Source of the DNA: [Clostridium] symbiosum
Lineage (GTDB): Bacteria > Bacillota > Clostridia > Lachnospirales > Lachnospiraceae
DNA: 37,840 nucleotides
Assembly (NCBI GenBank): GCA_021769625.1
Contig: JAETSN010000042.1
Location: 1 to 37,840 of the forward strand
Direction: 5' to 3'
The notes beneath the pieces are model-generated. The model saw only the letters and a program-made list of their open reading frames with translations, was not told the DNA's origin and searched no databases. The position numbers and the translations under genes were made by a program. Positions within the stretch are counted from its first letter, which is position 1, and every line of letters begins with the position of its first letter. Shown here one piece after another: positions 1 through 37,840 of this stretch.

Positions 1-59
1 GTTATATATTTTGAGTGTAGGCATAGGAACAGAAAGGGTATAGGAAGGTGATCGGTGAC

Positions 60-1118
60 ATGGCATACAGAGACCATACAAAGAAAATTAATATCGGCGG
101 GAGAGTGATCGGCGGCGGAAGCCCGATCGCGATACAGTCCATGACCAACACGCCGACGGAAGATATAGAGGCGACAACGGCGCAGATCAGGCGGCTGGAA
201 AAAGCGGGCTGTGAGATCATCCGCTGTACGGTGCCGACTTTGGAGGCGGCGAAGGCGCTGAAGGAGATCAAAAAGCAGATCGGGATACCGTTGGTGGCGG
301 ATATCCATTTTGATTATAAAATGGCGATCGCGGCGATAGAAAACGGCGCCGATAAGATCCGGATCAATCCGGGCAATATTGGCAGCAGGGAGAATGTGAA
401 GGCTGTGGTGTCTGCGGCGAAGGAGCGGGATATCCCGATCCGGGTAGGCGTAAACAGCGGTTCTCTGGAAAAAGAACTGGTGGAAAAATACGGGGGCGTC
501 ACGGCGCAGGGTATTGTGGAAAGTGCTCTGGATAAGGTACATATGATCGAGGATATGGATTATGACAACCTTGTCATCAGCATCAAGTCCTCGGATGTGA
601 TGATGTGCGTCAGGGCGCATGAACTGCTGGCGGACAAGACGCCCTATCCCCTGCATGTGGGCATCACCGAATCCGGCACCGTAAGCAGCGGCAACATCAA
701 ATCATCCATCGGCCTTGCGCTGATCTTAAATCAGGGCATCGGCGACACGATCCGGGTCTCCCTGACCGGGGATCCGGTGGAGGAGATCAGATCCGCCAAG
801 CTCATCCTGCGGACGCTGGGGCTTCGAAAAGGCGGCATCGAAGTCGTTTCCTGCCCTACCTGCGGCAGGACAAAGATCGATCTGATCGGGCTGGCAGAGA
901 AAGTGGAAAAAATGGTGGCGGATATTCCGTTGGATATCAAAGTGGCGGTCATGGGCTGTGTGGTCAACGGTCCCGGTGAGGCGAAAGAAGCGGATATCGG
1001 TATTGCCGGAGGAATCGGAGAGGGACTTTTGATCAAAAAGGGCGAGATCGTCAGGAAGGTGCCGGAGGCGGAGCTTCTCGATACACTGCGGCAGGAGCTG
1101 CTCTCTTGGGAAGTGTGA
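60..1118 (+). CDS. ispG: 4-hydroxy-3-methylbut-2-enyl diphosphate synthase (IspG/GcpE)
   Basis: This is the Fe-S enzyme of the non-mevalonate isoprenoid pathway that reductively converts methylerythritol cyclodiphosphate to HMBPP in the cytoplasm. The N-terminal half has the TIM-barrel signature (GGGSPIAIQSMTN, then VADIHFDYKMA and KIRINPGNIG). The C-terminal half has the [4Fe-4S] ligands: C265 and C268 in SCPTCGR and C300 in GCVVNGPGEA, followed by a conserved Glu. At about 352 residues it is the usual bacterial length. I choose ATG at 60 because AGGAAGGTGAT lies before it and homologues begin this way; an in-frame GTG at 48 would add four residues. The gene is followed by polC on the same strand, and in related genomes dxr and rseP lie upstream, beyond this window. 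Confidence 0.95.
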   Translation: MAYRDHTKKINIGGRVIGGGSPIAIQSMTNTPTEDIEATTAQIRRLEKAGCEIIRCTVPTLEAAKALKEIKKQIGIPLVADIHFDYKMAIAAIENGADKIRINPGNIGSRENVKAVVSAAKERDIPIRVGVNSGSLEKELVEKYGGVTAQGIVESALDKVHMIEDMDYDNLVISIKSSDVMMCVRAHELLADKTPYPLHVGITESGTVSSGNIKSSIGLALILNQGIGDTIRVSLTGDPVEEIRSAKLILRTLGLRKGGIEVVSCPTCGRTKIDLIGLAEKVEKMVADIPLDIKVAVMGCVVNGPGEAKEADIGIAGGIGEGLLIKKGEIVRKVPEAELLDTLRQELLSWEV

Positions 1119-1120
1119 GA

Positions 1121-1254
1121 AGATTTTCTAAGCGGCCAAAGGACACCCGCTAAGAAAATCTAAGTCATTCCTCGAAGAATCGCTGAAGCGATTCTTCCGC
1201 AAGTTTCACAGATTGTTTGTGCCGCCGATGGCGGCATGTCTGGAAGTTTGAAAC
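1121..1254 (+). promoter_or_regulatory. Triple-hairpin spacer between ispG and polC
   Basis: The 148-base intergenic region holds three inverted repeats. The first is a 15-bp stem with one mismatch (1121-1135 with 1147-1161). The second is a perfect 10-bp stem with a TGAA loop (1174-1197). The third is GCCGCC-GAT-GGCGGC (1221-1235), enclosed by GTTTCA/TGAAAC (1203-1208 with 1249-1254), and it ends directly before the polC SD. No T-tract follows any of them, so mRNA processing, stability or translational control is likelier than termination. The function is inferred. Confidence 0.5.
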
Positions 1255-1266
1255 AGGAGTAAATTA

Positions 1267-4200
1267 ATGAAACGATTCGAAGAAGTATTTCCGACCCTGC
1301 AGCTGAAAGGCGACCTGAAAGCCCTGTTTGAAACTGTGCAGGTGGAGCGGATCTCGGCCCCGAAAGACAGAAAATTTCTGCGCATCTATCTCGGCAGCGA
1401 ACATCTGATAGAGAAGGAAAAGATCTGGGCGCTGGAGCGTGAGATCAAAAACCAGTTGTTTTCTTATGCGGATACAACGGTCAAAATATATGAGAAGTTT
1501 CATCTTTCTTCCCTGTATACGCCGGAAAAACTGATGGAAGTTTACGGGAAGAGTATTATGCAGGAGCTTCGGGAACTCTCCCCTCTGGAGTACAGCCTGT
1601 TTAAGAATGCCGAAATATCCTATCCCGATGAAAAAAATATGAAGGTGGTGCTGGAGGAATCCGTCCTTGCCAGGGAAAAAGAAAAGGAACTGGTGAGGAT
1701 TTTGGAGAAGATCTTTCAGGAGCGCTGTGGTTTTGATGTGCAGATCGAGGCGGCGTATCGGGAGAAGAAGGAGAGAAAGCACAAGGCGGAACAGGAACAG
1801 AAGATCGAGAACAAGGTGGCGGAGATCCTTTCCATGGCGAAGGGAAGCGAGGGGATGGAAGCTTCCTTTGCCGGGGAGGAGACGGCACAGAGCACAGATC
1901 AGACAAAGGGCGGCATTGTGAAAGAGTCCGGCGAAAGAAGGCGCATGACAGGCAGCGGAGGATCTTTGGCGGAAGCGGCGGGCGGCAGGAGCCGCATGCC
2001 GGGCGGCGCGGGCAAAAAGTTTGACAAAGACGCTCTCCGCCCGCTAAAACGCTCCGAAAATCCGGATGTCATCTTCGGCAGGGATTTTGAGGGAGAGGAT
2101 ATCCCGATCGAGAACATCACCGATGAGATCGGGGAAGTGATCATCCGCGGAAAAGTGCTTAACTATGACGAGCGGGAGATCACGAAGATCGAAAAGACGA
2201 TCCTGATCTTCACGGTCACAGATATGACAGATACCATCGGCGTGAAGATCTTTGTGAAGACGGAGCAGGTGGGAGAGATCAAGGACGCCCTGCAGAGAGG
2301 AAATTTCCTGAAGATCAAGGGCGTTGTCATGATGGACAAGTTCGACCACGAACTGGGCATATCCTCCGTTTCCGGCATGAAAAAGATCCCTGATTTTACA
2401 GTGCGGCGGATGGACAACAGCGTGAGGAAGCGGGTGGAACTGCACTGCCATACAAAGATGAGCGAAATGGACGGTGTCTCCGAGGTGAAGGATATCGTAA
2501 AGCGGGCGTACCAGTGGGGTATGCCGGCGATCGCGATCACGGATCACGGCGTGCTGCAGTCCTTTCCGGATGCCAACCATGTGTGGGAGGATCTGTGGCG
2601 GGCGGAAAAGGAAAAAAGAAAGGCTGCGGGGGAGGCGGAGCCGGATAAATTTGACTTTTTCAAGGTGATCTACGGAGTCGAAGGCTATCTGGTGGACGAC
2701 TTAAATCCGCTTGTCAACAGTGATAAAGGGCAGCTTTTGTCCGATGAGATCGTAGTGTTTGATATTGAGACGACGGGATTTTCCCCGGTAAACGACCGCA
2801 TAATAGAGATCGGGGCGGTGAAGGTGAAGGAGGGGAAGATAACGGAGCGTTTTTCCGCTTTTGTCAACCCCGGGAAGCCGATCCCTTTCAGGATCGAGCA
2901 GCTTACCGGCATCAATGACGCCATGGTGCTCGATGCGCCGGGCATCGGGGAAGTGCTGCCGCAGTTTCTGGAGTTTTGCGGGGACGCCGTTCTGGCTGCC
3001 CACAATGCCGGTTTTGATATGAGTTTTATCAAGGAAAACGCAAGGAGGGCAGGAATCCCAAAGGAGTTTACCTATCTGGATACCATGGGGATCGCGAGGC
3101 TCCTTCTGCCGGGGCAGGCGAAGCACACGCTGGATGCGGTGGCGAAAACGCTGCATATCTCTCTGGAGAACCATCACCGCGCGGTGGATGACGCGGAGTG
3201 TACCGCCGAAATGTATCAGGCATTTTTAAAGATGCTTTCGGAGCGCGGCATAGAGAGCCTTGCACAGCTGGAGGAGGCGGGGCGCTCGAATCCGGAGATC
3301 ATAAAAAAGATGACCACCTACCATGTGATCATTCTGGCGAAGAACAATGTGGGCAGGACAAACCTGTATACGCTGGTCAGCAAATCCCATCTGGATTATT
3401 TCAGCAGACGGCCCAGGATCCCGAAGAGCGAACTGTTAAAATACAGGGAAGGGCTGATCATCGGAAGCGCCTGTGAGGCGGGGGAACTGTATAAGGCGCT
3501 GTTGGACGGCAGGGAGGAGACGGAACTGGCACGGATCGTGAATTTTTATGACTATCTGGAGATCCAGCCGCTTACCAACAACGAGTTTATGATAGAGTCC
3601 GAGCGGATCGAAAATGTGCATTCTTTCGAGGATATCAAGGATCTGAACAGGAAAGTGGTGGAACTCGGGGAGACATTTAACAAACCGGTGGTCGCCACCT
3701 GCGACGTACATTTTCTGGATCCGGAGGACGAGATATACCGCCGCATCATCATGGCGGCAAGAAAATATGAGAACGCGGACAACCAGGCGCCGCTCTATCT
3801 GCGCACCACGGAAGAGATGCTGGAGGAATTCCAGTATCTGGGGAGCGACAAGGCGGAGGAGATCGTTATCACCAACACCAACCTGATCGCGGATATGGTG
3901 GACACCATGTCCCCGGTGCGCCCGGACAAGTGTCCGCCGATCATCCCGGATTCGGACAAGACGCTGACGAGGATCTGCTACGATAAAGCCCATGAACTGT
4001 ATGGCGAGGTTTTGCCTGAAATAGTGGAGGCCAGAATGAAAAAGGAGCTGGGTTCCATTATCAATAACGGCTTCGCGGTGATGTATATCATCGCCCAGAA
4101 GCTGGTCTGGAAATCGGTGGAGGACGGGTATCTGGTGGGTTCCCGCGGCTCTGTGGGTTCTTCCTTTGTGGCGTTCCTTGCGGGGATCACGGAGGTAAAT

Positions 4201-5838
4201 TCCCTTAGCCCCCACTACAGGTGTCCCCACTGCTTTTATTATGATTTTGATTCCGAGGAAGTGAAAGCCTTCGTAGGGGGCGCCGGCTGTGATATGCCGG
4301 ACAAAAAATGTCCGAAATGCGGTGAAATGCTGGTGAAGGACGGATTTGACATCCCCTTTGAGACGTTCCTCGGCTTTATGGGGGACAAGGAGCCGGACAT
4401 CGATCTGAATTTCTCCGGGGAATACCAGAGCAAGGCGCATAAATATACGGAGGTGATCTTCGGTCACGGGCAGACTTACCGGGCGGGCACGATCGGAACG
4501 ATGGCGGATAAGACCGCATTCGGCTATGTGAAAAATTATTATGAAGAACATGAGATCCATAAACGGAATTGTGAGATCGACAGGATCGTGCAGGGGTGCA
4601 CCGGCATCAGAAGAAGTACGGGACAGCATCCGGGCGGCATCGTGGTGCTGCCGGTGGGGGAGAATATCAATTCCTTTACGCCGGTGCAGCATCCGGCGAA
4701 CGACATGACAACGGATATCGTCACGACCCATTTTGATTATCATTCCATCGACCACAACCTGTTGAAGCTGGATATTCTGGGGCATGATGATCCCACCATG
4801 ATCCGTATGCTGCAGGATCTGACGGGGCTGGACCCCACGACGATCCCGTTGGATGACAAGGCGGTGATGAGCCTGTTCACGTCCCCGGAGGCTCTGGGGC
4901 TTAAGCCGGAGGATATCGGCGGCTGTCCTGTGGGTTCGCTGGGAATTCCGGAATTCGGGACGGAGTTTGTCATCCAGATGCTGCTTGACACAAAACCCCA
5001 GCATTTTTCGGATCTGATCAGGATCTCCGGCTTAGGGCACGGGACGGATGTGTGGCTGGGAAACGCCCAGACGCTGATCGAGGAGGGGAAGGCGACGATT
5101 TCCACGGCGATCTGCTGTCGTGACGATATCATGATCTATCTGATCCACATGGGGCTTGATCCTGCGCTCTCCTTCAAGATCATGGAGAGTGTGCGGAAGG
5201 GAAAAGGGTTGAAGCCGGAGTGGGAAGAGGAGATGACCGCAAACAATGTGCCGGACTGGTATATCTGGTCCTGCAAAAAGATCAAGTATATGTTCCCGAA
5301 GGCGCATGCGGCGGCCTATGTCATGATGGCATGGCGCATCGCCTACTGTAAAGTGTACCATCCGCTGGCCTACTACGCGGCATTTTTCAGTATCAGGGCT
5401 TCCGCCTTTTCCTATGAGATCATGTGTCAGGGACGGGCGCATCTCGAAAGTGTGCTGAACGAGTACAAAAAGAGGGGGAAGGACCAGCTCTCCAAAAAGG
5501 AACAGGATTCCATGCGGGATATGAAGATCGTGCAGGAGATGTACGCCCGGGGCTTTGAATTTTTGCCCATCGATCTGTATAAATCCGATGCGAGGCTGTT
5601 CCAGATCGTGGACGGGAAACTGCTGCCGTCCTTCAGCAGTATCGATGGACTCGGAGAAAAGGCGGCTTACGCGATCTGCGAAGCGGCAAAGCAGGGAACG
5701 TTTCTGTCGAAAGACGATTTCAGGGAGCGGGCGAAGGTCGGCAAGACAATGGTGGACCAGCTTTCGGATCTGGGAATACTGGGTGATCTACCGGAGAGCA
5801 ATCAGATCAGCCTGTTTGATTTTGTGAAGGTGGGGTAG
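1267..5838 (+). CDS. polC: DNA polymerase III alpha subunit, Gram-positive PolC type
   Basis: This is the essential replicative DNA polymerase of low-GC Firmicutes, with built-in 3'-5' proofreading. At 1523 residues it is slightly longer than the usual 1430-1450. The order is: N-terminal domain; a low-complexity charged linker at about 180-260; an OB fold (GEVIIRGKVLNYDERE); a PHP domain starting HCHTKMSEMDG at H393; and an inserted DEDD exonuclease starting VFDIETTG with D499. Next come the palm/fingers with a zinc ribbon (CPHC from C986, then CPKC) and the polymerase motif PDIDLNFSGEYQ with catalytic D1044 and D1046. The extra length lies mostly in the linker. ATG 1267 is preceded by CAGGAG at good spacing. 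Placement after ispG is typical for Clostridia. Confidence 0.97.
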   Translation: MKRFEEVFPTLQLKGDLKALFETVQVERISAPKDRKFLRIYLGSEHLIEKEKIWALEREIKNQLFSYADTTVKIYEKFHLSSLYTPEKLMEVYGKSIMQELRELSPLEYSLFKNAEISYPDEKNMKVVLEESVLAREKEKELVRILEKIFQERCGFDVQIEAAYREKKERKHKAEQEQKIENKVAEILSMAKGSEGMEASFAGEETAQSTDQTKGGIVKESGERRRMTGSGGSLAEAAGGRSRMPGGAGKKFDKDALRPLKRSENPDVIFGRDFEGEDIPIENITDEIGEVIIRGKVLNYDEREITKIEKTILIFTVTDMTDTIGVKIFVKTEQVGEIKDALQRGNFLKIKGVVMMDKFDHELGISSVSGMKKIPDFTVRRMDNSVRKRVELHCHTKMSEMDGVSEVKDIVKRAYQWGMPAIAITDHGVLQSFPDANHVWEDLWRAEKEKRKAAGEAEPDKFDFFKVIYGVEGYLVDDLNPLVNSDKGQLLSDEIVVFDIETTGFSPVNDRIIEIGAVKVKEGKITERFSAFVNPGKPIPFRIEQLTGINDAMVLDAPGIGEVLPQFLEFCGDAVLAAHNAGFDMSFIKENARRAGIPKEFTYLDTMGIARLLLPGQAKHTLDAVAKTLHISLENHHRAVDDAECTAEMYQAFLKMLSERGIESLAQLEEAGRSNPEIIKKMTTYHVIILAKNNVGRTNLYTLVSKSHLDYFSRRPRIPKSELLKYREGLIIGSACEAGELYKALLDGREETELARIVNFYDYLEIQPLTNNEFMIESERIENVHSFEDIKDLNRKVVELGETFNKPVVATCDVHFLDPEDEIYRRIIMAARKYENADNQAPLYLRTTEEMLEEFQYLGSDKAEEIVITNTNLIADMVDTMSPVRPDKCPPIIPDSDKTLTRICYDKAHELYGEVLPEIVEARMKKELGSIINNGFAVMYIIAQKLVWKSVEDGYLVGSRGSVGSSFVAFLAGITEVNSLSPHYRCPHCFYYDFDSEEVKAFVGGAGCDMPDKKCPKCGEMLVKDGFDIPFETFLGFMGDKEPDIDLNFSGEYQSKAHKYTEVIFGHGQTYRAGTIGTMADKTAFGYVKNYYEEHEIHKRNCEIDRIVQGCTGIRRSTGQHPGGIVVLPVGENINSFTPVQHPANDMTTDIVTTHFDYHSIDHNLLKLDILGHDDPTMIRMLQDLTGLDPTTIPLDDKAVMSLFTSPEALGLKPEDIGGCPVGSLGIPEFGTEFVIQMLLDTKPQHFSDLIRISGLGHGTDVWLGNAQTLIEEGKATISTAICCRDDIMIYLIHMGLDPALSFKIMESVRKGKGLKPEWEEEMTANNVPDWYIWSCKKIKYMFPKAHAAAYVMMAWRIAYCKVYHPLAYYAAFFSIRASAFSYEIMCQGRAHLESVLNEYKKRGKDQLSKKEQDSMRDMKIVQEMYARGFEFLPIDLYKSDARLFQIVDGKLLPSFSSIDGLGEKAAYAICEAAKQGTFLSKDDFRERAKVGKTMVDQLSDLGILGDLPESNQISLFDFVKVG

Positions 5839-5933
5839 GAGGCGGATGTCGAAGATATAACCCTTAAATACTGGTTGTATTGTGATCGCAACAAAATGCA
5901 TTGAGAAAAAATTGAAAAAAATTAAAAAAATGC

Positions 5934-5962
5934 TTGCAATCTTTCGAAATATGTAATAGAAT
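5934..5962 (+). promoter_or_regulatory. Promoter of tRNA-Glu
   Basis: The -35 TTGCAA (5934-5939) and -10 TAGAAT (5957-5962) are separated by exactly 17 bases. A-tracts resembling an UP element precede them (5903-5930). Transcription would start near 5969. The short leader contains the inverted repeat GTGCAG/CTGCAC (5969-5987) before the tRNA. Confidence 0.75.
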
Positions 5963-6003
5963 AATCAAGTGCAGTACAGATCTGCACAGAAAGATTGCAA
6001 AAT

Positions 6004-6075
6004 GGCTGATTGGTCAAGCGGTTAAGACGCCGCCCTCTCACGGCGGAAACAGGGGTTCGATTCCCCTATCAGCTG
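6004..6075 (+). tRNA. tRNA-Glu (anticodon CTC)
   Basis: A 72-base cloverleaf can be folded by eye. The acceptor GGCTGAT pairs with ATCAGCT, with one G-U at the first pair. The D stem is GTC/GAC. The anticodon stem CCGCC/GGCGG has loop CTCTCAC, giving CTC, which reads GAG. The T stem AGGGG/CCCCT has loop TTCGATT. The discriminator is G, and CCA is not encoded. It lies just downstream of polC as an isolated unit with its own promoter and terminator. CTC is usually the minor Glu isoacceptor beside TTC. Confidence 0.93.
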
Positions 6076-6105
6076 CGACTGTTTTTAACAGCCCAACCCT
6101 AAAGG

Positions 6106-6149
6106 ATGCCAGAGAAACAATGATTTTGTCATGTTTCCTGGTATTTTTT
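6106..6149 (+). terminator. Intrinsic terminator after tRNA-Glu
   Basis: An imperfect hairpin (ATGCCAG..GAAACA.TGA paired with TCATGTTTCCTGGTAT) is followed directly by six T residues (6144-6149). It probably ends the tRNA transcript before the response-regulator fragment. Confidence 0.65.
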
Positions 6150-6192
6150 GTATATAAAAAAAGATTTCTGGCAGAGAACAGGGGACAGATAT

Positions 6193-7206
6193 ATGAATAT
6201 GCTTCCGGTTATGATCGTGGATGATGAGAAGTTGGCAAGAGAAGATTTACAGACATTTATTGACTGGGAATCTTTGGGATTTTATATTGTGGCGACTGCG
6301 GTAAATGGCAGGCAGGCGCTGAAAATGTATGCGCAATATCATCCGAAGATCATTTTTACGGATATCAAGATGCCTGTGATGGACGGGATAGAATTCAGCA
6401 GGGAACTGCGGAAAATAGACGAAGAGACGATCATCATATTGTTGACCGCGTATGAGGAATTTTCTTATGCCAAGGCGGCTATTCGTCTGGGTATCACGGA
6501 TTATGTGATCAAAAATGAGATCACGCCGCAGTCCATGGAGGCGCTGTTGAAAAAATTGCGGCAGAGGATCGAAATAGTACAAAAAAGCAGCAATATCCTG
6601 AATGATAAGCTGATAGAGAATTTCTTCCAGTCAGAAGATGAGAATAAAGAAATGTTGGGAAATAAAATGCTGGAAAAAAGGTTCTACTATCTTATGGTGG
6701 AACAGAATCGTCCCTTAAATATCAGCGAGGAGTCATCATTGGCGGAGTTTCCTGTCAAAAAACAGGATATATCGGAGGCGCTCAGGGGATTAGAATATGT
6801 CCATATGAAAATGGAGGCTGTGAGTAATATGAGGGAAACCACAACAACGGTTATTCTGGATACGGATTTTACCTCTCAAAATGACAGTTTTCAGATCTTA
6901 TATCAAAATGCTGTAAAAGTACGGGAGTTTCTCATCAGGCGGTTCGATAAGGATTTTACGGTATTTTATACGATGGAGCCGTTGACGCTGCCGGGATGGA
7001 AAAAACTGTGTAAAGATAACGAGAAAATATTCAGGCAAAGATACTTTAAGCCGGAAGAGGTTTTGGTGAGGATAACCGGAATTCCGGAGCCGGAGGGGCA
7101 AAGAGAGAACCATAGAAACGATCTGTTGGAACGGTTTCTCCGTGGGCAGAAGGAGGAGCCGGAAGAATATATCAGGAAAATGTATGATGATATTTGTGCC
7201 GCCTGA
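6193..7206 (+). pseudogene. YesN-like response regulator, C-terminally truncated
   Basis: The protein begins with a complete receiver domain: acidic pocket D10-D11, phospho-acceptor D57 in FTDIKMPVMDG, T85 in LLTAYEE, and K107 in DYVIK. A middle region of about 220 residues resembling the linker of YesN-type two-component regulators follows. The family normally ends in an AraC-type helix-turn-helix near residues 400-520; here the frame stops after 337 residues (IRKMYDDICAA) with no DNA-binding domain. No sensor kinase is nearby. The downstream gene is itself missing its start, so I read this as a gene cut by a deletion near 7195-7206. ATG 6193 is preceded by GGGGAC; an upstream in-frame start at 6148 has no SD. 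The region is visibly more AT-rich than ispG/polC. A stand-alone regulator acting through protein contacts is a weaker alternative. Confidence 0.7.
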
Positions 7207-7814
7207 TTATCGGGGACGGGATAGGATCGGAAACGGTTGCATTTTTGACAGCGGCGGCAGAGAAGATAAAGACGGCGTTTCCCGAGATCCCGATGGGGAT
7301 CCATGTGCTTCTAAACGGGGGAAAACAGTCCCTCGCCATAGCGAAGGCTGTCAATGCGCAGTTTATCCGCTGTTATAATCTGATGAATTCTTATATCGCA
7401 AACAGCGGTTATGTGACGGCGGCAGCGCCGGAACTGATGCGTTACAGAAAAAATATCGGTGCGGAGGATATTATGATCTTCGGGGATTTCCAGGTGAAAC
7501 ATGGAAGTCATGAGATGACTGCGGACAGAACGCTTGCGGAGAAAGCACATGATGTGCAGACGAGCGGTGCGGAGGCAGCTATTTTAACAGGTACGGCGAC
7601 AGGAGTCGCACCGGATGAAGAGGGAATTGCCGATATAAAGAAACATCTGAACATTCCGTTGATCATCGGGAGCGGACTGAATATTAAAAATATAGATAGT
7701 ATATGGCCTTATGCAGATGGGGCTATCATCGGAAGCGGCTTTAAAAAAGATGGTATATTGAGCGCACCTGTGGATCGGGACAGGGTGACAGAATTTATGA
7801 AGTGTATTGGGTAA
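7194..7814 (+). pseudogene. BtpA/SgcQ-family TIM-barrel fragment, N-terminus missing
   Basis: The 206 residues match the C-terminal three quarters of the BtpA/SgcQ family (PF03437-type TIM barrel, often encoded beside sugar ABC transporters). Recognisable blocks are MGIHVLLNGGKQSLAIAKAV, a YRKNIGAEDIMIFGDFQVKH region, ILTGTATG, and LIIGSGL followed by GAIIGSGFKKDG and PVDRDRV. The family normally has about 70 more residues at the start (an MVHLxPLPG-like strand and the EGGVDGI.VEN block), which are absent. The frame opens at a TTG (7194) inside the end of the preceding regulator, with an in-frame TGA at 7188 and no SD-like spacing designed for it. It is probably a non-functional remnant on the far side of the same deletion. 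Confidence 0.72.
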
Positions 7815-7826
7815 AGAGAAAGAACG

Positions 7827-7862
7827 GGCATTGACAGGAAATGTTGTCAGTGCCTGCTTTTA
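7827..7862 (+). terminator. Terminator between convergent genes
   Basis: A 10-bp stem GGCATTGACA/TGTCAGTGCC (7827-7836 with 7845-7854, one G-T pair) is followed by TGCTTTTA. It lies between the plus-strand BtpA fragment and the minus-strand Rpn-like gene. Confidence 0.6.
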
Positions 7863-7918
7863 TTGCTGATAAAAAACAGCAGGAAAAAACACACTACCGT
7901 TTCCCGTATACAAAAGAC

Positions 7919-8884
7919 TTAGGTGGTGCTTAAAGCTGCAAGTTTTGCACGGAGAAAGGCGATTTCGGAGTCCTTTTCTGCCAAAATGGAATCTTTTTCC
8001 GCCAGAGCGGTTTTATCTGCCATGAGCTGAGAGTCCTTTTTTGCCAGAGCAGAATCTTTTTCCGCAATACATGCCTCCAATTCCGCAATCTGCATACTGG
8101 GAAGAATAATCAAAGGTTTTGTCATGCGCTGTACCTCCTTATGAAGATCCGGATGGTGATAAAAAACATGTCCGGAAGCGTGGACAAGCAGGCTCAGATA
8201 GTCGCTGCATTCCCGCGTTGTTAAATATCCTGTCATCAAAGCATTCTGTAATATTACTATAATATCATTTATAAACGCTGTCAATTCTTTCGGATGAAGC
8301 GGATGGCTTTTTGATCTGATCCGGGGTTTCAACCGGAGCAGCAGATAGGGGATGAACAGATACAGGTGCTTTTCCCGGATTTCTTCTAGGGAATAAGACT
8401 GAATCCTGACAGCAGGGATTTGGTAGATATGTTCGCTTTCATCCGGGAAGATAATACGACATTTCAGCTTATCGGGAAGATTATTATTCTGATCGGGGTA
8501 GATGACAACGGAATGGGGGAAACGGATCGTGACCTCGCCGGTGGAACCATCCTGCGACATACAGTGCTCTATCGCGTAGTGCATGTCATAAGAGATCATG
8601 CGAATGACCATGAATTTATCGTTTTCCATCTGGCACTCAATGTGATAAAAATCGGAACCGGCGATCAGAAGAGAAATATCCATCAGGTTAGAAGAGGGTG
8701 GATTGGCTGGGATATCCTGAAAGGTAGAATGTTCTGTGCCGAGGAGCCTGACAGGAGTGTCAGGAGGATACTCTTTTCCGTATATTTCCCTGATGAGTGA
8801 GAACAGTTGATCTGGCATGGCATAGACGATGGCTTTTAGGATTTCATCCCACAGCCTGTCACCGATGATAGTTTGATTTGACAT
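7919..8884 (-). CDS. Rpn-family PD-(D/E)XK nuclease / transposase-like protein with heptad tail
   Basis: The 321-residue protein belongs to the Rpn/PD-(D/E)XK transposase-like group (recombination-promoting nuclease relatives), common in multiple copies in Clostridia. The nuclease core shows D69 in LMDISLLI and the E-x-Q pair E83/Q85 in FYHIECQ, followed by ISYDMHYAIEHCM. The last 50 residues are six near-perfect heptads (AEKDSAL, AKKDSQL, MADKTAL, AEKDSIL, AEKDSEI, AFLRAKL; 274-315), which should form a coiled coil. ATG 8884 has AAAGGA before it. It is a single-gene unit with no inverted repeats or target duplication around it, so it is not an evident insertion sequence. DNA cleavage is a family inference. 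Confidence 0.75.
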   Translation of the reverse strand: MSNQTIIGDRLWDEILKAIVYAMPDQLFSLIREIYGKEYPPDTPVRLLGTEHSTFQDIPANPPSSNLMDISLLIAGSDFYHIECQMENDKFMVIRMISYDMHYAIEHCMSQDGSTGEVTIRFPHSVVIYPDQNNNLPDKLKCRIIFPDESEHIYQIPAVRIQSYSLEEIREKHLYLFIPYLLLRLKPRIRSKSHPLHPKELTAFINDIIVILQNALMTGYLTTRECSDYLSLLVHASGHVFYHHPDLHKEVQRMTKPLIILPSMQIAELEACIAEKDSALAKKDSQLMADKTALAEKDSILAEKDSEIAFLRAKLAALSTT

Positions 8885-9068
8885 AATAATCCTTTCTTTT
8901 GTTATTTAGTGTTGTGCTGCGTGATTACAATTTGTGAAATATCAGCGAACCGCTGATCGAAACTTATGATAAAGAGATATGGCAGAATGCCTGTCCGAAT
9001 TGTTTCCACAGATTCAGTGTAGCAGAATAGTTGTGATATGACAAGTGCTAAAATATGATATATTCTGC

Positions 9069-9102
9069 GACAGCGACCCGAGGGCGGGTATGGGGCGCTG
9101 TC
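9069..9102 (-). terminator. Hairpin downstream of the beta-CASP gene
   Basis: GACAGCG/CGCTGTC (9069-9075 with 9096-9102) encloses a second stem ACCCG/CGGGT. It lies 18 bases past the end of the minus-strand gene. The following bases are only mildly T-rich, so it may be a weak terminator. The rest of 8885-9119 shows only a small 7-bp inverted repeat (8941-8957) and no gene. Confidence 0.4.
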
Positions 9103-9119
9103 ACATGAGGGCTGACAAT

Positions 9120-11657
9120 TCAGGTAATAACAAATATACACTCACATCCCGTTTTTTCCAGAAATTCTTCGGCTACTTTTGCCGTACATTCAGGATTCAC
9201 GGTCTGTCCGGCTTTTATCTGGACGCATCTGCGGTCCGGGAGATAAGAAGGATTTTTCGTCACGGGAATCCCATGTTTTATGCACAGCAGCTGAGCGGTC
9301 TTAAGCAATTCATTCTGGTTGACTCTGTCGGCAATACGGATGCGCCAGCCGGTCTGGTCGGCCGATCTTTGCAGCTCGTCACAGTATCTTAAGCCTGCGG
9401 CAGGGGAGATGAAGCTGATCTCCAGATATTTGCCGTCAGAATCCTGTTTCAGGCTTTTCTTTTCTGGTCTTTGCGGCAGATCCTCAAAGATCTGGCCAAT
9501 GCAGTAAAAAGCCAGATTTTGTTCGATGCTTTCCGGGGAACTGCTGCAGGGATAGAACATAACATCGGCTTTCTGAGGACAGGCGTTATCCGGGGAGGAA
9601 ATGGATGTCTGGGAAAGCTGTCTGCCGTTGACGGAAAGGTTCCATCCGGTGGTAAAATGAAACTGATCCGCCAGATTTCGGTCAGCTTCCTGCACTTCTT
9701 CGGTGAGAGTAAGGGCGTAGGTTTTCTGGTCCGCATGGCAGGAAATTTTGGCAATTCGATCTTCAAACAACGCCGACAGCAAAAGCGATGCCGCGTTGTG
9801 GTTGGTGGACGGACTGATTTTGGCTGTCCATCCGGTTGTCTCGGTAAAAGAAACAGCAGCCGCTTCAAATGCTTTCTGATCCTGGGCATCCGGGTAATCA
9901 AACTGCAGGAAGATTTCCCGAAGATCGTTGTGATAGCTGATCTTTCTGTACGGAAATTGTTCGAATATTTTTTCGACTTCTGCAGACAGTTCCTGCTGGG
10001 TCAGCTCTCTGGGAGCAAGGAGCAAAGCGGCTTCCTCCGGGGTATTGGCATCCCAGAGAAACAGCCGTCTGTTGTTCGGAGAAAAATAGCAGCTTCCGGT
10101 GAGGGCATTCTGCATGGATTGCAGGACTGCCTCGTCGGATACGGGTTTCCCGTACCAGATAAAAGCAAGCTGTGAGACAGCGAAGTGCTTTTCCGGGTAG
10201 TGCTCCCGCCAGTATTCCCAAAGAAGCCTTTCGTCCGCAGGCGTGTACTCTCGGTTTTTCTGCAGGGTAAAAGCAGGGATAAAGCCGGACTGTTTTCTTT
10301 TGCTGCGCAGGGAAAATTCATAAGACTGCCCGCATTCGGGCAGGTACACCTGCCTGCGATGGTCCTGTCCTGCCAGTTCCCTGCCCAGCTCCCCCATGGC
10401 ATCCGGGTTTCCGTGTACCAGATAGATATGCCGGGGGGAAAGCTGTTCCAACAGATTCATAATTTCCAGTTTGTCGCCATGGGCGGAAAGCCCCACCTGC
10501 TCGATCCGGCATCTGACAGGGACGGAGGTTCCGTTTAATGTCAGTTTGGCGTCCGTGGGGTTTTCCAGAAGATTCAGGAGCTGCCTCCCGGGAGATTCCT
10601 CGTCCTGATAGCCAGTGATGATGATGCAGGCGTTTTCCGATGCGGCGAGATGTCTTGCATATTCGACACTGGGGCCGCCGGTGAGCATGCCGGAACTGGA
10701 GAGGAAAATGGCAGGTTCGCTGCCGGACAACAGATCCTCTCTTTTCTGCGCAGGCGCAACGGGCTGTATATCTTTTGTATAAAAAGGTTCATTGCCTTTC
10801 CAAATGCGTTTTCCGAGAGCATTTTTCAAGTAGGAAGGGTTTCGGGTATACATGATATTGATATCCCGTATCATGCCGTCCACATAGACGGGTACGGCGG
10901 GCAGTTCCTGATTTTGAATCGCTGCGCGCAAAATCAGCATAACTTCCTGTGCGCGTCCCAATGCAAAAGCCGGGATCAATATCTTTTTTTTCTGTCTGAT
11001 ACATTCGGATACCAGTTCTACCAGACGCTTTTCTTCCAGCTGCCTGTTGGCGTGGAGCCGGTTTCCGTAGGTAGTCTCCACGATGGCAATATCCGGGCGC
11101 AGCCTGGGAATACTGATTCCTTCGATGGTGCGCTGGGAGAAGGCGGAAAAATCCCCGGAATAGAATAGAGAACCTTCTTCGGTGGCCAGATAAATGCAGG
11201 CGGCCCCGGCAATATGCCCGGCTGGGTAGAATGTCAGGGTAAAGCCTTCCAGAATCGGAAAAGGCGTCTGATACCCTATGGGACGGATACGGTTTAACAT
11301 AGCCACGACATCCTGCTCGGAATAATGAGGAATTTCATCCTCCCGGTGATTCATGATCTTTAAGCTGTCATACAAAAGAACCCGTGTCAGATCGGCGGTC
11401 ATTGCCGTCATGTAGACAGGGGCGCCGGGGTATGCTTTGCTGACTAACGGAAGCGTTCCGATATGGTCCATATGGGCGTGGCTCACAAGAATGGCGTCCA
11501 CGCCGCCCTGTTCCTGCAAAGTCCGAAAATCGGGAAGGGGGTCTTTGCTGCCGGATTGGCGGATCCCGGAGTCTAACAGGATGCCTTTTCCTGCAATTTT
11601 GAGATAAATACAGCTTCCGCCGATTTCCATTGCGCCGCCGAGAAAATAAAGGTTCAT
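9120..11657 (-). CDS. Beta-CASP metallo-beta-lactamase (RNase-like) with long repetitive C-terminus
   Basis: The first ~450 of 845 residues form an MBL fold plus beta-CASP and RMMBL regions, as in bacterial RNA-processing exo/endonucleases. They show SHAHMDHIG (zinc ligands, 60-65), AGHIAGAACIYL, the Asp in LFYSGDFSA, ETTYGNR, PAFALGRAQEV, SSSGMLTGGP, and the C-terminal His motifs LSAHGD and YLVHGN. Typical relatives end near 530 residues. The additional ~380 residues contain four recurring units of strand, helix and TGW/TGC-strand (TGW at 608, 670 and 769; TGC at 836), which I do not recognise as a named domain. The ATG at 11657 has AGGAAAGGA upstream and starts the family's MNLYFLGGA strand; the 21 residues upstream are not conserved in type. 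An RNA substrate is inferred from the family. Confidence 0.85.
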   Translation of the reverse strand: MNLYFLGGAMEIGGSCIYLKIAGKGILLDSGIRQSGSKDPLPDFRTLQEQGGVDAILVSHAHMDHIGTLPLVSKAYPGAPVYMTAMTADLTRVLLYDSLKIMNHREDEIPHYSEQDVVAMLNRIRPIGYQTPFPILEGFTLTFYPAGHIAGAACIYLATEEGSLFYSGDFSAFSQRTIEGISIPRLRPDIAIVETTYGNRLHANRQLEEKRLVELVSECIRQKKKILIPAFALGRAQEVMLILRAAIQNQELPAVPVYVDGMIRDINIMYTRNPSYLKNALGKRIWKGNEPFYTKDIQPVAPAQKREDLLSGSEPAIFLSSSGMLTGGPSVEYARHLAASENACIIITGYQDEESPGRQLLNLLENPTDAKLTLNGTSVPVRCRIEQVGLSAHGDKLEIMNLLEQLSPRHIYLVHGNPDAMGELGRELAGQDHRRQVYLPECGQSYEFSLRSKRKQSGFIPAFTLQKNREYTPADERLLWEYWREHYPEKHFAVSQLAFIWYGKPVSDEAVLQSMQNALTGSCYFSPNNRRLFLWDANTPEEAALLLAPRELTQQELSAEVEKIFEQFPYRKISYHNDLREIFLQFDYPDAQDQKAFEAAAVSFTETTGWTAKISPSTNHNAASLLLSALFEDRIAKISCHADQKTYALTLTEEVQEADRNLADQFHFTTGWNLSVNGRQLSQTSISSPDNACPQKADVMFYPCSSSPESIEQNLAFYCIGQIFEDLPQRPEKKSLKQDSDGKYLEISFISPAAGLRYCDELQRSADQTGWRIRIADRVNQNELLKTAQLLCIKHGIPVTKNPSYLPDRRCVQIKAGQTVNPECTAKVAEEFLEKTGCECIFVIT

Positions 11658-11691
11658 TGGTGTCGATTCCTTTCCTGAACAGTATGTTTTG

Positions 11692-11720
11692 ATTTTATAC
11701 CACACAAGCAAAATTGGCAA
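11692..11720 (-). promoter_or_regulatory. Probable promoter of the beta-CASP gene
   Basis: On the minus strand, TTGCCA (11715-11720) and TAAAAT (11692-11697) are 17 bases apart. An overlapping TATAAA is also present. The promoter is divergent from that of the plus-strand gene at 11799. Confidence 0.55.
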
Positions 11721-11738
11721 GTTTTCTGTCTGTGTCGA

Positions 11739-11767
11739 TTGTATTGGATGGCAGAAAATGTTATACT
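11739..11767 (+). promoter_or_regulatory. Probable promoter of the small-protein/nuclease pair
   Basis: TTGTAT (11739-11744) and TATACT (11762-11767) are separated by 17 bases, 32 bases before the ATG at 11799. Confidence 0.6.
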
Positions 11768-11798
11768 GCAGATAAAAAAGAAATAACAGGTGATATGT

Positions 11799-12215
11799 AT
11801 GAAGATAATACTGACGTTGGACGACGATAACGGCATGATGTTCAATAAAAGAAGACAGAGTCAGGATATTGCGGTCAGGGAAAAGATAAGGGAGATCACA
11901 AAGGGGGAAAAACTGTGGTTAAATGATTATTCCGGAAGACAGTTTGCGGATATGGGGCTTGCTCTTTGTGTGGATGAGGATTTTCTTTTCAAAGCAGGAC
12001 CGGGGGAGTACTGCTTTGTGGAAAATGTGGGAATTCTGGCGGCGGCTGAGAGGGTGGAAGAGTTTATTATATTCAGATGGAACAGGAAGTATCCGGGCGA
12101 TTTTTATCCGGATCTGCTGCCCTGGGAGCATGGATTTCTATGCAGCGGCAGTGAGGAGTTTCAGGGACGTTCGCATGATAAGATAACAATGGAAGTGTGG
12201 AGGAAAGGGAAATGA
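11799..12215 (+). CDS. Conserved small cytoplasmic protein of unknown function
   Basis: This 138-residue protein has no signal peptide or membrane span. It starts MKIILTLDDDNGMMFNKRRQSQD, then has LWLNDYSGRQF, an acidic middle, and ends KITMEVWRKGK. The opening strand followed by DDDNGM vaguely recalls dihydrofolate-reductase-like openings, but no nucleotide-binding motif follows. Short proteins of this type are, as far as I recall, sometimes labelled 'ribonuclease Z'; the metallo-beta-lactamase motif HxHxDH is absent, so that label is not supported here. ATG 11799 follows AGGTGAT; a GTG nine bases upstream is possible. Its stop overlaps the start of the secreted nuclease gene (ATGA), so the two are translationally coupled and probably act in one process, perhaps as cytoplasmic partner or inhibitor; that is inference. 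Confidence 0.6.
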   Translation: MKIILTLDDDNGMMFNKRRQSQDIAVREKIREITKGEKLWLNDYSGRQFADMGLALCVDEDFLFKAGPGEYCFVENVGILAAAERVEEFIIFRWNRKYPGDFYPDLLPWEHGFLCSGSEEFQGRSHDKITMEVWRKGK

Positions 12216-13519
12216 AGAAACTTCAAAGACTGGGAATCCTGTTTGCGCTGGGACTGATTCTCGCCGGATGCGGCGCAGGGAAGACGCAGACGGAGGAATT
12301 GCAGTCCGCCGTGGAGGAAGCGGCGCAGGACGGTGTAGGTTCTGCAGAAGATGAGGAGCAGAACGGCACGGGTTCGGAGAGGGAAGAAGGGCAGGACGGC
12401 ACAGGCTCTGCGAAGGAAAAGGAGCAGGACGCTGCAGATTCTGCGGGGAAAAAGGAGCAGAGCGGCACAGGCTCCGCAGAAGGGGCGGCGCAGGACGGAA
12501 CAAGTCCCGCGAGGGGAGCGGCAAAAGCATCGGAAGCCACCTACATAGATGTGCCGCTGTATGCCGGGAAGGCATATACGGAGATCAACGGCAACGTGCC
12601 CTTTTTTACCGATGACGAGTTATCCGCTGTGTCCTATGAATATTATGAAGAACTGGATGCGCTGGGAAGGTGCGGCGTATGTATGGCGAGCGTCGGGCAG
12701 GATATCATGCCTACAAAGGAGCGGGAGAGCATCGGGGATGTGAAACCCACCGGCTGGCATACTGTCAAATATGAGGGGATCGTTGACGGAAACTATCTTT
12801 ATAACCGATGCCATCTGCTGGGATTCCAGCTGACCGGGGAGAATGCCAACAGGAAGAATCTGATCACCGGGACAAGGTATATGAATGTGGAGGGGATGCT
12901 TCCCTTTGAAAATATGGTCGCCGATTATGTGAAGGAGACCGGAAACCATGTGATGTACAGGGTGACGCCTCTGTTTGACGGGGATAATCTGGTGGCGGAC
13001 GGCGTGCTGATGGAGGCGAAGTCTGTGGAGGATGACGGGGCGGATATCCTGTTTAATGTCTTTTGCTACAATGTCCAGCCCGGGGTGTCCATTGATTATA
13101 CGACGGGGGAGAGCTGTTTGGACGAGAGCGCCGCGGCGGCATCTGCGGCGGCAGGGCAGCAGGCCGGCCGGGTGTCGGCGGGGGGATCGCAGCCACAGAG
13201 GGCGGAGCAACAGGCGGCAGGGCAGCCGCAGGCACCGGCGCAGTCGGAACAGCAGGCACCGGTACAGCAGCCGGAGCAGGTAAAAGAGCAGACACAACCG
13301 GAACAGACCGCATCGCAGCCCGCTTTTGCGGAGAGCGGCAGCTATGCCGTCAACGCGAAAAACGGAAAGATCCATATAGTGGGGCAATGTCCGGCGACGG
13401 GATCTTCTGACAAAGCGATGAGCGAGCCGGTGTACTTTAATACATATGAAGAAGCGGAGGCATATTCTGCTATGATCGCTCCGGGTGAGAATAAAAGACG
13501 ATGCGGCAACTGCTGGTAA
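12212..13519 (+). CDS. Lipoprotein DNA/RNA non-specific endonuclease (EndA-like)
   Basis: A lipoprotein signal peptide with lipobox LAGC (Cys20) would anchor this 435-residue protein outside the membrane. Residues 35-100 are six tandem 11-residue repeats of the form E..EQDGTGSA. The nuclease domain follows: YNRCHLLGFQL with probable catalytic H201 (the position of the DRGH His in EndA/Spd), then GENANRKNLITGT with the metal-binding Asn, and MNVEGMLPFE. A Gln/Pro/Ala-rich linker (about 310-375) leads to a C-terminal module (YAVNAKNGKIHIVG.CP and ending CGNCW) with three Cys, resembling small metal-binding modules on such nucleases. The start overlaps the upstream stop, with GGAGGAAAGGG as SD. 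Likely roles are nucleic-acid scavenging for phosphate or DNA uptake. The adjacent pst operon is suggestive but unproven. Confidence 0.82.
   Translation: MKKLQRLGILFALGLILAGCGAGKTQTEELQSAVEEAAQDGVGSAEDEEQNGTGSEREEGQDGTGSAKEKEQDAADSAGKKEQSGTGSAEGAAQDGTSPARGAAKASEATYIDVPLYAGKAYTEINGNVPFFTDDELSAVSYEYYEELDALGRCGVCMASVGQDIMPTKERESIGDVKPTGWHTVKYEGIVDGNYLYNRCHLLGFQLTGENANRKNLITGTRYMNVEGMLPFENMVADYVKETGNHVMYRVTPLFDGDNLVADGVLMEAKSVEDDGADILFNVFCYNVQPGVSIDYTTGESCLDESAAAASAAAGQQAGRVSAGGSQPQRAEQQAAGQPQAPAQSEQQAPVQQPEQVKEQTQPEQTASQPAFAESGSYAVNAKNGKIHIVGQCPATGSSDKAMSEPVYFNTYEEAEAYSAMIAPGENKRRCGNCW
12314..12511 (+). repeat. 33-base coding repeats (six 11-residue units)
   Basis: Six consecutive 33-base units inside the nuclease lipoprotein gene encode EEAAQDGVGSA, EDEEQNGTGSE, REEGQDGTGSA, KEKEQDAADSA, GKKEQSGTGSA and EGAAQDGTSPA. 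The units are diverged in DNA but keep exact length and frame. They form an acidic, flexible stalk after the lipid anchor. Confidence 0.85.
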
Positions 13520-13541
13520 GAAATATGGGAAATACGGATAA

Positions 13542-13576
13542 ACGGTGCAGGAATAAACTTTTCTGTACCGTTTTTT
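13542..13576 (+). terminator. Intrinsic terminator after the nuclease gene
   Basis: The stem ACGGTGCAG/CTGTACCGT (13542-13550 with 13563-13571, one G-T pair) runs straight into six T residues. Confidence 0.85.
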
Positions 13577-13651
13577 GTATGTTTCGGGAATTATCCTGCA
13601 ATTTTCCATGAGTAAAAGGCCTTCCGGCAAGATCGCGCTGCAGCGGAAAAA

Positions 13652-13707
13652 TTTTCATATAATTTACATATCCATGCTTTCAGAATTTACATTCCGGCCG
13701 GTATAAT
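13652..13707 (+). promoter_or_regulatory. PHO-box-like repeats and promoter of pstSCAB-phoU
   Basis: TTTTCAT (13652-13658) and TTTACAT (13663-13669) are 11 bases apart, and a second TTTACAT (13686-13692) lies 23 bases further on. An 11-base phase of 7-base half-sites is how PhoB/PhoP response regulators bind. TATAAT (13702-13707) sits ten bases after the last copy, with no good -35, as expected for an activator-dependent promoter. A strong SD (AAGGAG) and pstS follow. No phoP/phoR pair is in the window. Confidence 0.6.
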
Positions 13708-13746
13708 TTTCCTGTAATAAAAAATACCAAAAAGGAGTGAACTATT

Positions 13747-14697
13747 ATGAAAATGAAAAAAATTGTTGCAATGGCACTGACGCTGACTGTGCTCGGAGGC
13801 GTGCTTGCCGGATGCGGAAGCGCTGACGGTACGACGGCAGGAACGGAAAGCGTACCCGCGGAAGAGAGCGCGGCGGAAGAAAATGTATCCGCGGAGGAGA
13901 GCGCGGCGGAAGAAAATGCATCCGCGGAAGAGAACGCACCTGCTGAGGAAAACAACGGGGAGACACAGGTCGTTTCCACGGACGGCTCCACTTCCATGGA
14001 AAAGGTGATCGGGTTTTTAAGTGAAGCTTACATGGAAGAAAACGGAAATATCAAAGTGACTTATAATCCGACAGGTTCCGGTTCCGGTATTCAGGCTGTC
14101 AGCGAAGGCAGATGCGATATCGGCCTCTCGAGCCGTGATCTGAAAGAGGAGGAACAGGCGGATCTGGTGGGTACGGTTGTTGCCCTCGACGGGATCGCTG
14201 TCATCGTGAATCCCGAAAACACGGTGGAGGACCTGAGCGTGGAACAGATAGCAAAGATCTATACCGGCGAGATCACCAACTGGAAGGACGTAGGCGGTGA
14301 GGATGCGCCCGTTGTCTGCATCGGCAGAGAGGCGGCTTCCGGCACAAGAGACGGATTTGAGGAAGTGACAGGCACGAAAGACAACTGCGTATATTCCCAG
14401 GAACTTACATCGACGGGAGATGTGGTGCAGACGGTTTCCGGCAATCCGGGCGCCATCGGTTATGCCTCCGTTGCCTCTTTGAATGAGAGCGTAAAGGCAG
14501 TCAGCGTGGAGGGTGTGGTACCGTCCACAGAGACGATCCAGAGCGGGGAGTATAAGATCCAGAGGAACTTTGTGCTGGTGACAAAAAAGGATGCGCCTTT
14601 GTCGGAGGCGGCGCAGAACTTCTTTGACTTTGCCACAGGGGCAGCGGCGGATGATCTGATCACAAAAGCCGGCGCAGTGCCTGTAAAGCGGGGATAA
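13747..14697 (+). CDS. pstS: Phosphate ABC transporter substrate-binding lipoprotein PstS
   Basis: This extracellular lipoprotein captures inorganic phosphate for the PstCAB transporter. The signal peptide ends in lipobox LAGC (Cys23). A spacer of about 45 residues rich in Ala, Glu and Ser (AEESAAEEN-type repeats) separates the anchor from the binding domain. Phosphate-contact blocks are visible: STDGSTSMEK, PTGSGSGIQAVSEGRCDIGLSSRDLK and GREAASGTRDGFEE. The C-terminus (FFDFATG..ADDLITKAGAVPV) is typical. At 316 residues it is usual for Clostridia. ATG 13747 follows AAGGAGTGA. It is the first gene of pstSCAB-phoU, five bases before pstC. Confidence 0.95.
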   Translation: MKMKKIVAMALTLTVLGGVLAGCGSADGTTAGTESVPAEESAAEENVSAEESAAEENASAEENAPAEENNGETQVVSTDGSTSMEKVIGFLSEAYMEENGNIKVTYNPTGSGSGIQAVSEGRCDIGLSSRDLKEEEQADLVGTVVALDGIAVIVNPENTVEDLSVEQIAKIYTGEITNWKDVGGEDAPVVCIGREAASGTRDGFEEVTGTKDNCVYSQELTSTGDVVQTVSGNPGAIGYASVASLNESVKAVSVEGVVPSTETIQSGEYKIQRNFVLVTKKDAPLSEAAQNFFDFATGAAADDLITKAGAVPVKRG

Positions 14698-14701
14698 GAT
14701 C

Positions 14702-15556
14702 ATGAAGGAGACAGTGATAAAGTTGATCTTTCTGGCCTGCGGGCTGCTGACGATCGGATTTGTCCTGCTGATCACGATATTTCTCGTGATCAGCGGCATT
14801 CCGGCGATAGGGGAGATAGGGCTGTCGGAATTTCTGGCGGGGACCAGATGGGCTTCCACGGCCGCAGAACCTTCCTACGGCATCCTGCCTTTTATCCTGA
14901 CTTCCCTGTACGGAACCTGCGGGGCGATCCTGATCGGCGTGCCGGTGGGACTGCTGTGTGCCATCTTTCTTGCGAAAATGGCACACCCCGCCGCTGCGGG
15001 CATTGTCAGAAATGTGGTGGACCTGCTGGCGGGGATCCCTTCCGTTGTATACGGCCTGATCGGCATGATACTGGTCGTACCCTGGGTGCGCGAAGCCTTC
15101 GGGCTTCCGGACGGCGCCAATCTGTTTTCGGCGATCCTTGTTCTGGCGGTGATGATCCTGCCCTCCGTGATCTCGGTGTCGGAGACAGCCATCAAAGCGG
15201 TGCCGAAGGAATATGAGGAGGCATCTCTGGCGCTGGGCGCAACAAAGACGGAGACCGTTTTCAAAGTGGTGGTTCCGGCGGCAAAGAGCGGTATCGTCAC
15301 GGCGGTAGTCTTAGGCGTCGGCAGAGCGGTGGGGGAGGCGATGGCAGTCATGATGGTTTCGGGAAATGTGGCAAATATGCCGGGGCTTTTTAAGAGCGTC
15401 CGCTTCCTGACCACGGCGGTGGCAAGTGAGATGTCCTATTCCTCCGGACTGCAGAGGCAGGCGCTGTTTTCCATTGCGCTGGTGCTGTTCCTTTTTATTA
15501 TGATGATCAATCTGTTGTTGAATTTTGTGGTGAAAGGAGGGGGGAAGCATGACTGA
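14702..15556 (+). CDS. pstC: Phosphate ABC transporter permease PstC
   Basis: One of two membrane subunits of the high-affinity phosphate importer, at 284 residues with about six membrane spans. It shows the inner-membrane transporter loop EYEEASLALGATKTETVFKVVVP, where the EAA motif contacts PstB, and the IPSVVYGLIG segment common to PstC and PstA. It begins four bases after pstS stops, and its last eight bases overlap pstA, with GGAGG upstream serving the pstA start. Confidence 0.95.
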   Translation: MKETVIKLIFLACGLLTIGFVLLITIFLVISGIPAIGEIGLSEFLAGTRWASTAAEPSYGILPFILTSLYGTCGAILIGVPVGLLCAIFLAKMAHPAAAGIVRNVVDLLAGIPSVVYGLIGMILVVPWVREAFGLPDGANLFSAILVLAVMILPSVISVSETAIKAVPKEYEEASLALGATKTETVFKVVVPAAKSGIVTAVVLGVGRAVGEAMAVMMVSGNVANMPGLFKSVRFLTTAVASEMSYSSGLQRQALFSIALVLFLFIMMINLLLNFVVKGGGKHD

Positions 15557-16415
15557 GAAAATATCCGCGGCAAGAAGGTGCAGGGATATTTTGCTGAACT
15601 GCATGATGTATCTGGCAGCAGGCATGATCTGTCTGCTTTTGGCGGGACTGATCGGTTATATTTTATACCGCGGCGTTCCCGGTATTTCGTGGAAGCTGCT
15701 CTCCTCAAAACCAAGCCTTTTGCATGATACGACCGGAATTTTGCCCAATATCCTGAACACGGTATACATCATTGTGATAACGCTTGTTCTGGTTCTGCCT
15801 CTGGGGGTGGGAGCCGCCATTTACCTGAATGAATATGCAAAAAATAAAAAGCTGGTGCAGGTGATCGAGCTTGCAGCGGAAACACTCTCCGGAATTCCGT
15901 CCATTATTTACGGCCTGGTGGGGATGTTGATCTTTGTGCAGTTTTTTTCGCTGGGAACAAGCCTGCTGGCCGGCGCTTTTACACTGGTGATCATGATCCT
16001 GCCCACCATCATCCGCACGACGCAGGAAAGCTTAAAGACGGTGCCGGTTTCCTACCGGGAAGGTTCTCTGGGGTTGGGGGCCGGAAAATGGCATATGATC
16101 CGCACGGTGGTCCTGCCCTGCGTGATTGACGGTATAGTGACGGGATGTATTTTGTCGGTGGGCAGAGTAGTGGGGGAGAGTGCGGCGCTTTTATTTACGG
16201 CGGGGATGGCAAACGAGCTGCTGGGCGCTTTTGAAGCGGTGAAAAGAGGCAATGCGGGTTCTACCCTGACGGTGGCGCTGTATATGTATGCAAAGGAGCG
16301 CGGACAGTTCGACGTTGCTTTTTCCATCGCCTTCATTTTGCTGATCCTGACTTTTGGGATCAATATGGCGGCGAAGGCTGCGGCGGGAAGGATGAAGAGG
16401 GACAGGCGGGCGTAG
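15549..16415 (+). CDS. pstA: Phosphate ABC transporter permease PstA
   Basis: Second membrane subunit of the phosphate importer, 288 residues. It has an N-terminal span (MMYLAAGMICLLLAGLIG), the LPLGVGAAIYLNEYAKNKK block typical of PstA, IPSIIYGLVGM, and the EAA-type loop VSYREGSLGLGAGKWHMIRTV. It overlaps pstC and is followed by a 101-base gap before pstB, the only sizeable gap in the operon. Confidence 0.95.
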   Translation: MTEKISAARRCRDILLNCMMYLAAGMICLLLAGLIGYILYRGVPGISWKLLSSKPSLLHDTTGILPNILNTVYIIVITLVLVLPLGVGAAIYLNEYAKNKKLVQVIELAAETLSGIPSIIYGLVGMLIFVQFFSLGTSLLAGAFTLVIMILPTIIRTTQESLKTVPVSYREGSLGLGAGKWHMIRTVVLPCVIDGIVTGCILSVGRVVGESAALLFTAGMANELLGAFEAVKRGNAGSTLTVALYMYAKERGQFDVAFSIAFILLILTFGINMAAKAAAGRMKRDRRA

Positions 16416-16486
16416 ACGGCTGATCCTGCAAAGAAAACAGAAAATAGGGAGTTAGTGTGAAAAAAAATTCACGATCCTGATTTAAG

Positions 16487-16504
16487 TGCCCGCCGAAGCG
16501 GGCA
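16487..16504 (+). promoter_or_regulatory. GC-rich hairpin directly before the pstB SD
   Basis: A perfect 7-bp stem TGCCCGC/GCGGGCA with a CGAA tetraloop ends three bases before the pstB SD GGGAG (16508-16512). A second small stem GTGAA/TTCAC lies at about 16457-16472. No T-tract follows, so it is not a plain terminator. It may stabilise the downstream mRNA, block exonucleases or tune the pstB to pstA ratio. Confidence 0.5.
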
Positions 16505-16516
16505 AATGGGAGTTTT

Positions 16517-17269
16517 ATGAAAGAAAGCATAACGACAAAAAATCTGAATTTATGGTATGGCACGAACCATGCACTGAAAGGGATCGATCTTTCTTTTGCG
16601 GAGAAAGAGATCATTGCCCTGATCGGTCCTTCGGGATGCGGAAAATCCACTTATCTGAGGACGCTGAACCGTATGAATGATCTGGTGGACAACTGCCGGA
16701 TCGAGGGGGAGATCAGGCTGTTTGGCAGAGATATCTATCAGGATATGGATGTCACCGTTCTGCGGAAGCGGGTAGGGATGGTATTCCAAAAACCCAATCC
16801 CTTTCCCATGAGCATTTATGACAATATCGCCTACGGGCCAAAGATACATGGGATCCGCGGAAAGGCAAAACTGGATGAGATCGTGGAGCGCTCCCTGCGG
16901 CAGGCAGCGATCTGGGAAGAGTGTAAAGACAGGCTGAAGAAAAGCGCGCTGGGACTGAGCGGCGGGCAGCAGCAGAGGCTATGTATTGCCCGGGCGCTGG
17001 CGGTGGAACCGGAGGTTTTGCTGATGGATGAGCCGACTTCGGCGCTGGATCCTATTTCCACATCCAGGATAGAAGATCTGGTGATGGAACTGAAAGCAGA
17101 CTATACGATCATCATGGTGACCCACAATATGCAGCAGGCGGTAAGGGTTGCGGATAAAACGGCATTCTTCCTGCTGGGGGAAGTGGTGGAATACGCAGAC
17201 ACGGAGAAGATGTTTTCGAAGCCCGCCGATAAGAGGACGGAGGACTATATCACAGGGAGGTTTGGCTGA
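16517..17269 (+). CDS. pstB: Phosphate ABC transporter ATP-binding protein PstB
   Basis: This ATPase drives phosphate import. Over 250 residues it shows Walker [10 protein letters not shown] (37-45), the Q-loop in [13 protein letters not shown], signature LSGGQQQR (from 147), Walker [13 protein letters not shown] (from 167, with D171-E172) and switch His in MVTHNMQQA. The [12 protein letters not shown] sequence is diagnostic for PstB. ATG 16517 follows GGGAG. The stop overlaps the phoU start (TGATG). Confidence 0.97.
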
Positions 17270-17922
17270 TGCGGAATGAATATAACAGACAGCTTGGGCG
17301 GCTTAACGCGGAGCTTGCCGAGATGGGCAATTTATGTGTGAGTGCCATAACGGACGCCGTGAGGTATCTGACGGAAGGGAGAGGCGAGGACAAAACTGCC
17401 TGTCTGGGCGCGGAGAGGCAGATCGACGAGAAGGAGCGGGATATCGAGGCGCTCTGCATCAAGCTGATATTGAAGCAGCAGCCCGTGGCGGGGGATCTGC
17501 GGAACGTTTCCGCCGCGCTGAAGATGATCTCCGATATGGAGAGGATCGGCGATCAGGCATCGGATATCGTGGAGATCGCTCCCTATGTGGCGGGAAGCGG
17601 CCTCGAGCGGGAGCCGCTCCTGAAAAAAATGGCGGAAGCCGCGATAAAAATGGTCTCGGAGAGCGTGGATTCTTTCGTGCGGCATGATAAAGAGATCGCC
17701 GGCAGGGTGATAGAAGATGACGATCTGGTGGATGAGCTGTTTGACAAAATAAAGAAGGAGCTGATCGGCTCTATCGCGGCGGGGAGCGGCAATGCGGAAG
17801 CGCTGTTGGATCTGCTGATGATCGCCAAGTACTTTGAGCGGATCGGAGATCATGCGGAAAATATCGCGGGATGGGTGATCTACTCGATAACGGGGGAGCA
17901 TGTGGAAGTGGGAGGAGTATGA
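17269..17922 (+). CDS. phoU: Phosphate transport regulator PhoU
   Basis: PhoU links the Pst transporter to the PhoR kinase so that the Pho regulon is off when phosphate is plentiful, and it limits Pst activity. The 217-residue, all-helical protein shows the two repeated three-helix bundles with metal-binding E/D-xxxD signatures, seen as MISDMERIGDQASDIVE and MIAKYFERIGDHAENIAGWVIY. It is coupled to pstB by a one-base stop/start overlap. Its stop is 11 bases before the structured element at 17934. Confidence 0.95.
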   Translation: MRNEYNRQLGRLNAELAEMGNLCVSAITDAVRYLTEGRGEDKTACLGAERQIDEKERDIEALCIKLILKQQPVAGDLRNVSAALKMISDMERIGDQASDIVEIAPYVAGSGLEREPLLKKMAEAAIKMVSESVDSFVRHDKEIAGRVIEDDDLVDELFDKIKKELIGSIAAGSGNAEALLDLLMIAKYFERIGDHAENIAGWVIYSITGEHVEVGGV

Positions 17923-17933
17923 AACGGACGGAC

Positions 17934-18090
17934 GCCGGTAAGAACATAAAATACTTCGTCGTCACGCTCGCGCTGGCTCTGTTTTTCAAGAGCCTGTGAA
18001 AGAACGCAGCGGACACTAAGCTCGTGAGGGACCTCGCTAAGTGCCGGCGTTTTTCAAAGGGCTCCTTCAGTATTTTATGTTCTTACCGGC
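17934..18090 (+). repeat. Structured intergenic element, copy A (covarying long helix)
   Basis: A perfect 22-bp helix (17934-17955 with 18069-18090) with conserved ends GCCGG/CCGGC encloses a core. The core holds a small hairpin (GGCTCT/AGAGCC) and an inner stem AACGC/GCGTT (18003-18007 with 18047-18051) followed by a T-run. It is homologous to 28972-29108. The two copies differ at five positions in each outer arm, and every change is matched on the other arm; the inner pair C18007-G18047 is T-A in copy B. It lies between the convergent phoU and SEDS genes, where it can act as a terminator. What it is beyond that is unknown. Confidence 0.8.
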
Positions 18091-18122
18091 TGGCTGTGGT
18101 GTTAACTGGATGACGTTTATTT

Positions 18123-18186
18123 CCGCGAGCAATGAGTCAAGTGCCGCTGCTTGCGGCGGGGTTATTGACTCCGGCGGGACCGGTAT
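18123..18186 (+). repeat. CCGCGAGCAA-type dispersed hairpin, copy 1
   Basis: CCGCGAGCAA is followed by GAGTCAA, a small stem CCGC/GCGG and TTGACTC, forming a nested hairpin. A related element at 25134-25200 shares CCGCGAGCAA and a GTGCCGC..CTTGCG core but has different paired arms. This copy directly abuts the end of the minus-strand SEDS gene. Confidence 0.6.
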
Positions 18187-18187
18187 G

Positions 18188-19552
18188 TCATTTCCCTTCT
18201 ACCCGCTCGATCCGCAGGCGGAACCGGGGGGCGGTTTCCTTCAGTTCCGGCAGCAGGTTTGTGTTGCGGTATACCGAGAGGATGATCCCCATAAACAGGA
18301 AATTGATGATGGTGCAGTGCAGGCCATAAGTCAGAAACGGCATATCGATGCTTACCGTGAGGCCGATGCCGAAATTCATCGCCACATAGACGACGGTCTT
18401 CAGGATCAGGATACTGCTGCAGGAGATCCCCAGAAGAAAGCCCAGACGGTTGTGCTGTGTAAGGGAGATATGCAGTGCCCGCAGGAAGCAGACTGCGATG
18501 ATCCCGACGACAAGGAAAGCGGCGAGCAGGCCGAAGTAGGCGGTCAGACAGATCAGCACATAGTCACACCACGCGCCGGTAAGTTCGCCGACTTTTCCGA
18601 TGGTCCCGCCGCCGAGAAGAGAAGCGCCCAAGAGCTGGTTGCGCACGAGCAATGTCTGGTATCCCGCCGCATCGGCGTAGAGGGAGGGATTCAGCATAAC
18701 CCGGATGCGCATGATCTGGTATTCCGCAAGATGCAGGAACCGTCCGCCAAAGAGGAGTACATCCCCGAAAAGCAGTGCGGGAATTCCCACGATGGCCGCC
18801 GCCAGTATACCCGTCTGCAGTTTTTTTCTGCCGCCGAAGATTCCCCTGCCGGCCGCCGCGCAGAGTGTGATCAGGCAGGCGATGACAGAGAGAACCATCG
18901 AAGCCGAAAAATAGGTGCCGGAGAGTAAAAGGAGAAGCGTATTGAGGCAGAGGATTGCCGCCGCCTTCAATACACCTGTTCCCTTCTGCCCGCGAAAACG
19001 GTAGCAGATCGCGGCAAACAGAGGGACAAACAGTATGGCGATGGTGTGTCCGAACCGGATATACTGATAATACGCAAATAATGGAAGGTGCAGGGAAAAG
19101 ATACTGCCCGCAAGGTACACGCCGTAGATCGGCCATATATGTCTGGCAGGTATCCGGTAATCCCCGAAATAAACCAATGCCATGACGGCGAAACCGATCA
19201 GGTTATACTGGATCGTCCGTATCTGATAGGTGCCCGAGACGGCGCTGTTGTCATACTGGGAAACGATGATGGACTGCATGATGATGCCGATCAGGGTCAG
19301 GATGGCCATCGCCCCAAACATCCAGATATCCGTCTTCGGCCGGTGTATCCTGTCGAGCTGGATGCCGGTATCCACAGGGTTCCCCATCTCTTTTACCGCC
19401 ATCTCCTCCGCTTTTTCTTCGTCCATTCCCTCCAGAAGATAGGCTTCCCTCTGATCCTCGATGTGGGCGGTGATCTCGGCGAGCACCAGCTCTTTTGCGT
19501 GTTTATTTCGGATCTGTTCCGTCAGGCTGTTTAAATATTCTGTTCTGTTCAT
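18188..19552 (-). CDS. SEDS (FtsW/RodA/SpoVE) superfamily protein with N-terminal permease-prefix domain
   Basis: The first ~75 residues (MNRTEYLNSLTEQIRNKHAK.., AHIEDQREAYLLEGMDEEKAEEMAVKEMGNP) are the helical prefix domain found on PadR-linked membrane proteins of Clostridia. About ten membrane spans of SEDS type follow, with the FtsW/RodA-like LLVRNQLLGASLLGGGTIG loop and GAWCDYVLICLTAYFG, where D is at the position of the SEDS catalytic Asp. SEDS proteins polymerise peptidoglycan glycan strands or flip precursors; this one is divergent and has no class B PBP beside it. I start at ATG 19552, six bases after GGAGG; an ATG at 19573 overlaps the padR stop. It is in an operon with padR. Confidence 0.75.
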   Translation of the reverse strand: MNRTEYLNSLTEQIRNKHAKELVLAEITAHIEDQREAYLLEGMDEEKAEEMAVKEMGNPVDTGIQLDRIHRPKTDIWMFGAMAILTLIGIIMQSIIVSQYDNSAVSGTYQIRTIQYNLIGFAVMALVYFGDYRIPARHIWPIYGVYLAGSIFSLHLPLFAYYQYIRFGHTIAILFVPLFAAICYRFRGQKGTGVLKAAAILCLNTLLLLLSGTYFSASMVLSVIACLITLCAAAGRGIFGGRKKLQTGILAAAIVGIPALLFGDVLLFGGRFLHLAEYQIMRIRVMLNPSLYADAAGYQTLLVRNQLLGASLLGGGTIGKVGELTGAWCDYVLICLTAYFGLLAAFLVVGIIAVCFLRALHISLTQHNRLGFLLGISCSSILILKTVVYVAMNFGIGLTVSIDMPFLTYGLHCTIINFLFMGIILSVYRNTNLLPELKETAPRFRLRIERVEGK

Positions 19553-19569
19553 CCTATTCCTCCAATCCA

Positions 19570-19899
19570 TCATACCCCATAGCAGAGGACGCTTGCCACC
19601 GCGTGGGAGTATTCCTGCCAGGAATTTTTCCGCTCCTGCAGTTCTTTTTTGCCTTTTCCCGTGATAGAGTAGTATTTCCGCACCTTCCCCTGGACCTCCT
19701 GCTCATAGCAGGTCAGAAGTCCCTTCTCCTCCATGCCGTGGAGCAGCGGGTAGAGGGTGCCGGCTTTCAGCGCGAAGATATTTTCCGAACGTTTCTTCAG
19801 TTCTTCGATCATTTCATAACCGTACATGTCCTTCTCCGACAGAAGCTTTAAGAGCAGCATCGTGGTACTGCCGGAAAGCAGGCTTTTATCGATTGCCAT
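19570..19899 (-). CDS. PadR-family transcriptional regulator
   Basis: This 109-residue winged-helix protein shows the PadR pattern: LLLKLLSEKDMYGYEMIEELKKRSE, then LKAGTLYPLLHGMEEKGLL, and a beta wing with VRKYYSITGKGKKEL. Small PadR proteins repress their own operon and release on stress or ligand. It is encoded immediately upstream of, and slightly overlapping, the SEDS gene. The 19-bp inverted repeat at 19928-19979 in front of it is the evident operator. ATG 19899 follows AAAGGAGGAAACACTT. Confidence 0.9.
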   Translation of the reverse strand: MAIDKSLLSGSTTMLLLKLLSEKDMYGYEMIEELKKRSENIFALKAGTLYPLLHGMEEKGLLTCYEQEVQGKVRKYYSITGKGKKELQERKNSWQEYSHAVASVLCYGV

Positions 19900-19927
19900 A
19901 AGTGTTTCCTCCTTTTATGAGATGATT

Positions 19928-19979
19928 ATATAGATTTTCGATATATCGATTATCTATAATATATATCGAAAATCTATAT
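19928..19979 (-). promoter_or_regulatory. PadR operator: perfect 19-bp inverted repeat
   Basis: ATATAGATTTTCGATATAT (19928-19946) is repeated exactly in inverse at 19961-19979, with a 14-base AT-rich spacer. On the minus strand TATAAT (complement of 19926-19931) overlaps the edge of the proximal arm, 27 bases before the padR ATG, so bound repressor would block RNA polymerase. No gene lies in 19980-20131. Confidence 0.85.
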
Positions 19980-20131
19980 ATGTCAAGAGGGTTTTTGAGA
20001 TCACAGGGCAGAATGCAGACGGGAAAAGTTGTTTATGGACTGTCGTCTGATCATCAGGAAACCAGTGAAAGATATATCGGGAAAAGACAGGGGCAGGATT
20101 GAAAAAACAATGAAAAAGACCGGAATGATCA

Positions 20132-20161
20132 TTGATAAATGCATGGGTACAGTGCTATACT
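20132..20161 (+). promoter_or_regulatory. Promoter of mscL
   Basis: TTGATA (20132-20137) and TATACT (20156-20161) have an 18-base spacer, about 42 bases before the mscL start. AGGAG precedes the ATG. Confidence 0.65.
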
Positions 20162-20203
20162 GTATTCCGGGTAAAATAATAAAATAAACAGGAGAAGATT
20201 TTC

Positions 20204-20614
20204 ATGAAAAAATTTTTGGAAGAATTTAAAGCTTTTGCCTTAAAAGGAAATGTGATGAATATGGCTGTCGGTGTTATCATCGGCGCTGCATTCAGCGATC
20301 TTGTCACTTCTTTTACGACCAATATCATCCAGCCGATCATCGCCTGTATCGGCGGGGCGGAAGTACATGGCAGGATAGGCCTGTTCGGAACAGGGAATTA
20401 TATTGATTACGGTGCGTTTATCAGTTCCGTTATCTATTTTCTGATCATGGCCTTCGTCATTTTTACGCTGGTAAAGGCGATGAACAGGATAATGGAACTG
20501 GGCAAAAAGAAAGAGGAGGCGGCTGCCCCCACCACAAAAAAATGCCCTTACTGTAAAAGTGAGATCGCTCTGGATGCCACAAGGTGTCCGCACTGCACTT
20601 CCAAGCTGGAATGA
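20204..20614 (+). CDS. mscL: Large-conductance mechanosensitive channel MscL with C-terminal zinc ribbon
   Basis: This pentameric membrane valve opens under high turgor to release solutes on osmotic downshock. The conserved N-terminal helix and first span (EEFKAFALKGNVMNMAVGVIIGAAFSDLV, read across 6-34) and the second span (FISSVIYFLIMAFVIFTLVKAMN) are intact. After the usual cytoplasmic helix, the 136-residue protein continues into a C4 zinc ribbon (C114, C117, C128, C131: CPYC..CPHC), absent from E. coli MscL. The ribbon would lie at the cytoplasmic bundle. ATG 20204 follows AGGAG. Confidence 0.92.
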   Translation: MKKFLEEFKAFALKGNVMNMAVGVIIGAAFSDLVTSFTTNIIQPIIACIGGAEVHGRIGLFGTGNYIDYGAFISSVIYFLIMAFVIFTLVKAMNRIMELGKKKEEAAAPTTKKCPYCKSEIALDATRCPHCTSKLE

Positions 20615-20622
20615 TCAGATCA

Positions 20623-20649
20623 ACAGACGGCCCGCGGAGGGCTGTCTGT
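20623..20649. terminator. Hairpin between convergent mscL and the helical-bundle gene
   Basis: An 11-bp stem ACAGACGGCCC/GGGCTGTCTGT (one G-T) with a GCGGA loop fills most of the 43-base gap between two converging genes. A T-tract is lacking on both strands, so termination is probable from position rather than textbook form. Confidence 0.55.
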
Positions 20650-20657
20650 CAGTCGTA

Positions 20658-21095
20658 TTATAAATATTTCCGCAGGTCATTCAGCAGCGTCTCTTCGATA
20701 CTGATAAGACGGCTGCAGATAGCCTTGGCGGTGTGGTCTGCATCTTTGTACTGATTCATATACTGATGCAGGGTTTTGATGCCCATATTGCAGCCGTCGG
20801 TCATGAGATCCGCGGCTGCTTTGTCATTGTCGTCGCCCATGCCCACCTTGATGTTGGTCTTGAACCATGACATGCTCTTTGCCATGACGCCCGGGTCCTG
20901 GTCGTCGCTGTGATGCTGCAGGAGCAGTTTGTGCAGCTCATCCCCCAGTTTCTCATGATGTTCTTTGCTTTTTTGCAATAATTCCTTCAGTTTTACATCG
21001 TGCAGTTTGTCCATCACATCGTCGATGGAAGAGACTGCCATCTTTGTGCCCAGATCGCACTTTTGCAGTAAAGAGATAGTGTCTGTGGATTCCAT
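20658..21095 (-). CDS. Ferritin-like/helical-bundle protein of unknown function
   Basis: This 145-residue protein is His- and Asp-rich and almost wholly helical. It shows HHEKLGDELHKLLLQHHSDDQDP and MNQYKDADHTAKAICSRLISIEETLLNDLRKYL. The pattern of E/H residues on four helices resembles DUF2383/PA2169-type ferritin-like bundles, but I cannot assign it firmly. Relatives appear in stress regulons. The SD (AAGGAGG) lies inside a 15-bp inverted repeat (21101-21141). The symporter gene is upstream on the same strand with a 54-base gap, so both a joint transcript and a separate one are possible. Confidence 0.6.
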   Translation of the reverse strand: MESTDTISLLQKCDLGTKMAVSSIDDVMDKLHDVKLKELLQKSKEHHEKLGDELHKLLLQHHSDDQDPGVMAKSMSWFKTNIKVGMGDDNDKAAADLMTDGCNMGIKTLHQYMNQYKDADHTAKAICSRLISIEETLLNDLRKYL

Positions 21096-21100
21096 AGTGT

Positions 21101-21141
21101 TTTTCCTCCTTTTGGTTTAGTATGTCCCGAAAGGAGGAAAA
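21101..21141 (-). promoter_or_regulatory. Hairpin occluding the SD of the helical-bundle gene
   Basis: 21101-21115 and 21127-21141 are complementary over 15 bases with one mismatch (loop 11 bases). In the minus-strand mRNA the second arm contains AAGGAGGAAAA, the SD for the gene starting at 21095, and the first arm contains its complement CCTCCTTT. The fold would hide the ribosome binding site. Confidence 0.6.
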
Positions 21142-21149
21142 TTATGACA

Positions 21150-22688
21150 TCAGTTTTCCAGTGCCGTAGATCTCTTTACTTCGTGCATTTCATTGTAGGA
21201 AGCAAAGGCGTCCTCCACCAGTTTTTCATCTGGTTTCTTCGTGAAGGCGCTGATGACAGGTACGATGATAAGCCCCGCAAGCATCGTGAAAGCGCCCGCG
21301 TTGATGGGGGACTGCAGGAGTGCGGGGAAGCTTCCGCGCATCAGCATGTTTAAAGTCATAAAGCCGGAACCGAAGACAAAGCTGACCCAGACGGAGGCTT
21401 TCGATATTTTTTTCCAGTACAGGCTGTAGAGGAAGGGCGCCAGGAAGGAACCTGCCAACGCACCCCATGACACGCCCATGAGCTGGGCGATAAAGGTGAT
21501 GGAGCTCTTGTACTGTACGATGGCGATCACTGCCGAGATGGCGATAAAGATCACGATCAGGATACGGATCGATAAAAGCTGCTTCTTTTCGTCCATCTTT
21601 TTCACGATATTGTCTTTGAGCACATCGATGGTCAGTGTGGAGCTGGAGGCGATGACCAGTGAGGAAAGGGTGGACATGGAAGCGGAAAGCACCAGGATCA
21701 CGACCAGGCCGATCAGCATCGGGGAAAGGTTTTCCAACATGGCAGGGATGACGGAATCGTAACCGTTTGCTTCTATATCGATATTGGCGTGATACAGCCT
21801 GCTGAAACCGCCGAGGAAATAGCAGCCGCCGGACACCACGATGGCAAAGAAGGTGGAGATAACGGTGCCTTTCTGGATAGCGCTCTCGTTTTTGATGGCG
21901 TAAAATTTCTGCACCATCTGGGGCAGTCCCCATGTGCCGAGGGATGTTAAGATCACAACGCCCAGAAGGTTTAAAGGATCCGGACCGAAGAAGGAAGCGA
22001 AAGCGCCGGGCTGGCTCGTCACTGCGGCATCCTCCACCAGTGCAAGGGTATTCAGTGAGACGATAAAGCCGCCGTTGGATCTTAATACGGCAGCGATCAC
22101 GGCACAGATGCCGAAAAGCATGATCAGTCCCTGAATAAAATCGTTGATGGCGGTCGCCATATAGCCGCCCGCGATCACGTAAACGCCGGTCAGCACCGCC
22201 ATCAGTACGATGCATACTGTGTAATCGATGTTGAACGCCATACCGAACAGACGGGAGAGGCCGTTGTAGAGGGATGCCGTGTAGGGGATCAGAAAGATAA
22301 AAACAATGATGGATGCGCCGATCTTCAGCGGTGTGCTGGAAAAACGGGCGCCGAAAAATTCCGGCATGGTCGCGGAATTAAAATGCTGCGTCATGATACG
22401 GGTGCGCCGTCCGAGCACGACCCACGCCAGCATGGAACCGATCACGGCGTTTCCGAGTCCGATCCAGGTGGAAGCGATACCGTACTTCCAGCCGAACTGC
22501 CCGGCATAGCCCACAAAAACGACGGCGGAAAAGTAGGAAGTGCCGTAGGCAAAGGCGGTAAGCCAGGGGCCTACGCTCCTGCCGCCCAGGACGAAACCGT
22601 TGACATCGGTGGCGTTTTTGCGGCAGTAAAGCCCGATGAAGACCATCACCGCGAAAAATACGACCAGCATAGTTACCTTGAAAATCAT
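21150..22688 (-). CDS. Sodium:solute symporter (SSS/PutP family)
   Basis: This 512-residue membrane protein has about 13 spans of the SSS family. Typical blocks are VLGGRSVGPWLTAFAYGTSYFSAVVFVGYAG near the start, GGYMATAINDFIQGLIM, TWGLPQMVQKFYAIKN, and SASMSTLSSLVIASSSTLTID, which carries the sodium-site Ser residues. The layout resembles PutP and pantothenate permease relatives, but the substrate cannot be read from sequence. ATG 22688 follows GAGGAGGAGAA. Its promoter region carries an unusual cluster of CGCTTT/AAAGCG half-sites. Confidence 0.88.
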   Translation of the reverse strand: MIFKVTMLVVFFAVMVFIGLYCRKNATDVNGFVLGGRSVGPWLTAFAYGTSYFSAVVFVGYAGQFGWKYGIASTWIGLGNAVIGSMLAWVVLGRRTRIMTQHFNSATMPEFFGARFSSTPLKIGASIIVFIFLIPYTASLYNGLSRLFGMAFNIDYTVCIVLMAVLTGVYVIAGGYMATAINDFIQGLIMLFGICAVIAAVLRSNGGFIVSLNTLALVEDAAVTSQPGAFASFFGPDPLNLLGVVILTSLGTWGLPQMVQKFYAIKNESAIQKGTVISTFFAIVVSGGCYFLGGFSRLYHANIDIEANGYDSVIPAMLENLSPMLIGLVVILVLSASMSTLSSLVIASSSTLTIDVLKDNIVKKMDEKKQLLSIRILIVIFIAISAVIAIVQYKSSITFIAQLMGVSWGALAGSFLAPFLYSLYWKKISKASVWVSFVFGSGFMTLNMLMRGSFPALLQSPINAGAFTMLAGLIIVPVISAFTKKPDEKLVEDAFASYNEMHEVKRSTALEN

Positions 22689-22704
22689 AATGTTCTCCTC
22701 CTCG

Positions 22705-22766
22705 AGTATATGTAATGATCATTCGCTTTAAAGCGTTACAGTTTAAAGCACTAAAGCGTTCGCTTT
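22705..22766 (-). promoter_or_regulatory. Symporter promoter with CGCTTT/AAAGCG operator array
   Basis: On the minus strand TTTAAA (22727-22732) and TATACT (22705-22710) are 16 bases apart. The -35 is the centre of the perfect palindrome CGCTTTAAAGCG (22724-22735). Upstream lie TTTAAAGC (22742-22749) and the inverted repeat AAAGCG-TT-CGCTTT (22753-22766). The regulator is unknown and no regulator gene is adjacent. Confidence 0.6.
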
Positions 22767-22861
22767 TATGAGTATAGTGGATGTGGGGGGAAAAGTCAAG
22801 AAATTTTATGGGATTCATTCCTGCCAGAAAAGGTTTCATTCCATTTCAGAGGAACAAGGTT

Positions 22862-22888
22862 AAGAAATCTGAGAGAAATGCCGATGTA
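22862..22888 (+). promoter_or_regulatory. Possible sigma-D (flagellar-type) promoter
   Basis: TAAG (22862-22865), a 15-base gap and GCCGATGT (22881-22888) resemble the sigma-28/sigma-D consensus TAAA-N15-GCCGATAA with two substitutions. It lies about 165 bases before the gene at 23059, whose downstream neighbour resembles flagellar proteins. Apart from this, 22800-23058 shows no gene and no clear sigma-A promoter. Confidence 0.35.
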
Positions 22889-23058
22889 AAACATGTATAG
22901 ATGATAACGGGCGGCAAAGGATGGCGGCAGGATTTCCACGGAAGGAAGAGGAGACGGAGATTCTGCCGTTTTTCAGTGCACATGCGTGCAAAGCATGACC
23001 GACAAAGTATTTGCAGAAATGTGAAGAACAACATAGATCGTGAAGAAAGGGAGAGGGT

Positions 23059-24291
23059 ATGATTTATACGGAAAACAGCTTTGTCTATACAGGCGGAAAT
23101 GTCAGAGGAAAAAATCCTGCGGCTGCCGGAGGGAAAGAGGGCGGCAAAGTTTCGGGCGATGAGGATTTCCTTGCCAGTATGGAGAAAGCGGCGGGCAGGG
23201 CGCAGGAGAAACCGAAATCCGCCGATGAAGTGATAGAGGAAGATTCCAAAGACGATAAATTGACGAGCCATGAAGCCCTGATGCGGGTCATCTCCGAACA
23301 GCGGGAGGAGATCTTAAGGAAGCTGAGAAACGGAGATACGCAGGCAAAGATTCCGATCGGCAGTATGAGCCTGACGGAGGAGGAATGGGAGAAACTGCTG
23401 AACAGCTTTGACAAAGCACAGGAAAAGATTCAGGAATCGATCCGGGAGGAAAACGGGGAGGATCTGCCCGAAAAGAGGCCGGATACCACGGTGAACGGGG
23501 ACAAGGTCTTTGCGGTAGAAGATACGGGACACGAGGCGAAGAGTCTGGAGGAGCTGGCCAGTGAGGTCGGGCTGGACGGAAAAGTGGAAGGGCATGCCGG
23601 GGGATTTGAAAAATATATGTCCGGCGTGCAGGTGATGACGAAAACGGGGGACTGCAATGTCTCCTCCGGCGTCTGGGGCAGGACGGATTTTCCTTTCTGG
23701 GAATATTTTAAGGAAGGAACCTCGGCGGATGCCCTGAATGACTGGAGGCCGTCAGGCCCTGAACCGAGCATGCTGGATGCGGGCGTTCAAAGGAATCTGC
23801 GTGGCATCGGGTACGGAAAAGTGAGCATCCTGATCCCCGAAAAGCTGCAGGCGAAGATGGATGCGGATCCCGCCTATGCGGAGGAGATCTATCGGAAGGT
23901 GGCAAAGTGGAAGGAGGATTACGATGCCCGGGACAATGCCACGGCGGCATCTCTTGGTATGAATGTGGCGGCGCACCAGTTTTCCAAAAGTTACTGCATA
24001 CAGCTCGACGAAGAGGGCAACGTGGGAAACTTTACCGTGACGGGCGGCGGGCTGGATATCACCGAGAATAAGGCGGATGTGGAGGACAACTGGCTAAAGC
24101 GCAGGAACGCAGCTATTTTGTTCCATAAACAGCATCTTGCAAGGGAGGGGTATACCGGCTTGACAGGAACTGCAGGGATCGTGGCGGATGAGGAGGAAGG
24201 ATCACCACTGGCAATGCTGCGGGCAGCGCTCGCCGCGGAAGTATTGCTTTCAGACAGTAAGGAAAAACGGGCAGAAGAGGAAGAACAGTAA
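23059..24291 (+). CDS. Conserved hypothetical protein, possibly flagella-associated
   Basis: I do not recognise a named domain with certainty. The 410-residue protein has no signal peptide or membrane span. It opens MIYTENSFVYTGGNVRGKNP, has a charged helical segment (80-150: HEALMRVISEQREEILRKLRNG), an acidic linker, and then a globular part rich in Gly and aromatic residues (TKTGDCNVSSGVWGRTDFPFWEYF, VSILIPEKLQAKMDADPAYAEEIYRKVAKWK, FTVTGGGLDITENK). It ends in a charged tail. ATG 23059 follows GGGAGAGGGT. An 87-base gap with a small hairpin (24306-24325) leads to the next gene on the same strand, so the two are probably one unit. The flagellar link rests on the promoter and neighbour only. 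Confidence 0.55.
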   Translation: MIYTENSFVYTGGNVRGKNPAAAGGKEGGKVSGDEDFLASMEKAAGRAQEKPKSADEVIEEDSKDDKLTSHEALMRVISEQREEILRKLRNGDTQAKIPIGSMSLTEEEWEKLLNSFDKAQEKIQESIREENGEDLPEKRPDTTVNGDKVFAVEDTGHEAKSLEELASEVGLDGKVEGHAGGFEKYMSGVQVMTKTGDCNVSSGVWGRTDFPFWEYFKEGTSADALNDWRPSGPEPSMLDAGVQRNLRGIGYGKVSILIPEKLQAKMDADPAYAEEIYRKVAKWKEDYDARDNATAASLGMNVAAHQFSKSYCIQLDEEGNVGNFTVTGGGLDITENKADVEDNWLKRRNAAILFHKQHLAREGYTGLTGTAGIVADEEEGSPLAMLRAALAAEVLLSDSKEKRAEEEEQ

Positions 24292-24378
24292 CAGAAGATC
24301 AGCCGGATCCCCGTGAGGTGGGATCTGACAAAACCAAAATAAAAACAGAATAAATAAGAAAGACAGGAGAGATGAGAC

Positions 24379-25041
24379 ATGAGGATCACAACCGGTATGA
24401 TGGGTGAAAAGACCGTGCAGGCGGGAATACAGATGGGAGGGAATTCGCTGGTAAATTACTTAAACGGCGATGAATCGGATTCTTTGGCGAAATCGCTGGG
24501 GAACAGCAGCCATTCCACGCTGAAAACTCTGTCCAAAGGTAAATACGAAAGCCAAAGGGAGGCGGCGGAAAAACTGCAGCAGCAGTCCGCAAAACTGAAT
24601 GAGAGCGGCAGCGATTCCATCTATGAGAAGGCGAGGAAAAATGACGACCCTTCCGAGGTATACGGGGAGGTGGAAAAACTGGTTTCCTCCTACAACAGTA
24701 TGCTGGATAAGTACCGCACCGACATGACAACGATGGGCAGATTCTATCAGCAGAGCCTGAAGGAAGCGGTAAATGAAAATAAGGGGCTTTTGAGCGGAGT
24801 GGGTATCTCGCTCGATAAAAACGGCAGAATGATCCTGGATAAGGAAAGGCTGAAGACGACAGATGTGGACAGACTGGAAAGTATTTTCGGCGCTGACGGG
24901 ATATTGTCCTCCAAACTGAATGCGATAGCGGAAAAGGCGGCGGATAACGCGCAGGCAAACTTAAAGAGCATATCCAGCCAGTACAACGCCTCCGGGAACA
25001 GCGTGGATGCACTGCTTGGAAGTTATGATGCAAAGCGATGA
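24379..25041 (+). CDS. Flagellar FlgL/FliD-like small helical protein (tentative)
   Basis: The 220-residue protein begins MRITTGMM, as hook-filament junction proteins do (MRITxxMM). Its C-terminal half resembles the end of the filament cap FliD: SSYNSMLDKYR, then GLLSGVGISLDKNGRMILDKERLK, IFGADGILSSKLNAIAEKA and helices to QYNASGNSVDALLGSYDAKR. The middle is Ser/Lys/Glu-rich helix (SREA..KLQQQSAKLNESG type). It is much shorter than FlgL or FliD (about 300-600 residues), and the cap's variable domains are missing. ATG 24379 follows AGGAGAG. No other flagellar gene is in the window. A role as surface appendage or motility accessory is inferred. Confidence 0.5.
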   Translation: MRITTGMMGEKTVQAGIQMGGNSLVNYLNGDESDSLAKSLGNSSHSTLKTLSKGKYESQREAAEKLQQQSAKLNESGSDSIYEKARKNDDPSEVYGEVEKLVSSYNSMLDKYRTDMTTMGRFYQQSLKEAVNENKGLLSGVGISLDKNGRMILDKERLKTTDVDRLESIFGADGILSSKLNAIAEKAADNAQANLKSISSQYNASGNSVDALLGSYDAKR

Positions 25042-25077
25042 CGATGGAAATGACAGCAGCCGGAGTATGAACGATAG

Positions 25078-25130
25078 AAACTGATCTCAAACGTTAGACA
25101 AAATATCTGACGATCAGAGGTCAGTTTTTT
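25078..25130 (+). terminator. Intrinsic terminator after the FlgL/FliD-like gene
   Basis: AAACTGATCTC pairs with GAGGTCAGTTT (25078-25088 with 25117-25127), enclosing CGTTAGA/TCTGACG, and is followed by a run of six T residues. Confidence 0.85.
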
Positions 25131-25133
25131 ATT

Positions 25134-25200
25134 CCCGCGAGCAAAATGCCAAGCTTGCTTGGCATTAGCCAAAGTGCCGCACTTGCGCGGGCATTTGGTG
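25134..25200. repeat. CCGCGAGCAA-type dispersed hairpin, copy 2
   Basis: CCCGC...GCGGG forms an outer stem. Inside is a perfect 9-bp hairpin AATGCCAAG/CTTGGCATT (25145-25166) and AAGTG/CACTT. AAATGCC can alternatively pair with GGCATTT at 25190-25196. It shares CCGCGAGCAA and the AGTGCCGC..CTTGCG core with 18123-18186 and, like it, lies between convergent genes. Confidence 0.6.
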
Positions 25201-25209
25201 AATGCTGTT

Positions 25210-26673
25210 TTAGAAATTGAAATACAGGAAGGTGGAGATCCCCGCAAGTGACAGAACGGACCAGACCATGCAGGCCACGGTGATCAGGGACTTGCCGATC
25301 GTAGGTTTAAACTCTGCCTCCCCGCTGTTTTTGAATAACAAAACGGTAAGAAAAGCGACAAGCAGAAAGAACCACAGATAAAATCCCGTGATATGGTCCG
25401 GCAGATACCGCAGGGCGGGGATCCTTTCTTCCAGAAAAGCAAATTCCTCCAGCCGAAAGCCCATGAGGAGTTCTTCGCGGATCTGAAAGCCCTTCAGGGA
25501 GAAGAGCTGCTTGAAAAAAGCCATTGCGGTGGCGATATTGTCCGCCCGGAAGATGACCCAGAGGAGATCGACGCACAGGAAGGTGGCGCCCCAGCGGATC
25601 GGCTTCCACAACTTGTTCCACTGTCTGTAGAACATGCGGTTTAAGCAGCTTAAGATGCCATGCAGCGCTCCCCACAGGACAAAAGTCCAGTTCGCCCCGT
25701 GCCAGATGCCGCTGACGAGAAATACGATCATGACATTGATATATGTCCTGATCTTTCCCTTGCGGTTTCCGCCCAGAGGGATATAGATATAGGTCTTCAG
25801 AAAACGGGTCAGGGACATGTGCCATCTGTCCCAGAAATCGGTGATGGACAATGCCTTATAAGGAGAATTGAAGTTGTGGGGCAGCGCGATGTTGAACATA
25901 CCACTGATGCCGATCGCCATGTCGCAGTAGCCGCTGAAATCAAAATAGAGCTGGAACGTGTAACACAGGGACATCAGAAAGGTCTCCAGGGTATTTAAAT
26001 TATAGGCGACGCCGAAAGCATAGTCCATCGGAATGCCGAAAGTATCCGCGATGATGACCTTTTTAAACAGCCCGAGGGCAAAGATATAGATCCCTCTGGA
26101 AAAATTTTCGTAGTTGACCCGGCGTTTTTCGGGTTCCCGAAACTGCGGGATCGTCTCGTTGTGCAGGACGATGGGGCCTGCGATCAGCTGGGGGAAAAAG
26201 GAAACAAACAGTGCGTATTCGTCGAAAGAGTAGCCTTTCGTCTCGCCTCTGTAGGAATCCACCAGATAGGAGACCTGCTGGAAGGTAAAAAAGCTGATGC
26301 CGAGGGGCAGCAGGATATGTTTCAGCTCAAAGGACTGGTGGAACAGCGCGTTCATGTTTTCCAGAAAGAAATCATAATATTTAAAATAGAAGATGATGCC
26401 GATATTGATCAAAAGCCCTGCGGACAGCACGGCTTTTTTTGCCGCCTGTTTTTCGGACAGACGTTCCATCAGCTTTGCGGTCAGGAAATTGACCACAATG
26501 CTGCCGCAGATGATCAGCAGGTAGGATGCGTTGAAATAGCCGTAAAACCAGAGGGAGGCGCCGGTCAGAAAAATGTTGGCGGCTCTGTAACGGTTCATGT
26601 AATTTAAGATATAATATCCTGTCAGTGTCACCGGCAGAAACAGGAAGATAAAATAGTAAGAATTAAACAGCAT
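25210..26673 (-). CDS. MBOAT-family O-acyltransferase (AlgI/DltB-like)
   Basis: A 487-residue polytopic membrane protein that transfers acyl groups across the membrane to cell-surface or exported polymers. It shows the AlgI opening (MLFNSYYFIFLFLPV), LPLGISFFTFQQVSYLVDSYRG, FFPQLIAGPIVLH, LYFDFSGYCDMAIGISGMF and FWDRWHMSLTRFL. The catalytic His is H325 in SGIWHGANWTFVLWG. AlgI/PatA-type members acetylate polysaccharide, teichoic acid or peptidoglycan; which applies here cannot be told. It is downstream of its SGNH/DltD-like partner by 23 bases, the usual pairing. Confidence 0.9.
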   Translation of the reverse strand: MLFNSYYFIFLFLPVTLTGYYILNYMNRYRAANIFLTGASLWFYGYFNASYLLIICGSIVVNFLTAKLMERLSEKQAAKKAVLSAGLLINIGIIFYFKYYDFFLENMNALFHQSFELKHILLPLGISFFTFQQVSYLVDSYRGETKGYSFDEYALFVSFFPQLIAGPIVLHNETIPQFREPEKRRVNYENFSRGIYIFALGLFKKVIIADTFGIPMDYAFGVAYNLNTLETFLMSLCYTFQLYFDFSGYCDMAIGISGMFNIALPHNFNSPYKALSITDFWDRWHMSLTRFLKTYIYIPLGGNRKGKIRTYINVMIVFLVSGIWHGANWTFVLWGALHGILSCLNRMFYRQWNKLWKPIRWGATFLCVDLLWVIFRADNIATAMAFFKQLFSLKGFQIREELLMGFRLEEFAFLEERIPALRYLPDHITGFYLWFFLLVAFLTVLLFKNSGEAEFKPTIGKSLITVACMVWSVLSLAGISTFLYFNF

Positions 26674-26696
26674 GGCGGTCCTTTCTTTTTCCCCGA

Positions 26697-27809
26697 TCAG
26701 TTGTGCAGGGATGCATAATCATAGGTATCATAAAAATCCCGTATGTTTTGCAGATAATCCTGATAGTTGTCCTTTGTCAGGAGATGTTTCTCTTCCTTCA
26801 TCTGCTCAAGGATCAGGGAATTGATCCATTCACCGTAGTGGAGATAGTCTTTATAGTTATCCAGATCACAGGTCATCTCAAAATCATCGGAAAAAGAATA
26901 CAGTTTAATATTGGGATGCTGCAGAAGTTCTTCGATGGAAAGCCGTTCCATCTCGATCTGCCACTCCAGTTGTCCTGTATTGTTCAGAAAATCCCAGTAA
27001 CCGATACTGTAGGGCGTAAAAAACAGATAAAAGACAGTCTCGGGATGTTCATCGGCGAGAGCTGTGACATTCTGCCGCAGGTTTCCCAGCAGAAGTTCCC
27101 GGTCCTCCTCGGTGAAGGGCTTCGGAGGCTGCGGCGTGTCCTTGACCCGGTAGGTGGCAAGGACATATTTCGCGCCGAATTTTCCGCTGTAATAACTGTT
27201 CCACTCTCCATAGCTGTCAAAATCGACGTTGCTGCCCACGCCGTCCTTCGCCCTCTTGACAGGGATAGTCTCGTTTAACAGGATGGACTTGTTCAGCACA
27301 TAGCTGATATCGTCAAAGGGGTTGTCGTTATACAGATAGAAGGGGTAGTCGAAAGTTTCGTCATATTTGTCCTTATCAGAGACCATATAGCCGTAATCCA
27401 GCGGGCGGATGATATATTTGATCTCCTTGCCGGCGTCGTAAGCACGGATCAGATTATCGTTCAGTTCTTTGAAAGATGCGCCGGAATAGGGAATCTTGAT
27501 AAAACGGACATCGAACAGGGCCTCCGCCTCGGAAGCTTTGAAGTTCTCCGCCATGGAAGTGCCGGTGATGATCCCCTCATAGGAAAAATGTCTGGTGATC
27601 CCGTCGTTTAAATACCGCTCGTTGCTGTCGGGATATTCCTTCTGCGGATAATCATACTGCGGCAGGGGGCGGTGATAATGATAAAAAGGATCTTTGTATA
27701 TGGTGACTGCGGCGAGGAGAATAAACACGGCGGCACAAAACAGCACAGTGCCGATGGTCCAGCGTTTACAGGAATCAGTTTCTGATTTTTGAGATTTATT
27801 GATTGACAT
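26697..27809 (-). CDS. SGNH/DltD-AlgJ-like extracytoplasmic partner of the MBOAT protein
   Basis: The 370-residue protein has one N-terminal membrane anchor (about 19-38, VLFCAAVFILLAAVTIY) and an outside domain. The nucleophile-type motif IITGTSMAENFK stands where SGNH esterases have GDS, and YKDYLHYGEWIN near the C-terminus supplies the D..H pair. That arrangement is known for DltD- and AlgJ/AlgX-like proteins that finish O-acylation with an MBOAT protein. ATG 27809 follows GGAGAA. It is first in a two-gene operon with the acyltransferase. Confidence 0.75.
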   Translation of the reverse strand: MSINKSQKSETDSCKRWTIGTVLFCAAVFILLAAVTIYKDPFYHYHRPLPQYDYPQKEYPDSNERYLNDGITRHFSYEGIITGTSMAENFKASEAEALFDVRFIKIPYSGASFKELNDNLIRAYDAGKEIKYIIRPLDYGYMVSDKDKYDETFDYPFYLYNDNPFDDISYVLNKSILLNETIPVKRAKDGVGSNVDFDSYGEWNSYYSGKFGAKYVLATYRVKDTPQPPKPFTEEDRELLLGNLRQNVTALADEHPETVFYLFFTPYSIGYWDFLNNTGQLEWQIEMERLSIEELLQHPNIKLYSFSDDFEMTCDLDNYKDYLHYGEWINSLILEQMKEEKHLLTKDNYQDYLQNIRDFYDTYDYASLHN

Positions 27810-27922
27810 AAGTTCTCCATTTTGTTACATATAAAATACAGTATTTGCAATATCCGCTTTATGATACCATATAAGGGGATACTTTTCCAGTATATTTACA
27901 GAAGCGGCCATGGTAAATTTTC

Positions 27923-27951
27923 TTGCATAAAGAATTTAAAATTGATATAAT
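27923..27951 (+). promoter_or_regulatory. Promoter of the NYN-LOTUS gene
   Basis: TTGCAT (27923-27928) and TATAAT (27946-27951) are separated by 17 AT-rich bases, about 70 bases before the start at 28020. Confidence 0.8.
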
Positions 27952-28019
27952 ATAGCAACCTATAAGAAAAACAAGAGGCTCCGAAGAGGAGAAGAAACAG
28001 GAAAGAAAGAGGAAGTCTT

Positions 28020-28955
28020 ATGGAAGAATTGATCCAAAACAAGCTGGAGTTTGCCGTACTCATCGATTCGGATAATATCAGCTCAAAATACGCATCCACG
28101 ATTTTTGATGAACTGGAAAAATACGGTTTTGCCTCCTGCAGGAGGATCTACGGAAACTGGTCGAAGGGAAACGGCTGGTCTGAAAAGACGCTTCTCGAAT
28201 ATTCCATTACGCCGATCCAGCAGTTTTCCTATACGGCGGGAAAAAACGCGACGGATATGGCGATGGTCATAGATGCCATGGATCTTTTGTATAAAGATAA
28301 GGTGGACGGTTTCTGTCTGGTGACCAGCGACAGTGATTTCACAAGGCTTGCCATGCGGCTTCGGGAAGAGAAAAAGTATGTGCTGGGGATGGGGGAGTCC
28401 AAGACGCCGGCGGCGCTGACCCGTTCCTGCAATAAATTTATTTACCTGAACCTGATCGACGATAAGAACGAGGAGGATGGCTTTGATCACAATGAGCTGG
28501 AGAACGTGACCAGCATCGAAGCGGTGAAAAAGTCCATCGCGGCGCTGTTTACGGAAAATGGCGGCAAGGCGCTGGATCTCGGCTATGTGGGACAGCGTAT
28601 CAGCGAGAGGTATACGGATTTCGACGTGCGAAATTACGGTTACGCGAAGCTCAGCGTGTTCGTGAAGGAGGAGATGCCCCAGTATCAGGTGGTGCGGGAG
28701 AAAAAGAAAACCTATCTGAAAGAGCAGGAGAAGGTTTCCCAGACTTCTCTTGAGACGGAAATTAAAGAGATGATCCGGGAAAACGGCGGCACCATCGACA
28801 ATCTTTCCATTATCAATGACGAGATCGGAAAGCGCCATCCGAATTTTGAGCTGAAATCCTACGGTTACAGCAGGATCTCCAGTTTCCTGCGCAGGATCCG
28901 TGGGCTGGAAGTCAATAATAACAGTGTGTTGCTCCAGAAAGAGGAGGAGGAGTGA
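28020..28955 (+). CDS. NYN-domain ribonuclease-like protein with two OST-HTH/LOTUS domains
   Basis: Residues 11-148 are a NYN (LabA/DUF88, PIN-like) nuclease fold with the acidic cluster D16 (AVLIDSDNIS), D79 (NATDMAMVIDAMD) and D104/D106 (LVTSDSDFTRLAMRLRE). Two LOTUS/OST-HTH RNA-binding domains follow (about 164-226 and 243-300). Each ends in the same signature, YGYAKLSVFV (206-215) and YGYSRISSFL (281-290). The pairing NYN plus LOTUS is that of eukaryotic MARF1 and of bacterial relatives with poorly known targets. It is soluble, with no partner gene in an operon. ATG 28020 follows AAAGAGGAAG. Structured element copy B begins 16 bases after its stop. Confidence 0.9.
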   Translation: MEELIQNKLEFAVLIDSDNISSKYASTIFDELEKYGFASCRRIYGNWSKGNGWSEKTLLEYSITPIQQFSYTAGKNATDMAMVIDAMDLLYKDKVDGFCLVTSDSDFTRLAMRLREEKKYVLGMGESKTPAALTRSCNKFIYLNLIDDKNEEDGFDHNELENVTSIEAVKKSIAALFTENGGKALDLGYVGQRISERYTDFDVRNYGYAKLSVFVKEEMPQYQVVREKKKTYLKEQEKVSQTSLETEIKEMIRENGGTIDNLSIINDEIGKRHPNFELKSYGYSRISSFLRRIRGLEVNNNSVLLQKEEEE

Positions 28956-28971
28956 GGTAATGGTACCGAAC

Positions 28972-29108
28972 GCCGGGAGGAAAATCAAATCCTCCGTCGC
29001 CACGCTTGCGCTCCGCAAAAAACGTAGCGGACACTAAGCTCGTGAAATACCTCGCTAAGTGCCGACGTTTTTTAAGGGGCTCCTTGAGGATTTGATTTTC
29101 CTCCCGGC
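28972..29108. repeat. Structured intergenic element, copy B (covarying long helix)
   Basis: Homologue of 17934-18090. A perfect helix of at least 22 bp (28972-28993 with 29087-29108; the next pair also matches) closes a core. The inner stem is AACGT/ACGTT (29021-29025 with 29065-29069), with T-runs on both strands at its foot (GTTTTTT on plus, and the complement of GCAAAAAACG on minus), so this copy looks like a bidirectional terminator. It lies between the convergent NYN-LOTUS and aldo/keto reductase genes. Confidence 0.8.
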
Positions 29109-29165
29109 TGTCTGATGGCATTAATCGAATAATACGGAGGGTTGGACTGTTACAAGGTGTTGCCG

Positions 29166-30347
29166 CTACCCCCAGAGTTTCAGCAGCCGTATGGCTTTCT
29201 GCGTCATGAAAAATCTGACGTCCTCCAGTTTGGAGGCGGCTTCCTTTAATTCTTTTCTGATCGGGATCTGCTGGGGGCAGTGGGTTTCGCATTTCCCGCA
29301 GGAGATACAGCCTGAGGCGTTGCTGTGCTGTTTGCGGAAGATGGTGCACTGCATGTATTCTCTTTTGGCGGAACTTTTTCCCTCCGCGTAGTAATTGTTA
29401 TAGCACCGGAAAGTTTCCGGGATATCTACGCCCCTCGGACAGGGCATGCAGTAGCCGCAGCCTGTACAGCCGACTTTTATGGTCTTTTGGATCTCCTGTT
29501 TTATCGTCTCAATAAAAGCAAAATCTTCATCGGTAAAATCTCCGGCTTTTGTCTCGTCAGCGATCCGGAGATTTTCTGTTACCATCTCCTCGGAATTCAT
29601 GCCGGATAAGACACAGGTCACTTCAGGCTGGCTGTAGAGCCATCGGAATGCCCATTCCGCCGCGCTGCGTTTTGGCGTATGCGCCGCGATGAGTTTCTTC
29701 GCGCTCTCCGGCAGCATGTCCACCAGTTTTCCGCCCCGGAGCCCTTCCATGATGATGACCGGAATGCCCTTCCCTGCGGCATACGACAGGCCCCGCCGTC
29801 CCGCCTGGGAATGTTCGTCCATATAGTTGTACTGGATCTGGGTAAAATCCCAGTCGTAGGCGTCGATCAGGCGGCAGAACATATCCGTATGGCCATGGTA
29901 GGAAAAGCCGATATGCCGGATCTTTCCGCTCTCTTTTTTCTCTTCGATCCACTTCTCGATACCCAGTTTCTTCAGATTTTCCCAGGTTTCGGTATCCGTC
30001 AGCATATGCATCAGATAGTAGTCGATATAGTCCGTGTGAAGCCGCCGCAGCTGTTCTTCAAACATCTTTTCGATGCCGTCCATAGATCTGATCAGGTAGT
30101 GGGGCAGCTTTGTCGCGATATTGATATGTTCCCGGCAGCCGATGCGCAGAAGGATCTCGCCTAAAGCGGCCTCGCTTCCCGGATAAACATAAGCCGTATC
30201 AAAATAGTTTACGCCGCCTTCCAGCGCCAGCCGCACTTCCTTTTCCGCTTTGTCAATGTCGATGCTGCCGCCCTTTCTGGTAAAACGCATGCAGCCGTAG
30301 CCTAAGAGGGAGATATCTTCCCCGTTTCTGTTTTTTCTGTATTGCAT
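29166..30347 (-). CDS. Aldo/keto reductase with C-terminal 2[4Fe-4S] ferredoxin domain
   Basis: The 393-residue protein has an AKR TIM barrel with catalytic residues in NYFDTAYVYPGSE (Asp, Tyr), ATKLPHY (Lys) and YYLMHML (His). After the barrel come two ferredoxin-like Cys clusters, CTGCGYCMPCP and CISCGKCETHCP, so electrons can pass between NAD(P)H and Fe-S centres or ferredoxin. This type is common in anaerobes and its substrates are mostly unknown. ATG 30347 is directly preceded by GGAGGT; an in-frame ATG nine codons upstream would place that SD inside the gene. Single-gene unit. Confidence 0.92.
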   Translation of the reverse strand: MQYRKNRNGEDISLLGYGCMRFTRKGGSIDIDKAEKEVRLALEGGVNYFDTAYVYPGSEAALGEILLRIGCREHINIATKLPHYLIRSMDGIEKMFEEQLRRLHTDYIDYYLMHMLTDTETWENLKKLGIEKWIEEKKESGKIRHIGFSYHGHTDMFCRLIDAYDWDFTQIQYNYMDEHSQAGRRGLSYAAGKGIPVIIMEGLRGGKLVDMLPESAKKLIAAHTPKRSAAEWAFRWLYSQPEVTCVLSGMNSEEMVTENLRIADETKAGDFTDEDFAFIETIKQEIQKTIKVGCTGCGYCMPCPRGVDIPETFRCYNNYYAEGKSSAKREYMQCTIFRKQHSNASGCISCGKCETHCPQQIPIRKELKEAASKLEDVRFFMTQKAIRLLKLWG

Positions 30348-30569
30348 AAGACCTCCGTTTGGTTCACTATCCATCAGTCAAATTTTCTTATATTTCTTAT
30401 GATTTCAATATAATAGTAACCCCTGATACTGTCAATTCCTTTTTGGCGGGAGGATGCCAGATAAGGAATGTTCGGCCCTGATCAATTGTTTTAAAAGGCA
30501 TGAATATAAAAAGAAATCCGGGACACCTTAAGAGCAGATAAAAGCGGATCAGGCAAGAGGGATAAAACA

Positions 30570-32003
30570 GTGGGGAACAGAAAACAGATCAAAATACAGA
30601 TCAAAACGCAGTGCCTTGTTATGGGAATCTTCTTTATTGTATTGCTGCTTCTGCATCTGCCTTTGAGGACAGGCTGGGGGGATGATGTATTTTTTGCGCA
30701 GGAGAGCATGCCCCTTGGAGCATTTCTGGCAGACAGATACAGGACCTGGACATCCAGAGTGCTGATCGAGGCGGGGATAAAACTGCTGACGGCGTGGCCG
30801 GAGTGGGTATGGAAAATACTGAATATCCTGATGGTGCTGCTGCTTGTATGGATCACGGCGGATCTGTTCGGTATAGCGGACAAAGGAGCAGGGTCCCCAA
30901 AAAAGGCGCAGATCCTCTTTTTCTTTATGTTGGGGTGCCTGCCGGCGCTTTCGCTGTGCGATGCGGGATGGATCGCCACTACGATGAACTATCTGTGGCC
31001 GATGACGCTGGGGCTTGTGGCAATGCGTCCCCTGAAACACTGGATCAGAGGGGAGAAATGTCCTGTGTGGGAGTATCCGGTGTGCCCGATATGCATGATC
31101 TTTGCCGCCAATGTGGAGCAGGGGGCAGCGATACTGTTCGGCGTTTATCTGCTGTGCGGGATATATATTTCCCAGAAGAGGGGGAAACTCTCTTCCTTTT
31201 ATTATGTGCTTCTGTTTTGCGTGGCTGTTTCCATTTTATTTATCCTGACAACGCCCGGAAATGCGATCCGCTTTGCGAAGGAGACGAATCACTGGTTTCC
31301 CGGATTTGATGAGCTGAACCTATATGAAAAGGTATTGATGGGTTTTATAGACAGTATGAATTACTACGCCTCGGCGGGCGGCGGGGAGAGGACAAACTTT
31401 ATATTTGCGCTGCTCGCCGGTATTCTGCTTGCGGGGATACTACAGAGGGACAGGACAAAAAAGCCTGCGTTCAAAAGAGCTCTGGCTTTTGTTCCGTTTC
31501 TTTTTTACTGGGGCATCGGGCAGATGGGGAATTCCTTGCTGCAGGTGAACGCATTTAAAAAAGGCGGACATGTTGTGGGGCTGTTTGGGAAGAACCGCTG
31601 TCTTTCCACAGGCGCGGGAGCTTTCGATTATCTGGGATGGATATCCTATTCCCGCAAAATGGTGCTTCTGCAGGCGGCGATCTATCTGGGGCTGGTAGTA
31701 TGCGTGGTATTGACGATCTGTTTTATTCATGGAAAGAGCATGGAGACGGTGCTGGAACTTGTGATCCTGGGCGGTGGGCTGTGTTCCCGCGTGATGATGG
31801 GCTTTTCCCCCACGATCTATGCCTCGGGGGAGAGAACTTCGCTGTACTGTTCTGTGGCTGTGCTGATAGTCTGCCTGCGGAATCTGCAGCTTTTCTGGAA
31901 CCGGAGTACAGAAAAAGGGGAGCGGGCAGCTCTGGGGATCTATGTCGCGGGAGTGATCTGTATCAGTGTGTGGAGCTCGGGGGCTGCGCTGATGAACAGG
32001 TAG
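30570..32003 (+). CDS. Multi-pass membrane protein, DUF6056/GT-C-like
   Basis: The 477-residue protein has about eleven hydrophobic spans. After the first span comes TGWGDDVFFAQ, an acidic pair in the first outside loop, as in GT-C glycosyltransferases. The loops have DAGWIATTMNYLWPM and a TTPGNAIRF segment, which I associate with the DUF6056 (glucosyltransferase-like) family. The role would be transfer of a sugar from a lipid carrier to a surface polymer; that is inference. It starts at GTG 30570 with AGAGGG eight bases before; no better ATG lies nearby. Region 30375-30569 upstream shows no gene and no clear promoter. Confidence 0.65.
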   Translation: MGNRKQIKIQIKTQCLVMGIFFIVLLLLHLPLRTGWGDDVFFAQESMPLGAFLADRYRTWTSRVLIEAGIKLLTAWPEWVWKILNILMVLLLVWITADLFGIADKGAGSPKKAQILFFFMLGCLPALSLCDAGWIATTMNYLWPMTLGLVAMRPLKHWIRGEKCPVWEYPVCPICMIFAANVEQGAAILFGVYLLCGIYISQKRGKLSSFYYVLLFCVAVSILFILTTPGNAIRFAKETNHWFPGFDELNLYEKVLMGFIDSMNYYASAGGGERTNFIFALLAGILLAGILQRDRTKKPAFKRALAFVPFLFYWGIGQMGNSLLQVNAFKKGGHVVGLFGKNRCLSTGAGAFDYLGWISYSRKMVLLQAAIYLGLVVCVVLTICFIHGKSMETVLELVILGGGLCSRVMMGFSPTIYASGERTSLYCSVAVLIVCLRNLQLFWNRSTEKGERAALGIYVAGVICISVWSSGAALMNR

Positions 32004-32037
32004 GTCAGAAATTTTTTATGGAAAATCTCCAAAAGGC

Positions 32038-32065
32038 TTGCATTTTCGGGAAAAAGTGCTATACT
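32038..32065 (+). promoter_or_regulatory. Promoter of the rimP-nusA-infB operon
   Basis: TTGCAT (32038-32043) and TATACT (32060-32065) have a 16-base spacer. Transcription would begin near 32072, about 120 bases before rimP. Confidence 0.7.
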
Positions 32066-32093
32066 GGTTATGTTATATGAGGATGACAGGATA

Positions 32094-32121
32094 AAGAGTG
32101 GGCTTGCAAGTCCACTCTTTT
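32094..32121 (+). terminator. Leader attenuator of the rimP-nusA operon
   Basis: A nearly perfect 26-base palindrome (AAGAGTGGGCTTG with CAAGTCCACTCTT) is followed by a short, C-interrupted T-tract. It stands between promoter and first gene, so it must be read through for expression. Weak T-tracts are typical of NusA-dependent terminators, and the operon encodes NusA. A comparable NusA-autoregulated leader terminator is reported in Bacillus subtilis. Confidence 0.7.
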
Positions 32122-32194
32122 CATGTGTGAATGACGCCCAGACGGTATATGAGGATAACGGCAGCGGCGTTAAGAAGAGGATCAGGGAGAAGTT

Positions 32195-32662
32195 ATGTCA
32201 AAACGGGAAAATTACGAGGCGAGATTTGAAAAGCTTCTGCTTCCGGTCACCGAGGAGAACGGCGTGGAGATCTACGACGTGGAGTATGTGAAGGAAGGGA
32301 GCGACTGGTATCTGCGGGCCTACATTGACAGGGAGGGCGGCGTTACGATCGAGGACTGTGAGAAGGTGAGCCGGGCGGTTTCCGATATCATGGACAGAGA
32401 AGATTTTATCGAGGACGCGTACATTCTGGAAGTCAGCTCTCCGGGACTGGGACGGACGCTGAAAAAGGATAAGCATCTTGCGCGCAGCATCGGGGAAGAG
32501 GTGGAGATAAAAACCTATAAACCGATCGAAAAGCGGAAAGAATTTGCGGGCATCCTGAAGGCTTTTGATGAGGAGAGCATTACCATAGAAACAAAAGAAG
32601 CAGTGAGCATGAAATTTGCCAGAAGCGATGTGGCGCTTATCAGACTGGCGTTGGATATTTAA
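32195..32662 (+). CDS. rimP: Ribosome maturation factor RimP
   Basis: RimP assists assembly of the 30S subunit. The 155-residue protein has the N-terminal alpha/beta domain (LLLPVTEENGVEIYDVEYVKEGSDWYLRAYID region, then GGVTIEDCEKVSRAVSDIMD), the signature YILEVSSPGLGRTLKK, and a C-terminal SH3-like barrel. ATG 32195 follows GGGAGAAG. It is first in the operon, as in B. subtilis (ylxS). Confidence 0.95.
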   Translation: MSKRENYEARFEKLLLPVTEENGVEIYDVEYVKEGSDWYLRAYIDREGGVTIEDCEKVSRAVSDIMDREDFIEDAYILEVSSPGLGRTLKKDKHLARSIGEEVEIKTYKPIEKRKEFAGILKAFDEESITIETKEAVSMKFARSDVALIRLALDI

Positions 32663-32668
32663 CAAACA

Positions 32669-32707
32669 GCAGCTGCCCGGATGCCGCCCCGGCGGCGGGG
32701 CAGCTGC
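32669..32707 (+). promoter_or_regulatory. Strong nested hairpin between rimP and nusA
   Basis: GCAGCTGCCC pairs perfectly with GGGCAGCTGC (32669-32678 with 32698-32707), and inside it GCCGCC pairs with GGCGGC. It has no T-tract and is followed 27 bases later by the nusA start with AGGAGGAAAGG. It fills the only wide gap in the operon before ylxQ. Roles may be mRNA processing or stability. Confidence 0.6.
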
Positions 32708-32733
32708 GGGACTGAAAGTAGGAGGAAAGGTCA

Positions 32734-33972
32734 ATGAACAGCGAATTATTACAGGCACTCGATATGCTGGAGAAGGAGAAGGAGATCAGCAAGGATATTC
32801 TGTTTGCGGCGATCGAGGATTCCCTGAAGGCGGCCTGCAAGGAACACCTCGGCAGAAATGAGAACGTGGTGGTGGAAGTGGACAGGGAAACAGGCGATTT
32901 CCATTGCTATTGCGAGAAAGAGGTAGTGGAAACGGAAGATGATATCGAGGACGATTCTCTGCAGATCACTTTGGAAGATGCGCAGAAGATCACCTCCGGC
33001 GCAGTGGCCGGGGATGTGATCAGGCTGGAAGTGAATTCCGCGGAGTTTGGTAGGATTGCAGCCGGAAAGGCGAAGAATGTGATCCTGCAGAAGATCAGGG
33101 AGGAAGAGAAGAGTTCAGTTTACAATCTGTATAAAGATAAGATCGGGCAGGTGGTCACAGGTATCGTACAGCGGCAGGTGGGAAGCACCATCAGCATCAA
33201 TCTGGGGAAGGCGGATGCACAGCTCACGGAGAAGGAGATCGTGCCGGAAGAGAACCTGCGGCTCACAGAGCGTGTGAAAGTATATATCCTGGGTGTTCCG
33301 GAGACGAAGAAGGGTTTCAGGATCCTGGTCAGCAGGACCCATGCGAATCTGGTCCGGAAGCTGTTTGAGGAGGAAGTGACGGAGATAAAGGACGGCACGG
33401 TGGAGATCGTCAGCATCGCGAGAGAGCCGGGCAGCAGGACGAAGATGGCGGTGCGTTCCAATGTGCCGGATGTGGATCCGGTGGGCGCCTGTGTGGGCCA
33501 GGGCGGCGCCAGGGTGGATGCCGTGGTCGCCGAGCTGAGAAACGAGAAGATCGATATTGTGGAATGGGACGAAAATCCGGGTAACTTTATTCAGAACGCA
33601 TTGTCCCCGGCCAAGATCGTAGCGGTGTTTGCGGATCCGGAGGAGAAGACGGCGAAGGTGGTCGTGCCGGATTACCAGCTTTCCCTCGCCATCGGCAAAG
33701 CAGGACAGAACGCAAGGCTGGCGGCGAAGCTGACAGGATACAAGATCGATATCAAATCCGAGACGCAGGCGAAGGATGCGCCAGGCTTCCGCTATGAGGA
33801 TTATCTGGACGATGAGTACGAGGACGGCGAGTACGGGGAAGGATATGAGGACGAGTACGCAGAGGGGGAATATGCAGAGGAATATGAAGAGGATGCGTAT
33901 GAGGAACCTGCTGAGGAAGTTTCGGAAGAGATGTTAGAAGAAAATGCCTCCGAAGAAGTCTATGAAGAATAG
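32734..33972 (+). CDS. nusA: Transcription termination/antitermination factor NusA
   Basis: NusA binds RNA polymerase and nascent RNA and controls pausing and termination. The 412-residue protein has the N-terminal RNAP-binding domain, an S1 domain (GQVVTGIVQRQVGSTISINLG), and two KH domains with GACVGQGGARVDAV and AIGKAGQNARLAAKLTGYKIDI. After the KH core the protein ends in about 55 residues of Glu, Tyr, Asp and Gly (DEYEDGEYGEGYEDEYAEGE and on), an acidic tail instead of the E. coli AR domains. ATG 32734 follows AGGAGGAAAGG. It is co-transcribed with rimP and infB. Confidence 0.96.
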   Translation: MNSELLQALDMLEKEKEISKDILFAAIEDSLKAACKEHLGRNENVVVEVDRETGDFHCYCEKEVVETEDDIEDDSLQITLEDAQKITSGAVAGDVIRLEVNSAEFGRIAAGKAKNVILQKIREEEKSSVYNLYKDKIGQVVTGIVQRQVGSTISINLGKADAQLTEKEIVPEENLRLTERVKVYILGVPETKKGFRILVSRTHANLVRKLFEEEVTEIKDGTVEIVSIAREPGSRTKMAVRSNVPDVDPVGACVGQGGARVDAVVAELRNEKIDIVEWDENPGNFIQNALSPAKIVAVFADPEEKTAKVVVPDYQLSLAIGKAGQNARLAAKLTGYKIDIKSETQAKDAPGFRYEDYLDDEYEDGEYGEGYEDEYAEGEYAEEYEEDAYEEPAEEVSEEMLEENASEEVYEE

Positions 33973-34001
33973 GCAGATAATAAAAAACAGAAAGGCTTGA
34001 T

Positions 34002-34274
34002 ATGACAAAGAAAATTCCCATGAGGCAGTGCATCGGCTGCGGGCAGATGAAGAGTAAGAAAGAATTACTGCGGATTTTGAAAACGGCGGAAGGCGAGATC
34101 ACGATGGATGTGACCGGCAGAAAGAACGGAAGAGGCGCATACCTGTGCTTTTCCGAGGAGTGCCTGCACAGAGCGATCAGGACAAAGGGTTTGGAGCGCT
34201 CTTTCCAGATGAAGATCCTGCCGGAAGTTTATGAAAGGCTGGAAAAGGAGTTTGAAAATATAAATGGTAAATAA
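34002..34274 (+). CDS. rnpM: RNase P modulator RnpM (YlxR, DUF448)
   Basis: This 90-residue basic protein begins KIPMRQCIGCGQMKSKKELLRI, continues with GRKNGRGAYLCFSEECL (the family GRGAYLC signature), and ends in a basic helix. YlxR-family proteins bind RNA; in B. subtilis the member is reported to bind the RNase P RNA and modulate its activity. It lies in the usual nusA-rnpM-ylxQ-infB order and overlaps ylxQ by 11 bases. Confidence 0.93.
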   Translation: MTKKIPMRQCIGCGQMKSKKELLRILKTAEGEITMDVTGRKNGRGAYLCFSEECLHRAIRTKGLERSFQMKILPEVYERLEKEFENINGK

Positions 34275-34608
34275 AGTATACTCAATGATGGGCCTTGCGG
34301 AAAAAGCAGGTAAAGTGGTGAGCGGGGAGTTTTCTACGGAAAAAGCTGTGAAAAGCAAAAAAGCCTGTCTGGTCATTCTGGCATCGGATGCTTCCGGGAA
34401 TACCAGAAAACATTTTTCCGATATGTGTGCCTACCGGAATACAGCGCTTTGTATCTACGGGAACAAGGAAGAACTTGGGCATGCGATCGGAAAGGAAATG
34501 AGAGCGAGCCTTGCCGTTACGGACAAAGGATTCGCGGATGCGATCCGGAAGCGGATTGAGGAATCATATGATATCGGAAGAGAAGATGCGGAACTGGACA
34601 GCATCTGA
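34264..34608 (+). CDS. ylxQ: L7Ae-family K-turn RNA-binding protein YlxQ
   Basis: The 114-residue protein has the L7Ae/L30e fold: MMGLAEKAGKVVSGEFSTEKAVKSKKACLVILASDAS, then KHFSDMCAYRNTALCIYGNKEELGHAIGKEMRASLAVTDKGFADAI (read over 8-104). Family members bind kink-turn RNAs. ATG 34264 lies within the end of rnpM, so the genes are translationally coupled. The last residues (GREDAELDSI) are encoded by the first copy of a 24-base repeat whose second copy is downstream at 34675. Confidence 0.92.
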   Translation: MVNKVYSMMGLAEKAGKVVSGEFSTEKAVKSKKACLVILASDASGNTRKHFSDMCAYRNTALCIYGNKEELGHAIGKEMRASLAVTDKGFADAIRKRIEESYDIGREDAELDSI

Positions 34609-34698
34609 ACGGACGGCATCCAGAGAATTTACAGACGCGCAGGCGGCTGGAAATTGCTCTGCGGGCAGAGATGCCGGAAGAGAAGATGCGGAACTGGA
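34575..34698 (+). repeat. 24-base direct repeat, 100-base period, at the ylxQ-infB junction
   Basis: CGGAAGAGAAGATGCGGAAC and the next four bases (TGGA) occur at 34575-34598, inside the end of ylxQ, and exactly again at 34675-34698, just before the infB SD. The sequence between them is unrelated. This looks like the trace of a local duplication of the ylxQ 3' end. Confidence 0.8.
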
Positions 34699-34716
34699 AT
34701 GGAGGGAGAATAGTAT

Positions 34717-37700
34717 ATGGCGAAGATGAAAGTACATGAACTTGCGAAAGAGTTGGAGATACAGAGTAAGGATATCATTACATACCTGAAGGAAAAGGGT
34801 ATGGAAGTAAAAGCGGCACAGAGTTCCATCGAGGACGAGGCGATTGCCCTGGTGAGGGGGCGGTTTAAAAGCGGAGGAAAAGATGCCGAAAAGACGGCAA
34901 AGGAGGCTGCTTTAGTGACGGATATGCCGGCAGAAAGGAAGACAGTGCAGAGTACATCTGCTGCAGAAAAGACAGTGATGGCGAAGGAAGAAAAAGCGGA
35001 AAAAGCAGAAAAAGCGGTGGCGGCCGAAAAAGTCGGCGCAGCAAAAAGCGCGCCTGAAAAGAGACCTGCGGCGGAAAATGCAAAGACAGAGGAGCCGCCC
35101 AAAAAGAAAAAGAAGATCATTATCATCAATAATTCCGGAAACAGCAAAATGCAGGGAAACAGAACCGGTGACAGAAACGCGGACAGAGGCGGAAGGGACA
35201 GAAGGCCTCAGGGTCAGGGGCAGGGCCGTCCTCAGGGACAAAACCGTCCCCAGGGAAACGGTGCAAGACCGGTATCCGCGGCAAATCCTTACAGGCCCCT
35301 GATCAAGCCCAGCGTGAAACCGCAGCCGGTGACCAATGATTTCGGAAACCGAAACCGGATGCAGAACAACAGCAAGCCTGCAGCGAGCGCTCCCTCTGTG
35401 CCGAAGGAGGAGGCTGTGAAGCCGGCAGTAAAGGCAGCAGCCGAAAATACTGCGGCAGGGAAAGAAATCAAACAGAGTGAGGCACCTCGCACAAACAATG
35501 GGGAGAGACGCAGTGAGCAGAGAAACGGCGAGAGAAGGGAATTCCAGAACCGGGAGAAAAACGATGGCAGGGAACGGCAGGGAAACCGCTTATCCGGCAG
35601 CGGTAAAAACGAAGGCAGACGAAGCGAAGGCCAAAATCGCCCGGGATATCAAAACGGTCAAAAGGGCCAGACGGGCAGTGCTGCTGGGAATAAACCTTTT
35701 AATAATAGCGGGCGCGGTACTAGACCGGATAGCAGAAACGCAGCTCCCGGAAAGCGGGGCGGGCAGGGTAAAGGCTTTGCAGTGGATACACAGCCGGCTC
35801 CTGCAGAAAAGAGACCGCAGGACGAAAAACGGCGCGGAAATCAGGACAGGGACAAACGCTCCAGAAAGGATATGATCTACGAGGAGGAGGAAAAGACAAC
35901 CCTGAAGAATAAAGCGGGACGCTTTATCAAGCCGGAAAAGAAAGAGGCGGTCGTAGAAGAACAGATCAAGGTCATCACACTGCCGGAGAAGCTGACCATC
36001 AAGGAACTCGCTGACAAGATGAAGATGCAGCCTTCCGCCATCATCAAAAAACTTTTCCTGGCAGGGCAGGTTGTGACCTTAAATACGGAAGTATCCTACG
36101 AGGAAGCGGAAAATATTGCGATCGAATACGATATCATCTGCGAGAAGGAAGTGCAGGTGGATGTCATCGAAGAACTGCTGAAGGAGGAGGAAGAGGATGT
36201 AAGCAAGATGGTAAAACGTCCGCCTGTAGTCTGTGTCATGGGACACGTAGACCACGGCAAAACCTCCCTTCTGGATGCGATCCGTAAGACAAACGTAACG
36301 GATAAGGAAGCCGGCGGTATTACACAGGCGATCGGTGCATATACTGTAAATGTTAATAATGCGAAGATCACTTTCCTGGATACGCCGGGACATGAAGCGT
36401 TTACGGCGATGCGTATGCGCGGTGCCAACGCGACGGATATCGCAATACTTGTTATTGCGGCGGATGACGGCGTAAAACCGCAGACCGTGGAAGCCATCAA
36501 CCATGCAAAAGCGGCGGGCGTGGAGATCATCGTAGCCGTAAATAAGATCGATAAACCTACCGCCAATGTGGAAAAGGTAAAGCAGGAACTGATGGAGTTT
36601 GAGCTTGTCCCTACAGACTGGGGCGGCAGCACGGAGTTCGTGCCGGTATCAGCAAAGAGCGGCGAAGGAATCGAGGATTTGCTGGAGACAATTCTGCTGA
36701 CAGCGGAAATTATGGAATTGAAGGCGAATAAGAAGAGAAAGGCAAGAGGCCTTGTGATTGAGGCGGAGTTAGATAAGGGACGCGGTCCTGTGGCGACCAT
36801 TCTGGTGCAGAAGGGTACGCTGAAGATCGGCGACTTTGTATCGGCGGGCGCAAGCTACGGCAAAGTCAGGGCTATGATTGACGATAAGGGAAAACGCGTC
36901 AAGGAGGCGGGGCCTTCCATGCCGGTGGAGATTCTGGGACTTTCCGACGTGCCGGCGGCAGGCGAGGTATTCCTTGCCCATGAGAGCGATAAGACGGCAA
37001 AGAGCTACGCGGAGACCTATCTTTCTCAGCATAAAGAACAGATGCTGGCGGATACCAGAGTCAGGATGTCTCTGGACGATCTGTTCTCCCAGATTAAGGA
37101 GGGCGATCTGAAGGAACTGAACCTTGTGGTGAAAGCGGATGTACAGGGTTCCGTGGAAGCGGTGAAACAGAGTCTGCTGAAGCTCAGCAACGAGGAAGTC
37201 GTCGTGAAGTGTATCCATGGCGGCGTGGGCGCGATCAACGAGTCCGATGTGACGCTGGCTTCGGCATCCAACGCCATCATCATCGGTTTCAATGTAAAAC
37301 CGGACGCGCAGGCAAAAGCTACCGCGGAGCGGGAGAAAGTGGATGTAAGGCTCTACGACGTCATCTACAAGGCAATCGAAGATGTGGAGCGCGCAATGAA
37401 AGGTATGCTGGCGCCGGTCTACGAGGAAAAGGTGATCGGCCATGCGGAAGTGCGGCAGATATTCAAAGCCTCCGCAGTGGGAAATATCGCCGGGTCCTAT
37501 GTGCTTGACGGCGAGTTCAGACGTGACTGCCTGATCCGCATTTCCCGCGAGGGTGAACAGATTTATGAAGGAAAACTTGCATCTTTGAAGAGATTTAAGG
37601 ACGATGTGAAGGAAGTCAGGGCAGGTTTTGAGTGCGGCTTCGTATTCGAGGGCTTTGACCAGATGCAGGAACTGGATATCGTGGAAGCATATATCATGGT

Positions 37701-37719
37701 AGAGGTACCAAGAGAATAA
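34717..37719 (+). CDS. infB: Translation initiation factor IF-2
   Basis: IF-2 is the GTPase that brings initiator tRNA to the ribosome and joins the subunits. At 1000 residues it is long because of a 370-residue disordered N-terminal region rich in Lys, Glu, Ala, then Gly/Gln/Arg/Pro ([14 protein letters not shown]). It starts with one IF2N helical domain ([24 protein letters not shown]) and has a second before the G domain ([21 protein letters not shown]). The G domain has G1 GHVDHGKT (509-516), G3 DTPGHE (555-560) and G4 NKID (609-612), followed by domains II to IV ending in [19 protein letters not shown] 34717 follows GGAGGGAGAA. Confidence 0.97.
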
Positions 37720-37724
37720 AGCAC

Positions 37725-37840
37725 ATAAACTGACGAAGGAAGTTTATGTGCGCTACGGTGCAATTCGCAGAGCGAATCGCAGCGTTTCCCGATAAACTGA
37801 CGAAGGAAGTTTATGTGCGCTACGGTGCAATTCGCAGAGC
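37725..37840 (+). repeat. Tandem 67-base hairpin repeat after infB
   Basis: A 49-base segment beginning ATAAACTGACGAAGG is present at 37725-37773 and identically at 37792-37840, a 67-base period cut by the window edge. The unit contains two hairpins: ATAAACT/AGTTTAT (in the first copy extended to a 10-bp stem by the preceding CAC) and AATTCGC/GCGAAT. There may be more copies downstream before the next gene, expected to be rbfA. Confidence 0.85.

Follow-up and report, generated by a model that had tools for sequence, protein, structure and literature searches.

Short mobile hairpin elements in [Clostridium] symbiosum whose inner helix and outer arms change in different ways

The window analysed here, a stretch of 37,840 nucleotides on one contig of [Clostridium] symbiosum, carries two long hairpins, each situated in the gap between a pair of convergent genes. 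The genes and the parts of the two hairpins are as follows.

17269..17922, + strand: gene upstream of copy 1, PhoU (PF01895)
17930..18094, + strand: element copy 1, long form; covariance-model (R1) match, 143.8 bits
17934..17955, + strand: copy 1 outer stem, left arm, 22 bp
17963..17974, + strand: copy 1 conserved internal-loop motif CACGCTCGCGCT
17975..17994, + strand: copy 1 accessory hairpin GGCTCTGTTTTTCAAGAGCC, present in the long form only
17994..18056, + strand: copy 1 inner RNA-like hairpin (5' strand 17994-18020, 3' strand 18037-18056)
18050-18054, + strand: T5 run within the inner hairpin of copy 1
18069..18090, + strand: copy 1 outer stem, right arm
18101..18117, + strand: apparent remnant of the copy 1 right terminal inverted repeat, GTTAACTGGATGACGTT (compared by eye)
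18188..19573, - strand: gene convergent on copy 1, FtsW/RodA/SpoVE family (PF01098)
28020..28955, + strand: gene upstream of copy 2, NYN and OST-HTH/LOTUS domains
28968..29112, + strand: element copy 2, short form; R1 match, 171.1 bits
28972..28994, + strand: copy 2 left arm, 23 bp
29001..29012, + strand: copy 2 conserved internal-loop motif CACGCTTGCGCT
29015..29078, + strand: copy 2 inner RNA-like hairpin, with a T6 run at 29068-29073
29086..29108, + strand: copy 2 right arm
29117..29153, + strand: copy 2 right terminal inverted repeat, ending in GGACTGTTAC
29166..30374, - strand: gene convergent on copy 2, aldo/keto reductase with a 4Fe-4S domain

Both hairpins lie where the first-pass annotation had placed them, and their outer arms are 100% complementary over 22 bp in copy 1 and 23 bp in copy 2. 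The five arm pairs by which the copies had been said to differ (left positions 6, 8, 12, 15 and 20) are real and each is compensated, as is the sixth compensated pair reported for the inner stem, where C18007 lies opposite G18047. Fold stability exceeds that of dinucleotide shuffles in both cases, with z -5.25 for copy 1 and z -6.68 for copy 2 and 0 of 200 shuffles each. No Rfam gathering score was reached on either copy, in keeping with the earlier failure to name an RNA family; the whole window gave tRNA only at the gathering threshold, and the sole match on the two copies at E<=5 was a 13-bit lncRNA. No left terminal inverted repeat of copy 1 was recognised by eye. Two other kinds of repeat occur elsewhere in the window: tandem 33-nt repeats at 12315-12507 and 13846-13944, whose unit is a multiple of three and which we would guess to lie inside lipoprotein genes, and a 49-nt direct repeat with identical units at 37725-37773 and 37792-37840, right where the contig ends and possibly an assembly end effect.

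The two window hairpins are members of an extensive family of short, mobile, non-coding elements that apparently has no name. A covariance model and alignment were built from 34 diverse copies, in which 27 of the 49 predicted pairs keep their pairing with both sides changed, and a search with this model for other members, as the first-pass annotation had proposed, found them to be abundant in the organism's own genome, its genus and its family. The own genome holds at least 148 model matches (150 candidates scored), a lower bound, as a few copies in the examined stretches are missing from that list; a nucleotide search yielded 182 candidates, 40 of which were scored, and a 22-nt core pattern with at most three mismatches gave 113 matches against 1 for the reversed control. 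Matches sit at the ends of contigs C51, C85, C84, C98, C16 and C126, as expected because repeats break assemblies. Seven of eight same-genus genomes are positive, with 78 (G006), 31 (G001), 12 (G003), 7 (G004), 6 (G005), 5 (G008), 3 (G007) and 0 (G002) matches. Further out, 89 of 250 sampled genomes of the same bacterial family match at E<=1e-4, a count that includes the own genome and was made with no more than 12 scored candidates from each genome, and 11 of 196 genomes match in an order-wide sample, all 11 belonging to this same family. The idea that the window merely holds two hairpins alike by chance, or one simple terminator that was duplicated, with no wider family, drew on the two copies themselves, nothing further having been found in its favour; it is refuted by the core-pattern, own-genome and family-wide matches, and we give it practically no credence.

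Copies in other genera keep the core, in most cases with a CGCTYYCGCT-like loop, CGYAGCGG and TAAG...CTAAG, and their arms differ in sequence while mostly retaining pairing, with a median arm of 22 nt; matches span about 140-200 nt. Far longer arms are seen at L251:1522-1668 and L235:1476-1623 (82 and 67 nt, of which 79 and 65 are matched); the L235 palindrome extends out to the terminal repeats, and L251 lies less than 0.9 kb from a contig end. The apical loop of the core carries differing small hairpins across copies (ATGTGAAATTTTCACAT and longer, for example in L010, L015 and L188), as if loops had been exchanged or inserted. Several candidate matches were set aside: six loci from a contig pattern scan gave no covariance-model match and were taken as chance, and G028, from another family of the same order, has a 28-nt match in the arm region only, where the model gives none. 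No element match was found in plasmids and phages (blastn) or in viral contigs (one exact pattern). At eight family loci searched against Rfam at E<=0.5, the sole above-threshold match lay beside an element and not on it, and a microRNA match overlapping the L213 copies was sub-threshold, at 28.6 of 160 bits. A copy in another genus is followed, 114 nt further downstream, by a Clostridiales-1 RNA at L210:1760-1967 (RF01699, 87.1 bits). Text searches of the literature returned, in the portions of papers retrieved, none that is apparently about this element, and the motif-letter matches there were chance. The element seems to be a 3'-end element not described before, with members across a single bacterial family.

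Covariation in the outer helix is extensive. Among 34 sequences, 19 of 23 outer pairs have changed on both sides, against a shuffle mean of 11.3 and with 0 of 500 shuffles reaching the observed value, and sliding the partner columns abolishes the signal. A tree-based null, made from 30 simulations along a tree built from the element core, was applied to 210 copies; six truncated or gapped rows had been removed from 216 before this step and before event inference. Here, 20 of 23 outer pairs pass at E<0.05, namely 19 of the first 22 and the 23rd, together with 4 of 23 inner pairs and 0 of 3 in the small predicted side hairpin, while 0 of 4704 off-structure column pairs covary. The inner stem has less covariation power because it varies less. 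Arm variety is large, with 162 haplotypes among the 200 copies that have at most three mismatches in 21 pairs.

The perfect covariation described from the window holds for that pair of copies but not for every copy. Among the 146 own rows, which include L006:1-81, a cut duplicate of the L037 copy, the 22-bp arms are fully Watson-Crick in 86, carry one or two mismatches in 51 and carry at least three in 9. This last group includes cut or gapped rows as well as the chimeras L038 and L048, whose left and right arms derive from different arm types and which argue against perfect maintenance. Uncompensated arm changes, which were looked for in the further copies, are present but few.

Analysis of gene neighbours, made with a simple hexamer gene caller that called both neighbours for 138 of the 146 own rows, reveals a strongly oriented placement. 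Tandem same-sense layouts account for 89 copies and tandem antisense layouts for 17 (p 6e-13), with a further 17 divergent and 15 convergent, so that the location between convergent genes noted earlier describes both window copies but not the family. In 104 of 138 copies the left side of the element looks onto the 3' end of a gene, and the stop codon precedes the start of the model by a median of 16.5 nt. Runs of five or more T in the 3' half of the core were counted in own copies (122 of 146), in the genus (54 of 70) and in the family (19 of 55). From the position behind stop codons together with the T-run, we infer that the core is a transcribed 3'-end hairpin which, judged by its sequence, would be able to act as a terminator in this genus. 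A simple terminator scan flagged neither window copy, we think because the hairpin loop and bulges exceed its limits. Bidirectional intrinsic terminators consist of an A-run, a hairpin and a T-run, and the element core is built likewise; it differs from them in the long outer stem that encloses it and in the scarcity of the T-run among family copies.

The element is a MITE-type, non-coding mobile element. It is short, dispersed and multi-copy and lacks coding capacity; it possesses terminal inverted repeats, yet most copies are without them; and it shows a fixed-length target-site duplication and empty sites in relatives. Specifically, ends resembling GTAACAGTTCAG (at most 2 mismatches of 12) are found on both sides of 5 of the 146 own rows and on one side of 15 more, compared with 0 of 146 control flanks, and relaxed pieces of the terminal repeat are found in 77 of 146 own rows versus 4 of 146 control flanks. 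Among genus rows none of 70 has the strict repeat, against 1 of 70 controls, and among family rows 2 of 55 have it, against 0 of 55 controls; in the own genome its pattern has 6 matches. Target duplications were scored in all six copies with both ends, five own and L235 from another genus: 8 of 8 letters agree in L036, L052 and L078, 7 of 8 in L235, 6 of 8 in L030 and 3 of 8 in L026.

Empty sites were identified by eye for copy 2: in G001, G004, G005, G006, G007 and G008 the same two convergent genes have no copy between them, and the spacer is short or holds other content. At this junction G006 has an ordinary terminator-like hairpin, and G005 (L260) has two tandem copies of a GC-rich unit (TAAGACCGCCGGCGGAGCGGGCGGGCGTTGGCTGG), which is another kind of repeat. 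G002 and G003 have another gene on the downstream side. The PhoU gene beside copy 1 gave matches of only 27-34 nt in relatives, hence no orthologous site to compare.

The driver transposase was not found among the IS66 DDE and Y1 searches. IS66 was rejected, the own genome having 0 matches to its DDE domain, and so was Y1/RAYT, because the number of Y1 matches does not follow element copy number: the own genome (G000) has 1, and the eight relatives, in the order given above, have 1 (a fragment), 0, 4, 0, 13, 2, 4 and 0. In the examined loci, 9 of 26 end motifs lay away from elements, and by eye none pointed to a transposase. One such motif, at L262:1342-1373, folds alone into a tight hairpin that carries a T-run (GTAACAGTGCAGCC GAAA GGCTGAACTGTTAC CTTTTT), so that the ends of the element resemble a stand-alone terminator. 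Mobility, the family-wide spread and the siting mostly just behind stop codons all go beyond what the first-pass annotation had claimed.

The inner hairpin and the outer arms of these elements change in two distinct modes. Over 216 rows, the outer 22 pairs comprise 4654 cells, of which 4497 are Watson-Crick, 51 G-U, 67 A-C and 39 other, whereas the inner cells include 344 G-U, 46 A-C and 73 other, with 177 of the 344 G-U cells contributed by one pair whose commonest state is U-G. Counted free of the alignment, arm mismatches are A-C 39, G-U 19 and other 12 in own copies (at most 4 mismatches) and A-C 18, G-U 23 and other 18 in relatives. Events come from parsimony reconstruction on a tree of the short core sequences, on which reshuffling between arms and cores would mimic double changes; they amount in the outer arms to 33.9 from Watson-Crick to G-U and 40.5 to A-C, with 297 transition-type and 451 transversion-type double changes, and in 20 inner pairs to 58.9 and 18.0, with 99.8 transition-type and 13.6 transversion-type double changes. 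The outer and inner helices differ in the ratio of G-U to A-C (p 1e-4) and in the transition:transversion ratio of double changes (p 5e-23), in tests that treat the inferred events as independent. A plus-strand RNA helix tolerates G-U but not A-C, and by this measure, of the two helices, only the inner one behaves like plus-strand RNA. Reversions to Watson-Crick in the inner helix number 38.0 from G-U and 0.2 from A-C; in the outer arms those from A-C (17.7) exceed those from G-U (5.1), an excess that arm copying leaves unexplained.

This contrast bears on the choice that the first-pass annotation had offered between selection on the fold and template-directed repair. Both are apparently at work, on different parts of the element: selection on the fold suits the inner hairpin with its RNA-like changes, and the outer arms favour template-directed maintenance. 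Selection of the whole hairpin as plus-strand RNA, outer arms included, is one rival; the element would serve as a 3' UTR stabiliser, an RNase III site or a terminator, and each compensated pair would result from two ordinary mutations. The strong fold stability, the co-oriented siting behind stop codons, the RNA-like inner hairpin and the low rate at which the element has changed at one junction shared between species (L009/L104, below) are all in line with this. We nevertheless consider it unlikely, given that the outer arms, unlike the inner stem of those very copies, have no preference for G-U over A-C in either cells or events, that transversion-type pair swaps are the majority in the outer arms and rare in the inner stem, and that the right arm would be absent from the RNA if transcription ended at the core T-run.

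Recent arm changes were followed through closely related haplotypes. Haplotypes one pair apart are separated by 30 compensated versus 23 single changes, and at edges of at most three the transition:transversion ratio is 61:13 for single and 59:56 for double changes. Nearby flanks give 84:29, 78:19 and 198:62, similar to the single arm changes, which behave as unselected recent mutations would. The ratio for double changes speaks against blind arm copying, which predicts that of single changes; saturation at hot positions such as 3 and 6 may, though this is unproved, explain the excess of transversion-type double changes, and position 3 has already been through all four pairs. Between near haplotypes, compensated changes show no significant clustering (69 adjacent versus 61.3 expected, p 0.10). 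Template switching should leave some clustered tracts, and their lack counts against copying by that route.

An alternative that treats both strands equally and leaves the arm letters free is selection of the outer arms as a DNA shape, a cruciform or single-strand hairpin recognised by a transposase, a resolvase or a nucleoid protein. The strand symmetry of the mismatches, the pairing of very different arm sequences in many genera and the signs of mobility would all follow from it. The terminal repeats and 8-bp duplications instead suggest an ordinary transposase acting on sequence, the arms are paired even in copies without recognisable terminal repeats, and no candidate protein was found among the few searched; this alternative, too, appears improbable.

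Much less probable still is that the left arm and loop form a short gene, encoding a 25-codon peptide such as MVPNAGRKIKSSVATLALRKKRSGH, with arm variation being synonymous. Within the own genome the pattern is suggestive, as an ATG lies in frame at most 8 codons upstream in 56 of 146 rows versus 12 in each other frame, and close compensated changes fall at third positions in 32 of 56 cases (distinct changes 27 of 52, p 0.007). In relatives, however, the third-position bias is absent (57:73:62 at edges of at most 8) and the ATG is present in 3 of 55 family copies; moreover, few of the ATGs inspected have a good ribosome-binding site, one-base indels are common in the core (GGACAC/GGTAC, GTGAAA/GAAA), and single left-arm changes are not limited to third positions (10 of 23 distinct). 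The coding reading was set aside on the missing bias in relatives, the rarity of the ATG in the family and the core indels.

Junctions shared between species, found by comparison of flanks and then read directly in the arms, allow changes to be observed in place. The element is present in both species in 23 comparisons, and in 9 of these the partner's arms are the nearest of its genome. Because L119 enters the comparisons twice, and because of an artefact in L111/L118 (below), single junction pairs are cited here without a sum; in both L119 comparisons the arms are of unequal length. No arm change separates L009 from L104; one compensated pair separates L189 from L148, and two separate L080 from L100 and L180 from L130. 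Uncompensated pairs accompany the compensated ones in L101/L102 (two compensated, one uncompensated) and L188/L092 (four and two). For L111/L118, two double changes had been scored and proved to be an alignment artefact, with no pair change within 22 bp. All nine differing pairs are compensated in L186/L142, whose arms are not mutual best matches (rank 3 of 36). Judging by the compensated pairs at shared junctions, compensation seems to take place without transposition. Quite different arms occupy the shared junctions of L061/L134, L181/L122 and L187/L144, and may represent separate insertions or replaced arms. Divergence of the element against that of its flanks is 4/165 versus 9.5% in L009/L104, 5/144 versus 4.8% in L101/L102 and 2/146 versus 4.5% in L111/L118; the element does not always change more slowly than its flanks.

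The reading we prefer, at about even confidence, is a mobile MITE-type element with an RNA-selected core, whose arms are kept complementary mainly by arm-to-arm copying. A full-length copy would comprise an 8-bp target duplication, a terminal inverted repeat starting GTAACAGTTCAG, the left arm, the core, the right arm and a terminal repeat, and would be moved by a transposase acting in trans. Insertions, found mostly just behind stop codons and oriented as the gene, would be retained as transcribed 3'-end hairpins with the look of an intrinsic terminator in this genus, and their terminal repeats would decay. The inner hairpin would be selected as plus-strand RNA, and the outer 22-23 bp stem would stay complementary chiefly through events in the DNA: whenever one arm mutated, the change would be overwritten by the other arm, or copied to it, through hairpin-templated synthesis by quasipalindrome correction or template switching, so that the arms drift together. 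Stated more sharply, this is one hairpin with two rules, in which an RNA-selected inner helix is enclosed by a self-rewriting outer palindrome with near-perfect stems and almost unlimited letters, a formulation to which we assign slightly less than even confidence.

Several described systems share parts of this picture. The bcr1-bcr3 repeats of the Bacillus cereus group are short, intergenic, high-copy and MITE-like, as is the present element, and often lie in UTRs, and bcr10 and bcr18 of that group have conserved secondary structures (PMC3446304). These repeats belong to another taxon and are likened here by description and not by sequence, and the accessible portion of that report describes no division into an RNA-like core and arms that are strand-symmetric (PMC3446304). 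REP/REPIN sequences with RAYT are likewise intergenic palindromes in high copy, for which action on transcripts has been proposed (PMC3733652, PMC3116915); REPs measure 20-40 bp with GTAG or CGTC tags, and the excerpt consulted reports CGTC repeats in five phyla, with no mention of Firmicutes or Clostridi (PMC3733652). The present element differs in its length of 140-200 nt, in young copies that bear terminal repeats and 8-bp duplications, and in a copy number that does not track Y1 transposase number. Template switching, for which E. coli quasipalindromes offer a related system (PMC7202029), has been argued to maintain RNA hairpins by the mechanism proposed here, with compensated stem changes that pass through no wobble intermediates; the cases described in the available part of that work are rRNA and microRNA genes, and here it would concern a mobile family (PMC8794818).

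What is unusual in the present case is the contrast between inner and outer helix within one element, together with the number of copies. Compensated changes are widely regarded as proof of RNA selection, and the element supplies an internal control in that its inner helix takes the G-U path of RNA and its outer helix does not. If arm copying is true, covariation in long repeat stems would not by itself prove RNA selection without a test for wobble pairs, and the many copies would make copying rates measurable. The family would then preserve, naturally and many times over, a record of hairpin-templated copying throughout a bacterial genome.
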